From: Sycon ciliatum
Lineage: Eukaryota; Porifera; Calcarea; Leucosolenida; Sycettidae
NCBI RefSeq assembly: GCF_964019385.1
Contig: NC_088655.1
Span: 6,170,658-6,234,657 of the forward strand
Direction: 5' to 3'
Length of the DNA stretch: 64,000 nt
Part shown: one piece after another, positions 1-64,000 of the stretch
Layout: every line of letters begins with the position of its first letter
How positions within the stretch are numbered: the first letter of the stretch is position 1
Notes under the pieces: generated by a model
Database searches by the model: none
Told to the model about the DNA's origin: nothing
The model's input: only the letters and a program-made list of their open reading frames with translations
Translations under genes and position numbers: made by a program

Positions 1-1440
1 ACACTCCCTGGTAGCGTGTCCACTGGCCAGGCAAGAAAAGCAAAGACGATGACGTTTTACCAGCTCAAAACGGGCTTTCTGGACAAGCTTCGTGAATGTT
101 GAACACTTACTGAGGGCATGCCGCACTTGTTTGCAGCAAAGGCAGGCTGACTGAGTTTTACTGGTTGCACTTGCTGGTGCCGTCGCTGCTGCTGTGCTGT
201 GTACTGTCGAAACTTCCTGGTGACTGTACACCCGCTGCGTCTTGTCGGTTCGGGTACTCGGCAGATCCACGACGCGCACAGCTGCTTCAGCCTTGTCCGC
301 CAGCCACAAAGAAAACACTCGCAAGCTGATGTCATGGCTACCCTGACGCACAAGTACTTCTCCCCACTGCAGTCGCAGGGATGTTGGCAACCTACCAACA
401 AGCTCTTGACGTAGCTGAGGGTTATACATGTGACCTTCACTTCGAAGGTGCTCCATGGTAGTAACTAGAGTCGTCACAGCAGTGGACAGGTTGATAAGAC
501 TATCAAAGTCTCCTGGCTTGAACTGTCCAATGGCCTTGGCTTTCCCGATCATGGCAGCAATCACAGCATCCGGTCGACCAAACCGGCTTTCCAGGACCTG
601 GAGTACCGTCGGCAGGTTCTCCGGCACGCTGAGCATCGCTCCGACGGCAGACTTGGCTGGGCCTTTTAGGCAACGTTGCAGACGAATTACATTCTCCGAT
701 GGCGAAAACCCACACTCGTCTGACGTCCTCTGGTAGGTAGAGGCGAATATGGGCCACTCCTCCGAGTCGCCAGAGAATGGCGGCAAGTCACGACCAACCG
801 TCTGTCGGATCAGAAACTTCTGCATGCCGTTTGCTGCTTGCGCTGGGTGCAGGCCTCCAGCCTCAGGACTCTCCTGAGCTGGCTTTGTTGCTGTTGTCCC
901 TGCCGCAACTGGCGCAAGTGTGGCGTGTGCAGTGCCGGGTTTCTGGGTCTCTACCCAATGCCTAGTAGCGGTCAAGGCGGACTTTCCCGGAAGTTTACAC
1001 ACTGTTTCTAATCGTGGCTGAGATGAGCTTACTTCTACTTTATTCTCCTGGCCAGAGCTGATCAACGACGCTGCTGATCGGGTAGTCGACGATGCCAACA
1101 ACGGCCTCAAATGCTGAGTCGGCGCACTGGATGCAGGACGAGACGATCGTCGCGAACGAGAGGACGAGGTGTTTTCGATTTGGGCATGGCGCGCCTCCAA
1201 CTCCAATTCAAGCAAATGCCTCTGCCTGTCCAGTCGTTCTTGCGCATCCGCCTCCTCAATTGCCATCAAACGTCGTGCCATCTCCAAATTGGCCTCCGCT
1301 TTTTGCCGTTTCACGGAGGAGGACGATCTCATCGATGAGGCGAGTGAGGCAGGGGATGCTTGCAACTCCAGCTCAGCAGCCTGCTCGGCGACATCGGCCA
1401 TATCCGTTTCGCCCTTACCTCTACGATTTCGCAGCATCAT
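1..1440 (-). CDS. gag: BEL/Pao retrotransposon gag polyprotein, N-terminal part (runs off the left edge)
   Basis: Reading the minus strand from the ATG at 1440, all 480 codons down to base 1 are open and there is no stop in the window. Residues about 50-105 are charged and likely coiled coil (EMARRLMAIEE region). Residues about 215-400 match the capsid-like region of BEL/Pao gag, beginning near LPPFSGDSEEWPIF. Near residues 430-480 are paired zinc-knuckle-like cysteine clusters, with CLCCKQ followed by LCFSCLASGHATREC. A first ATG at 1440 fits because a primer binding site and LTR lie just upstream at 1489-1507. In the family, gag builds the virus-like particle and is followed by protease, reverse transcriptase, RNase H and integrase, which would lie left of the window. 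The uninterrupted frame contrasts with the three other, broken BEL elements here and suggests a young copy. Small plus-strand frames over this stretch are its shadow. Confidence 0.85.
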   Translation of the reverse strand, partial: MMLRNRRGKGETDMADVAEQAAELELQASPASLASSMRSSSSVKRQKAEANLEMARRLMAIEEADAQERLDRQRHLLELELEARHAQIENTSSSRSRRSSRPASSAPTQHLRPLLASSTTRSAASLISSGQENKVEVSSSQPRLETVCKLPGKSALTATRHWVETQKPGTAHATLAPVAAGTTATKPAQESPEAGGLHPAQAANGMQKFLIRQTVGRDLPPFSGDSEEWPIFASTYQRTSDECGFSPSENVIRLQRCLKGPAKSAVGAMLSVPENLPTVLQVLESRFGRPDAVIAAMIGKAKAIGQFKPGDFDSLINLSTAVTTLVTTMEHLRSEGHMYNPQLRQELVGRLPTSLRLQWGEVLVRQGSHDISLRVFSLWLADKAEAAVRVVDLPSTRTDKTQRVYSHQEVSTVHSTAAATAPASATSKTQSACLCCKQVRHALSKCSTFTKLVQKARFELVKRHRLCFSCLASGHATREC

Positions 1441-1488
1441 TGCTGAGTTTCTGTAATCTGAAGGCTGTATATTTCTTTAGAACTGCTC

Positions 1489-1506
1489 ATCCGGCTCGAA
1501 GGACCA
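1489..1506 (-). promoter_or_regulatory. tRNA-Tyr-type primer binding site of the left-edge BEL/Pao element
   Basis: On the minus strand this reads TGGTCCTTCGAGCCGGAT. It is complementary to the 3' end of metazoan tRNA-Tyr (acceptor strand ending TCGAAGGA plus CCA), and it lies directly next to the LTR edge TG at 1507. The same site, with one change, is used by the element at 54806. The tRNA assignment comes from remembered tRNA-Tyr sequence and was not searched. Confidence 0.75.
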
Positions 1507-2140
1507 TGTTGCGGCCCTGTGGCCATGGTAGACAAGATTTCCTTCGAACCATTTCTTGTTCTTTACAAAGTGGAATAAAAACTGAAACTCAAAGAGTTCT
1601 GAAAGGCAAAGCGCGACACGCGTACATGTAGCCTCAAACAGAAAAGCTGCCAGCGCAAAAGGAAACATGCAGCCAAAAACATGCCTAGCTCTGACGTACA
1701 TCGTAGAGGTCACTGCGCATCCGGTACCGGTGCACTGCGCCCCAAAGCCAAAGGTGCAGGCACGGCGCCCCAAGGAGTGACGACATCCATAAACTGCATC
1801 GCGTCATGCAGATAGAGCGATAGCGTACAAAGTACAAACAAAACAAAAATAACTGAGAGAAGCGAAAATAAATAAATCGAAGAGAAGAAGCGAGAGAGAA
1901 GAGAGAAGGAATTTAATTCTAATTATTTAGAGCTGGACAGATATTATCAAGGAGACATGCAGATACACAATAGAATCGACTCGACTGCATGTAGAGTAGC
2001 TGCCTCTAACTGCAGCAGAGTGGAGCACGCACGTACGTGATCAACTCGGGAATAGTGGAAGGTGAGAGAAACAAAATACAAATAAATTCGAACGAGCAAA
2101 TACAATAATTGTGAATTCATGTGCAAGTGTCTTCTGTAAC
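1507..2140 (-). repeat. 5' LTR of the left-edge BEL/Pao element (outer end not determined)
   Basis: The LTR must begin at 1507 (plus-strand TGTTGCGG), immediately outside the primer site. The second LTR lies outside the window, so the far boundary cannot be placed; 2140 is only where a different repeat pattern begins. The stretch is AT- and purine-rich around 1850-1910 and contains no coding signal. Confidence 0.5.
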
Positions 2141-3048
2141 ACTGTAACTAAAGACCACCGTGACTAGCAACCAGCCTGGTACTACCGACCACTTCGCCAG
2201 GCACGGATTGTCTCACATTCAAAATTCACTGTGACTAGCGACTACCTGCTGAACTCGACCAACGACCGCCTTTTCTTGTCCCAAAGACGATTTTTGACCC
2301 GTAACTAGAGACCGCGATGTAGGAAATCAAATGCTGCTCGAAGCACCTTCTTGAAATTTTGATGATTTTCCGTTGTCCTGAAAGGAATCTTTCGACACCA
2401 CAGCTGAAGAAATGAACGCAGGTCATTTTGACCGTGAAGTCGGTGTGGACTGCACTACACCTGTCAGAATTTCAAGCGATGTCAAGAATAAACATGATAG
2501 GAAACGCGCATCGAAAGCGCTCTGTGATCGATGTTATACTACTCGGAGGAGAAAGGAAGACTGAGCGGCTCTGTCACCCTAGTCATACAGACGAATCGAC
2601 AATAGCATCAAGGAATCCAGAAACAAAGCAGCACCGCAAGGTCCTGATGCTGAAGGATCGCGTTCAAGCAATCGAGAAGTCGCAACAAGGACAGTCGGTA
2701 CGATTGATCGCATGAACAAATTTGAAGCCCAGCGCAAAACGAAACTTCCACAGAGAACGTTTGACTCCTGGCTTCAGAAGTAGGAGCTGAATTTGATGTC
2801 CGCAAAAAAATAATCTTCTCTCTTTCTGTCTCTCTCTGTCTCTCTCCGTCTTTCTATCCAAGTGTTGTTTGACCTGAAATAAGAATGGAATCCGCAAGTC
2901 TTGGGGAATTGTATTAGCTGCATTTTGATATACATATCATAAAATAGGATCCATATATGGTCGCCCGGTGCAAACTAAAGACCACCTGCTACTAAAGACC
3001 GCTTTTGCTGGCACCAAGGGGTGGTCGGTAGTCACAGGTTTTACTGTA
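2137..3048. repeat. Possible TA-flanked DNA-transposon remnant
   Basis: The right end, 3023-3048, reads inward as ACAGTAAAACCTGTGACTAC, which resembles pogo/mariner-type termini. Related GTGACTA(G/C)C(A/G)ACC modules appear at about 2159 and 2230 in the opposite orientation. No convincing transposase frame was seen between them, and the left boundary is weak. Confidence 0.3.
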
Positions 3049-3337
3049 TATGGGCAAAGGTGAAAACCCATTTTCTGCATCAACGTTGCCCTGTTTTCCA
3101 CACATTGTGTTCCAAACTCGATGTGGTGTACAGCACAGTTGAAGCAATTCTTTTCAAGTCAGGACTTGACCATGATACATATACCTGTCATTGCACAATC
3201 ATGGTCTGAGAACTCACTCACTGGGTCGTCCTGACTCATTATGTTGGAAATGGTGCAGTACATTTCACTGAATGTTACCAAGGACTTATTCAACTGTTCT
3301 ATACTTCATTGTTGAGTAATGCATGAGTAGAACTTAC

Positions 3338-3398
3338 AGTGGTGAAGTGGATAGAAAAATTCCACAGCTTCCATCAGCAGCGTGATGATCAGCATGGC
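3338..3398 (-). CDS. Probable downstream exon of the Roco-family gene
   Basis: On the minus strand a good acceptor (pyrimidine run then cag at 3399-3401) precedes 61 coding bases that end at an ACT|gtaagt donor. One frame reads AMLIITLLMEAVEFFYP, which resembles a helical C-terminal COR segment. The frame that would continue phase 1 from exon 3928-4105 reads HADHHAADGSCGIFLS instead. The assembly gap at 3464-3663 lies between the two and could hide another exon, so the phase is unresolved. Confidence 0.4.
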
Positions 3399-3463
3399 CT
3401 GATACGTTCAACAGGAAAGAACAGAAAACATAATTTGAAAAGTATCCATGTCTCTGTGCAGAA

Positions 3464-3663
3464 NNNNNNNNNNNNNNNNNNNNNNNNNNNNNNNNNNNNN
3501 NNNNNNNNNNNNNNNNNNNNNNNNNNNNNNNNNNNNNNNNNNNNNNNNNNNNNNNNNNNNNNNNNNNNNNNNNNNNNNNNNNNNNNNNNNNNNNNNNNNN
3601 NNNNNNNNNNNNNNNNNNNNNNNNNNNNNNNNNNNNNNNNNNNNNNNNNNNNNNNNNNNNNNN
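3464..3663. other. Assembly gap (200 N)
   Basis: Exactly 200 Ns, a typical scaffolding placeholder. It falls between exons 3338-3398 and 3928-4105 of the Roco-family gene, so coding sequence may be missing here. Confidence 0.99.
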
Positions 3664-3927
3664 ATATTCGATTATAGGAATGGGTATAAAATCATAAAGG
3701 TTAGCAGAACACACATACCCAACCAGTCATGTGTTCATTATCCACAGAGAAAACTATTCTCTTTTTTCGTATAGAATCCCACGCAAACAGAAGTTCTCGT
3801 TGAGACCTGAGCAAGCCCATAGATCAAATCGTGTTGCAAGATAGTGTGAAGTAGACATTTGCACACAAGTATTCTAGCACTAGCATACAAGGAGCACACA
3901 TGGTGTATTTAGCACATTCAGCTTTAC

Positions 3928-4105
3928 CAGCATCATCTTGGCGAGCAGCAGTGGACTGACTGGCGTGATCAGAGTGTGTCTGGCTGCTCGAAGGAACGAT
4001 GTCTGCAGAGTCTGATTGAACAGTGGATGCAGTAGCTCCGGTGGAGACCGGCTGGACAGCTTGCACCCGACGCTTCCGGAATATGTCCGGGAAATCGGTG
4101 GCCAG
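3928..4105 (-). CDS. Roco-family gene exon after the main COR exon
   Basis: The acceptor ctgcag at 4106-4111 is followed in phase 0 by LATDFPDIFRKRRVQ and a serine/threonine-rich segment (TASTVQSDSADIVPSSSQTH). Phase 0 matches the end of exon 5156-6256. The likely donor is GCTG|gtaaag at 3921-3927, which leaves phase 1. The low-complexity middle suggests a flexible linker. If the donor is not used, the frame would continue to a stop near 3824, giving an alternative C-terminus. Function within the protein is unknown. Confidence 0.6.
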
Positions 4106-4215
4106 CTGCAGTGCGGAGAGTAACAAATATACAAACAAGCGACAAACATGGCCCTAACATCAACATCAGCTAGTGTCCATATCATCCACACCACTGAGAA
4201 TCAAATCAACGAGAG

Positions 4216-4432
4216 GCACACAACCAGCACACGACCAGTACACGACCAGCACAAGACCAGCACACGACCAGCACACGGCCAGCACACGCCAGCACACGAC
4301 CAGCACACGACCAGCACACGACCAGCACACGGCCAGCACACACCAGCACACGACCAGCACACGACCAGCACACGACCAGCACACGACCAGCACACGACCA
4401 GCACACGACCAGCACTCGACCAGAACACGACC
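4216..4432. repeat. 11-bp minisatellite
   Basis: About nineteen tandem copies of an ACACGACCAGC unit with small variants (ACACGGCCAGC and shorter CACACGCCAGC). It lies in an intron of the Roco-family gene. All frames through it are open on both strands, which creates spurious Thr/His/Ser-rich and Val/Cys/Trp-rich reading frames. Confidence 0.95.
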
Positions 4433-4478
4433 GAGAATGCATTGTGAGATGTGTAATGGTAAGTGATAGATATTTTAA

Positions 4479-4681
4479 GAAAGGGTTTGCTCCCCACACT
4501 GGAGCTCGCGCTATTCCGCCGACTTTACTTGACACTTGACTGACTCACGACTGCCATCCAGAGCACACGAGAAGTCCATCGAACCTTCGACTTGGCAAAC
4601 CTGCAAGAAAGCACCACTCCCTGCTCAATACACAGTGTCGGCGGAATAGCGCGAGCTCCGGTGTGGGGAGCAAACCCTTTC
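4479..4681. mobile_element. Foldback MITE with about 45-bp terminal inverted repeats
   Basis: The left arm starts GAAAGGGTTTGCTCCCCACA at 4479. Its inverted copy ends at 4681 with one mismatch over about 45 bases (ACTGGAGC against the complement of GCTCCGGT). The centre is about 110 bases without coding potential. The element lies in an intron of the Roco-family gene. No clear target duplication was seen and the superfamily is not assigned. Confidence 0.75.
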
Positions 4682-4749
4682 TCACAAATCATCGCCGAAG
4701 TCGCAACCACTACTTTGATAGATATTTTGTTAATAAAATTGTAAAACAA

Positions 4750-5135
<386 letters not shown>

Positions 5136-5155
5136 CAACAGGCGATCATACTCAC

Positions 5156-6256
5156 CAGTTCTTCATGCTGCTGTAGCACCTTGCAGATCTTTGCAAAGCG
5201 CTGGGCGTTCGGTGATTTCACTAGCAGCTGGTGAAGCTTGGTCGAGGTGTGATGGTAGTCGGTAACTGCCCAGCTGTGGACCAATGCTGCTGCAGCGTGT
5301 AGATGATTATTGTGCCCACATGATAAAGATGATGATGTAAGGCCCAGGCAGGTGGCCAGTGCAGGCAGGTCGGACTCACCAAGGCTTCCTCGGACGGACT
5401 CGAAGGACTGTGCAGAGAGCAGTGAAGCATGGTTGACCGGCCATTCGAGAAGAAGCGAGGCACGATCAACGTAAGTGTAGGTGTTGGAGAGATGACCCTG
5501 TGTTGCTACGGACGATCTGACTTGCGCTGCATCGTACACAGCGAAATCAAACTTGGTGCTTGGCTCGTGGAGGTGCTGACGAATGGAAGCAGAGCTGAGG
5601 ATGCTTGTGGTGTAATTAGTGCCCGGGCTATACTCTGCTGCCAGCTTATCAAACACCTTTCGCAACAGAGCCAGCAGACAATAGCCATCTAGCGTATCTT
5701 CAACAGGCGCATGGACAACAGCGACAGCTTGGCGCAGGCTGTCCGTGACGGAGATGCAACCACGGGCTGTGGAATGGACTGGAGTCACTACCACCAGATT
5801 CTTCCAGAGCTCAGCAGGAATGCCGTGAAGCTCGTGGAAATAGGCGTACAGCTCTGTCTGCAGCCTGATAACTAGAGCAGTGGAGAAGCAGTGCTGAGTC
5901 GTGAAAGAGACTCCTGCGCACGCCGACCGATGTGATGAATCTTTCTTGGCCAGTGGGCCGAGGCAGTTGTCAGCGGTCGGAAAACGGCTGGGTGCCAGGA
6001 TCCTTCCTTTCTCCTGCAGCAACACACCTAGTTGTATCACCATCTGCAGCAGCATAGGGCCCTGACCTTCTGCTCCCTCGCAGCTGTTAAGCTTGCCAAG
6101 GACTGCCTGGACCTTCGCAACACCATCTATGAAGTGCAGCATATCTTCATCGTCAAGGCCAGGTTCTGCGAAAATGAGACCAATGACCGTGGAGAGCAAC
6201 CAGTTGGGTCGGTTAACAATGATGTCGTCCAGCTCAGGGGATGAGAAAGAAACAAT
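5156..6256 (-). CDS. Roco-family gene, main COR-domain exon
   Basis: This 1101-base exon (367 codons, phase 0 to 0) follows a ttgtttctag acceptor and ends CTG|gtgagt. It opens IVSFSSPELDDIIVNRPNWL. Joined to the preceding exon end (RRYRKILNAYGL), it matches the start of COR domains, where a Leu-rich helix, a Gly-hydrophobic strand and a Pro-x-Trp-Leu motif follow one another. COR (C-terminal of Roc) mediates dimerisation and regulates the adjacent GTPase in Roco proteins. The rest is helical and leucine-rich, ending LQQHEEL. Known Roco proteins act in signalling. The role of this member cannot be inferred, and no kinase domain is visible downstream within the window. Confidence 0.85.
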
Positions 6257-7034
6257 CTAGAAACAAAAACACGATATGCAAACCCATACACACAGCAACA
6301 CACATAGTTGTAAGCCGACGCACGGTACATGCCCAAACATGGATGCACACACATTCCACACGCATGCGCAGGCAGAAGGATATTAAAAAGGCCAAATACC
6401 TCCAAAATAAAACAAAACAAACCAAGTCAACCAGCCAATCCTCGACGCGTCATGACAGCACACTTCGCCTGACCCCACTTTGAGAGACAATGCGAAACTG
6501 TTAAATGAACCATCCTAAGTTTTAAAGAAATGGATTGTATGGGAAACGGGTGGAGATGCCCTGGCTTGAGTTCCGCGGAAATCAGTGCCGTATCCTCTCA
6601 TGAACACAAACACAACCCTCTGGTGCCACCCAAAGCAGGACTATGCAGCACATCCTCATAGAAACTCACTGTTGAAGATCAATCCATCAAAGGTGCAAAG
6701 CACAATGCACCCGTTGTCAATAATTTCTTTATCAGCCTAAAGCCAGCAATCTGTAGGTGATGTCCCCTGCTGTCAAGCCCCAGCTAGCCATATTGTGCAC
6801 AGCAACACACTAAACCTGTTCCACAATTTTCACTTCATCTTGAAGTTTCCTGCAGCCTTACACCTACTAGTATCGGTGTATAGCTGGTCTACCACTGAAT
6901 AATAGATAATAAACTACAGCTAATGGCAGGATGGGCATCGTAATGTTCTAGATATGGACTTTAAAAGAAGTAGGAACAAATCAAACCAGTTGCATCTTTC
7001 CTTCAAACCAACGGATAAGAACAAATCCACTTTA

Positions 7035-7635
7035 GGGGGTCGTTGCAAAAGTTGTTTTTGTCGACCCTGAAACGAGCATCGTTCGTTGGAGGGGGGTGGG
7101 GGGGGGGGGGGGGGGCAAAAATCGCAAGTCGACCGACACTACAGTCCATTCATTGGAAACTGTCCCACTGGCTTTTGAAAGTTCAATTTGGGCCGAATTG
7201 AGGATGAAAAATCCACTTTAAATTTCAAGAATATGTGTCAGGGATCTGTTTCTCCACATACTTTGCCATGCATACCTCTCCAAATTTTGTAAACCTGGCC
7301 GAATTTCTATTTCCCTGTTCTTGGGCTTTTCTGCCCTCAAATGTGGCAAGGAGTTATTGCACGGGTCACACAATGCAGGATGTACTGTTGTTTTCACGAT
7401 ATCTACAACTATGTGCGGGAGACACCAAAAATGTAGGGTGCCAGTTTCCAATATATCGTGAAAAAATCACAAGTCGACCGATACTATACATATGTACATG
7501 ACTACATATACATGCATGCAATTTTCATCATCCAGCATAGCAAGCTGCGTTCCTTTCAAAGGGAGTGGAGGGTGTCCGAGTAAGAAATGAGCGATGTTCA
7601 TTTCAGGGACGACAAAACACTTTTGCAACGACCCC
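7035..7635. mobile_element. PIF/Harbinger-like MITE (TTA target duplication)
   Basis: The ends read GGGGGTCGTTGCAAAAGT and, inverted, GGGGTCGTTGCAAAAGT. The terminal inverted repeats run about 50 bases and are flanked by TTA at 7032-7034 and 7636-7638. The three-base TTA duplication fits PIF/Harbinger. Inside are a G run at 7092-7115 and two directly repeated copies of a CAAGTCGACCGA motif (about 7124 and 7470). It has no transposase frame and lies in a Roco-gene intron. Confidence 0.7.
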
Positions 7636-7732
7636 TTAGAGATGTACATGACACACATGACATACATCATAACATAAAATACATCTACTGCAAGTAAATT
7701 GAAATTACTCAATCTGCAGAGTATGTACATAC

Positions 7733-7939
7733 CAGCCCATACGCATTGAGGATCTTGCGATATCGACGGATTTGTTCGGTGTTGATGCTGTCTGCATTGT
7801 CATCATACTCTACGTGGCTAGCAGCACAAAGCTGTCGAGAGAACTCCCGACTTGTTGAGAATGGCTCTCGGATGTTGTCATGGAGTTGTGCCAGTACTTC
7901 CTCTGCCTGCCCGAGCACTTTGGGTTGCTTGCAAGATTT
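7733..7939 (-). CDS. Roco-family gene exon, Roc-COR junction
   Basis: A 69-codon exon, phase 0 to 0, between the acceptor catgttcag and the donor CTG|gtatgt. It encodes KSCKQPKVLGQAEEVLAQL and ends IRRYRKILNAYGL, the lead-in helix of the COR domain. Phase 0 on both sides matches exons 9278-9504 and 5156-6256, so the join gives a continuous Roc-COR protein. Confidence 0.85.
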
Positions 7940-8221
7940 CTGAACATGCACATCAACACAGTGGGTAAAGTACTCTCTGTTCACAAACCTGATTAAACAT
8001 TCGTTAATGATGTATGTATACGTCACTGAGAACGAACCCAATCCACTAATGACGTACTTCCTCCGTAAGCAAAACTTCATTGCATATTTACAGCTCAGTA
8101 TAAAGCATTCTATGGCTACAAACACACTTTGCAAAGTGGAACACACAGCAGCATTTGAGAGATTAGTTATTTACAGATGTCACACAGCTCGTTCAAAGCA
8201 CTCCAGCTTCACTCTTCGTCT

Positions 8222-8700
8222 GAATCTCATGACGACTCACTCCATGATGATATCGAATCTGCACCCTCGCTGACTTTCGTTTTTTGTTCCGCAGCCTTTA
8301 CAAGTTGCCAATACACTAATTGATCGCGGAGATCGCCAAGTTCTTTGACAGAACTGTGAGCTTGACGACCTCCACAGTGACAAGTCTGCCTACAGGCTGT
8401 GGAAGAATACCAAGTCATCGACGTTGAGATTAGGACTTTGAGCCGGCTGAATGACAACCCGAATGTCAAACCCTTTTGCTTTCCCCTGCAATGCTTACAC
8501 TCGTGCATTGATTTTGGCTGTGTGTGGACCCCTCACCATCGTGCTGGTACAGCATGCAGTCGCTGGCCGGCTTCGAGCAACGCATCTTTTTAACTGTTTC
8601 TCATTGTCACACTTCGGTGTCACGCGCCTGGTCCTGGGCCTGGCTGGGGTTGTGTTCTGGTGCTGATTTTCGAAAGGACTCCACCCTTTTCGGAGGTTCA
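8222..8700. other. Intronic stretch with weak minus-strand coding character
   Basis: A minus-strand frame at 8227-8508 contains VKELGDLRDQLVYWQLVKAA and an acidic Ser-rich end. It looks protein-like but matches nothing recognisable and has no clear splice signals. It could be an exon-like relic of a mobile element. No function is proposed. Confidence 0.2.
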
Positions 8701-8954
8701 AAAGCCTGTCAGAACAATAAACGACACTGCGGTTACCCTATGTAGGGGTCACTGAAATGTTTGTCTAATGCCGACTTGCCACTTTCTATGCCACACATAA
8801 TTTTGTGAAGGTCATTCTTGGAAAATTGTATAAGGTTGCTTCCAGTTTGAATGGTTCATTCATAACCAAATCCACAATTCACGGGAGAGGTGCAAGTGCG
8901 GATCACCACCAATGATTATAAACTCTGTCTAATGCACTGGTGTGCATTGCAGTT

Positions 8955-9225
8955 CTATATCCGTCTCTCTTTAACTCCCACTCTCACTCTCTGTCTCCCT
9001 AACTCTTTCTCTCCATCGTTCTGTCCATCTTTCTCTTCATCGTTTTGTCCATCTTTCTCTTCATCTCTTTCTGCCTCTTTTTCTCTCAATCTCTTCTTTC
9101 TTGTTTTTTCTCTTTCTCTTTCTCGTTCTCATCATCTATCTCTTTATCCTTCTCCCTCTTTCTCTCCATCTTTCCATCTTTGCCTCTCTCTATCACACTT
9201 TATCTTTCCTGATCCCTTTACTATC
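8955..9225. repeat. Degenerate (CT)n/(TCTTT)n pyrimidine tract
   Basis: Almost pure pyrimidine on the plus strand with degenerate CTTTCTCTT and CATCTTT units, just downstream (in gene sense) of exon 9278-9504. No coding value. Confidence 0.85.
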
Positions 9226-9277
9226 CCCTAGTTTCTCCACTAGTAGTAATTGAAACATGGTTTACAGTTTTACTTAC

Positions 9278-9504
9278 GCTCAGGATATCTCTGCAGACCT
9301 CAGAAAGTTTGACTCTCAGGCGATCGAAGTCTGCGTCATTGACGGTGGCATTGATAGCAAAGCGTCCTCGAAAGTGGAGTTTATCACCAAACTCCTTCTC
9401 GACACTACTATAGCTTGTGGCAAGCTTTGCAGCAAGTTTTCCATGATCCTCTCTCTTGATCTCGTCGCGGAAGGTCGCAATGATCATGACATTGAACGGC
9501 TGGT
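9278..9504 (-). CDS. Roco-family gene exon, second part of the Roc GTPase
   Basis: A 227-base exon that begins in phase 1 after acceptor aatacag and ends in phase 0 before gtaagt. The split codon joins the preceding exon to give Asp. The segment NVMIIATFRDEI has the form of the G4 base-recognition strand of Ras-like domains (hydrophobic strand, then T-x-x-D). Downstream it reads FDRLRVKLSEVCRDIL, consistent with a C-terminal helix of the Roc domain. Phase agreement with both neighbours supports the model. Confidence 0.8.
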
Positions 9505-9557
9505 CTGTATTTGCAACAATAAGAGATGGGAAACGCAAAAAATATATATATATATGT

Positions 9558-9681
9558 ATAGGATATTGACCAAGACGAGGTCTATATGGGAAATATAGGC
9601 CAAGTAAAAGACCGAGGTCCGCCGAGGTCTTTTACGAGGCCTATATTTCCCATATAGACCGAAGTCGAGGTCAATATCCTA
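9558..9681. repeat. 124-base near-perfect hairpin
   Basis: The left arm begins TAGGATATTGACCAAGACGA and the right arm ends with its inverted copy, TCGAGGTCAATATCCTA. The arms also share CTATATGGGAAATATAGG and AAAGACC. The loop is very short (around CGAGGTCCGCCGAGG). This is either a foldback element or the fused ends of a deleted TIR element. It lies in a Roco-gene intron. Confidence 0.75.
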
Positions 9682-9825
9682 TTTATCATGATTCCTTTGC
9701 CATAACCCCAAAATTTGAACCTTTAGGAGCTATTTTAACCTTTTTAGTATAGCATTTGTACTATAGTGTACATAGGATGTTGCCTATTTTGGGTACAAGA
9801 CTGTAAGAACAACAGAGTTCAGCAT

Positions 9826-9945
9826 CTGCAGCACAGTGGCTGGGTGGTATAAGGGGTTGCTTGAGATTCATACTGTTGTGAGTTCGAATCCTGCCTGTTC
9901 TCGTCCTTTGTCTTCTTTCTTTCAATTTTTCTTTTTGAAGTGGAG
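9826..9945 (+). mobile_element. tRNA-derived SINE (copy 1)
   Basis: A polymerase III B-box-like GAGTTCGAATCC lies at 9880-9891, about 45 bases downstream of an A-box-like TGGCTGGGTGG. The copy then runs into a pyrimidine-rich tail (CTTTGTCTTCTTTCTTTC). The tail type recurs in the two copies at about 10150 and 12850. It cannot fold as a complete tRNA. Confidence 0.55.
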
Positions 9946-10146
9946 AGAAAAATTCTAAGTCCCTCCAAAGTCGAAAGATTACAATGCCTAAGTGGTCGAT
10001 ACAAGCGGTCGATATAAGCGGTCGATATTGCGGTGATATGGGTAATATAGGACCAGTCAAGGATCACGAGAATTAGTGGAGGTCGATATAGAAGAGTGAT
10101 AAATATATAATATTAACTGGTTTGAGGGAAAGAGACAAACGGGAAA

Positions 10147-10282
10147 AGTCTGAAGAAAAAATTGACTGTCACCACCAGGACTCGAACCAGGGACCCTCGC
10201 TTGTAGCCAGCGATGCTCTAACCACTGAGCTATGGTGTAGTCGTCATCCCAGCAGAGGCCGTTCAACATTTTCTTCAGACTT
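10147..10282 (-). mobile_element. tRNA-like head of a SINE (copy 2)
   Basis: Positions 10168-10239 fold as a 72-nt cloverleaf on the minus strand. The D stem is GCTC/GAGC, the anticodon stem TCGCT/AGCGA, the variable loop five bases, and the T arm carries TTCGAGT. The acceptor has two mismatched pairs, the T stem one, and the anticodon loop GGCTACA lacks the universal U33. These defects argue against a working tRNA. An inverted GTCTGAAGAAAA / TTTTCTTCAGAC pair flanks the unit. Confidence 0.55.
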
Positions 10283-10659
10283 CGTAACTAATATATAGGC
10301 TGCTCTAGTGCTGCTGCATCGCGCAATGCCCGGTACATTTTGTAGTTTGGGCACTCTGGCGCTAGAGCGACGAGCTATCTTAATGTCTGTGGTGCCTCCT
10401 TTGCACCATGGCTGGTAGCTCGGCCTATTTGGCTCGTAGCTGTACTGATGAGAGCTTGCTGTCTACAGCATTGGGTATATATATATAATATTTGTGGTGA
10501 GGAGATTTGAGGAAAGGTGATTTTAAGCAGCACACTCTCTGCAATATCATAGCATGCAGCTAAAAAATTGGTCAAAAGAGTGTTTTAAAGCAATTGTGCT
10601 AATGCTACTAGTACTTCAAATGAATTGGCGACCGATAGTACGTACTAGGGTGTTATGAG

Positions 10660-10694
10660 CGGCCTCGAAGATATAATATATCTTCGAGGCCGTT
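10660..10694. repeat. Short perfect palindrome
   Basis: CGGCCTCGAAGATA is followed, after a five-base loop, by TATCTTCGAGGCCG, giving a 14-bp perfect stem. It lies in an intron. It may be the fused ends of an excised or internally deleted TIR element. Confidence 0.7.
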
Positions 10695-11577
10695 TATCTC
10701 GTGAGTGATGATGGAACCATGCCTGACCTCCATGTGTTCGGTCTTGGGCTGAGAACCTTGGTAATCTACTGGGGAAGTGGCTGTACAGGCCAGGCAGAAG
10801 TGTGCGCTGCTGTTTCTGCGACAAACAAAGAAGAAGCAGCTAATGCCGACCAGGCTGATTCTATTATCAGATCTCTGGAGAGCAAAGTCTGAGGATGGAG
10901 AAGACAGATGCGAGTTCTCTGAATGTTTCTGAACATCTTGGGCCCCATCGGGCATAGACAATTTTTGTATGGACATTTCGGACGTTGCTCAATTGGAGAA
11001 GAGAGCAGAATATTTGAACCAAGGGCATGGCTCTTCCAATCAAGGGTATCAACAATAAAGGATCTGAACATTTTCGATCCAGAAGATGTTTGCTGTTTTC
11101 TCACTTGTCATTTGTGGACTCATTGTTGCAGCAAAGATGAGGCGGGACTATTTCATGCCCAAAAATAAAATAATTAATTTCTTTCTCAAACACAAAGCTC
11201 ACTTTCCCTGACTGCATGCATGTGCATGTGACAGGTCTGTGGACTTGTGCCACGTGATTCATGTAGCACGATAGTAAGGCTATCCAGTAGACTGGTAGTG
11301 GTACATAACTGTATGCACAGACCATAGCGCTCTGTGTGGTAAAACTGTTAACCACTGCACACACACACAGCGTGGAAAGTCCAACTCTGGAAAGTTCGGA
11401 ATAACTTGAAGTTTTGTAAAATGTCCACTATCCGTGTACGCGCCCATGTGCCATGTGTTGACACTCTTATCTCATTTTCTAGACCGCCTCCGTGTAAACA
11501 CGCATGGGCAAAAGGAAAGACCCAGTACATGGGGCAGTGCATGTTCAGCTTGATGTGCAGTAACAATTCGTTAGTAC

Positions 11578-11927
11578 TGTTGCGAAACCACAAGTTCTCA
11601 AGAGTGAAAGGCCTTCTCGCTTGTGACATTGTGTTCGTTTCAATGCATTTGTATCCAGACTCCGCCGTACTGCTGGTGTTTACGACGTGGTATACGCTAC
11701 AGGCGCTATGTGCGGTTTGCTGAGTGCGCTGTAGTTGTATGTGGTATGTGTATGCTTTTCTCGTATACGCTGCCATGTTCACGCAATAACTACTGGGTGG
11801 TTTTAGTGTTTGTTATTCATCATCATTAGTTGATCGAAGTGAAATATACTGTCAAGATTAAATAGTTGTCCTCGTGCCATGTGGTCGTTCGTTTCTGATA
11901 CTTGAGAGAACCAGATGGTTCACAACA
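11578..11927 (+). mobile_element. Solo LTR of the same BEL/Pao family as the 24-29 kb element
   Basis: A 350-bp LTR with TG...CA ends, flanked by a perfect five-base AGTAC duplication (11573-11577 and 11928-11932). Read in reverse complement it aligns with the LTRs of the element at 23689-29797. Shared stretches include ACGAACGACCACA, GAGGACAACTAT and AGAAGGCCTTTC. Its orientation is opposite to that element, so its own sense strand is plus. LTR-LTR recombination has removed the internal part. Confidence 0.85.
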
Positions 11928-12397
11928 AGTACAGTGTACAGCACTTGTGAATAAAACTGTTTGTTCATGTGAAAAACAGTCTGATTTCACGCATCCAAAA
12001 TGTAGGCGGGACCACATATGCTCCCGGGCCCAAATTGACGCACATGTTCTGGACCTTCACCAATGTGTCTACCCAGGGACTTATTGCAGGCCTTTACCAT
12101 GCACGGAGAGATGAATATCTAGGGCTGAGTCAGGTAGATTTTTCTTCAGCTATCGGGTTTGGGTAGTTTTCCACGGTTTGCACGGATACCCTATTGGGTA
12201 ATGTTTCCATGGTGACACCACAATGCACCCTTCCCTTACACACTAGATAGAAATGGGGAGTACTACATGAATTTGTACATGTGCACTGTACATGATGCCA
12301 TCAGCGACTTCAGGTTTTCAGGTACTATTCTGTACCCGTCTACCCGAGGTCCTCACAGGTTGCATGGGTATCCGACTACCCGTGCACACCACTATAA

Positions 12398-12451
12398 ATA
12401 ACACACACATGAACACACACACGCACACATGCACACACACGCACACACACG

Positions 12452-12513
<62 letters not shown>
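12398..12513. repeat. (CA)n microsatellite
   Basis: ACAC repeats with scattered CG and TG interruptions. Intronic. Confidence 0.95.
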
Positions 12514-12514
<1 letters not shown>

Positions 12515-12789
12515 CAGACCTCAGACATGCCCATCGCGGGAGCGATGATAGCGAACAGCTATGTTAGACATAGCAACTTTCTTGTGCTGGGATTACACCA
12601 TTCAACAGCTTGCAAGGCTGATGAATTGACCGCCACAATTTTAGCCTGGTATCCACCACACAGCTGTTTGAAGTGACTTTTTCTGGCCAGTGAATCCCTA
12701 TTTTTCATTTTTCCATTTTATTTCTTTTTCTTTTTTCTACACACACACCACACCACATACTCCGGCATGCACTGGCTGTTGGTAACCAC

Positions 12790-12925
12790 CCAATAGAAAG
12801 AAAGAAAAGTCAGGAAGAGTCTGAGAAAGAGAAGAAAGACGTGTGACCATAATTGTCGGGAATCGAACCCGCAACCTATCGATTGGAAATCGCTGCACAT
12901 ACCACTGCACCATATGGGACACACA
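12790..12925 (-). mobile_element. tRNA-derived SINE (copy 3, Gly-like head)
   Basis: On the minus strand a B box GGGTTCGATTCCC (12858-12870) follows a D-arm-like TGGTGCAGTGGTA, as in tRNA-Gly, at a tRNA-like distance. The 3' side reads TCTTTCTTCTCTTTCTCAGACT, a pyrimidine-rich tail close to that of copy 2. Parts of the cloverleaf are lost, so this is a SINE or tRNA pseudogene, not a working tRNA. Confidence 0.55.
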
Positions 12926-13305
12926 CACACACACACACATACATGCCTGCATGCACACACACACAGTGCCCTCCCTGCACCAGTGTACAGAATCAAACAC
13001 ATGCATGCCCTAATCATTCATTCATGCATGTACTGTCGTGGACATGGAAATCCGGTCACACATCTTGCGGCCCCAGGGCACTCGCCATGCAGCCGTGGAC
13101 AAGCGGTACACACATGCGCTGCAGCGCGCTGGTCACATCGGATCAACATGACTGTGCACTGCACGCAGTGTTCTGTAGGCGCTGAGGGTGCCGGCCCCGG
13201 TCAATCAACTGAATTTCCATGTCTCCTACAGTACATGCCGACATACGGATCAACAGACACAAACAAAAATTAACAAAAACGCATTTGATAAAGTATCGCA
13301 CTGAC

Positions 13306-13699
13306 CTGATGTTACCGATGGTGGCATCCGGCTCAAAAACCGACCAGCTGTGGTGGTTATGCTTGTTGTCATCCGTTTCGCGTCCCATTTACTATTGACA
13401 ACAGCAAGACCGAGGCTTGGTACTGATGTGGATAGGCAGAAAATGTCGTGTGTCGCTGAAAACGCATCCTGCCCAGCGAGATCTTTGATACGCAAATGCT
13501 GACCACGCTCATCCGTGAAGTTGGACATCTGGATGCCTCGGGTTCGTTTCGAGTCGTTTGATGTGCCATTGTTTTCTTCTTTTCTCAATGTCTTGATCAG
13601 TGTGGATTTCCCAACAAGTTGTTCCCCGCTGACTAGAACAACTAGCGTGTTAGCGTCCACTTGGCCTTCGGAATAAAATTCCTCCAGCTGAAGGTAAGT
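13306..13699 (-). CDS. Roco-family gene exon, first part of the Roc GTPase
   Basis: A 394-base exon, phase 0 to 1, between the acceptor tatacgcag and the donor AACATCAG|gtcagt. It contains the P-loop GEQLVGKST (the G-x4-GK-S/T nucleotide-binding motif) and the switch II motif DLAGQDAF (D-x-x-G-Q). In Roco proteins this Ras-like domain binds and hydrolyses GTP and sits directly N-terminal to COR. The exon begins TYLQLEEFYSEGQ. The phase-1 end joins exactly to exon 9278-9504. All key GTPase residues that can be checked by eye are present, so the gene looks functional. Confidence 0.88.
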
Positions 13700-13738
13700 C
13701 TGCGTATATATAATACACACAAGAACAATTACAGAATA

Positions 13739-13899
13739 GGGGGCTTGTCAACTTACAATCGCTCAATGCAGTTGCTATTCACACGTGGCGCATGCGCTGG
13801 ATGAAAATTCTTTATCAGTGACGTCAAAATATTGTGACGTTTCGGGCCACTCACTGTGAATAGCAACTGAATAGAGCGGTTGTCAGTTGATAAACCCCC
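13739..13899. mobile_element. 161-bp MITE with about 45-bp terminal inverted repeats
   Basis: The ends are GGGGGCTTGTCAACTTACAA and an inverted copy reading GGGGGTTTATCAACTGACAA. The arms continue through CAGTTGCTATTCACA. A TGACGTCA motif lies near the centre. It sits 39 bases upstream, in gene sense, of the Roc exon acceptor. The target duplication is ambiguous. Confidence 0.75.
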
Positions 13900-13901
13900 T
13901 T

Positions 13902-15535
13902 TCCTTTCTAATGCAGTTGCGTGATGTCCACCATTTTCTTAGTAAATTATAACAATTACTGGATATAAGTGTTGAAGGCAAATTTTCCTAAACAGCTGTG
14001 AAGATGATAATGCTCCATAGTTGGCAGTGGTCATCTGTTGGACAGTAAAGTATGTGAGGAGAACATTTTGTGGGGATGAATTTTTTTATAAGTCGGACAA
14101 TGTAAATGAGAAGATCAGCTTCTCCACATGCTATATAGTTCTTTCGGCAAGCGGCATGCACTGCACACATGTACTTGCCTGAATTTAAACACAGGCAGGA
14201 AATGAATCTATGAAGATTCTTGCTACTTTCAAAACTAGGATGGCGGACATCGAAAAAATGAGTCGGTGATAGCTTTGTGAAGCGTAAACGTTACTGGATG
14301 AAGACGAGAATAGTAAGACAATTGGACATACCGGTCTTACTACAACTCAATGACGCAAAGTAACAGACCACCTAAATTGGGAGGTTCAAGTTGATATGGT
14401 AAGCATGGAAGGGGAAGCTGAGCATTCCTTGTCAGTTTTTCAGCTAAGTACTCCTTATCAGTTTTGTGCCCTTTCTTCACACTTGCTGACGGTATAATAC
14501 CTGGTTACATCGATGCACAGTTATTCATAACTCGTAACATTTTGTCTTTTCTCTATTTTACCTGAAGAAAACGACGGTTTCGAGGCGCAGCGGTCTCCTT
14601 GTAAGCGGCATGTCGAACAATTTCCATTACCTACATTGCCAATAGAACACACAGGAAACACAATGACATAATTACGTAAAAGTAGGAATAGGGAAGAGGT
14701 GGTTGGTAGAGAATAGATTGTAGAGAAACATGGTTGGAGTGAAGTGAGGTGCCAGGAAAGACGGTCACGGACAGGGTACCGTGAGCAAAAAGGAATACTC
14801 TTCTTTGTGACTATTCACTTCTGGCTTGTTCGAATTGTCATTCTTTGACTTTTCTTCCGAAGAGTTTCCAATAGCTACATCACGAAGTGCGTGGAGATGG
14901 TCGATCTTATCGGACGTCATCGACAATTCCACTGAAAGCTCTGAAATGATAGAAACGTTCTAATGGGACACTTCAACTAATCTCTTTAAAAAATTTTTTC
15001 GAACAGTTGAAGAAGACAATTCGAACGCCCCCTTAACTTAATATACATGTATACGTAGTACATATAACAAAGTGTCTGGGGTCTTTGCTGCAAATAATGC
15101 TCAATACCTCAACATGTGCAGAGCTTACCACACGAGGCAGAACAACAGAGACCAAAAACCTTTCTCATAACTCCGAGTTTCGTGTTTCAAAAAACACTCA
15201 TCAGACGATAAAACATAATAATGCTATTTGCTAGTTATAGGGTAATTGTAATGTAGGCTAAGGCAGTGCTGCAACCACGAAGCTTGAGGAGATAACATCA
15301 GCCCTGGAATACACTGTGCGTAATATGAATGCAAGTGTCATGGCTGAGGTATATTGCTATAACCAAGATGGGAGATACATGTAGAACCGATGCAGGAATG
15401 AAGTATGTTTCAGTGGTAGTTGTGTCACGCCAAAGGGCTGGGTAGTATGTGTTACATAGCAGATACCAGTGTGGGTAATGGCGCAAAAATGTGGTTTGGT
15501 GTGAGTGTGAAAGAGTGAGGGTGTACATGTGTGTG
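13902..15535. other. Intronic DNA with no gene seen
   Basis: AT-rich sequence without a supportable frame. A CTCGTAACATTTTG stretch at about 14535 recurs at about 21960, so both may be remnants of one repeat family. Confidence 0.4.
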
Positions 15536-15580
15536 CATGAGAGAGAGAGAGATAGAGTGTGTGTGTGTGTGTGTGTTTGT

Positions 15581-15625
<45 letters not shown>

Positions 15626-15655
15626 CATGCGTGCGTGTGTGTGTGTGTGTGTGGA
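15536..15655. repeat. (GT)n microsatellite
   Basis: GT dinucleotides with GTTT and GCGC interruptions, preceded by a short GA run. Intronic. Confidence 0.95.
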
Positions 15656-16385
15656 ACACAGCATATCTCATCATGTGTAGTTTGCGAGCGAGAATTTGCT
15701 GGCATGTCTACACTTCGAGATGAGCTCGCTTCTCTTGTTCAGGCATGTTTCTTTATCCGCGGTTATGATCGGAACTTCTCCGAGAGGCAAAGTTGGCACC
15801 TCTTGCTGATGTTAGCGTAGGCTTGTGCTCGTTCTGAAATACTCCACTGGATCGAGTAGTCTTCCTGTCTCTCCGCCAATTTCCAGACAAACTTGGATAG
15901 TTCGGTGCTCTTCCGTCCCTGCTCGTGGTTGAATGTTTACTTCTGGTTTCCGTACCGGGTCTTGAACGTTGGCTCTGTCGCTCCGAAGTACACACGTGCT
16001 GGGTTAGTCCCTCTGCAGACTACGTACATAGAACATTCAGTACAAAATCACATAAAACCTAAAAGGCAACATTTTTCAAAGCCTGTATTCAGACTACACA
16101 TTTTACATGCAATGTACAGGCAACCTTTGACCCTACGATATTGCGCAATGGACCCGGCCGGGGATGTGTGAAAGCAGCCGGCAGTCGTACCCAGGTTCAA
16201 AGTCTGTACGTTTGTTTAACTACCTGGTGAGAAAGTACGATAAATGCAGGAAAGTTGCCTTGTACAAGGGTTCGCACCTTGCCTGAAAGGTTTGGGCAGC
16301 TTTTTACGCTCCCCACCAGATTCTTGTCGTTGTCTTGGAAACTTCTATGTAAATGTGAATTATAGGCTGTTTTGTACCTAGTCTG

Positions 16386-16440
16386 AAGTGGGCCTTAACA
16401 TTACGGCGTGTCACTTCGGCTTTGTAGACCAGCTGCAAAA
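16386..16440 (-). CDS. Candidate small exon of the Roco-family gene
   Basis: A good acceptor (tttgttttgcag) precedes 55 open bases reading LVYKAEVTRRNVKAHFRL, ending at a possible G|gtacaa donor. A nearby frame at 16490-16630 reads MLEAQEEAYRLEWQ and could be another exon, but its only donor would be the rare GC type. Both lie between the ankyrin and Roc exons, where further exons are expected. Phase was not proven. Confidence 0.3.
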
Positions 16441-17223
16441 CAAAGTGTATTGTTGACTCTGACAAGGAAAAGGAGCGGTGATAACTTGCCACTCCAAACG
16501 ATAAGCTTCTTCTTGCGCTTCCAACATTTTTCGGTGCAACATTTGATGCAAAAAGTGACTATGTGGCGTGTAGTTTTTGAATTCTACGGCAAGAGGAATG
16601 ATGATCGAGCATGCCATCAAGGTCGCTTGGAGTTGACCAGCACAGGCTACACTGATTCCATGTGGTACGTGACATGCCGACATCACAGATTTCTTACGTG
16701 ATGAACAACGCAATTTGACTCCTACTCACCCTAGTCTCTGTGCTGCATGTTGAGGGAAAGTCCCGGTTGGAAGGCCTACAACGCGACCAGCGTGCTCTTA
16801 AACTGGGCATCGAAATGCATGTGATCCAATCTAAATATCAACAGGCGATCCTTGTAAGTGCACGTACACTTGATCAAGGTGACTCAGAAAAACTGCTGAA
16901 CCGTGATCTACCAGACCTGGCATTCTGGTGTCACGGGGCACATGATTTGCAAAGTCAATCTACACCCCAAAGGAAACTTACCTCCAAATTGTGAGCGTAA
17001 TTGGAGAGATCGACTTGCACAAATTTTCTGGTTTTCTCAGAAATGCTCTCTTTTAATAAATATTATTGCTGGAGTGAGCGATTCAGTATAAGCTCGAACG
17101 TCACTGCCCGTATCTCAGGTTTTCCGTTATCTCAGGACAGCTCGTCTACCATGTATTATATCACTTTTTGAAGAAGTGTTTTTGGCACATATTACACGTA
17201 TTCAGGATAAAAAATATGTCTTA

Positions 17224-17740
17224 GGGGTGAAACAAAGGTGTCAAAGGTTCGAAGAACCTTCGTTTTCATTTGAAACAAACCTTCGATTTCACTTCAAAAG
17301 AAGGTCAACACACGATTTCTGTACATACATGCACTGATCTTCCTCGTATACAGGAGCCGGTACTGTACTGTAGTTTGTACAGTCGACTAGTTTTGTGTCC
17401 AGTTGGCTCCCGGTAGGTGCCACTGCAAGTCCATAGTAGGCCACAGACTGCGCTTGAGCGTGGCCATTCACGGCCGAGGTGTGCAGAAGTAGTCTTGGGC
17501 AGTTTAGGGTGCAAACTGCGCAGTGCAAAAGCTATGGGCATGCCAATTGTGGTGACTGCACAGCAAACATGTGCAAAGTCATGTACTTTGTAGGGCACAT
17601 GCACAGAGTCACGATGCTTCAAGAGGATGCACAGAGTGTGCTTCAAGAGGAACTGTCAACTGGTAAAAGAATCCTTCGACACCTGCGTTCGTTTTCATGA
17701 AGAAGGTTTGTTTGGCAAATTGAGACCTTCGTTTCACCCC
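17224..17740. mobile_element. MITE with GGGGTGAAAC termini
   Basis: The ends read GGGGTGAAACAAAGGTGTC and, inverted, GGGGTGAAACGAAGGTCTC. The ends are followed by related AACAAACCTTC and TTCGAAG motifs on both sides. Flanks are TTA on the left and TAA on the right, so the duplication is unclear. It is non-coding and lies in a Roco-gene intron. Confidence 0.65.
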
Positions 17741-18249
17741 TAATTATTATGTCTTGATGAAAATGAGTGAATTACACAGGTGGACAGTGATAAACTGACA
17801 CTAGTGTGCACGAAAAATTATTCAAACCCCAAATTCGAAGCAGTTTTGCCATAGGAACTCAAGCTAAAGGTACCCGGTAGAGAGGCGTGCCAGTATCTGA
17901 GGCGTCCGGATAAGAGACAATTGAGTGTACCCATTGCTATTGTTAGGTACCTCCTCCCGTACCTTTTGTGGTTGGCCTGCATGCATGTAGCTGTAATTGT
18001 ACACATCGTATTCGTAGTATTCATACTCACCTCTCGTTCCGTTGGCCTGGGTAGCTACTTGCGCACCCATCTTTGCCATAGCTACCCAGGCCCTTTATCT
18101 TGCAAGCTCTTCTCTCGACTCGCTCTCTCTCCCATAATGTAGTCGTAGTAGTTCGTCTTTGTCTCCGTCTCTTCGTCTACCGCAATAAATGTCGTTCTAC
18201 CTACCTATCCCGTTGTCTGTTGTGTCTGGAGAATTGTGTGAACGTTATA

Positions 18250-19581
18250 CCGTATTTTCCGGGGTATAAGCTGCACCCCCCTTTTTGAGGCAAAATATTG
18301 ACTTAAAGTTGGTATTTGGAGTATAAGCCGCACCCACAAACCAAGATTTTTCACACTCATTGACAAATGGCCTTTCTACAAATTTATTATGGTTATGGAG
18401 CTAAATACCATGTTAGATCAGATTATGAAGTGTTAGTGCACCACTTTGTCCCATCGGCAAGGCATGCTAAAGCCACAGTAAAGTGCTCTCGTTCGTGCCC
18501 TGTCGTTTTGATGTGAATAGTCTTCGCTCCGATTTTGTCGATAGTGCGGGACAAGGGCATGTCGAAGTTCAGAGGCGTTTCATCCATATTGCCAATCTGA
18601 TCTAGTGGATACTTGTTCTGTTCTCTCAACCTGATGACGGTGCGCCGAAAGGACAGAATCTTCTCCTCAAACTCGTCCGGCAGTCGCTGGCCTAGGTGAG
18701 TCTTCGTCCGGATAACAAGGCTATGTCGCTTCATGAAACGATAGCACCAACCAACAGTTGCGTTGAAACTTACGGCGTTCATCTCCTTTGTGAAGACTTT
18801 CGCTTTTAGGCGAATCATTGTGCCACTCAATCCAATCACATCTTTATCGATTTTTCTCGATCCATTCGAAAACCTTACGCTCAAGTTCATTCCATCGTGG
18901 CTCGTGTCCAGCATGTAGCGATTTGGACGTGACTTTCTTCTTCGACAGCTCGACTTTCTGTTTCCGCCACCGACGAACCCTCGACTCATCGATGTCGAAG
19001 TGTCTCGCGCAGGCCCGATTTCCATGCGCTTCGGCGAAGAGCAGAGCGCGTATCTTCTCCTTCACGGTGTATGTTGTCCGCCGCTGCATGGTCAACTCCA
19101 GGACACCATCGAAGTACCGGCAAGAAAAGCTAAAGAAACAAAATAATCTGAACGACTGAAAGACGAATTGAAATGTTTGGAAACAAACATTCGTTCCGTG
19201 ACAGCTATGTACCAGGCCAGGGAGTACCCTGTTCACAACATGGAAAGATTCCAGCCGCCACTATTTATACACAAAAAGTAGTATTATCGTATCGCTGTAT
19301 ACTAGGATGTGTGGAAACCGGCACTTCCAGTACGCAAAAAATAGTCCCCGTATACGCGTACCGTATGGTGTAGCCCGCGCACTAAAACTAGTATTAAAAA
19401 GTGCCGGGATAGCAACACAGGCGCGAAGCTGAGTCGAATGACATGTCACATGACATCAGCATGCATACCGATGTATGCTAAGCATTCATTCGCGAAAGCA
19501 TATTCGGTGTATAAGCCGCAGGGGCGATTTTGGTCCGATTTTTAGCGAAAAAAAGTGCGGCTTATACCCCGGAAAATACGG
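18250..19581 (-). mobile_element. pogo/Tigger-like DNA transposon, internally deleted
   Basis: The terminal inverted repeats begin CCGTATTTTCCGGGGTATAA at 18250 and end with the inverted copy at 19581. TA duplications flank both sides (18248-18249 and 19582-19583). The 1332-bp element carries the N-terminal part of a CENP-B/pogo-type transposase on the minus strand. TA target and HTH-plus-DDE architecture identify the Tc1/mariner superfamily, pogo branch. Confidence 0.85.
18423..19089 (-). pseudogene. pogo/Tigger-like transposase, frameshifted and truncated
   Basis: From the ATG at 19089, MQRRTTYTVKEKIRALLF starts an HTH of the Psq/CENP-B type, with the recognition helix near DESRVRRWRKQK. 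The frame shifts near 18845-18850. It continues with a second HTH region (VGWCYRFMKRHSL) and the start of the DDE domain, whose first catalytic Asp lies in GNMDETPL. The protein stops at 18423, shortly after GHEREHFTVALACLADG, so the second Asp and third acidic residue are missing. The gene cannot make an active transposase; the lost part was probably removed by an internal deletion. Confidence 0.85.
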
Positions 19582-19942
19582 TACTTAACACTATTCATAT
19601 TTGCAACTATTGCATCCTTTCTGCAGTCTTAGTAAACTGCATAGCAGCCATTCATACAATATTGCACTCATTCCAAACACCCACACAGGGACGTTTCTGC
19701 TGCGAACGCCACATTTGGGTCACTAAATGTTTGGGCATATCCCATCATTAGTTTGAACCAGTAACCTGATACTGAGCCATGCCTGAATATCTGGTGAATC
19801 AAAAGCGGTGTTTGCAGCAGGGAGGCTTTTTTGTGTGAGTGTCTAGAGGGAATAGAGTGATATTGTTACCTCATTGGTTATGCAAGTTTTCGAATGGGAA
19901 ATTCTGTTTCATGTATTTTCTTTTCTTCTAAGTTGCGCTTAC

Positions 19943-20059
19943 CTTCTCCTCCTCCTCTGGGTACTTGCTCTCAAGATGGCGGATAATAGCCCTTAAGTTA
20001 GGTATAGCTTGGCTGGAGTCATACTTTGCTACTGCATGGTCCAGGCATGTCATGTTATC
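19943..20059 (-). CDS. Roco-family gene ankyrin-repeat exon (second of two seen)
   Basis: A 39-codon exon in phase 0 on both sides, between acceptor cattctaccag and donor GAAG|gtaagc. It reads DNMTCLDHAVAKY and ends SKYPEEEEK. It directly continues exon 32060-32158, the pair matching an ankyrin repeat (…LLAFGN then DNMTCLDHAV). Ankyrin repeats mediate protein contacts; some Roco proteins carry them N-terminal to Roc. The intron between the two exons is about 12 kb and contains the Kolobok-like transposon. Confidence 0.8.
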
Positions 20060-20582
20060 CTGGTAGAATGAACAATGGTAAATCAACAAGAAAGTAAAAC
20101 AGACCTCTTAGTAAACATTGCATATAGCTCTGTAAACCAGAACAGCAGTTGATTTTGAATACTTTGCAGATTCAAGAAACTAATGACTTTTCTAATGCTC
20201 GTTGTGAGAATTATAACAACTCTCACATTATAATAGCGGAGCCAAACTATGTCTTGTGATCAGAAAATTGTACAATTTATTTAATGCATACTTCAAGTAT
20301 GGTATTGGTCAGAGAAAATAATGTAATTCGTCATTGGTTGATTCGCGTTGTTGAGTTGTAGTTAGACCGGCTTGTCCAATGGTCTTACCAATCTCCTTAT
20401 CATCCTGTAGCTTTCGACGTTCTTTGCTCCCGAGGGATATACCTCGTGCACATCTTTGTTGCGTTTTCTTCCCCTGACTGGATCTTTCCGCACGTAAGCT
20501 TTCCAAGTAATATAAGAGAGTTGGTATTTTTCAATTTGCAGATTCGTTGCAGCTAGGTGTCAGGTCGTTCAATATCTCAGTA

Positions 20583-20940
20583 CAATCGACTGTCACTTAT
20601 CCGGCCACTTCGGGAATCAGGCATGTTGGATAACTGAATATGTTGGATAACTGATATCATTTTTTATGTGCATATAAGGCTGGATTTCACTGATTTATGT
20701 ACACAATACCCAAATATATTCATGCATATTCATGAATTGCTCCATGTACACATACATGCACATGTTAGCATACTTGACCACACCTACTTCAAGTAAATGC
20801 ATTATTACACCATATAATATACACACAAAAAAGTTTTTTAAATAATTTTACTTTTGAGAGTCATAAAATTACCACTCCCGGGCTTGTCGGATAACCGACG
20901 TGCTCGGACAACTGGCGACCGGATAGGTGACATTCGACTG
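20583..20940. mobile_element. pogo/mariner-type MITE (TA duplication)
   Basis: The ends read CAATCGACTGTCACTTATCC and, inverted, CAGTCGAATGTCACCTATCC, flanked by TA (20581-20582 and 20941-20942). Sub-terminal GGATAACTGA / GGATAACCGA motifs repeat inside. It is 358 bp and non-coding. Confidence 0.8.
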
Positions 20941-20989
20941 TACCTCTGCCAGTTTAGCATCTTGTTGTCGCACTATCTGACTGTTTATG

Positions 20990-21757
20990 TAGTATCCCTG
21001 CCTTGCTTGATTGTAGCTGACTATTGCAGTATCCCTGCTTTGCTTGATTGTAGCTGACTATTGTAGTATCCCTGCCTTGCTTGATTGTAGCTGACTATTG
21101 TAGTATCCCTGTCTTGCTTGATTGTAGCTGACTAGTGTAGTATCCCTGCCTTGCTTGATTGTAGCTGACTACTGTAGTATCCCTGCCTTGCTTGATTGTA
21201 GCTGACTATTGTAGTATCCCTGCTTTGCTTGATTGTAGCTGACTATTGTAGTATCCCTGCCTTGCTTGATTGTAACTGACTATTGTAGTATCCCTGCCTT
21301 GCTTGATTGTAGCTGACTATTGCAGTATCCCTGCCTTGCTTGATTGTAGCTGACTATTGTAGTATCCCTGCCTTGCTTGATTGTAACTGACTATTGCAGT
21401 ATCCCTGCCTTGCTTGATTGTAGCTGACTATTGTAGTATCCCTGCCTTGCTTGATTGTAACTGACTATTGCAGTATCCCTGCCTTGCTTGATTGTAGCTG
21501 ACTATTGTAGTATCCCTGCTTTGCTTGATTGTAGCTGACTATTGTAGTATCCCTGCCTTGCTTGATTGTAGCTGACTATTGCAGTATCCCTGCCTTGCTT
21601 GATTGTAGCTGACTATTGTAGTATCCCTGCCTTGCTTGATTGTAGCTGACTATTGTAGTATTCCTGCCTTGCTTGATTGTAGCTGATTACTGTAGTATCC
21701 CTGCCTTGCTTGATTGTAGCTGACTATTGTAGTATCCCTGCCTTGCTTGATTGTAGC
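20990..21757. repeat. 37-bp minisatellite, about 21 copies
   Basis: A tandem array of GTAGTATCCCTGCCTTGCTT followed by GATTGTAGCTGACTATT. Copies differ by only a few substitutions (for example TGCAG for TGTAG, CTTTG for CCTTG). The near identity points to recent expansion or conversion. Intronic. Confidence 0.97.
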
Positions 21758-22260
21758 GTATCCCCGGTACGTTAGCGTATGTAGTCTGTTGCTTATAAAA
21801 GCTGCTGTGCATTTCTGTTTTCATATTATTTTAACATAATAATCCAGGTGGTGTACGTGAGGAAGTCTAAGTAAAATTTAATTAGTGTTAAGCACCGTGC
21901 CTCCACTCGGCTACCTATTACATTTATTATATCGTTACATTGGTGGATCATGGTCAAAACTCGTAACATTTTGGCCCTTACTCTTTAACATGAATATTAT
22001 TGTTTCGCCACCCAAGATTAAAATTTGATTACTGTTATCAACACATTGTCTCACATACAACCGTCTGCCTAACTTTGCACAATACTCACCATGTATCTAT
22101 CTCACACATCACTAGCGTTATCGTTCTTAACCAATAACAATTGTTGCTGTTTTGACACATTCATTTTCTGGTTTCTGAACTTATATATTCTTAGCTTGTT
22201 TCCCATGTTCCTTTAGTCGCGACATTCAACTCATGATTGTGACAAGAAAACGTTCTGGAC
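21758..22260. other. LTR-end-like, AT-rich intronic sequence
   Basis: CTTATAAAAGC at about 21793 resembles a TATA box. TTACATTGGTGGATCATGG at about 21934 resembles an LTR end followed by a primer site. No second LTR or pol frame was found, so a decayed LTR fragment is only suggested. Confidence 0.25.
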
Positions 22261-22264
22261 TTAA

Positions 22265-22370
22265 AGGGGAACTGCACGAAAAAATGAAAATTTGATATCC
22301 TGTAGAGTTTTGGGCTCTGAGTCGAATGGTCTTGGTCCAAAGTCTCTACAACAAAGCATTCTTGAGATAT
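22265..22370. repeat. Left terminal inverted repeat of the Kolobok-like element
   Basis: Starts AGGGGAACTGCACGAAAAAA and pairs with 31842-31946 at roughly 85% by eye. A TGACGTCAT-like motif follows a little inside on both ends. Confidence 0.85.
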
Positions 22371-22513
22371 TTCAATTTTATACACACCCCTATACCAATG
22401 TATGTGTGACGTCATTGTGGCACGGTGCGAAAATACTTGGATTCTGAATCTCACTTTCTTCAGGACAAAAGTCACTTCAGAAAGTAGTTCGTCAAGTCGC
22501 CTGAGCCGCTGCG

Positions 22514-22709
22514 ATGCCAAATTGTTGTGTTGTTGGTTGTGCCAGTATCACATAATCCTCCTGGGGTTAGTTTTCTCAGATTGCCAAAGGATGGAGACCT
22601 GCCAAAGTGCCGAGATGTTGCAATACGTCGTGAAAAATTCAAGCCTATTTTCGCAGCACGAGCTATGTTTGCTCGCTGCATTTATGATCCAGAGGGACTT
22701 GAGAGCTGA
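22514..22709 (+). pseudogene. THAP-domain start of the Kolobok-like transposase, frameshifted
   Basis: From the ATG at 22514 the frame gives MPNCCVVGCASIT. After a frameshift at about 22550 it continues as PPGVSFLRLPKDGDL and VAIRREKFKP. Together these show the C2-type zinc start of a THAP domain and its F-x-x-P core (FLRLPKD). THAP is the DNA-binding module of P-element and Kolobok transposases. The frame ends at a TGA at 22707-22709, before the distal C-x2-H pair can be recognised. The downstream stretch to 23050 has weak coding character only, so the gene is broken. Confidence 0.65.
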
Positions 22710-23199
22710 GTTTTGACGAGTACGCCATCCAGGAAAGCCCTCATCAGTGTACCAGTGCCCTCCGAACCGTGAGCCTCCAGCAAAGCGAACTCAACAAGCT
22801 GCAACTGAAAGCAGGACGAGGTACGTACCATCAGGATCAGAAGAGCGCATCACCCCATCAACTCCGACTGCAGCTAGCTGATGAACAATATGATATTATC
22901 CCAGTAACGTTGCGCATACCAGTACTCAAACTGTGCACATCTGTCATCAATTGGGACGCAAATAGACAGACCCCAGCAAGAACGAAGGTTACAGAACTGT
23001 TTGCTTGCGATTGCAGGCAGCATGCACGACGAACTGTCTGACCAATCCTGCCAAACTAAACCAGCGTAAGTAACAGTTGATTGCGTGGATATGTCTCTAT
23101 TTATAACAATTACTCTACTTTTAGACATGGTTGCATGAATATCATATCACTCAGAGCAGTTGTTAGAAGTCTGGACAGCCTAAGAATAGTGCAAGTAAG

Positions 23200-23480
23200 G
23201 TGAAACAAAAATGTATTACAACTCCGAGTTCCACGCTTGCGGGATCACCAGGCCAAACAAATTCTAATTTCGAACGGGGAATGGGTTCTTGTTGTATGCG
23301 AAGGAAAGTAAGTGAAGAACTTTTGTGCAAGGAATACAGTGGGAACTACACATACACATGCACTCACACCTTCACCCACATGCACGCGCGCATGTGCGTG
23401 CACACACCCACAAACACAACAACAACAACACACACACACATACATACACACATACTAAACTCACTCGCACGCACGCTAGC
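23200..23480. repeat. Low-complexity CA-rich stretch inside the Kolobok-like element
   Basis: ACACAC and AACAACA runs between about 23345 and 23455. No gene is supportable in the surrounding sequence. Confidence 0.7.
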
Positions 23481-23688
23481 CTAAGAATAGTACATATGCT
23501 GTAGTAGTGGTGTCCTCAGTGAAACGACTATGTGTACATCTAATGACGACGCCACTCCACGCCAGAAGACAACAAACATCTGATGAACGTTTTCCTCCCT
23601 TTTCTTATGGCCAATACAAGGAATGAAACAAACAATGCAATTGAGAACAAGAGTCGTCCTGTACGGCAAAGTTTCCATTTTCTCATAT

Positions 23689-24540
23689 TGTTGTGCACCG
23701 TCTGGTTCTCTTAAGTATCCAGAACGAACGACCACACGGCTCGAGGACAACTATTTACAGTAAATAGTGGATATAACGTGCCCCTTTGATTTTCGATAAT
23801 TTATCACTGTGTCTATACCCGGTGCATTACTATAGCCGATTTGCATGTATGACTGACACATGGCACATGACTGTGCATGAAATGATGCGCACATGCTGGA
23901 AAAAAGCATAAAAAGCAGCCATGTGTACGTGGGGCTGCTTACAGCATACAGGAAAAAAATTCTCTCAATCATGTCTGCTGCCAGGTGCATCTAGTCAACA
24001 TTCGATCAGTTTTGGAAGAAGTGAACTATATTGGAAGAACACTTGTTTTGTGATCATCACTCTTGATCAGTATAATGCAATATTTTCCTGTGCATTTGAT
24101 ATGGTTTGCTTCCTGAAACCCATACCAATAAGCGATATATCCGTATAGCCGATAATAGTGTGTATAGTGATATTTTAGCTGTATTTTTTTGTGATTTGAT
24201 TTTGATTTTGGCGAGTTCTATCATTATAGCCGGTATATCGTTACTTTATGAACCATACTCACTGTATTCTCAACAGTATATTTTGACTTCCATTGAATCT
24301 AACTAACACTAATAACACCAGCTATTTATAGCATGCAAAAACAGTGTACATGTATAATCAAAGCATATGCATGTAAAACATGACATGACAGCGTATACAG
24401 GAAAACGCGCACACAGTGCAAATAGCGTACGCCATGCAGCAAACATCAGCAGTACGGTGGCCTCGAGATACAACATCGCAACGAATACAATGTCATAAGC
24501 CAGAAGGCCTTTCCCACTTGAGAACTGGTGGTTTGTAGCA
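23689..24540 (-). repeat. Left (3') LTR of the BEL/Pao element, interrupted by a MITE
   Basis: The plus strand begins TGTTGTGCACC and ends GGTTTGTAGCA. It matches the right LTR at 28959-29797 outside the inserts, for example GTATATTTTGACTTCCATTG and AGAAGGCCTTTCCCACTTGA. Without the 507-bp insert it is about 345 bp. Confidence 0.85.
23758..24264. mobile_element. mariner-type MITE inside the left LTR
   Basis: The insert interrupts LTR sequence that is continuous in the other LTR. It is bounded by TA at 23756-23757 and 24265-24266. Its ends read CAGTAAATAGTGG and, inverted, CAGTGAGTATGG, so the inverted repeats are short. It has no coding capacity. Confidence 0.7.
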
Positions 24541-24588
24541 TTCTCCCCACCAAAGGGCTTCTCACCGCCGTACAACAACTCACACAAG

Positions 24589-26350
24589 TCAAAAACGATC
24601 CGGGGCTCTGACTACGCGCCCATAGTGCGTCATCTCCTGCTGCGCTGGTGGTGGTAGCACCGGTGCTGAATGTACAGACGCTAGTTGCTGCTGGACGATA
24701 GCAGGTTGTGCGGCATCGTCAGGCCCAGGAGCCACGTCTTGTGAGTATACTTCTAATAGCACTAGCCTCTGGATCGGCCACAACAGAGTACTGGTACTTA
24801 ACCTTGGCAACACAATGCTTACCATCTCGACCAGGGAATAGCTCGACGATCCGTCCCAAATGCCAGAACTGCTTGCGCTTGGTCTCATCAAGGACAAAGA
24901 CAACATCACCCACAGCTAAAGGGCGCGACATGGTCTGTTGGTGCTTGTTCAGCTGACTTAGGTACTCCACCTCTCAACGATTCTTGACATGCTTCAGTGT
25001 GCGACTGAGGTAGCGCAATCTCGATGACATCTGCGTAGCGTCGAGGGTAACTGCTGGCTTTTCTGACGACATCCAGATGTTACCCATCATCATTGCAGGA
25101 ATCACTGGTGGCTCATCCAGGCTATCAGACACATAAGTTAGCGGACGACTATTCACCACTGCTTCAACCTCATACAAGAGGGTCTCAAGCTCCTGGACCT
25201 TCAGGAACGCTGTTCCTATTACCTTCTTCAAGGCACTCTTCACCGTACCAACCATTCGCCCATAGAAGCCTCCATGCCGTGGTGCAGCTGGATGATTGAA
25301 CATCCATGGCACAATCAGTTTGTTTTATGCCGCCTTGAACGTTGTAGCGTTGTCAGACCTGATCCGAGACGGCAAACCACGTCTCGCGACAAACTTCCGA
25401 AATGCTATCAAGAAAGTACTTAAACTATCGACCACCTCCAAGTGAACTTCTCTGGTGGTGGCACACACAAACAATGCTATCCATACCTTCGGAGATGACT
25501 CGCCACGGCGCACGTACAACGGACCAGCATAGTTGATGCCGGTAGTTGTGAACGGCCTCTCGTGAACAACTCGGTCTTCTGGAAGCGGCGGGCTGACTTC
25601 TGCGGCAGCCTTAGCCTTGTAGCGGCGGCATGTAACACATCGCTGAGTAATGTTGCGTAGCGCTCGTCGACCACCGATAATCCAGAATTTCTGACGGATG
25701 TACGACAAGACCCCTTCTACACCTTGATGCATCCTTTCGACATGCGTTTTCTCCAACAACAACTCGGTCAGATGATGTTTGCCTAATAGGACTGGGTGCT
25801 TAGCTCCATATGCCAACTTGCTGTGCTGAAGTGGTCCCCCGGCTCTGAGCACTCCATGCTCGTCCAGAAACGATGCAAGCTGATACACCTTCGACCTAGG
25901 CTTCACTGGTTGCCCTTGCTTGATCAGCTCAAGATCCTCAGTGAAACATTCGGCTTGAACGATGCAGTACAATACGTTGTCTGCTGCATAATAGAGTTCA
26001 GCACGAGGCTCAGTGTGCTTCCACTGCAAGATCCGAGTCACCATGCCCTGTGCCCTCGACCACTTACTGAATCGGAGCCACCATTCATTATCAGATTCTC
26101 TACTACAAGTGGTGGCTGACACTCGCACTTCTACACTGGACTCATCTGTAGCTGCGGTTGAGGGTGCGGTGAGCCAGTCATTGGGCTCCGTGATCCAGGT
26201 TGGTTCGCCCATCCAGAACGAACAACGGATCTGCTGTGCACTACTCCCCCGTGTAGGTACATCTGCTGGGTTGTGAAGGCCCGGGCAATGGTTCCACACA
26301 ATGCCGACCTTCTTCGATATCTCTTGGAATTTACTCACGCGGTTAGCCAC
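24589..26350 (-). pseudogene. pol: BEL/Pao integrase region (24-29 kb element)
   Basis: The upper part (26350-25325) contains an integrase zinc-binding region (KTHVERMHQGVEGVLSYIR, then CVTCRRYKA) and the core beginning INYAGPLYVR. It also has the second acidic motif IRSDNATTF, after which a stop breaks the frame at 25325. The rest continues in other frames (25312-24974, then 24970-24589). It includes NHPAAPRHGGFYGRMVG, the region with the third catalytic acidic residue, here apparently not Glu, and the BEL C-terminal segment VLDETKRKQFWHLGRI. In life it would insert the cDNA; this copy is broken. Confidence 0.85.
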
Positions 26351-26365
26351 AAATGTTCTCCAATT

Positions 26366-26686
26366 TTACAATGGATTACTGATCCAATGAACGGTAGTGA
26401 GACTGTCAGTCCAAGCATAGACTTGCGTGACGGTCACACACTGCTGCTTCACCACAAAATCAGCGTGGCGAGCCGCTAGACATACCGCTTGTAACTCAAG
26501 GCGGGCTAACATGGGTAGAGACACCGGTGCCACTTTAGCCTTGGCAAATACCAAGTGCGACTGTCCATTGACGACGGCATACAAAGAACATCCAAACGCT
26601 TTCTCACTGGCATTCGCGAAGGCATGAAGCGCAATCGGCGTGTCAAGATTGCAGCAAATCCAACGTGGTATGTCAATGCTCACCAT
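26366..26686 (-). pseudogene. pol: BEL/Pao RNase H fragment (24-29 kb element)
   Basis: Contains LHAFANASEKAFGCSLYAV, where the first catalytic Asp of RNase H is replaced by Asn (FANAS instead of F-D-A-S). It also has LARLELQAVCLAARHAD and VYAWTDSLTTVHWI, typical of BEL/Pao RNase H. The missing Asp and the flanking stops mark it as inactive. Confidence 0.8.
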
Positions 26687-28260
26687 TTATGCCAACTCTC
26701 CCCACCATTGCACACATGCGGCTGCGATGCCATCATGCAACTCATCATCCCAGTCGCCACCAAATTTCCAGGCTAGCTGTAGCAGTATCTTTCGAGGCAC
26801 AACTGCAGGCGCTGCTAGACCTAACGGATTAAACACTGACACAAAACACTGAAGGAGGGATCGCCAGGTCCAAACAGGCGGCTTATCGGACTCGCCTAGC
26901 GCTGCTAAGCTGAGCAAGTCATCACTGGTTTTCCATTTCAGCCTGAGGACTTTATCTCCGGCCTCTGGATCGCACGGTATTTCGTTGCCTCGCCACTTGC
27001 GCAACTCCATGCCAGCGTCTGTAAGCACACGCACGCTGAACTCTTGCATCTTCTTGGCTTCCGGGTCATTTGAGACACTAGAGACCAAATCGTCAACGTA
27101 GAAACTCGTGAGCAAGAGATCAATACGGTCTCGCTCTTTGGTTGCAGACAGCGCACGTAGCTCCTTCAAGTGATGCTGAATCACTGCAGTAAGCATGTAT
27201 GGCTAGTAATTTACGCCAAATGGCAGTTTCGTTAGCCTCCAGGTTAACAGTTCGTCGCTGTTGCTTCGACCAGGCCACAAGAAATGCAGGTACAAACAGT
27301 CTTCGAGATTAACCGCGACCATGAAGAAAGCCTTGCGGATGTCCGCTTGCAGCGCGCTCCTATATTCACGGAACCCTGTAGCATACCCACGAGACTCGGC
27401 AATAGCGACGGTCCAGGGTCAACCATGTCGTTCATCGACTTGCCATCTGGAGCCGTCACCGAGGCATTGAACACCACTCTTATCTTCGTGGTTGCAGCGT
27501 GCTCGCGGAATACACCATGATGTGGTACATAGTACTCGGCATCGCTCTCACATGGATCCAACTCAATTGCTCCAAGCTCGCGGTAGTCCCTGATCAGCAC
27601 ATCATCATTGAGCGTACGCTTCCCATTACGCTTCAGCTTTTCCAGAAGCCGCGTTGTGATGACTCTAGCTTGAGCATAGTTATCCGTTGGGCGACGCTCA
27701 TTTCACCACAAGACACCCACTTGGTACCCGGCGCCCTGGCGACATAGCAGGAAAGATGGCAAGTGCTGATGTCGCTCTGGAGGTTGATAAAACTGCCATA
27801 GTTTTCGATATGGGCTGTGACACATGACACGGTCACCGGCTGACTGTTTCCACTGGGTGCAGACGCTGGACCAGATAATACACTACCGATCTCTGTGTTC
27901 CACACAGTATCACCATTAACTTCTTTCTTGCTGTGCAGTATTACGTTGATATAGTCTGCACCGAACAGCATGTGCATTTCGTCTGATGTTTCTTGCTGAG
28001 GCTTGTCACTCAGCTCTACTCCCCAACTGTGCCACTGAGAAATGGTCTGCAGACTCGCGCATTTCAGGTCTAGCTCTAGCGTTAGTTTCACGGAATGCTA
28101 GCGGAGCGACCTTGGATTGTGATGGCGTATTTATCCATGCGCTGTTGGGTTGGCTCTGCGCCGAACGGCTTCACCTCTACATTTTCAGCACCAACGTGTT
28201 CTGCATCGATTGCTGACACCAACGCTGCAGTCATAAATGACGCCTCAGCGCCGGAGTCCA
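26687..28260 (-). pseudogene. pol: BEL/Pao protease and reverse transcriptase (24-29 kb element)
   Basis: Protease signals lie at about 28260-27950: the active-site motif DSGAEASFMTAALV and the later MLFGADYINVIL. Reverse transcriptase begins near 27600 with YYVPHHGVF and IRVVFNASV. The catalytic SFYVDDLVSS box at about 27100 is intact. The thumb/connection region reads VFNPLGLAAPAVVPRKIL. Stops and shifts near 28090, 27630, 27240 and 26687 break the frame. BEL/Pao enzymes copy the element RNA inside the particle. Confidence 0.85.
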
Positions 28261-28927
28261 GAGTCCGTTACTATCTCAGTCGGTTTCTCCCTGCTGTAAC
28301 CTGCTCCGTCCAACACGTCATGTATTACCTCTACTTCTCGGTAAACATGGACAATGTATTGGTGAAAAGAATCATCTGACCGCTGCTTGCCTATCAGCAA
28401 TGTCTCCCACGCTTTATCCGGAGTCTTTCCGAGCGAGGCAAGCAACTCTCTCTTTGCTTCCTCGCAATTATTGCATCCAATACATGAGTCCTCTCCTCTT
28501 TGCTACCCGCTAGCGTGATGCGCGATCGCAGCAGCCATTCGCTTTCTTCGAACTCGTTCTTGGAACAGATGTCCTTGAACAGGTCAAGATAATGCTCCTG
28601 GCTGCATTCCATCATAGGAGGGGATTTTCATCAACGGTTTACGAACACCGCTGTGACTGGGAGCTTCCACTGTACCTCCCATCGCACTCTCACTGGCGGC
28701 TTTGCCCTCACCCTCATACGCCTCGGTGATGCGCTCCTTAATCTCCTTGAGCTTATTTCAAACTCGGTGCAGAGCGCCTCCTCTCGCCGTCTGGCACTGC
28801 GCTCCTCACGCTGCCCGTACTGTTGGAGCCTCTGCTTCAAATGTTCCCTCAACTCATCGCCTTCCAATCCTAACCGAACTCCATTGGCGATAAAGCTGGC
28901 TTCCAAATTATGTAGTTGCTCTGCCAT
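28245..28927 (-). pseudogene. gag: BEL/Pao gag (24-29 kb element), shortened and frameshifted
   Basis: From the ATG at 28927, MAEQLHNLEASFIANGVRLG starts a charged N-terminal region. Later frames give EHYLDLFKDICSKNEFEESE (28600 region) and LASLGKTPDKAWETLLIGKQ (28440 region), gag-like helical segments. No zinc knuckle was seen, and at about 700 bases the region is short for the family. Confidence 0.65.
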
Positions 28928-28939
28928 GCTAGCTCCGTA

Positions 28940-28956
28940 CCCTGGCGTGGTCGCCA
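28940..28956 (-). promoter_or_regulatory. Primer binding site of the 24-29 kb BEL/Pao element, tRNA-Arg-like
   Basis: On the minus strand it reads TGGCGACCACGCCAGGG, two bases inside the LTR edge. TGGCGACCACG is complementary to the 3' end of a tRNA-Arg acceptor (CGTGGTC, G, CCA). It differs from the Tyr-type site of the other three BEL elements in the window. Confidence 0.55.
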
Positions 28957-28958
28957 AC

Positions 28959-29797
28959 TGTTATGAACCCTCTGGTTCTCTAAAGTGTCAGGAACGAACG
29001 ATCACACGGCACGAGGACAACTATATATTCTCAACCGTATATTTTGACTTCCATTGAATCTAAGGGAGCATCTCATAAGTTCGCATTTTATTTGTAAACG
29101 TAACACATTTCGAATAGACTTCACTCCCTACCTCCCCCCTCTATTTGAAAGTCTTATCGCACATTTTCCGTGTGGATCTGTGCATGTCCATGCACATTAT
29201 AATGAATGTCAAAGTGAATGGCATACAGTACTGCATCTAGTATTGAGTACAAAAACAATGAATGACATGTACACGCACATAAATAGAGTTGCTGATGTGA
29301 CACTTGACACCTCTGAGTAGCCTGTATGCATGCAGTGCAAGGCTGATCTCTAAACACAGGCACATAGATCTACACCTAAACACGCTCATTTGCTGAAGCG
29401 AGCAAGCACATGCACTGCATGAACAGTATGTACATCTACAAATCCAGGAAATGTGCGATTACGAACTGTAATTTTTCTATTCGAAAAGGGCTCTACCCCC
29501 CTACCGTTTCGAAATGCGTTACGTTTAGAAAAAAAATGCGAACTTATGAGATGCTCCATAACTAACACTAATAACACCAGCTATTTATAGCATGCAAAAA
29601 CAGCGTACATGTATAATCAAAGCATATGCATGTAAAACATGACATGACAGCGTATACAGCAAAACGCACACAGCATAAATAGCTTACGCCATGCAGCAAA
29701 GATCAGCAGTACGGCGAAGTCGAGATAAACCATCGTAACGAATACAATGTCATAAGCCAGAAGGCCTTTCCCACTTGAGAACTGGTGGTTTGTAACA
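28959..29797 (-). repeat. Right (5') LTR of the BEL/Pao element, interrupted by a MITE
   Basis: The plus strand starts TGTTATGAACC and ends GGTTTGTAACA. About 341 bp remain when the insert and its duplicated TAA are removed. Flanks CATAT (23684-23688) and CTTAA (29798-29802) do not form a convincing five-base duplication. This is compatible with age, or with a deletion at insertion. Confidence 0.85.
29064..29558. mobile_element. PIF/Harbinger-like MITE inside the right LTR
   Basis: A 495-bp insert with ends GGGAGCATCTCATAAGTTCG and, inverted, TGGAGCATCTCATAAGTTCG. It is flanked by TAA at 29061-29063 and 29559-29561, and the uninterrupted LTR at 24290 shows the empty site. Arms stay similar for about 55 bp, with weaker similarity to about 130 bp. 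The three-base TAA duplication suggests Harbinger; a TA duplication (mariner) is also possible. Confidence 0.8.
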
Positions 29798-29853
29798 CTT
29801 AATAGTGTATTGTCTAAGCAAGTGTGTTTCCTCGACATTCTTTTCGCCATGCA

Positions 29854-30241
29854 GGTATATCACAGTGCCATGCCAAAATACATTCTGAAACGCATTCGTT
29901 TCTCAATTCTGGGGATGATTGGACGCGCACATCTCGCAGCTCTTGACGACGTCAATGTCAACCGTCGCCACAGCACAACCAAAAAGACCCCGATAGAAAG
30001 GTATAAAGTCCAGTTCTCGAAGCATAAAGAAGACTTAGTGGCCAAATAGATAATTTTTAATTTTTAATTTATACGAAAGAAAGAGTTACGAGATTGTTGA
30101 CAAGCTCATGTGTGAGGTGGTAACGGTTGCAAATTGCAACCTCGATGTTCCTGCCTTGGAGAAGCCCGTTTCCCTGCCTTATCCCAGGTGGAAGCCTCCT
30201 GAGAAGGCTGAGGTGGTGCAGGATTTGGATATCTTTGCCTG
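29854..30241 (+). pseudogene. C-terminal exon of the Kolobok-like transposase
   Basis: A splice acceptor-like pyrimidine run ending gccatgcag precedes VYHSAMPKYILKRIRF and MIGRAHLAALDDVNVNRRHS. After a shift in an AT-rich patch at 30047-30072 it continues as YERKSYEIVDKLMCEVVTVA and stops at 30241. From memory this resembles a conserved C-terminal region of transposon proteins common in cnidarians and sponges (LAALD-x-N-x-N motif). The frame is broken once. The stop lies within the convergent P2X7-like gene. Confidence 0.5.
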
Positions 30242-31714
30242 ATGGTATTCACAACGCAGGCTGAAAGACGACAACAAACGTGCTTGCCCAATTTGCCGTG
30301 TACATACAGTGTGTACTGCCTGTGTGCCGCATAGCGTAGAGATCTACAGAAACATAGAATATCATACGGAGTGTGTATGCTGAGTGCTTGTACACATACC
30401 AAATTGCTGGACCGTAATAATTTATAGTGACTATACTGTAGTCAATACTCATTTACTCTACAAATGCGCTGTATTGCACCTACCGGTACCTACCTGCATA
30501 TTCAGTGCGCGCGCCATAATAATTTAGTGTCCACTGATACAAAGATGGAGGTTCTTGTAGAATTTCCAATAATTGCTGATTTCAAACTGAATTCCAATGA
30601 TCTGGGGAATGAATTCTGATTAGGACGCGTTCGATTACCTACTAGTACAGAGATGTCTTGGTCAGAAAGTACAGAATCTGATGTCTTACTCTCCTGCCAG
30701 AATTTGTGCATTATTTTGGTGTACTCTTTCTTGACCCCACGCTTGTACGTTGCATGACATGGTTTACTAGAGAACGGGTGTATTGACAAAGCCTATCGCT
30801 TGAAACGATAAAGTATGGGTTCGGGTATGATCAAAGGCACCCACGGTGCTCATAAACTGTGTGCAGTGCTCTCTTCACCAACAGAACACTACCATACTTT
30901 GCAGATCTTGATGATAAAGACAAAATTAATGTGTTTGAGTCATGCATGAAAACGTGTGATACTACTAGCACTACAGTACAATGTTTTCGTGCTATGCCTG
31001 ACAACAATAAGTAAGTTACACGCAAAACATTACGCACATCAATCCTCACAAGACAAGTCAAGACGTACTCGGAGCAAAGAGAATTTTTTTTGTGTCATGC
31101 AAGGAACTTATGATAACTTCCAGTACAATGTATATCTTGTGCGACGCCTACTGTAGTGCGCCTGACAACAATAAATTTCTCCAACAAATAAGCGTATCAT
31201 ATTGATGCACGATTCTGACAAGACAAGTCAAGACAAACTAATTGAGGCTTACCTAATGTGAGACTCTTCTGTCACTAGCATTGGCGGCTTCTGCATGTCG
31301 AGATAACCTTGAAGAGCAGTGGTGGGTACAGCCTAATGCAAGGTTACGATCTCGTAATCTGCAAGGTCCACTACGCAAGAAACCTTGGGCCGTCTTCTCG
31401 ACAGCGACGGCAGCATCCTACCAGAAAAATCATTCCCGCGGGCTGGGCATGGCTATACACCCTTGTCCACGCTCACACCAGTCGAAGTCCCAAATGATTC
31501 GAGATTCTGGTAGCCAAGCTACTCGTCTTCTGTCGGACACCGCTGCTGAGGCATCTTCTTCCTCAACATTTGTTACACGCGATGGCAGCTCCTCAGCAGA
31601 GTATCTGGGCTCCCTGCCCCAACCATATGCGGCGGTTGGTTGATGGTGGTCTTCACTGACCTCAGCATCGCTGCCTTTATTGCTGGATACAGAGAATTGT
31701 TTGGAATAGCTCAT
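30210..31714 (-). pseudogene. P2X7 C-terminal-domain-like gene inside the Kolobok-like element
   Basis: From the ATG at 31714, MSYSKQFSVSSNKGSDAEVS leads to FDWCERGQGCIAMPSPRE. This resembles the W-C-x-C-G-x-C-x-x-M-P zinc-cysteine motif of the P2X7 cytoplasmic domain, with one Cys replaced. A stop follows at 31430. A second exon after acceptor tttctgtag (about 30343) reads SLRYAAHRQYTLYVHGKLG and LSACVVNTIRQRYPNP. This is the A-Y-R-Q-Y...SC-x-x...IR-x-x-x-P signature of the same domain. The middle of the domain was not found. The gene is convergent with, and overlaps the end of, the transposase exon. Vertebrate P2X7 receptors carry this domain as a cytoplasmic ballast; here there is no channel part. 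Confidence 0.6.
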
Positions 31715-31841
31715 CTTTCCTTGAAATTGTATACTAAAATAATGCACCTAGATTCAGACCGTGCCAAAAAGACGTAGGCAGGCCGGGATGACATAGCCAA
31801 ATGGCCACATGACGTCATGGCGTGGCCCCCGTTTTTGCCAA

Positions 31842-31946
31842 TATCTCAAGAACGCTTTGTCGTAGAGACTTGGGACCAAGACCATTTGACTCAGCACCCC
31901 AGACTCTACAGGATATGAAAGTTTCATTTTTCCGTGCAGTTCCCCT
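31842..31946. repeat. Right terminal inverted repeat of the Kolobok-like element
   Basis: Inverted partner of 22265-22370, ending GTGCAGTTCCCCT at 31946. Flanked on the right by TTAT. Confidence 0.85.
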
Positions 31947-32059
31947 TTATAACATCTTTGGTTGCAATGTATATGATACGAGTGCGCACTTGATTCTATT
32001 CATCGGCATATTATGATTGTTATTTCCACGCTGCCAATTTAACTAAAAGTGTGACTTAC

Positions 32060-32158
32060 ATTTCCAAAGGCAAGAAGATCTGAACCCTTTTGAAGCAGAA
32101 ATTCTATAACCTCCGGCGTGCCGTATTTACAGGCTTTGTGCAATGGTGTGTCTTGATC
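32060..32158 (-). CDS. Roco-family gene ankyrin-repeat exon (first seen)
   Basis: A 33-codon exon, phase 0 to 0, with acceptor ccctactccag and donor AAAT|gtaagt. It reads DQDTPLHKACKYGTPEVIEF then LLQKGSDLLAFGN, a standard ankyrin repeat (TPLHKA-x-x-G-x-x-E-V-I-x-x-L-L). The gene must start further right, beyond about 32.2 kb. No upstream exon was identified between here and the BEL element at 33.9 kb, so the 5' end may lie beyond it or remain unrecognised. Confidence 0.85.
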
Positions 32159-32159
32159 C

Positions 32160-33130
32160 TGGAGTAGGGAGAGGTGAGAACGTTGAATACATTTTGTTTG
32201 GGGGAAACAACAAGGGAAGGGACAGAGAGACAAACGACTACATGATTGATCACGGCAAGAGAGAGAGAGAGGGAGAATGAGAGTGAGCAAGGGAGAGAGC
32301 TACAATGTAGATAAAAGGCCTGAGTGCCTATGACCAATACAGGTGCACAAGCAGCTGCTATACAGGAACTCGTCAAGCTTTGTGTACTGGGTGCAGACCA
32401 GCAAGAGAAAGGATTTACTAAGAAACAGTATAAGGAAGATGGAGACCTAACAGTTTGTTCAGGTTCTGAACAGAGTACTACTACTAGTAATCAGGAAATG
32501 TCATGCGTCATAAGAGACCATGTCTGAGAATACCAAAGTATGTGTACAAGCTGATCTGTCCTTTCATTTTGCTCACAATCTCGGAGGTAGGTTCCCTTTG
32601 GGGTGTATATCGACCGTCCTAAGACCTTGGAAAAGTTTCTTTTAAAAGGTAGAACCTCAACACAATGCGAACCTAGGAACATAATTACCCCCCCCCCCCC
32701 CCCCACCAATAAGATGTCGGGATAATCCCTTCGGGAGCCCTTCTGGCTTCACCATAGCAGGGAGGTACTGCCGATTGGTGACTCAGCGTTTATGGAGGTT
32801 AGCGTCCTTGCAATCAAGTCGCATGTGGCCAGGAGGAGGATACGCAATAATAATAATAATATTCGCGGGGGATCTGCGTCGGCATCGCTTGAATGTTCAG
32901 AAACACACAAACTAGCCTTCGCATCCGCAGGCCACCACTATGCCTATTAACCTTAGTGGCGAATGCAGACCTCACAAGTGAGTCAGGGGAGAGGAGGTTA
33001 GTCTCTCAACCAATCGGGCGTGGAACGGCCCATAACCCTGTAAACTGCATCCTTGTAAGTCCGAGCTGTGAGTACCCAGTTGACCGTGGGTGTCGTCGCA
33101 GTTCAGCACGCATAAAAAGTCTTTTTACAC
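32160..33130. other. Non-coding stretch with simple repeats
   Basis: Contains a GA-rich run (32255-32300), a C homopolymer at 32689-32704, an (AAT)n run near 32846-32861 and a tract with many stops. No gene seen. Confidence 0.5.
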
Positions 33131-33134
33131 GCTC

Positions 33135-33215
33135 CCTGCTACCAGCGCGGGTCTTGAACTCGGGACCTCATGATTCGCAGGCAGGCCTGCAAACCAATCG
33201 GCCATATGCGTTGGT
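33135..33215 (-). mobile_element. tRNA-derived SINE-like fragment (copy 4)
   Basis: On the minus strand an A-box-like TGGCCGATTGG and a B-box-like GAGTTCAAGACC have tRNA spacing. It lacks the pyrimidine tail of copies 1-3 and may be another family or a tRNA pseudogene. Confidence 0.4.
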
Positions 33216-33423
33216 CAGGATACGCAAAGCGATACAAATTCGGGACATGGGCCCGGGAATAAACGACAACGCAGGATTGTACCAGGTAAAGGCATTCCTG
33301 GTACAAATTACTGGCCCAGTACTTGCTTCTCCCGGATAGTGAATTCTTTTTCTACTTCCATACACTGCTGTTGCCACCACCTGCAATTATATACACATGT
33401 ACATATTTATAAAAAGTAAAAAT

Positions 33424-33627
33424 GACCAAGAAACTACAAGCTACACTATAATGTCCACTAACACCATCAGTTACTAAACAATCAGCTGATGCGATAACAT
33501 TGCTAGCCAGTTAGTTGTAGAACGTCAGTACCGTCGGTCAGTGTCGTGCAATGTTATCGCATGAGCTAATTGTTTAGTAATTGGTGGTGTTAGTGGACAT
33601 TATAGTGTAATTTGTAGTTTCTTGGTC
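33424..33627. mobile_element. Foldback MITE, arms about 80 bp
   Basis: GACCAAGAAACTACAA at the left pairs with its inverted copy at the right end. The arms continue through ACTATAATGTCCACTAACAC and AATGTTATCGCAT, leaving a loop of about 45 bases. Weaker inverted similarity reaches about 33402 and 33651. Non-coding. Confidence 0.8.
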
Positions 33628-33869
33628 CTTTTTGCTTTGTATAAATAATCCTTGGCTCTCCATCCGAGTTCATACCATACATATACATGCATATGTTCTG
33701 CTTGGTGCATGTGCAATGTTTTACAGTTGTCACGTATCATGCTATTACTGTACCAGTTTTGTTTTTGTTTCTGATGTTTCCTCAACCTCTTTTTCTCTCT
33801 CTCCATAGTTCATGCATGTATGAATATTATCTCCCCACAGCACTGTTCAGTATCAAACCTTTCCCAATA

Positions 33870-33874
33870 GTGCC
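33870..33874. repeat. Target duplication GTGCC, left copy
   Basis: Identical to 46943-46947 immediately outside the 3' LTR. Five bases is the usual BEL/Pao duplication. It proves that 33875-46942 inserted as one retroelement and that the other elements entered later. Confidence 0.8.
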
Positions 33875-35059
33875 TGTACAGTCTATATCCAGCCCACTGA
33901 TAATGGTGCCGAGCCACTCCGTTTTATGTGTATATCAGCACTGCTTGTTGTACTCTTGTGTATTATCATACTACTACGCATTCTTTCCTCGTGTTGTAGT
34001 CACGTCAGCTGACGTCTGATGCGCGTAGTCGCGTACACTGTACTGCTTTCATTCCTCACGTTGTACTCACGTCTGATGCACGTAGTCGCGTACACTGCTT
34101 TCACTTCTCATGTTGTATTCACGTCTGATGGGCGTAGTCGCGTACACTGCTTTTACTTCTCATGTTGTATTCACGTCTGATGCGCGTAGTCGCGTACACT
34201 GCTTTCATTCCTCACGTTGTATTCACGTCTGATGCGCGTAGTCGCGTACACTGCTTTCACTTCTCACGTTGTATTCACGTCTGATGGGCGTAGTCGCGTA
34301 CACTGCTTTCACTTCTCACATTGTATTCACGTCTGATGCGCGTAGTCGCGTACACTGCTTTCATTCCTCACGTTGTATTCACGTCTGATGCGCGTAGTCG
34401 CGTACACTGCTTTCACTTCTCATGTTGTATTCACGTCTGATGCGCGTAGTCGCAGACACTGCTTTCACTTCGCATGTTGTATTCACGTCTGATGCGCGTA
34501 GTCGCGTACACTGCTTTCATTCCTCACGTTGTATTCACGTCTGATGCGCGTAGTCGCGTACACTGCTTTCACTTCTCACGTTGTATTCACGTCTGATGGG
34601 CGTAGTCGCGTACACTGCTTTCACTTCTCTCATTGTATTCACGTCTGATGCGCGTAGTCGCGTACACTGCTTTCATTCCTCACGTTGTATTCACGTCTGA
34701 TGCGCGTAGTCGCGTACACTGCTTTCACTTCTCATGTTGTATTCACGTCTGATGCGCGTAGTCGCGTACACTGCTTTCACTTCGCATGTTGTATTCACGT
34801 CTGATGCGCGTAGTCGCGTACACTGCTTTCACCTCGCATGTTGTATTCACGTCTGATGCGCGTAGTCGAATACACTGCTTTCGCGCGATCTTTTGATTTG
34901 AATGCTTTTTCAACCTCCGCTTCTTCTTCTTCGAGAGAGGCAGAACTTTCCTTTGTACTGCAAGATGATTTCCAGCAGAGTCAGAGTAAAACATTATAAT
35001 ACAGTCTTCTAAAACAACGAGTCGTGTGCTTTCCGGAGGCATGTTCGAGTAAGAACATA
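33875..35059 (+). repeat. 5' LTR of the second BEL/Pao element, expanded by a minisatellite
   Basis: Begins TGTACAGTCTATATCCAGCC and ends GTTCGAGTAAGAACATA. It aligns with the 3' LTR at 46280-46942 but is 1185 bp against 663 bp. The excess equals about ten units of the internal 52-bp repeat. Confidence 0.9.
34009..34880. repeat. 52-bp minisatellite inside the LTR, about 17 copies
   Basis: The unit is GTATTCACGTCTGATGCGCG, then TAGTCGCGTACACTGCTTTC, then ACTTCTCATGTT. The 3' LTR has about seven copies. Each copy contains CGCG-rich sequence and a CACGTC motif. Confidence 0.95.
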
Positions 35060-35068
35060 GTGGCCCTT
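35060..35068 (+). promoter_or_regulatory. Start of the primer binding site, split by the DNA-element insertion
   Basis: GTGGCCCTT follows the LTR edge. The remaining Tyr-type site (TCCTTCGAGCCGGATG) lies at 40365 onward, on the other side of the insert. This element would need its insert removed to prime as its relatives do. Confidence 0.65.
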
Positions 35069-35850
35069 CAGGGGCGTCACCGGACCCCTTCACAGGGGGG
35101 TGCACACGAATTTTGCACAGGAAACACGAAAAAGTTCACTGATAGCAGGCCCGTCGCACCGACTTTGGAGGGGGGGGGGGGGGGCGGCCATGGGGTACGG
35201 GGCCTTCTTCGTGGGAAAATTTCAAAAATTGAAGGCAATTGCAAGTATTTTCAGGCATTTGGTGCCATTTCATTGTACAAGTCATGTAACTAGTGTAAGT
35301 AGTTTACGAGTCGTACTGCCTACTGCCTTACTGGTCATGTACATTCACTCGCTACATGCACTCACGCCGCGTCACGCGATCGCGGCAGCGCAGTACATGT
35401 ACAGTGCGTGTATGGGTTATAGTGTGGTCGTGTAAAAGAATATACTGCCTACAAGAATGAACTCTCATGTTTTCATAATCATAACATGGATTTCATGTGC
35501 ACATTTATTCTTACAAGCAATTTTATCGTACAGTAGAATATATCGGTCCTAAGAATGGACTTTGTGTAGCGAAATATGCCAGATCAGTACAAAGTATATC
35601 GCCTGTAGTAATAACATCCGTCCAAAGAAGTTCTGATCTGACTTGCGTTGGGTCGTAGTGCTGCAGGTTCAACTATTGTGGTCATGTAACTCATGTTGCA
35701 TAGCCACATGGTAAGCCTATGTGACTGTGACCAGCCGCATGCACAGCAGCACTACCTTGTATGTACGATGATCTTCCTGCCTCTGCGCACATGCACATGA
35801 TATATCACACTTGATTTATCGTGTGCAAGAAATATCGGAAATAAGAATAG

Positions 35851-36061
35851 AAATGTTGGGTTAGCTTTTGGGCTAACCCTAGTTAGCGATAAGACCGATG
35901 CGCTGCTCTCTATCTCATGCTAGCTGCGATCGAGCTGGCTTTACACGTGCACTCAACTGCTGCGCATGCGCGCCCAAATCGCCTTGGGTAGCTCTTGCTG
36001 CGCTGACTTTGGCTTGCGCTTTCCTTTGCAGTGTCACTGAGCAGCAACCGGAATTTGTTTG
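35851..36061 (+). repeat. Split direct repeat A1
   Basis: 211 bp, one mismatch with A2 (39502-39712). A short inverted repeat GGGTTAGC-TTTTG-GGCTAACCC lies 6-28 bases from the end and could be a recombinase-binding site. Confidence 0.93.
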
Positions 36062-36127
36062 TTGAGAATAGAATTAATTATTCAGACTCCTTGTAGATTC
36101 CTCGCAGCCGTTTACTGCACGACAAAC

Positions 36128-37219
36128 ATGTTGTCTACCTCTGAAGCACGCCGTATGAACGTGTCGGACTTGCGGGCCGAGCTGGAAGGCCGTGGGCTGA
36201 ATTCGAGCGGAACAAAGCCCCAGCTTCTTGCCCGTTTGCTGCTCAGTATCCAGGACACGTCGAGCTCGGCGGCACGGGAACCTCGATCTCCGTCGGCCAC
36301 GCCATCCTCGCGGCAGGAGCACGAGCAGGAGCAAGAGCAGGATCTGGAGAGTGCTGCAGCAGCTTCTCCGACTCCCCAGATCCCGGACCGGAGCAGTAAT
36401 GACGATTTGCGCCAGTTTGTGCGGCAGGAAGTACATTCCGCCGTCACCGTTGCCTTGTCGGAGGCGATCGCTCCAATGCTGGCCACCATCACTGCCCCTG
36501 GATCCGCTGGAACTCAACCTTCGGCGGAGTCTTCCAACGCTGGTAATCTCTCCGTTCCCCAGGCTATACGAGAGAAAATATTGAAGGGTGACTTTGTAGA
36601 TTTCACCCAGCTGCTGCCCGATACTATCGCCACCTCGTATTCTGCCCCATGCCAGCTTCAGCTGCAGTTCAGCAGTGGCGGCCAGTCTCTGGAGGTGGTG
36701 GAAGGTGGAGCGGCGCAGCCCGTTCGTCGACGCGTCCACGACTTGCCGACATGGCTGGAGGCATGGACTCTCTTCATGAACGTCGTGTGTTCTGCCAACC
36801 CGTCCCGCCTGCAGGAGATGCTCTCCTACCAAGCCACCATAGTTGCAGCCAACAGGCAATACTATCCGGAGGCTTGGCTGTCGTACGACACCCAGTTTCG
36901 CTCTGCCATTTCTGCTCAGCCAGGCAAGCGCTTTGACGTCATCGACATAAATCTGTGGCAAATGTCCGTGACTAGCCGATCAAGGCCCACATGTGAGTCC
37001 TGCCGCCTCATCCATCCCGGAGGCGGCCAGTGTCCCTTTCGTCCGCAACGTAACAACCAGCAAGCCTTCAATGGAGTCCGTACGGTGTCTAATGGCCAAC
37101 CGATCTGCCGGAACTTCAACGCTGGGCGTTGCAGTCTCAGCACGTGCAAGTACGCCCATGTCTGCAACCGCTGCGGGTCCAAGGACCACAACGGATCTAA
37201 GTGCGGTAGGCGCCAGTAA
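36128..37219 (+). CDS. DIRS-type ORF1: gag-like protein with SAP domain and zinc fingers
   Basis: The chosen ATG at 36128 (context aaacATGt) gives 363 residues. An upstream ATG at 36059 would add 23 residues but lies in the A1 repeat. Residues about 7-45 form a SAP motif (SDLRAELEGRGLNSSGTK, then LLARLL), a DNA-binding helix-loop-helix. An acidic Gln/Glu run (EHEQEQEQDLE) follows. The C-terminus has a CCCH finger (CRNFNAGRCSLSTCKYAH) and then a CCHC knuckle (CNRCGSKDHNGSKC). Gag-like ORF1 proteins of YR retroelements often have such nucleic-acid-binding fingers. The frame is intact and overlaps ORF2 by 227 bases in a different frame. Confidence 0.88.
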   Translation: MLSTSEARRMNVSDLRAELEGRGLNSSGTKPQLLARLLLSIQDTSSSAAREPRSPSATPSSRQEHEQEQEQDLESAAAASPTPQIPDRSSNDDLRQFVRQEVHSAVTVALSEAIAPMLATITAPGSAGTQPSAESSNAGNLSVPQAIREKILKGDFVDFTQLLPDTIATSYSAPCQLQLQFSSGGQSLEVVEGGAAQPVRRRVHDLPTWLEAWTLFMNVVCSANPSRLQEMLSYQATIVAANRQYYPEAWLSYDTQFRSAISAQPGKRFDVIDINLWQMSVTSRSRPTCESCRLIHPGGGQCPFRPQRNNQQAFNGVRTVSNGQPICRNFNAGRCSLSTCKYAHVCNRCGSKDHNGSKCGRRQ

Positions 37220-38876
37220 TTCTGCTGCTTTGGCTGCAGCTCCCGCGATTGTACATATTTCTCCCTGCACTTCACGTTCTACTGATTTCACAAGCGCATG
37301 TCCTGCTGTCCACACACCCCTCTCTGTTTCTCGCTTCGAATCACTGCTCCGTAACCACCCTGACAGTTCATTGGCTTCGTATGTTATTAACGGCCTCCGC
37401 TGCGGCTTTGACATTGGCTTTACCGGCAACCGCATAACTAACCAGCACTCGTCCAACCTCTCATCAGCATTCCAGCACTCTGCATTTGTGTCTGCACAGC
37501 TCACCGCTTCCTGCAACGCCGGCTACACGGCTGGCCCATTTGACTCGCCCCCATTCCCATTTATGTACTGCTCTGGCATTGGCGCTGTTCCGAAAAAGAA
37601 TGGCAAGCTACGCTTGATACACCACCTGTCCAGCCCTGCCGGCTCCAGCGTTAACGACGGGATCCCTGCCGAGCCTTTCTCTTTGCAGTACATCAGCATT
37701 GATGAAGCCATTAACATCATTATGTCCTCCCCGTCTCCTGTCTATCTCTCTAAACTCGATGCGAAGAGTGCTTTTCGTCAAATACCTGTCCGCCCACAGG
37801 ATTGGCATCTCCTCGGCATCCTGTGGCAGGGGAAGTACTACTACGACCGTGTCTTGCCATTTGGGCTCCGCTCTAGCCCGGCGGTATTTGATGCAGTGGC
37901 AGCCACCATCGAATGGATAATGCACCACGAATTCTCCATCCCTAATTTGCTGCATTTCCTGGACGACTACTTGTGCGTGAGCGTGGGCCAGGCAGTGGCG
38001 AATCGGCAGCTGGCCATTCTTCTCCGTGCATTCTCATACCTCGGAGTCCCGCTCGCGCCTGCAAAGGTGGAAGGCCCGTCTCGTACCCTGACATTCCTGG
38101 GCATTATCCTGGATTGTGAGAAGATGGAAGCCCGGCTCCCTGACGACAAATTGGCCGACATCAAGCGCCTGTTGACTGCAGCGAGCATCAACCCCACCAT
38201 GTCTCAGCGCGAACTCGAATCTCTTCTGGGGAAACTCTCCTTCGCTGCAAGAGTCATCGTACCCGGCCGGACATTTATGCGGCGCCTTTGGTCTATTTGC
38301 AGTCGCTACCAGCAGCCTCACTACCGCATCAGTCTGACTACCGAGTGCCAGGAAGATATCCAATGGTGGCTACGGCTCCTGGAACAATGGAACGGAAAAT
38401 CATTCTTCCTGTTCCCAGATTGGACACCATCTCCAGACTTGGAGCTGTTCACTGATGCCAGTGGCACCCTGGGCTGGGGCGCATTCAACAGCGGCCGCTG
38501 GCTTCAAGGGACCTGGTCGCCTGAGCAACTCACTCACAGCATTGAGTGGAAGGAGCTCTACGCGTTGGTCACAGCGTGCTGCACGTGGGCCAAGGAATGG
38601 CGCCAGCTTCGTATCACAATGCACTGCGACAACAAGGCTGTGGTAGATTGCATCCGCTCCGGCACATCCAAGTCACCGCCAGTGATGACCCTGATCAGGG
38701 AGCTGTTCTTTGTGTGCGCCCGCTTCAATTTCACCGTCACTGCTGCTCACATTGCTGGCCAGTCAAACTGCGTTGCCGATTCGCTGTCTCGTTTCCGCAT
38801 GGAGGAATTCCGACGTCTCGCCCCAGCTGCTCAAGCACAACCAGACCGAGCAGTGCTGCCATTCCAGTCGATGTAA
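36993..38876 (+). CDS. DIRS-type ORF2: reverse transcriptase and RNase H
   Basis: 627 residues, no stop. RT motifs include KLDAKSAFRQIPV (about 253), LPFGLRSSPAVF (about 288) and the catalytic FLDDYL box (about 321). RNase H shows LFTDASGTLGWGA (about 484), EWKELYAL (about 518), HCDNKAVVDC (about 543) and HIAGQSNCVADSLSRF (about 585), so all four acidic residues are present. The RT is of the DIRS type, related to Ty3. In autonomous DIRS elements a tyrosine recombinase follows, sometimes in the same frame; this protein ends 42 residues after the last RNase H motif. The first in-frame ATG lies inside ORF1. ORF2 is +1 relative to ORF1, so frameshifting or internal initiation is possible. Confidence 0.92.
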   Translation: MSPAASSIPEAASVPFVRNVTTSKPSMESVRCLMANRSAGTSTLGVAVSARASTPMSATAAGPRTTTDLSAVGASNSAALAAAPAIVHISPCTSRSTDFTSACPAVHTPLSVSRFESLLRNHPDSSLASYVINGLRCGFDIGFTGNRITNQHSSNLSSAFQHSAFVSAQLTASCNAGYTAGPFDSPPFPFMYCSGIGAVPKKNGKLRLIHHLSSPAGSSVNDGIPAEPFSLQYISIDEAINIIMSSPSPVYLSKLDAKSAFRQIPVRPQDWHLLGILWQGKYYYDRVLPFGLRSSPAVFDAVAATIEWIMHHEFSIPNLLHFLDDYLCVSVGQAVANRQLAILLRAFSYLGVPLAPAKVEGPSRTLTFLGIILDCEKMEARLPDDKLADIKRLLTAASINPTMSQRELESLLGKLSFAARVIVPGRTFMRRLWSICSRYQQPHYRISLTTECQEDIQWWLRLLEQWNGKSFFLFPDWTPSPDLELFTDASGTLGWGAFNSGRWLQGTWSPEQLTHSIEWKELYALVTACCTWAKEWRQLRITMHCDNKAVVDCIRSGTSKSPPVMTLIRELFFVCARFNFTVTAAHIAGQSNCVADSLSRFRMEEFRRLAPAAQAQPDRAVLPFQSM

Positions 38877-39050
38877 TATAGCCTTGACATACAGGTACCG
38901 ATTGTCATTGCTAAATTGCCGTATTGAGAACCTGCGTTGGATTTCATCCATCTGCATGCCTACCTTTATCCATCTCGTGCCTTAATCACTTGTTCTTAGC
39001 TCTCGTGCATTGGTGGTGAACGCTTGCTGGGGTGCCGTGTGCTGGTTTTC
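38877..39050 (+). other. 174-base spacer between ORF2 and repeat B1
   Basis: Stops in all forward frames and no conserved motif. This is where a tyrosine recombinase would be expected in related elements. Confidence 0.8.
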
Positions 39051-39504
39051 TGGGAACAGCTTCCTTCAACTGGTTGCTTTGCTGCTACTATCTCTGCTTA
39101 AAATTGCATACTATTGGTCGGCTGTTTGCGACGCCAATCAGTAGTCATTGCACCCGGTCGCGGGTACTATTGCCGCTCAAGCATGAGCGATTGCTTTGGC
39201 CGTTTGCAACGCCAACTGCTTCACCCTGGTTGGCTGTTTGCAACGTCGATCAGGGAACTTTGCACCCGGTCGCGGGTACTGCTGCAGCTCAGTCGTGAGC
39301 GATCACTGTGGCTGTTTGCAACGCCAATCGCTTCACCAGTTGATCGAAACCAGCACACTGGTGTACCCCAATCATCCTTGTGCGGTGTTGTGAGAATACG
39401 TGGGTATGCATGCAGCTTTGCTCTGTGACTTTCCATTGCATGTAGTCACTTGGCTCTCCCATTTCCTATACACTGCTCTGATGCATTCGGGTGCAAGCGC
39501 TAAA
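39051..39504 (+). repeat. Split direct repeat B1
   Basis: 454 bp, apparently identical to B2. It contains two degenerate tandem modules of about 105 bp sharing GCACCCGGTCGCGGGTACT and TTTGCAACGCCAA. Small identical frames in B1 and B2 (for example 104 codons at 39114) are a consequence of the duplication. The last three bases (AAA) are shared with A2. Confidence 0.93.
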
Positions 39505-39712
39505 TGTTGGGTTAGCTTTTGGGCTAACCCTAGTTAGCGATAAGACCGATGCGCTGCTCTCTATCTCATGCTAGCTGCGATCGAGCTGGCTTTACACGTG
39601 CACTCAACTGCTGCACATGCGCGCCCAAATCGCCTTGGGTAGCTCTTGCTGCGCTGACTTTGGCTTGCGCTTTCCTTTGCAGTGTCACTGAGCAGCAACC
39701 GGAATTTGTTTG
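39502..39712 (+). repeat. Split direct repeat A2
   Basis: 211 bp copy of A1, separated from B2 by a 32-base spacer that ends in TATATAGG. Confidence 0.93.
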
Positions 39713-39744
39713 CCACCCACCCTCCCATTCCCACATTATATAGG

Positions 39745-40198
39745 TGGGAACAGCTTCCTTCAACTGGTTGCTTTGCTGCTACTATCTCTGCTTAAAATTG
39801 CATACTATTGGTCGGCTGTTTGCGACGCCAATCAGTAGTCATTGCACCCGGTCGCGGGTACTATTGCCGCTCAAGCATGAGCGATTGCTTTGGCCGTTTG
39901 CAACGCCAACTGCTTCACCCTGGTTGGCTGTTTGCAACGTCGATCAGGGAACTTTGCACCCGGTCGCGGGTACTGCTGCAGCTCAGTCGTGAGCGATCAC
40001 TGTGGCTGTTTGCAACGCCAATCGCTTCACCAGTTGATCGAAACCAGCACACTGGTGTACCCCAATCATCCTTGTGCGGTGTTGTGAGAATACGTGGGTA
40101 TGCATGCAGCTTTGCTCTGTGACTTTCCATTGCATGTAGTCACTTGGCTCTCCCATTTCCTATACACTGCTCTGATGCATTCGGGTGCAAGCGCTAAA
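39745..40198 (+). repeat. Split direct repeat B2 (right end of the DIRS-type element)
   Basis: 454 bp copy of B1 ending GCAAGCGCTAAA. Beyond the AAA the sequence returns to the host DNA element. Confidence 0.93.
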
Positions 40199-40459
40199 GT
40201 CGTTTTTCAAATACCCACGCTATAACCGATACCCACTGTACTATTAAGTATTAGTAGATTTTACCAGCACTACACTTTTCATAACCAGGAGTTCGCAAAT
40301 AACCAAGGTCGAATTTTTTAGGGGGGTGCACGTGTCCCCATGCCCATCACGGGTGACGCCCCTGTCCTTCGAGCCGGATGGCGGACTTAGAGACAGAGCG
40401 AGCTGAGAGCAAACAGTGAGTTAGAAAGGGATGAGGAAGAAGGCTTCGAATTCTCTTCG

Positions 40460-42165
40460 TTGGCAGCCAGGAAAACGGCTGATGCCAGGTCTGTAGGAAG
40501 CGCAGAATCAAGTAGGTCAGGTACTAGTAGTATGCCCAGAGCAACATCGTCCTCACGACGACAAGCGAAGATTCAGGCCGCTACGAAGACGTTATGTCTT
40601 GAAAAGGAATTTCTGGCAAAGAAATTCGAACAAGACAAAAGACTGGTGGAGCTGGAGTTGGCCGAGGACCTAGCTAGGTTCTCCGATGAGGAAAGTGTTC
40701 CGGACGACAGTAGCCAACATAGCTCACATCGCTCCTCAACTACAAGTGTGCGCTCAAATCGTATTGGTGCTCTCTCGATCTTCAACTGCAGTTCTGGATA
40801 TATGAACGGTGTGGATGAGCAGTCAGTGCAGGAAGTGGAGTCTGAAAGCCGAAGACGCAGTAACGTGAGTTTGAGCAATCACAGAGGAGATTGCGTCCAA
40901 CCTGCGGTAACTTTCGTACCCCAGTCTGAGCTGACAAGACCTGTCAGGCCACCACCACAACCTCCTGTACACCGTGTACAGGCCAAGCGTCCACCTATCA
41001 TGAATGCTGCAGCCAGGAGCTTCAAGCCAGCAAAGGCTGGTGCAGCCAGTAGAACGCACCTTGACTCTGATGCGCCACACCCGTCTGTGAGCGCAGAGAA
41101 TCCAGCCACCGATCCACATGGTCCAGAGGATCCCACTGCATGTGCACGATACGTTCAGAACTGGGTAAACAGTGTGCCACACAGTGCTGGGTATGTTGGT
41201 ATTCCCGCAGTTCCAGATAAAGCCGCTGGAACTGCCCAAATTCAATGGCCAACAGGAGAGCTATCTTCGATGGCGCCAGCGCTTCATGCGTCTCGTAGAC
41301 GACGGTCTCATATCAACAGAGGATTATAAGATGGCATGGTTGCGTGAGGCGCTGGATGGTGGGAAGGCTGAAGAACTTGTCAGTGGCATTCTGGACGGCC
41401 CTGGGGCATACAGTGCCGAGCTGAACGTGCTCGACCAGTGGTTTGGCGGCGAAAGCCGGGAGCTGGAAAGGCAACGGCAGGAATTAATGTCCAGTCCCCG
41501 GATCTCTCGGGAAGATGACACAACAGCTTTGCAGCGACTGGCAGTGAAGCTGAGAAACGCCCTGCTTAACCTGAAAATGGCCAACGTCGCACCCGGACGC
41601 GAACTGTACATAGCAGTGTCTAAGAAGCTCCAAAGATGCTGTCCCGATTCTTGGATCGGTATGATGACCATAGCTGTGACGCGGAGGTGTTGTCTACCTG
41701 GCTGCTGAAGCAGGTGCACAGAGCACAGCAGGTGGATGCGCGCCTCGCACTGCCCAGAGAAGCCGTCACAGCATCTAACCGCAAGCCGTACGAAGTCCAC
41801 AGCAGGAGAGCGCCCAGCTCAGTTTGGCACGCAACCCAACATGCATTCCATGCCTCGAGGGGTAAGCCAGCGGAGACTCCCAATACCTGTTTCAAGTGTG
41901 ATGGTAATCATCTCCTGAGCCAGTGCCCCGCCTTCACAGCAATGTCGGTACGAGAACGCTGGGATTTAGTGAAACCCACACCTCTCTGTATTTGCTGCTT
42001 GCGACCCGGCCACCATAGCATGTCCAGTAGTGGGTCCACCTGCGCAAAGTGCAACGGCAAGCACCATGCACTGCTGCATTTCGACAAGTTCAGCAGCAAC
42101 AAGCTTCAGCAGAAGCAGTCTAATAGCAGTAACATTCAGGGCAAGGTACATGTCAAGGAGCAAGT
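40460..42165 (+). pseudogene. gag: Second BEL/Pao element: gag, frameshifted
   Basis: From the ATG at 40460 the protein is Ser/Arg-rich, with a charged helix at residues 45-75 (KEFLAKKFEQDKRLVELELA). The frame shifts at about 41236 into IKPLELPKFNGQQESYLRWR, the capsid-like region, which runs on to LRNALLNLKMANVAPG. It shifts again at about 41635 (LSRFLDRYDDHSCDAEV). Zinc-knuckle-like clusters follow at 41890-42090: CFKCDGNHLLSQC and CICCLRPGHHS, CAKCNGKHHALLH. The order is normal for BEL gag; the two shifts make it non-functional. Confidence 0.85.
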
Positions 42166-45100
42166 TCTGCATGTGTGCTGCTCGCAACCACGACGAACGT
42201 CTCTCCCTGCCATATCATTCATGACAGTTCCGGTCACAGTTCGCAACGGAAGTCAAGAAACCGTATGCAGAGCACTTCTTGATCCTGCATCCGACAGCAC
42301 GTATATCAAAGCCGCAGTGGCTGAAGCTATCGGCTTGACTGGAGATCCGGAACCGCTCCAAGTGACCACACTTGGTGGCAGCCAGATGGAAGCCATGCGC
42401 TGACGTACACCGGTGACCATTCAAAGTAACCTTGACCCACCAGATCAGCGCTTGGGTTCTGCCATGCGTCACACCTGACACCATGGCAGTCGACTGGAGT
42501 CAACACCAAGATGCCTGGACGCATCTGCACGACATACCATTCCCAACTATGGACACCGGCGACATTGGTCTGCTGATTGGTGTGGATGATAAGCCAATTG
42601 CCCGTCGGACTCCGCTCGGTTGGGTTTGCTATGGCCCCACAGGTACAAACACCGAGAGGTCCCAGTCTATCATCACGAACCGTGCCACTGCCGCTGTACA
42701 ATCAGAGATGACCTCCTCTGGCACAGAATCGCGTCTGGATGAGCTCATCCTCAACCTATGGGACACTGAGTCCATCAGTGTTGTGAACGCTGACCAGCGA
42801 TACCGCACACCAGCAGAACGTGAAGCGAAGGAACTGGCCACGGCTACCATGCACCATGATGGGCATCGGTACGAAATCGGCCTTCCCTGGATCCGCCCAA
42901 CTGGTCCGAACATCACATCAAACCGCGCTCAAGCTGAACAGCGCTTGAGAGGTCTAGAAAAGACCCTGTCAGCCAAGCCAGCGACCCAGGCAGAATATCA
43001 CCGCGTTCTTGCAGCACATCTGGAGAAAGGGTACATCCGGACTGTGCCTGAAGCCATCGCCGCAGCAGACTACCAGCCCCAGTGGTACCTGTCACACTTC
43101 CCAATCGTCCGGGAGGACAAGAGCACCAGCAAGATTCGTGTTGTGTTTGATGCCGCTGCTGTCTGGAAAGGTCGCAGCATCAACGCAGAAATGTGCACAT
43201 GACCACGCCTACAGAACGACATCGTTCGCATCCTGTTGCGGTTCTCTGCGGAACCAGTAGCTCTCGTTGCCGACATCAGTGAGATGTTTATGCAAGTAGG
43301 GCTCAAAGAAGAAGATCAGCGGTTCACTCGGTTTCTATGGCATGCCAGCCCAGACGATGATATACAAGTGTAAGAGTTTAACCGGTTGGTCTTCGGCCTA
43401 AGAGCATCACCCTATCTCGCCGGCAAGGCTCTACTGCAAACTGCACAAGATTTCGCGACCGACTCGATGTGCAGCAACGACCTTCTCCAAGTGGTCGAGG
43501 AGAGCTTCTATGTCGACGAACTTCTGGACTCCTTCCAGTCAGCTTCTGTGGCAATAGATGCCCAACAACAACAGACACAGCTACTACAGTCTGGTGGTTT
43601 CAAGCTTTGCAAGTGGCTAAGCAACTCTACCGAGGTGGTTGAGTCCGTGCCAGAAGCCGACAAAACCCTGCAGGCGTCCCTGGATGTCAACAGTAACCAG
43701 CACTGCACTCTACCATCGTCTAAGACCATGGGCGTCATGTGGTTTGCTGACAAGGACGTATTTTACCTTCCGATACAAGGCACCAGAGGCGTCCCAGCAA
43801 TTAACCAAGCGATACGTTCTACGGCAGATGGCAATGATCTTCGATCCAAGAGGTCAGCTAACACCGTTCAGGATGCGTGCAAGAGTACTGTTTCAGGAGG
43901 CATGTGCCGCTGGATATGGTTGGGACGAGCAGCTGAATGACGACGACACGGCCCGTTGGAAGCGCAGGCTATCAGAGTTACCCGACCTGGCACAGATCCA
44001 CGCTGACCGATGTTTCAAGTACACCGATGCGGATCCAACCTGCGTGAAGACAGAAGTTCACACATTTATCGATGCATCGGATGCAGCTACAGCAACAACC
44101 TGCGGCGTCCGTTCTGAATATCCAGATGGACGCGTGAAGGTGACACTGGCATTCACTAAGTCGCGGCGAACTCCTATCAAGAAGCTAAGTATCCCGAGGC
44201 TCGAGCTGAATGGAGCAGTCCTTGGAGTACAGCTAAGTAAAGAGCTTGAAGCAGCGCTGAAGACACCATTGACGGAGCACCGTTTCTGGACGGCCAGCCT
44301 CAATGTGTTGTACTGGCTGAGATCCCACAGCCGACGATTCCGCACAGACATCGGTGTAAAAATCTCGGAGATTCAACGTGCCACATCACCTCTGCAATGG
44401 CAACATGTGACCGGTAAGATCAACCCGGCAGACCTACCCACACGAGGAATGCCAGCCACCTTGCTAGCAACGAGCAGCACATGGTGGACATGACCAGAGT
44501 TTCTGTCCAAGCCATCGACCGAGTGGCCGCAACGCGATATCACCGTCCCAAGCAAGCTTCTAGGAGAGACTAAGCGACACCAAGCGCTGACGTTTGTCGC
44601 CAAAGCCACTGTATCTAGACTGCGTCCCGAGAACTTTTCATCCTGCAACCGACTGAAGCGTGTCACGGCTTGGATATTCCGGTTCTCCTCAAACTGCCGA
44701 GGTGCCAAGAAGGGGGAAAAACCTGAGGGCAGTGATGCAGTCTCTCGTGTAGCTGTGTCGTCGGCAGAGAATTTAGTAGTTCCCGAACGGTCGGCAACTG
44801 AAATACAGCGAGCAGAACGGCACTGGATCAGCATTGCCCAGCAGGAGTGTTACTTGGCCACTATTTCGACCTTACAGCGGGAGAGAAGTGTTAAGCCCTC
44901 GGACACTTTGCTCCGGCTCAATCCAGTCTTAGACACCGCTGAACGGCCATTTGTACTACGCGTTGGAGGCAGGCTGCAGCAGGCATCAGCAATGCCGGAA
45001 AGTACGAGGCAGCCACTGATACTGCCGTATCGGCATCCAGTATCTGACCTCATCATTGCCAATGAGGATCGCAAAACCCACCCTGCGTCGACACGAATCA

Positions 45101-46164
45101 TCTGTGGGCCAACCTGACAACTTCGTATTGGCTGATCAAAGGCAAACAAGCGATCAAATCGCATCGCCTACGATGTAATGGCTGCATTCGGCAGTGGAGG
45201 AAGCCTGCAGACCAGCTCATGGGCCAACTTCCTGCCACTCGAGTTGCTATGACCAAGCAGGCCTTCCAGCATGTTGGAGTAGACTTTGCAGGCCCATTCC
45301 TAACCCTTCAAGGTCGTGGACGCTCACAATTCAAGCGCTATCTCTGCCTCTTCACATGTCAGGAGACACGAGCATGCCATTTAGAGATGACCTATAATGT
45401 GTTTTGGCCGATTTTGTAAGCGCCGCGGAGCACCACGTCTAGTAGTGTCAGACAACAGCAGAAACTTTGTGGGTGCCGAAAGTGAGCTGCGTGATGCCCT
45501 TGAAGCTATTGACCGAGGTCAAGTGGTCACCTGTACAGCGACAAAATAGCACACGTCGTGGACGTTCAACCCACCCCGGGCACCACACCATGGCGGCTTC
45601 TTCGAAGCGCTTGTCCGGTCAGCCAAGCGAGCAGTGTTCGCTATACTGCATTCTGCTAACTTCACTGATGAAGAGCTGCAAACTGCATTCGTTCAGGCAG
45701 AGGCCTTGTTGAACGGCCGGCCACTGACCACAGTTGGATCAGATGCTGATGATCTCGTCCCTTTGACACCTCAGCAGTTCCTCATTGGCCACATTCAGGT
45801 AGAAACGGGCATAGAAGCGGCACAAGCTTCTACGACACCCACACACCCGCAGAGACGGTGGAAAGCTGTGCAGGCTGCTGTGGATCACATCTGGCTACGT
45901 TGGTTGAAGGAATTTGTGCCCACGCTTAATATCCGACAACGTTGGAGAATGCGCAGACGGAACATAATGGTTGGTGACATGGTATTTTACATGGCACAGG
46001 ACACTCCCCGTGGAATGTGGCCTCTCGGCAAATTGGTGTATGTTTTCCTCGGAGCAGACGGTCTCGTGCGTGTGATGGACATCCTCGTCAAAGGCAAAAC
46101 GTATCGGCGTCGGACCAACTTGCTGGTTCCACTTGAGGTAGAGCCGGAGGTGCCTGCCAAGTGA
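42166..46164 (+). pseudogene. pol: Second BEL/Pao element: pol (protease, RT, RNase H, integrase), multiply broken
   Basis: The protease motif is ALLDPASDSTYIKAAV, where D-S/T-G is replaced by D-P-A. RT includes TPLGWVCYGPTG, IRVVFDAAAVWKGRS, and the catalytic box as FYVDELL, with Glu for the second Asp. RNase H reads HTFIDASDAATATTCGV, then SIPRLELNGAVLGVQL. Integrase shows QHVGVDFAGPFL, a region around SDNSRNFVGAE and the C-terminal RQRWRMRRRNIMVGDMVFYM. Stops or shifts occur near 42403, 43202, 43373, 43940, 44493, 45117 and 45419. The coding end at 46164 is close to the LTR. Confidence 0.88.
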
Positions 46165-46261
46165 AATCTCTCTCTCTCTTTTCTCTTTCTCCTGTTTACA
46201 TCAATAATCTCTCTAATCTTAGTTCTGCTCTCATTGATCATTCTCCTTCCACTATGCCATT

Positions 46262-46279
46262 CGAGCAGGAAGGGGGATA
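46262..46279 (+). promoter_or_regulatory. Polypurine tract before the 3' LTR
   Basis: GAGCAGGAAGGGGGATA style purine run directly ahead of TGTGCAGTCC. It is the usual plus-strand primer position. Confidence 0.65.
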
Positions 46280-46942
46280 TGTGCAGTCCATATCCAGCCC
46301 ACTGATTATGGTGCAGAGCCACTCCGTTTTATGTGTATATCAGCACTGCTTGTTGTACTGTTTTGCTTTACCATACTACTACGCATTCGCTCCTCATGTT
46401 GTATTCACATCAGCTGACGTCTGATGCGCGTAGTCGCGTACGCTGTACTGCTTTCATTCCTCACATTGTAATCACGTCTGATGCGCGTAGTCGCGTACAC
46501 TTCTTTCACTTCTCACGTTGTATTCACGTCTGATGCGCGGAGTCGCTTACACTTCTTTCACTTCTCACGTTGTATTCACGTCTGGTGTGTGTAGTCGCGT
46601 ACACTGCTTTCACTTCTCATGTTGTATTCACGTCTGATGCGCGGAGTCGCTTACACTTCTTTCACTTCTCACGTTGTATTTACGTCTGGTGTGTGTAGTC
46701 GCGTACACTGCTTTCACTTCTCATGTTGTATTCACGTCTGATGCGCGTAGTCGCGCACACTGCTTTCGCGCGATCTTTTGATTTGAATGTTTTTTGAATC
46801 TCCGCTTCTGCTTCGAGAGAGGCAGAACTTTCCTTTGTACTGCAAGATGATTTCCAGCAGAGTCAGAGTAAAACATTATAATACAGTCTTCTAAAACAAC
46901 GAGTCCTGTGCTATCCGGAGGCATGTTCGAGTAAGAACAGTA
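46280..46942 (+). repeat. 3' LTR of the second BEL/Pao element
   Basis: Matches the 5' LTR; about seven units of the 52-bp repeat, some diverged (GATGCGCGGAGTCGCTTACA). It ends GTAAGAACAGTA and is followed by GTGCC at 46943-46947. Confidence 0.9.
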
Positions 46943-47246
46943 GTGCCCATGCCCAAATTTATTCTTGATGTCCTTGTTGCTATTATCATTTCTGATGATG
47001 GGTATTTTATGACGGAAACAATAAAATATTTTCCTGATATGATTCTACGTGAGCCAGTGTTGCTCACAATCCACTTTCACTAATGAAGGTGAGTGACGTG
47101 TCCTACAGGTTCCTACATCTAGTAGTTGTTTGCTTTACAAACCGTATTACGTTCTGTCCTAGGATTCCTATTTCATGTGCATTAGGCCACACCAGGTAAT
47201 TTCTATGTTTCGCGTCACCGCGCGCGTATCTTTTCAAATCGTTCAT

Positions 47247-48419
47247 ATTGTGTTCGCCTGGTGCCACGCAGGAGTCCCTCGTGGAACAAGACAAAGACTG
47301 ATTATCTGCAACGAGCATGCGTATATTAGATGAGAGAGAGAGACAATACGGAGAGGGACAATACGGCGACAAACACGGCGACAACCCGGAAGAAAAAAGT
47401 ACAAGGAAAATACTATATATTTAAATAGTGCAAATCAACGAGATTGAGCGACGAGCTAGGGCCTACACAACATACAGTAAGTAGCAGGGCATGCCTAGCA
47501 TTTGCACAGCTACACTAGAGAGTATTCTTTTGTTTGAAACAATTAATGAAGAATTTCGAGGCAAAGAATGAAGAGATCGAGAGTGATTAAAGAAGCACGC
47601 GCGTCCAGGACTATTACGTTTGGCAAGGACATCGCAGAGAGGTACAACGTCAGGTTGGACTACAGCAACATAATGAACAAGATGTTACTGCGTGAGAATG
47701 TCTGCACGTCAGGTGTTCAGTGATGTACGATTGAGAATGTACATATACCGCAAGTGAACAGGTCAAAACAAAACAAATGAAACACAAAGAGAGAATGAGC
47801 TAGAGCTAACCATGCGCCTGACAGTTCCTTCCTTCATGAGTCAGAGTCGATCTAGAACGCTCAAGGCCGAGGCACGTACAGACCGTGACATCTCTCTCTC
47901 TGCCAGACGGATCAGTTGAGCACGGCATGGGGACATGGCGATCAGTGCTCAACAGCAGGCTTATTGGAGGTGCCGAGAGATAGAGCATGCGGGACGACGA
48001 ACTGGCTGGACAGAGACGATGGTCAGGAGAGACAAGGAGCAGTGGCGTGACAGCTGATGAAGAATAGAGTTCACGAGGAGAACAAACAAGTAGAGCGTAG
48101 TGCATGCCGGGCATGACTGGACTGACATTTAGTGTTAACAAAATGTTCAGACTGACGACGACACATGACGATGACGATGATGACGAGACTGTCCCGCAGC
48201 TGGGGATGCTCGAACTGCTGGCTAGAGGCGGAGGGTTCTTTCCTAATTCTACAGGTGTAGGAACCAAAGCTGCCACTATGTTGTGTTCGCTTGGTGCCAC
48301 GCAGGAGTCCCTTGTGGGTCAAGACAAAGACGGATGTATTTACAATGAGCATGCGTATAAAAGATGAGAGAGTGGCAATACGGAGAGGGACAATACAGCG
48401 ACAAACACTATACACAACA
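47247..48419 (-). mobile_element. Short LTR-flanked element (TRIM-like)
   Basis: Two direct repeats of about 140 bp (47247-47388 and 48279-48419) share GGTGCCACGCAGGAGTCCCT, CAAGACAAAGAC and CGGAGAGGGACAATAC. About 890 bp lie between them, with no gag or pol. On the minus strand the right repeat starts TGTTGTGTATAG and ends AACACAACA, and is followed by TGGCAGCTTTGG, a possible primer site. It could also be a simple duplicated segment. Confidence 0.5.
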
Positions 48420-49295
48420 GTTGACAAGAAAAGAAGAAACACCCAGATGAGTTAATCGATGGCTGTTCTGGTGAACATTCTCTAGCCAGTATCAAATCAA
48501 AGGTTATCAGCTTCTCGATAATCTTGCACGGCGATGGTAATACAGTAGAGAGTGTGACTGTGCGAGCGATGAAAATTCGATTTTTCCAAGCCGTACAGTA
48601 GGGCCTGTTCAACAAGCGAGCAGAGATTCCAGGGTGTAAAGGACTCCGAGATTTTCCTGGACCGTGATGGAGAGGAATTCTACCGGACTCATGTAAACGT
48701 ACAGAATGAGCCTTCCATGAAGCCTGTTGCTCCATCGCTACAGCCCAGTCTGCCAGCTGTACTGTGGAGACTTTTTGTCGTTTTGGATAAGAGATACTGT
48801 GGAACTGGAAAGTCCAACTACCTAAACGTTTAACGTTTTTGTAATTTTGGCCTTGATAACGGGCAGAAAATTTAATGATGGCTACCTGGCTACCCATCTG
48901 TATGAGAATCTGTACACAGACATCTAGCAATTACGTTTTTTTGAAATAACGAAAAATAATTATGAAGTTGATTGTTCCAACTAGGAACACACGCTTCTTG
49001 CCGAACTTGACACTTGACTGGTAATAATTGGTCGTTAAAACATTAGACTTTGTGACTCGTTAGACTTTCCGGTTTTACAGTAGTTCAGAAGTGCAGCCAT
49101 TCTGTGTGCAACATGGCTCAGTACACAAAGAATGGAGTTTTGTTTTCCTCCATTTCTGTTTTTCCCCTCCCATATGCGTGCCTTTTCCAGGATTATTCCG
49201 ATGTGAAACAATACTTCTTCCGCTTCATCGAAATTGTCGCAGTTTGACTAGTGACTTGTCACTTGTTACTGACAACTCCATAAGCTAAACCACAC
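48420..49295. other. Intergenic or intronic stretch, no gene supported
   Basis: A 196-codon minus-strand frame (48340-48930) has no recognisable domain and overlaps the TRIM-like repeat; it is probably chance. A second weak region lies at 49091-49288. Confidence 0.4.
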
Positions 49296-50509
49296 AAAAA
49301 TTATTGATGATTGTCTGAAGTCACATACACCAGCTTCTCCGGAGTACCACAGGGGTCAGTTCTCGGGCCTCTGATTTTTGTTCTCTACGTCCGTGACATT
49401 GCGAAAGAGCTGTCCCCTTACAAAATTGCGTCCCTGAAATTTGCAGACGATATGTCAATTAGATCTAGCGGCATGGGCACGGATGAGGTGTCCCAAAATC
49501 CCTCAAGTGCTGTCCAGCACCTCGCCGATTGGCTTAGGAACCGCGGTCTTATCTTGAATGAAACGAAGACACAGATCATGTCGATATCGCCAGTACGATC
49601 TCAAACATTTGACTTGCAAGTGCAATGTAATGGACTGCCTCTGCCAACTGTTTGCCCTGTGAAATATTTAGGTCTCCACCTTGATGCGGACATGAGATGG
49701 AACACCATGGTCGACCACGTCGCAAGGGGCGTCGCGTCAAATTTGGCGTGCTCAGACGATACGCCACATTCCTGCCTTTTCAATGTCTCACAGCCTATTT
49801 TCGTTCTTTCATTTGATTACACTTTATGTGTGCCGCTTCTGCTTACTCACCATTTCTCACGGCGTATCAAAGTCGCCGGTTTAATGGGCTCTTCAGGCGT
49901 GCTGTGCGCACAGTCTGTAGGGTACCTCCGGGGACACCCACAAGCAATATTCTTACACGCATGAACATCCAAACATTGACCACATACACCAACATGCACC
50001 TTCTGGTTTTTATCTGGCGTTGTCTCCATGACTCCTCTAACATCAGTATGTTGTTCGCAAACTTTTTCAGCCGCAGTAATTCCACTCAAACTCGTTGTGG
50101 GCACAGCAATTTACTGATTGTCCCAGCCAACCCAACTGCATACCTTGCCAAACGTGTTACCTATGCTTGGACCATCTTATGGAACCTGCTCCCCGCTGTG
50201 GTCAGGCAAGAAAGAAAACGCAATCGCTTTAAGTCAATGGCTCTTGCCTTTTTTCTTACCAGATAAATAAGCCTCTTTTTAAATGCTGTATGCACTGCTC
50301 TTTCCGTTATTTTCTTCCTATGAAAGTCACAACTCCTGTTTTAAGTTGTTTTTCTTCTCTCTTTTTCTTTCCCTACTAGTTGCTGTTATACTCACTGATC
50401 CTTATGCACAGATATACAGCATTCCCTCACTAGTGGGACCATTGTTATTAGGCTAGGGTCTGTTTCGGACTTCCCACTCTAAATAAAGAATACAAACAAA
50501 CAAACAAAG
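49296..50509 (+). mobile_element. 5'-truncated CR1/L2-type LINE with (ACAA)n tail
   Basis: The sequence starts inside reverse transcriptase: GVPQGSVLGPLIFVLYVRDI and the catalytic KFADDMSI, then KYLGLHLDADMRW. After a frameshift at about 49740-49830 the post-RT region continues (RRFNGLFRRAVRTVCRVPP, LVFIWRCLHD, TYAWTILWNLLPAVV). The 3' end is AATAAAGAATACAAACAAAC, a short tandem tail typical of CR1/L2 elements. Truncation at the 5' side and the frameshift mean it is dead. Confidence 0.85.
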
Positions 50510-53212
50510 TCTAGAGTAACGTTCCAGGACAGTTAGGCTGAAAGGTTCACACGGAGATGAAGGCCTAGATGACGTAAATTGCCGAAAGGTTTTTTTGCCA
50601 GGAAGGTTGTAAGTTGGTCGTGCCTCATGTCAAATGCTTTGACTTTCTCCACAGCACAACAGCTTCTATGCTTGTCGTCTGCTGGCTCTGGATGATTTCT
50701 ACTTCACCACCAACGGAGTAAGAATACACGATCGTTGCGAGGTCGTTTGAGTACCGTCGGCGGAATCACCTCGAACTTGTACTTTTTTTAGCCGTGGGAT
50801 GCCCATTCAATTTAGCTGTGTGGTCACTGCTCATGCAGGTAAGTCAGTACTATCACGTCGAACGTGCACCCTTTTTCAGCATCACTGGTAGATTCACTGA
50901 GTATCTGCACGTGCATCACTAGCTCTACAATACTGTGTACACACAGAGTCTACACGACCCTTGCAGGTACAAAACTGACTGTCTCAGCATTCCTTGCATG
51001 CATCAGTTTGCTGAACCCCCCTCGATGTGTCTCCAAGCGCTGCTGCTAGTTCCACAAAGTCATTCTCACCCCAGCTGAGGTAAAATAATGATCAGTTTTT
51101 TCGGTGAATGGCTATACTAGTAAGCACGATAAATATGCAGATTGCAATGCCTGACTGATCTCAGTGAGTAGAAAGTACTATCTAGTTCAAAATTTTCAGT
51201 TTCCAACAACAGAAAATAGAACTTTGCTGTCACCCTATACTGATGACTATCGTCTATGTCCGATTTCTTAACTGTGGTGCAACTGCTGGTGATTATATAC
51301 CCCGTTTTATTTCAAAAGTCAAACTGTGACAATTTCAATGACGCTTAGGAGGTAATTAACTTGATGTGACCTTTTCTCAATTTTTTCTAAAACAAAGCCA
51401 AGTTCGCGTACATCTGCGCAATTAACGCATCCAGTCTAGAAGACATTTCACATGAGGTTGAAGTAGAATAGTTCGCCTCTTTCTCCACAAGTATTTTTTT
51501 GATACCATACTGCACGACTATTTATTGCTTCGAGTTATAGATTTGAATTTGTACGTCGTGTTCTTTGTTTGAGGCTTTGTTTACCGTTCTGTTCTTCTAT
51601 CAATACTCTGCATTCTCCGCGCCTGCTCTGTTCCTTTCTTCTCTTGCTATTATCATGTTACCTTTCTTCTCTGACTCACACTGACTGTCAATTTGTCTAG
51701 TTTCAAATTGTTTCATCGTCTGCCGGATCGCAGAGATTGTTCCTGCATTGTAGTTCACGGTTACTTTTCGTAAACATTTTTGCGTAGGCATTTTCACGAG
51801 TTATATTGACGTCATGAGCTATCAGTTACGCGTCATTATTGCAAGAACGCACATTGCTTTTGCCTTCTGCCTTATTTGCATGCCGCGCTTGCTACACAGG
51901 TTAGCATCCCCACGCTTGCTGGCCGAAGCCCCATTGACCGCCTCGCGTGCGTACTCGCACACATCAGCCGGGCTTCTCCACGTTGCCTTGCATCGCCCCC
52001 GCCGGTTCCGTGGAGCTCCAGTTTAATTTCTCCTTGTTGATTAGCTCTCCCAAGATTGAGTTGTTGGTTTATATCCTTACCTAACTAATTCATTTCCAAG
52101 TATCAGTCCTTTTATTTACACTACTGTCAGAGTCCGCCGTTGTGAGTGCTGTGTGCACGTGCGGAGTGGTAGAGGTGAATAATTGTTGTGTGTGCGTTAC
52201 ACAACAATGTATCAGGCGTTTTTCTTCCCTTCTCTCCAGGATTATACAGAGAATGGCTGAAATGAAAATACTACAACATATAGCGAAAATGTCTTGAGAT
52301 ATAACTCTCGTGACAAGGTTGAGTTCTCAGAAGGAGATATGATAATAACAACAACAGCGTAGTGAAGAAATTATGTAGCATTATTCACACATCGACGAGG
52401 AATAGCATCAAACAATTGTACAGACAACACATTTTCTTTCTGGAAACAAAGCTCAGGATAAAACTTAAGTTTGTACAACGCTTCTAACACAGCCGAATGC
52501 AATGGACCTCTACCACGTGACAGTACTCCCGACAATTAGCATGCGTGGACAGATGGCTTTTGATAGATGAAGTACCACTCTGGGCTCCTTTCTTTGTTGT
52601 CCCCTCCCGTGTCCTGTCATCTCTCCTCTGCGTGACATCACAGTACCCATCTCATGGCCTGGTGACGCTCATTGTCCCTTCAGCTGCATCTCCTCCAGTA
52701 TTGTTTTTCATGGAGCTTCTCACTCTAGCTTCTCTAGTCTCAAAGTTCTGGTTTAATTACGCCGTCTTCCACGTTGTCTAACATCCACTTTTGTTATCAC
52801 TTCTATTGTAATTGTCGGTCCTCTCCAGTACGTCTTCACACTTGGCTTAGTGTTGGAACGTTCTCCATTTGTTAGCGTTTGTCTTCGTTTAACATGTATA
52901 TTACTCAGTATGTCGTAATTGGTCACTGCTCGATTATTCTTACCTTGTGCGTTTCACTATTTGTAACGTGGCTCCTCTGCTTCAGTTTTCGTTCTATCTC
53001 TCTGGCAGGGGCAGCCACCACCTGTCTGGTGGGTGCCAGCATCCTCCGGCAGTTGCGCTGGGACTCTATGATACATTCTTGTTCTTCGATAATTAGAAAT
53101 CTGCCTTTCTAGTTCTTCGCTGTTTGAATTATTATGTATTTGTGCTGTTTCTTGCGCCACTCGCTTTTGTGTAGATTTGACCTTTTTTGCATGTCCGCGT
53201 GAGTACAGATGA
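50510..53212. other. 2.7 kb without a recognisable gene
   Basis: AT-rich, many stops, only short frames. Parts may belong to the 5' LTR of the third BEL element, which could not be delimited. Confidence 0.4.
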
Positions 53213-54470
53213 CATTGTTGTTGTTGTTTCTTTATTTTACTTCACCATATGAACAGGCAAGACTGCCTTCTCACCGGGGCTGTTGGCCCACGGCTCTCAC
53301 AATATGATGAAAATGTTTAAAATGTGTATGAAGAAGAAAGGAACGGAAAAGAAGATGAAATGAAAGGAAAGAAAACAGTAGGTATTAATTTTATGAAGGG
53401 GGGGGGGGGGGCGGTATGAAATGGGTATTATCATAGTTGATGAGAGAAGTATGATATACAATATTCTTGTTCTATAGACTATTTAGTACGGGCATTTCAT
53501 GAGAGTCATGCATGGGCAAGGCAGGATTTGGACTAGGATAGAGGACAAGAACATAATTGATGAGCATCTGTTCAGGCAGAATCTGTGAAGGTGACATAGT
53601 AGGCACAACATCGGAGAGCTAGTTTACGAGGGAGATTAGGTCATAGCCAGACAGCAATGCTTGAAACGTGTGGCGTACGTCGCAAGCGCGAATATCAGCA
53701 GGGAGAGAGTTCCATGTGGTACTGCCAACAAAGGCGATAGAGCTACGGCCTGAGGGACCAGGTAGGAACGGCACTCTGAGCAGCTGGCTGACCTGACCAC
53801 GCGTGACACAACTTCTGTCCACATCCGTGGCAATGAGGGAGTAGTAGGATTGGAACAGTGAGCTGGCTCTGCCATGAAGGCAGCGGAAGACGAAGAGAAG
53901 CAGACGTTGCACGTACAGCTGGTGGAGCTGAGGCATTGATAGTCTGGCAAATAGGGGAGCAGTGGGGGTCCTTCTGGGGAGTTGGAAGATGGCTCGTATG
54001 CCAGACTTAGCAATGCGTAGCAGTCGATGTAGCAGCAGTTTGGATAGAGCAGAAAAGAAACAGTTTGAGGCATAGCAGAGAACAGACTGGATCATACTCA
54101 TGTACCAGGCCCTGCGGGCATTGAGTGAAAGGCACCGTCCATGGCGCCAGAGCTGCCCGATTGTATTAGCAGTCTTGCTGGCAATAAAGTCCACTTGGGG
54201 CTTCCAGGACAGTTGGTCATCAAGCATGACACCGAGATACTTCGTGACTGGAGTAACATCAAGCACTGTGGTACCACACTTCACTTCAGATGGTCCATCC
54301 AGACACCCACGGGGTCTCACAAACATAACTTGGGTTTTACTGGCATTTAATAGCAGACCAATGTTGTCCAAGTACTCAGCGAGTCGTGTTACAGCGTTAG
54401 AGAGAACAGAGCACACTAAATCAGGCTGATAGTCGGAGTAGTCCAGAGCCACATCATCAGCGAATTCCTC
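53213..54470 (-). mobile_element. 5'-truncated CR1/L2-type LINE
   Basis: On the minus strand the sequence starts abruptly at the RT catalytic box EFADDVALDYSDYQPD. It is open to 53619: VMFVRPRGCLDG, KYLGVMLDDQLSWKP, and the post-RT segment QLYVQRLLLFVFRCLHGR and FVGSTTWNSLPADI. The 3' end is an (AAC)n run at 53215-53235 on the minus strand. The long open frame suggests fairly recent insertion. It lies just 5' of the third BEL element and may be inside its LTR. Confidence 0.88.
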
Positions 54471-54805
54471 ACATCATGCATTATTATTTTATTTTCTGTC
54501 ACATGTTTTGCTTTGCGCGTGTCGTTCAAGATGTTTGAACTACGCCCGCTGACCGATTTTCTTTGCTTGCTGTTTTCTTTGCCAATCAAGCGAGGGGACG
54601 CTACGGTGTCATCCTCCTTGGCTGTGTGTCCGGTACGAGGCCGGGTACGTGCGTCCCCAGCTCTCCGTTCTTTGTTCTTTTTGAGTTAGATTCTTCAATG
54701 GTGTTTTGAGAACATGTTTGGTAATACAGTCTTCTAAATAGATCGATGCCTCCAATGGTTGTGTCTAATGTCAGTGTGCGTTTGCGAGGGAACCGGTGAA
54801 ACATT
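54471..54805 (+). repeat. Probable end of the 5' LTR of the third BEL/Pao element
   Basis: The stretch leads directly into the primer site at 54806. Its outer border and a matching 3' LTR were not found. A long AGTCTTCTAAA match (54729) is shared with the second element's LTR ends, suggesting distant relation. Confidence 0.4.
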
Positions 54806-54823
54806 TGGTCCTTTGAGCCGGAT
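54806..54823 (+). promoter_or_regulatory. Tyr-type primer binding site of the third BEL/Pao element
   Basis: TGGTCCTTTGAGCCGGAT, one base different from the site of the first element. It lies 30 bases before the gag ATG. Confidence 0.75.
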
Positions 54824-54852
54824 CCGACAGGTTTCGACTGGTAGTGTCAGCG

Positions 54853-56250
54853 ATGGTAATGGCGTTTCCGCCACCACTAGAGTTTGTGACTAGTAGTTTT
54901 ACGCCACGCTATTATGGTACGAGCGTGGGTGAAACTCCTGTTGAGGAACTTGAGGACCGCTGGAAAGAATTGATTCGTCGCAGAACAAACTTTCGTAGAC
55001 GCCGCACGCGGATTAGTAACCGATTGCAAACACTGATTGCTTGCTCCTCGCCGCCTCGCCGATATTTGCAGCCTGATGTCCGTGAATTGGAATTTGTACG
55101 GTCAGAGATGAATTTGGTTTTAGAATTATGCGCAGTATGTTGGGATCCCAAGAGAGTGAACAACTGCTGAATGAGTTGGACGAGTGGGAGACGAAGTTTG
55201 ATAAGGAGAGTGTTGGTGAAAGGCTGCTGCTGAGGCGATTTTGGATTCGCCTGTTGAGTCTGTTTCTGGCCAAGTGGCATCAGGCCAACAATCAGCAGTC
55301 GCAGAACAGGTTACCCCTGTGCCACCATTTACACCACCGCACATGCGGCCTGTGCCACTGATCCCAGCACCACACACACGGCCGACACCACCACCGAAGC
55401 CACGGAGTCTGAGCAGCAGAGCAACGTCAGTTGGCTATAGTGCTCCAATGAGTAGACTTTCTGAGTGGTCTCCTCATCCGGAACCTGCAGTGGAGCCCCA
55501 TGTGCATGATTAGCTTGTCAGTATGCAACGCCCGCATGGGGTCAGTGCTTTACACCACTTAAAGCCGCTGGAGCTGCCCAAGTTTAGCGGAAAACGCGCA
55601 ACAGTTTGTGCGGTGGAGTGAATCGTTCAAGCGGCTGGTGGATGAGGATCGCTACGTATCCGACGATTATAAGCTGGCTAGGCTAAAGGAGGCGCTCCAA
55701 GGAAGGTCTGTTGAGGACATTGTGGGCCAGATGTTTGATGGGCCAGGCGCATACGCTGCTGCTTGGGCAGAACTTGACCAATGGTATAGGGGAGAAGACC
55801 GCCACCTGGCACTACAGGAGAAGGCAATCCGGAACCATCCCAGAATCACAGACCGTGATCTAGAAGCCCTGCGGAAATTTGCTGTCAAGCTCAGAAATGT
55901 GCTCATGAATCTGGACTTGGCAGGAGGGAGCTATTCCTAAGTGCGCTGGAGAAGCTACCCAGAAGTGTAGTTATACGCTTTTACGAACCACATCCAGACA
56001 GCAAATGCAACGCAACCACATTGTTGTTCTGGCTGGTAAAACGGGTCCAGAACGCGAGCCGATGACATCAGGGCGCTGACAACCAAGTGCCGCTGGGACC
56101 TGGTCAAGCGTGCCAAGCTGTGTAGCTGTTGTTTGGAGCATGGACACTGGGCGTGTGAGTGCCAGAAGCTGGAACGTTCCCACTGTGGAGAGAGGCACCA
56201 CTCACTTCGGCACTACAGCAAGTCAGTGCAGCCACAACAAGCTGCAGTGC
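54853..56250 (+). pseudogene. gag: Third BEL/Pao element: gag, multiply frameshifted
   Basis: From the ATG at 54853 it reads PPLEFVTSSFTPRYYGTSVG and ELEDRWKELIRRRTNFRRRR, a basic helical N-terminus. After shifts at about 55130 and 55230 and a stop at 55513, the capsid-like region follows (FKRLVDEDRYVSDDYKLARL, GPGAYAAAWAELDQWY). It is broken again at 55940. The zinc-knuckle region at 56080-56210 includes CSCCLEHGHWACEC. No functional protein is expected. Confidence 0.82.
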
Positions 56251-56299
56251 AGAATCCCGCTACGATGCGGCCAGCAGCTCCGGCACCTCGGCAGGAAAG

Positions 56300-59200
56300 T
56301 TCTCACCCTGCTAGTGTCAGCGTGCCACAGACTACCGCTTTCGCTACCGTGCCAGTGAAGATTATTGGCCCAACTGGCAAGTCGGCAATCTGTACGGCCA
56401 TGCTGGACTCAGGCTCGACTGTAAACTTCATACGGGAGGATGTAGCCCATGAGTTGGACATGGCAGGTGAAGTTCACATGTTGAACACATCCACGATTGG
56501 TGCACAGCAGACCTCCAGCTATCAGGAACTGGTCAATGTGCAGATGGAATCCATTGATGGAACAGTGTCATACCCGCTCAAGGCATGCGTATATGACCGT
56601 GTGACCAAGAAGACGCAGGTCGTCGACTGGAGCCGGTACAAGTCCAGCTATGAGCATCTGAAGTTCATAGACTTTCCCGAAATCTCCAGCACCATGGTCG
56701 ACCTCCTGATCAGTCTGGACGTCATTGATGCCCACGCATCACTCGCGGAGTACAGAAGCAGCAGCGGTGGACCAATTGCCCGCAAGACGCCACTGGGATG
56801 GGTGTGTATGGCCCAAAGCCCAGTGCACCCAGTGATGACGAGTTGTCCGTCAACTATGTGCATGTTTTATACGGCGAATGCAGCATAGACAGCCTGGTCC
56901 AGAATTTCTGTAATCTGGCGGCAGTCGGTATGAAGCACGAAGGCACCTACATCACCTCTGCAGAGAAGCTGGCTGAGGAGATCGTTGCGAAATCCATCAG
57001 CTTCCATGATCAGCGAGTCACCATGGCAGTCCCATGGATCCACAGCAATGGCGAGCCTAGTGTCACCGCTAATCGCGCCATGGCAGACCATCGTCTGTGA
57101 ATGCTAGGGAAATCGCTGGACAAGCGTCCAGAGCTGAAGGCAGCATACGGCAAAGTCATATGTAGCCACATTGACAAAGGCTATGTGCGCGCAGTGTCGG
57201 CAACAGAGGTTGAGGCAGATGGCGACGACCAGTGGTTCCTGCTGCATTTCGCCATTGTACGAGGTGACAAGGGCACCACGAAGGTACGTGTCATCTTTGA
57301 TGCTGCTGCCAAGTATGACGGCACGTCGATCAATGAGTGCATGTACGCTCGACCCGCTCTGCAGAATGACCTAGTGAAAGTGCTTCTGCGGTTCCCCAAG
57401 GAGCCAGTAGTGCTCACGGCGGACATTACCGAGATGTTCCTGCAAGTCGTGCTGGCTGAGCAAGACCGCCGATATTATCGCTTTGTGTGGGACTCACGCG
57501 TATACGAGTTCGAGAGGTTGGTGTTCGGCATCAAGGCGTCTCCGTACCTGGCATGCAAGGCGCTACAAGTGGTGTGCCGCGAACCAGCCGACGAGTATGA
57601 CCCAGCCATGTTGCAGATCGTTGACCGAGACATGTACGTGGATGATGTGCTGCACTCTGCTGTCTCCATACCGGAAGCCATCCGCACACAGCAGACAGTA
57701 CAGGACATCCTTGAGCAGGGCAGCTTCCACCTCCGCAAGTGGCTCAGCAATAGCTCGGAGGTGATGGCTGGCGTACTGGAAGCTGACCGCTTACAGCAGC
57801 TCATAGCTAGCATCAATGATCATGATCACTGTGTGCTACCGTCAGTCAAGATGCTAGGCGGCAGAGGATGATACCTTTGCCTTTGAGTTCAAGCCGCCTG
57901 CAACAGAGAAGCTGACCAAGCGAGCCGTGCTGAGTAAGATGGCATCTATATTCGACCGACGCGGACAACTAGCTCCCTTCACGATTCGCTCTCGTGTCAT
58001 GTTCCAGGAGCTGTGCATCCTCGGGGTGGGCTGGGATGATCCACTGGACGCTGAGCACACGCGGAGATGGACATCCTGCTTTAGCGAGCTGGGAGATCTG
58101 GCGCTGATCCGTGCGCCGCGCTGCTTCAAGTGTCCGGGTCGCGAGTCGTCTGTCGCTACATTGTCGCTGCACGTGTTCACGGATGCTTCAGATGCCGCCT
58201 ACACCGCTAACGTGTACGTCCGTGCTGAGTACCCAGATGGCAATGTGCGAGTGACGCTAGCACTCGCCAAGGCGCGTCCATGTCCCATTAAGAAGATGTC
58301 GATCCCGAAGCTGGAGCTGAAGGGTGCTATGCTTGGTGTTTGCCTGGCCCAGACAGTGAATGACGAGCTAGATCTGCCGAAGGCTGATGCCACCAACTGG
58401 TCCGACTCGATGAACGTGCTTCACTGGGTGAGAGCACATTCCAGAAAGTTTAAAATCGACGTGGGCAACCGGATAGCTGAAGTACAAGAGTATTTAGCTG
58501 GCAACCACGTTCTTGGAAAGCTGAACCCAGCCGACAAGAGCACCAGAGGCTTGACAGTAGCCAAGCTAGCCAGTGATTCAGTATGGTGGAGCGGCCCTGA
58601 GTTCCTCGTCCAGCAGCACAATGAGTGGCCGTCTCGTCAGATAACCGTGCCAAAAGAGTTGCCCGGAATGGTAAAGCGAGCGCAAGTGATGGCGTTCGCT
58701 GTGCAGCAAGTTTCAACGGAGGTGTTTCGTCTCCACCCCGTCAACTACTCGTCATGGAAACGGCCTTTAGCTACCGTTTCATCAACCCCTGTTGTCGACG
58801 TCATGCTAGCACGAGAGGGGATCCGGAAGCAGCAAGTACAGCAGCCGACTCTGTGGAGCTGAAGTCTGAGGAGCTCCAGCGTGCCGAATGTCACTGGTAT
58901 GCGATTGCACAAGCAGAGAGCTATCCCGCTTCGTATCGGCAGCTGACGTCAGGGAAGTCCCTTGCAGCGAATGACCCGCTGCTACGGCTGAATCCAGTGC
59001 TCCACAAGGACTACCCGTGTGTACTACGCGTTGGAGGTCGTCTGAAGACTGCCAGCCACTTGCCTGAGCATACCCGGCATCCGATAATCTTGCCCCAGCA
59101 CCATCGCATTACTCAGCTGATAGTCGACGCCGAAGATCGCAAGTGTGATCACAGTGTGGGCCCAAACCACCTCTTGGCAAACCTGATGCTGCGGTTGTGG

Positions 59201-60114
59201 ATCATCCGTGGCAAGGTTGTCACACGATCTCACCGTGCCCACTGCGTGCTCTGCAAGAAGAAGTGGGCCACTGTGGCTTTGCAGCAGATAGCACCGCTCC
59301 CGCTATTCCGAACAGCTCCACCGTGCCGGGCATTTTCAAGAGTGGGAGTTGACTATGCCGGTCCGTTCCGGACAAAACAAGGATGTGGCAAGACCCAGCT
59401 CAAGAGGTACCTCTGTGTCTTCTCTTGTTTGCAATCCTGAGCCTGTCATTTCTAGATGGCGTGTGGCCTGGACACCGAGTCGTTTCTGCTAGCATTCACC
59501 CGTTTCTGCAAGCGCAGAGGCGTGCCAGCTGAGGTCGTGCCAGATAACGGGACGAACTTTCTCGGTGCAGAGCGCGAGCTAAGAGAAGCTGATCAAGCGC
59601 TAGGTTCTAATGAAGTGGCCGCAAGTATGGCCAGCCAAGGAGCTCACTGGCACTTCAATCCATCTCTCGCCCCGCACTTTGGCGGCGTATTTGAGTGTGT
59701 GTGGTCAAGGCAGCAAAGCGCGCAATGATGGCAACTCTGTAACAGGCCAATCTCACTGATGAGGAACTTGTAACTGCCATTGTGAGTGCGAAAGGCCTAC
59801 TCAACTCGCACCCGTTGACCGCTGTCCGGATTGACGTGGATGATGCCGCACCGCTAACACCGATGCACTTCCTAGATGGACAGTGCGAGCTGACTCTGCC
59901 ACTCGAAGAAGTCGCTGAGTTGCACCCACAGCGTCGTTGGCGGCTCCTCCAACAGCTCATACGCGAGGTATGGCGGCGATGGCTTCGAGAAATAGTGCCT
60001 CGGCTGAATGTGCTTCAGCAATGGTCTCGACGCAGCCGCAACATCAAGCCCGGTAACATTGTCCTCTGCATTGTGGCTTGTGGCTTGCCGCCAGTGACTA
60101 TCCAGATATGTTGA
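56300..60114 (+). pseudogene. pol: Third BEL/Pao element: pol, broken by several stops
   Basis: Protease keeps the motif AMLDSGSTVNFIREDVA. RT includes KVRVIFDAAAKYDGTSINEC and an intact DMYVDDVLHSA box. RNase H reads HVFTDASDAAYTANVYVRAE and KKMSIPKLELKGAMLGV. Integrase shows HPIILPQHHRITQLI, CVLCKKKW, VGVDYAGPFRTKQ, VPDNGTNFLGAEREL and the end QQWSRRSRNIKPGNIV. Stops or shifts occur near 56888, 57100, 57871, 58862, 59440 and 59728. Catalytic residues are better preserved than in the second element. The 3' LTR was not recognised, so the element is probably truncated after 60115. Confidence 0.87.
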
Positions 60115-61568
60115 TTTTATTGTATGCTTTTCTCATAGGTTTGACAGATTGGTGTCGTAGTGTATTCCAGTCGGCTCCGCTCGAGCTTTGTTGCCGTCGT
60201 GAATGAAATTACTTGTTTCTGTACTCCAAGCATCCTCTATAATATAATGGATATTGTCTCTCCCTTTCTCTTCCTCCGGCACGCACCAAATAATTCGGTA
60301 ACCAGAGTAGCGCCGCCAACCATGCCCGATTTGTAGAGTGTGGTATAAAGTGCTTTCTTAACTGTATCTGGTCAGGTGTAGTTGTACAATCGAATATGCT
60401 CCAGCTTGTAGTTATTGTGCTATTTCTTTACACCTCTACAGGCAATGTTTGAAATTCCAATACTTTTGCGGGGTAGGGTACTACACTAGTTCCGCTTCCA
60501 GTATATCCATTGTACAGCGTCGGTGCATTATTTGTGCGGCAGTGGATGAATCTACAAATTCGTGTAAGCGAAGCTATCTTTGTGAACGCGCGTATGGCAC
60601 ACTGTGTGCTGGTGGCATAACTGTGTTTCGGAATGAGTGTGCTCCGCATACTGTGCGGGCGGACAAGTCCTGTTGTATCTGTCTTACCGAACGCATTGTG
60701 CGTTGTGCTATGTTACAACGGTCTTGCCTGATGAGTGCATTGTGCACTGAGTGTCGGCGATATTCCTGGTGTAACTGTCCTAATTGACAAGCACATTATG
60801 CACTGTGTGGTAAAACTGTGTTTCTGGATGAGTGTAGAGGGGACGGTTTCAAATAGGACACCGGTTGCAAACCGGAACGGACTCAATATTCACTTTCTCT
60901 CTTGGTATTTTGATTAGAAAACATATGTCACAGTGAGACTACGATGTGTTATACTCCGAGCCAAAATTTCATGGCTCTGCGATGACCAGAAGCGCCATAT
61001 CAAGCAGGTGAGTTTTTGACGTGTTGCTTCGCACTGCGACTTGAGTTTTACGACTTTCGAAAAATCAACTTCTTGTCGCAGGTAAACAGCGGCTCGCTTC
61101 TCGCCAATAAAGCACCGCATACCAATCAAAACTAATGGAAGCACACACAAGGCTTATTGTTACTCTGTACTGGCCGTCGTGGAGCGATAGCAATTACCTA
61201 ATTTCAGACCCAGAGTGAATTTGACGTGCACTCTAAAACGTGTCCGGTTTGGAGCCACCTCTGATTTGAACTTTTTTGAAGCGAAAAATTGGGCAACTTG
61301 GAGGCAATGGGTCAACACAAAGGTAGGCTCAGTTCGATTGACTCTGGCCCCAGAGCAAACTTCAACATGCCAGTTTCCTTCCACAAACATATTTCGAGTG
61401 AAAAATCAACGCTGATGATCGGTTTGGGTCTATACAAATTTGGCTGTCAAAAACGTCCCGGTATCGAGCCGTCTCCTCTACTTCCTATAGTGTGTTGGTC
61501 AACATGTCCTGTTGTATCTGTCTCACTGGATGAACGCATCGTGCGTTGTGCTATGCCAGAACTGTCTT
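60115..61568. other. Stretch without a recognisable gene
   Basis: Several Cys-rich but short frames (60449-60787 reads GCGxY-like runs by chance) share repeated GTGCGTTGTGCTATG and GAACGCAT words, for example at about 60690 and 61540, suggesting an old duplicated repeat. No splice-supported exon. Confidence 0.35.
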
Positions 61569-61572
61569 ACTT

Positions 61573-62121
61573 AAAGGGGAAGTTAAGGCAAAAATTAAAA
61601 TTTCACCAGTTGTAGTCTTCGGGGTGCTGAGTCGAATGGTCTTGGTCCGAGAAAGCTGAGACGCTCCCTTCCTACTTGAATCCCAATCGAACTGGCGCAC
61701 TTCCATCGAAACTGGGTGACTGCGCCCTACGGGATGGGGATTTGTATGCAAAATGTCACTAAAAGCGCCATTTCGTTCTTATAAAAGCACGGATGACCGC
61801 GATTGGCCCATATGTTGTAGTCCTTTGGACGCTGAGTCGACTGGTTTTGGTCCGAAAAGGCTGTGATGCAGCGTTCCTCCTTTATTCCCAATCGAACATG
61901 GTTGAAGAAGCGGTCACGTGCTCCTGGGTGCCAAAATCACCTGGTCACCACGCCAGCAGGCGACAACTTTCACACCAAGTTTCGACTCGAGTGACAGGAC
62001 TGCACCCGAAAAAGGTCAAAACAGGCTGTAAGTTGTACCCTGCAGGCAGCCGGTGACCAGGTGACTGGTGTACGCAGGAGCACGTGACCGCTTGTTCAAC
62101 CATGTTCGATTGGGAATTAGG
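61573..62121. repeat. Relic of the Kolobok-type terminal repeat family
   Basis: Starts TTAAAGGGGAAGTTAAGGC, like the outer end of the 22265-31946 element. It contains CTGAGTCGAATGGTCTTGGT twice in tandem (about 61627 and, diverged, 61830). A separate inverted pair (61881-61945 and 62055-62121) shares TCCCAATCGAACATGGTTGA and GTCACGTGCTCCTG. This looks like a MITE, or two overlapping MITEs, of the same family. Confidence 0.6.
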
Positions 62122-62879
62122 GGCTGCTGTTCTGTGTACTTTTAATGCTTGTTCTTTCTCCTTTCTCTTCTCTACTCCCTGCTTTAGAGTACTTCAGGGG
62201 TTGGCTATGGGAGGATTGATTCTGTTCATCCCAAACTGAACCGATATATCTGCTATCTGTGATCTTTATAGTCGCCACTTGCTGTTCAGTCAGGTTTGAG
62301 AATCAGATGCCTTGTTCATGTGCACTGCGTGGAAGTATCACTATCACCTACCTGTTATTACAGTGCGGCCAGCAATGCTCAGCTCTTCACCGAAGCAGCC
62401 ACTATCATTCGATATGGTCAAGTCTTGGCTGGCCAGTTCCTGACACCTGAACTACTATAGACACCCTACATGCTGTCACACTCAATTTGGTGGGTTGTTC
62501 CTCATCACTGAACTGGGACGTACTGCACCAGATCAGGGTGCTAGCTCCTTGGACTATGAGCAACTTTGTGTACGTCATATCCTACTTGTTTTTGTCATGT
62601 ATTCTCTCTGTCAGTCTCCCTGTTTTGTTTGCATCTCTCTGCCTTCTTCCTCGTTGTCGCCGCGCTTTGCTTTTTCTGAGTCACATCTGGCTGCGGCCAA
62701 CTACTCTTCACTTTGTGTGTTGTCGCTATTGCTGTCTATGTCTCTGTGTATGCCAGTATGCGTGGAGCGAGAATCTAGAAGTTAATGGAAGAGGGAACAG
62801 AGTTAGAGCATTTTCGTCTTTTGTCTTTAGTTCGTAGCCTATCCATTGCCCACTCCCAGCGAGTAAAGTGCAGGTGGGC

Positions 62880-63150
62880 ATTGACCTTCTCTTTGAACAT
62901 CTGCAATTCTTTCCTTGTTCACGGGTTCAGCAGAACACACTGCGGGAGCTGGTTCCAGACCTCCACAACATGCTGAGGGAAGGACGAAAGTACATCATTC
63001 CGTTCATTCCGATCCAAGTGAACAGGCGTCCAGTGCGACTGTTGGCGCAACGGAACGCCTGCCGGCTGGTTGCCCTGTGCGACACTCTCGTGCGCTGTGT
63101 CCGGAGACGTTGCAGGTGCTGCATTCGTGAGAGAGAGTGTTACATGCATG
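62880..63150 (-). pseudogene. Possible LINE C-terminal fragment
   Basis: A minus-strand frame reads RNERNDVLSSFPQHVVEVWN then QLPQCVLLNP. This resembles the x-F-x-x-R-V-V-x-x-W-N-x-L-P tail of CR1/Jockey-type proteins. The plus strand is also open (LRELVPDLHNMLREGRKYII), so a host exon on plus cannot be excluded. Confidence 0.35.
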
Positions 63151-63251
63151 TTAACTACAGTTAATACTACGCCTAAACTGAGATTTTAAACTCATTGGTT
63201 GTGATTCGGGTGGAAACCCGCTAGAGGCTACCCTGCGTAAGGGCCTCGAAG

Positions 63252-63485
63252 TTGGAGAAGATTGTGTCACCATCAACCATTGTGATCAGCCATGCCAATG
63301 ATGAAGAGGAAGTGGTCAACATTGACCTTACGAAGCTAGACTCAGCTCCTGTATTTCCGGACACTGCGGATGTCCACAACGCTCAGCCGAGCCCTGCCGA
63401 GAGTGACAGTGAGAGTGACAATAGTGATAGTGGAGCCTTCAGCCTGAAATTTGACGGCGGAGACAGTGACTCAGTCCCACTGTGA
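63252..63485 (+). CDS. Possible C-terminal host exon, acidic Ser/Asp-rich
   Basis: A frame ending at the TGA at 63483-63485 reads EEEVVNIDLTKLDSAPVF and then an acidic tail, SPAESDSESDNSDSGAFSLK. Composition and codon use look like real coding sequence rather than chance. A candidate acceptor ends at about 63250 (gggcctcgaag). The upstream exon was not identified and no domain is recognised; an acidic, possibly phosphorylated C-terminus is all that can be said. Confidence 0.4.
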   Translation: MEKIVSPSTIVISHANDEEEVVNIDLTKLDSAPVFPDTADVHNAQPSPAESDSESDNSDSGAFSLKFDGGDSDSVPL

Positions 63486-63555
63486 TATTGTTCCTGAGTA
63501 GTGGCGTCTGAAAGGAGAGGTGTAATAGATTGACTAAGTAACTGTCGACCCCACC

Positions 63556-63715
<160 letters not shown>

Positions 63716-64000
63716 TGATATCAAACACATTAACTGTTGATCACTACGTATCAATTATTGTTAAGCTTTGTATTATTAATTCGCGCTGTGTTCGTGACGT
63801 TCTTCCTTTTTCCAGTACTATTGTGCGCGCACATGATGACATAGTTCGCCATTTTGTCCGTGTCATGTTGGTGCGCAGGCCTTTATCCTTTTTCTCTAGC
63901 TCTTTTAGTTTTATATATAGAGGCCGAGTTTTCCGCATCTGTAGGAACGCCACCACCCTTCAAGGATCAAGGCGCAGATGCAGCTCCTAAAGAGTCTGAA

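Follow-up and report, generated by a model that had tools for sequence, protein, structure and literature searches.

We found that the retroelement at positions 35851-40198 of the 64-kb stretch of DNA from the calcareous sponge Sycon ciliatum analysed here (the window) has no tyrosine recombinase (YR) gene and that its close kin in the genome, among the matches listed, likewise show none. We put at roughly three in four the probability that this is a Ngaro-like family that lost its YR, makes its own cDNA and uses, as we infer, the YR of a relative in trans. In what follows, the window copy is the element at 35851-40198, the YR-less family is the window copy together with its kin at 84-100% RT identity, and A and B are the two parts of a split direct repeat. 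The window copy is 4348 bp long and runs in the order A1, ORF1, ORF2, B1, A2, B2, with the following features:

35851..36061, + strand: A1, the left terminal part of the split repeat; starts AAATGTTGGGTTAGC...GCTAACCC...GTTAGC, a putative recombination-site arm
36128..37219, + strand: ORF1, gag-like, with a SAP domain and a CCCH-like finger close to the C end (below the Pfam cut-off)
36584..36593, + strand: counterpart of the P0161 splice donor, AAGG/GTGACT here and AAAG/GTGAGT in P0161, the +5 G being absent
36972..38876, + strand: ORF2 (stop to stop), overlapping ORF1 in the +1 frame
about 37587-38111, + strand: RT in ORF2 (Pfam)
about 38553-38792, + strand: RNase H in ORF2 (Pfam)
38802..38804, + strand: counterpart of the P0161 splice acceptor, GAG here and TATGCAG in P0161
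38877..39050, + strand: 174-bp spacer, occupying the place of the YR gene in YR-bearing relatives
39051..39504, + strand: B1, containing two 111-bp units that are 81% alike
39502..39712, + strand: A2, sharing AAA with B1 (overlap)
39713..39744, + strand: A2-B2 spacer of 32 bp
39745..40198, + strand: B2, the right terminal part

A1 and A2 differed by 1 mismatch in 211 positions and B1 and B2 were identical at 454 of 454, which confirmed the order and the near-perfect repeats described in an earlier reading of the letters by themselves (the sequence-only reading), as well as the 174 bases that it had counted between RT-RNase H and B1. Both ORFs are open in the window copy; RVT_1 and RVT_3 were the sole Pfam domains of ORF2 at E up to 1, and its matches among proteins included P0047 and P0056 of Sycon ciliatum. 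The absence of a YR gene from the window copy, also claimed in that reading, was upheld by a tblastn search that used the YR portion of P0102 and found none in the 64-kb window: the best match (E 0.004) came from a stretch of RNase H still attached to the query protein, and all others had E of at least 1.9. A 22-base pattern spanning the B/A junction, with up to one mismatch allowed, occurred at 39 genomic places (34 exact and 5 with one mismatch) against 0 for the reversed control, and the split-repeat junction is therefore not due to chance.

The Sycon ciliatum assembly that we searched comprised 538,412,230 bases. With A as the query there were 41 matches, all 99-100% identical (best 40 of 172 candidates scored), and 27 regions around A matches were retrieved and mapped. 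Fourteen of these had a B-A-B end (L010, L012, L013, L015, L017, L019, L020, L022, L023, L024, L026, L027, L028, and L033); of these, L010 and L026 have lost internal sequence by deletion, L017 carries an insertion within gag, L015 has a cut B2 and L022 has an additional A-B unit in tandem. Seven had A-interior-B without a second pair (L011, L014, L018, L021, L025, L031, and L034), two consisted of A-32 bp-B alone (L016 and L029), and four were fragments or incomplete (L009, L030, L032, and L035). Wherever a mapped region had both the RT end and B, a spacer of about 174 bp lay between them, with no YR. We rejected L017, with its A-A spacing of 5883, as a YR carrier, as its extra 2.2 kb sits in gag and has no internal frame of at least 150 aa, and we discarded a 2256-aa frame at C12:21787293 as an artefact of an N stretch.

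For the association of RT with YR, we used 70 RT places (best 70 of 6591 candidates, ranked by score down to 59% identity, with three second pieces of broken copies omitted) and 81 YR places from a search with P0161 (88 matches, the best 88 of 2013 candidates, less 7 to the gag end of P0161). We counted a YR if it lay on the strand of the RT, no more than 700 bp upstream or 5000 bp downstream of the RT 3' end. Among the matches listed, a YR was thereby found near 0 of the 46 RTs of the YR-less family and 0 of the 4 at 74-83% identity, against 18 of the 20 relatives at 59-70%, the other 2 of which likewise had no YR match. Structural support, from a junction of their own nearby or a contiguous spacer, was present for 38 of the 46 family copies, the other 8 simply having no YR match. 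The RT end, the 174-bp spacer and B1 were uninterrupted in 40 of 40 copies (best 40 of 207 candidates), in a list that ranks uninterrupted copies above YR-interrupted ones and alone could conceal YR-bearing copies. As for the 39 B/A junctions, 34 had RT or spacer within 1 kb (one of the 34 being the second junction of L022) and L026 and L041-L043 supplied four more with the YR-less layout, which makes 38 of 39, the remaining one being at C7:24668126 (L044). Because a YR was found at 0 of 46 copies and 40 of 40 were contiguous, among the matches listed, these data support the assignment of the window copy to a YR-less family and not to a one-off deletion. The sequence-only reading had proposed aligning the genomic copies to look for a recombinase, with a YR in most of them pointing to a one-off derivative; among the matches listed, most copies with a YR near them proved instead to be missing from the family and to belong to the relatives at 59-70% (18 of 20), so that a YR in most family copies was not borne out. 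Its option of a family dispensing with its own recombinase was borne out.

The recent movement proposed in that reading was also supported. Among the matches listed, 29 of the 46 RT copies of the family were 98-100% identical. In ungapped comparisons of 14 copies (the window copy and the 13 regions whose terminal motifs are exact, the A pair of L022 being A2/A3), A1 and A2 had 0-2 differences in 208 positions in 13 copies and 7 in L026, and B1 and B2 had 0-3 differences in 451 in 13 copies and 34 in L024. On different chromosomes, L027 and L028 both had a 16-bp spacer after A1 (compared by length, not by letters), which suggests descent from a YR-less source. Both frames were without stops or frameshifts in 11 of the 27 retrieved copies, the window copy not counted, and the earlier argument that intact frames speak against decay extends to these 11.

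ORF2 changes found in more than one copy (outside the ORF overlap) numbered 10 silent and 5 replacement and those in one copy 29 silent, 57 replacement and 5 stops, with small counts that were taken relative to the window copy and not from a tree, a change private to the window copy counting as common. Without selection, silent changes would be expected to stand to replacement changes as about 0.28 to 0.69, and Fisher p was 0.02 for common against single-copy changes and 0.003 against the expectation. Because the common ORF2 changes are mostly silent, the RT seems to be under selection in copies without a YR. The YR-less family also appears to have spread once its YR was gone. For ORF1 there was no signal of selection (2 silent and 3 replacement changes in more than one copy).

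The ends of the YR-less family look recombinase-made, because they combine a site motif, a target motif, no consistent duplication and one exact fusion to a relative's terminus. With ends of altered terminal motif excluded, A stood at -1 (before TGTT) in 26 of 26 left ends, at -2 in 20 of 26 and at -3 in 19 of 26, and AA stood at the start of 24 of 24 right ends. The sequence-only reading had noted AAA at both ends and at the B1/A2 junction, which is correct for the window copy (35851-35853, 39502-39504, and 40196-40198) but does not amount to a family rule, with an AAA start at 3 of 24 right ends. T was enriched over the local background at -10 (18/26), -4 (14/26), +9 (16/24) and +10 (19/24), with p of 2e-6 at -10 and 1e-7 at +10, for positions chosen by eye (20 listed, 7 tested) and a background that contains element copies. 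Among 22 copies with both ends, no target duplication was consistent by eye, and L017 could be read as having one of 5 bases. The putative recombination site of the family, GCT-AAA-TG / GTTAGC..GCTAAC, occurs in a YR-bearing sister family as well: the core and hairpin pattern GCTAAATG-GTTAGC-GCTAAC was found at 87 genomic places against 0 for the reversed control, 36 of family length (one being the L014 hybrid) and 51 of sister length, with the letters inspected for 22 rows. In L014, the family's A1 begins exactly at the B2 terminus of the repeat of a YR-bearing family with 63% RT identity; this neighbour is an A-B piece, and no RT or YR of the relative was found in the retrieved region. The A-interior-B and A-B forms may have arisen either by homologous recombination between the repeats or by recombination between the two B/A junctions of a circle, both of which fit their structure.

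The sister family (L036, RT at C7:24069079) has an RT identity of 68%, and the second relative (L037, RT at C2:47207750) one of 63%. Both resemble the YR-less family in their split repeats and GCTAA(A)TG junction, which in them come after the YR, and both differ from it in having a YR directly after RNase H; in 17 of 18 YR-bearing relatives, the YR begins between 66 bp before and 3 bp after the end of the RT match. The sister family has the same B-AAA-A design immediately after its YR, with its 25-base-type site exactly 400 bp 3' of the YR at C2:35452318, C7:10193016, C7:24068246, and C11:25490789 (letters inspected for two of the four). The similarity of the B end between the sister and the YR-less family exceeded that of 300 of 300 shuffles; the A repeats were not clearly alike, with 13 of 300 shuffles reaching the score, which counts against use of the sister's YR in trans. 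For the 63% family, the A score was reached by 5 of 300 shuffles and the B score by 4 of 300. The sequence-only reading had suggested looking for a longer relative with the same termini and a YR; the genome does contain relatives that carry a YR and share the design of the site, none of those listed being near-identical. No split repeats were seen in L038, of the P0161 family (1.4 kb). Scans of viral and genome contig collections with ORF2 or an alignment gave no relative. As a lead only, 8 of 117 typed RT clusters from other genomes were paired with a YR of a presumed common contig, and in an RT tree of proteins other than the named Ngaro and DIRS1 references, none of the nine closest to the window copy, among them P0001, had a presumed YR partner, a result to which we give no weight because the YR list held the best 120 of 630.

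In the Sycon gene model P0161, gag residues 1-148 are joined to a YR, the two parts lying at C12:21466258-21466701 and C12:21468908-21469819. The genome at these boundaries reads AAAG/GTGAGT and TATGCAG/GC and encodes the junction residues of the protein, and in an alignment P0122 joins gag to YR at the identical gag position. Judging from these gene models, the YR-bearing relatives may express their YR fused to gag by splicing, the remaining gag and the RT serving as an intron. In the YR-less family, all 23 copies compared have GTGACT at the donor, and of the 21 compared at the acceptor triplet 19 have GAG, one GAA, one GCG and none CAG (the window copy included in both), alterations that would not in themselves prove that splicing is absent. 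Among 120 RT relatives and the window copy, the acceptor codon was Q in 63 and another residue in 27, the motif not being fitted in 31, and the presumed YR-linked P0036 has D at this codon, counter to a strict Q rule. If true, gag-YR splicing with the RT as an intron would explain the clean loss of the YR half.

The architecture is Ngaro-like, but the YR that defines the DIRS order is missing, and we therefore call the family YR-less and Ngaro-like without counting it as a full member; we took the family definitions from passages of PMC4157794, PMC3266345, and PMC6681497. It has the split direct repeats (A1...B1-A2-B2), the RT and RNase H, and the lack of a methyltransferase domain (ORF2 carrying only RVT_1 and RVT_3) of Ngaro elements, and differs from them in that no YR gene was found in the window or in any copy examined. 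By eye, 22 copies showed no consistent target duplication beyond a short common core, as in YR-integrated elements. The PAT elements described in passages of PMC4157794 have split direct repeats and a zinc-finger-like gag, both shared by the YR-less family, and in nematodes a YR downstream of the internal repeats; in our family, Pfam found no methyltransferase after RNase H in ORF2, and the A2-B2 gap is 32 bp, with no YR there. The inverted terminal repeats and internal complementary regions of DIRS1-like elements were not seen, with 0 inverted pairs of at least 20 nt. To the earlier label of DIRS/PAT type, Ngaro-like is preferred because no methyltransferase follows RNase H and the relatives' YR abuts it. 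According to passages of PMC6681497, VIPER/SIRE of trypanosomes has A1 at the 5' end and B1-A2-B2 at the 3' end, SIRE itself being A2, about 30 bp and B2, and its authors left undecided whether it is a mobile element or a remnant. This make-up resembles the A-32 bp-B forms L016 and L029, but SIRE carries no genes, whereas the YR-less family keeps gag and RT and has lost the YR alone. In titles, beginnings of abstracts and passages of the open literature (including PMC9210276, PMC3783388, PMC5633606, and PMC12477816), we came upon no DIRS-order family described as lacking a YR while keeping its RT.

That the window copy is a normal element which has decayed or suffered a single internal deletion is scarcely credible, with nothing beyond the missing gene to recommend it and with the absence of a YR match from all 46 copies (among the matches listed), the clean frames of 11 of 27 retrieved copies and the 16-bp spacer common to L027 and L028 all against it. 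It is also very unlikely that the family has an intact source with a YR that went unscored or is missing from the assembly. The RT list held the best 70 of 6591 candidates and some stretches are N, but the list is ordered by score and reaches down to 59%; any near-identical RT of full length should therefore appear in it, and none of the 46 family RTs among the matches listed had a YR match near it.

A dedicated two-part system, in which the YR-less family would be served by another element that has the same A/B ends and carries a YR, appears improbable to us. P0135 and P0136 (4 and 12 member sequences) have a gag-like SAP N-terminus and a YR in one frame without RT, and at least one genome behind the protein collection therefore has frames of this type. 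In Sycon, however, all 39 B/A junctions lay more than 10 kb from every one of the 81 YR places (among the matches listed), the gag-end and YR matches of P0161 were about 2.2 kb apart in 5 of 7 cases and 4.4 and 5.3 kb apart otherwise, and no uninterrupted gag-YR frame was found among the P0161 matches listed. Integration independent of any YR, by host recombination or end joining of cDNA, would fit an element that itself has no YR, and homologous recombination between repeats could give the A-interior-B and A-B forms; we nevertheless think it unlikely given the precise ends (A at 26 of 26 left and AA at 24 of 24 right), the target bias at -10, -4, +9 and +10, and the L014 junction lying exactly at a relative's terminus.

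We favour a YR supplied by relatives because of the precision of the ends, the target bias, the sister site and the L014 fusion taken together. On this reading, the gag and RT of the family would package and copy its RNA, the split repeats would allow a circle with a B-AAA-A junction, and a YR from a related family would recombine this junction with an AA-containing target. Borrowing of a recombinase in trans, one of the options raised from the sequence alone, is thus where the site evidence points, the trans action being what we infer from it.

In non-autonomous retroelements, the coding genes have usually been lost together. In the YR-less family, the copying half appears to be under selection and the integrating half alone to have been outsourced, which would separate reverse transcription from recombination in elements of the DIRS order. 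We hold it as a tentative view, with a little less than an even chance of being right, that this is a lasting division of labour, in which an RT-only lineage with its own gag and RT selected has shed the YR together with the gag-YR splice sites and lives off the YR of a sister family through a compatible recombination site. According to passages of PMC5633606, the model of a circle plus a recombinase is still short of full proof for DIRS-1, and the YR-less family makes this model easier to test.

Three matches to the end of the reverse transcriptase (RT) frame, the following spacer and the B1 repeat of the window element, each paired with an RT, were found on the Sycon contigs C3 and C4 among the best 40 of 207 candidates and the best 70 of 6591:

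C3:28720687-28721185, match to RT end, spacer and B1, paired with the RT at C3:28721012
C4:16420855-16421353, the same match, paired with the RT at C4:16421180
C3:27639628-27640126, the same match, paired with the RT at C3:27639953

Taken whole, these RTs were just 76% identical to that of the window, and identity was 98% over the last 58 RT codons, the spacer and the start of B1. The three elements are apparently mosaics sharing the window family's 3' end, which lacks the tyrosine recombinase (YR).

The B repeat of the window contains two adjoining 111-bp units (39115-39225 and 39227-39337) that are 81% alike. Near the window-family copy in region L014, approximately 30 tandem units of 44 bp each (L014:5724-7096) repeat the start of the A repeat from a YR-bearing relative. 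Long broken frames at 40391-46164 and 56040-59440 of the window presumably resemble other gag-pol retroelements.

Within the window family, the spacer from A1 to ORF1 was 16 bp in both L027 and L028, which may mark a subfamily, and three gag proteins (P0242, P0244, and P0246) ended at an identical residue (..EAWL), perhaps reflecting a truncated subfamily common to them.

In the database proteins P0135 and P0136 (4 and 12 member sequences, respectively), a gag-like SAP domain was joined to a YR in a single uninterrupted frame. Such proteins may stem from reverse transcription of a gag-YR RNA after splicing, or may belong to elements without an RT.
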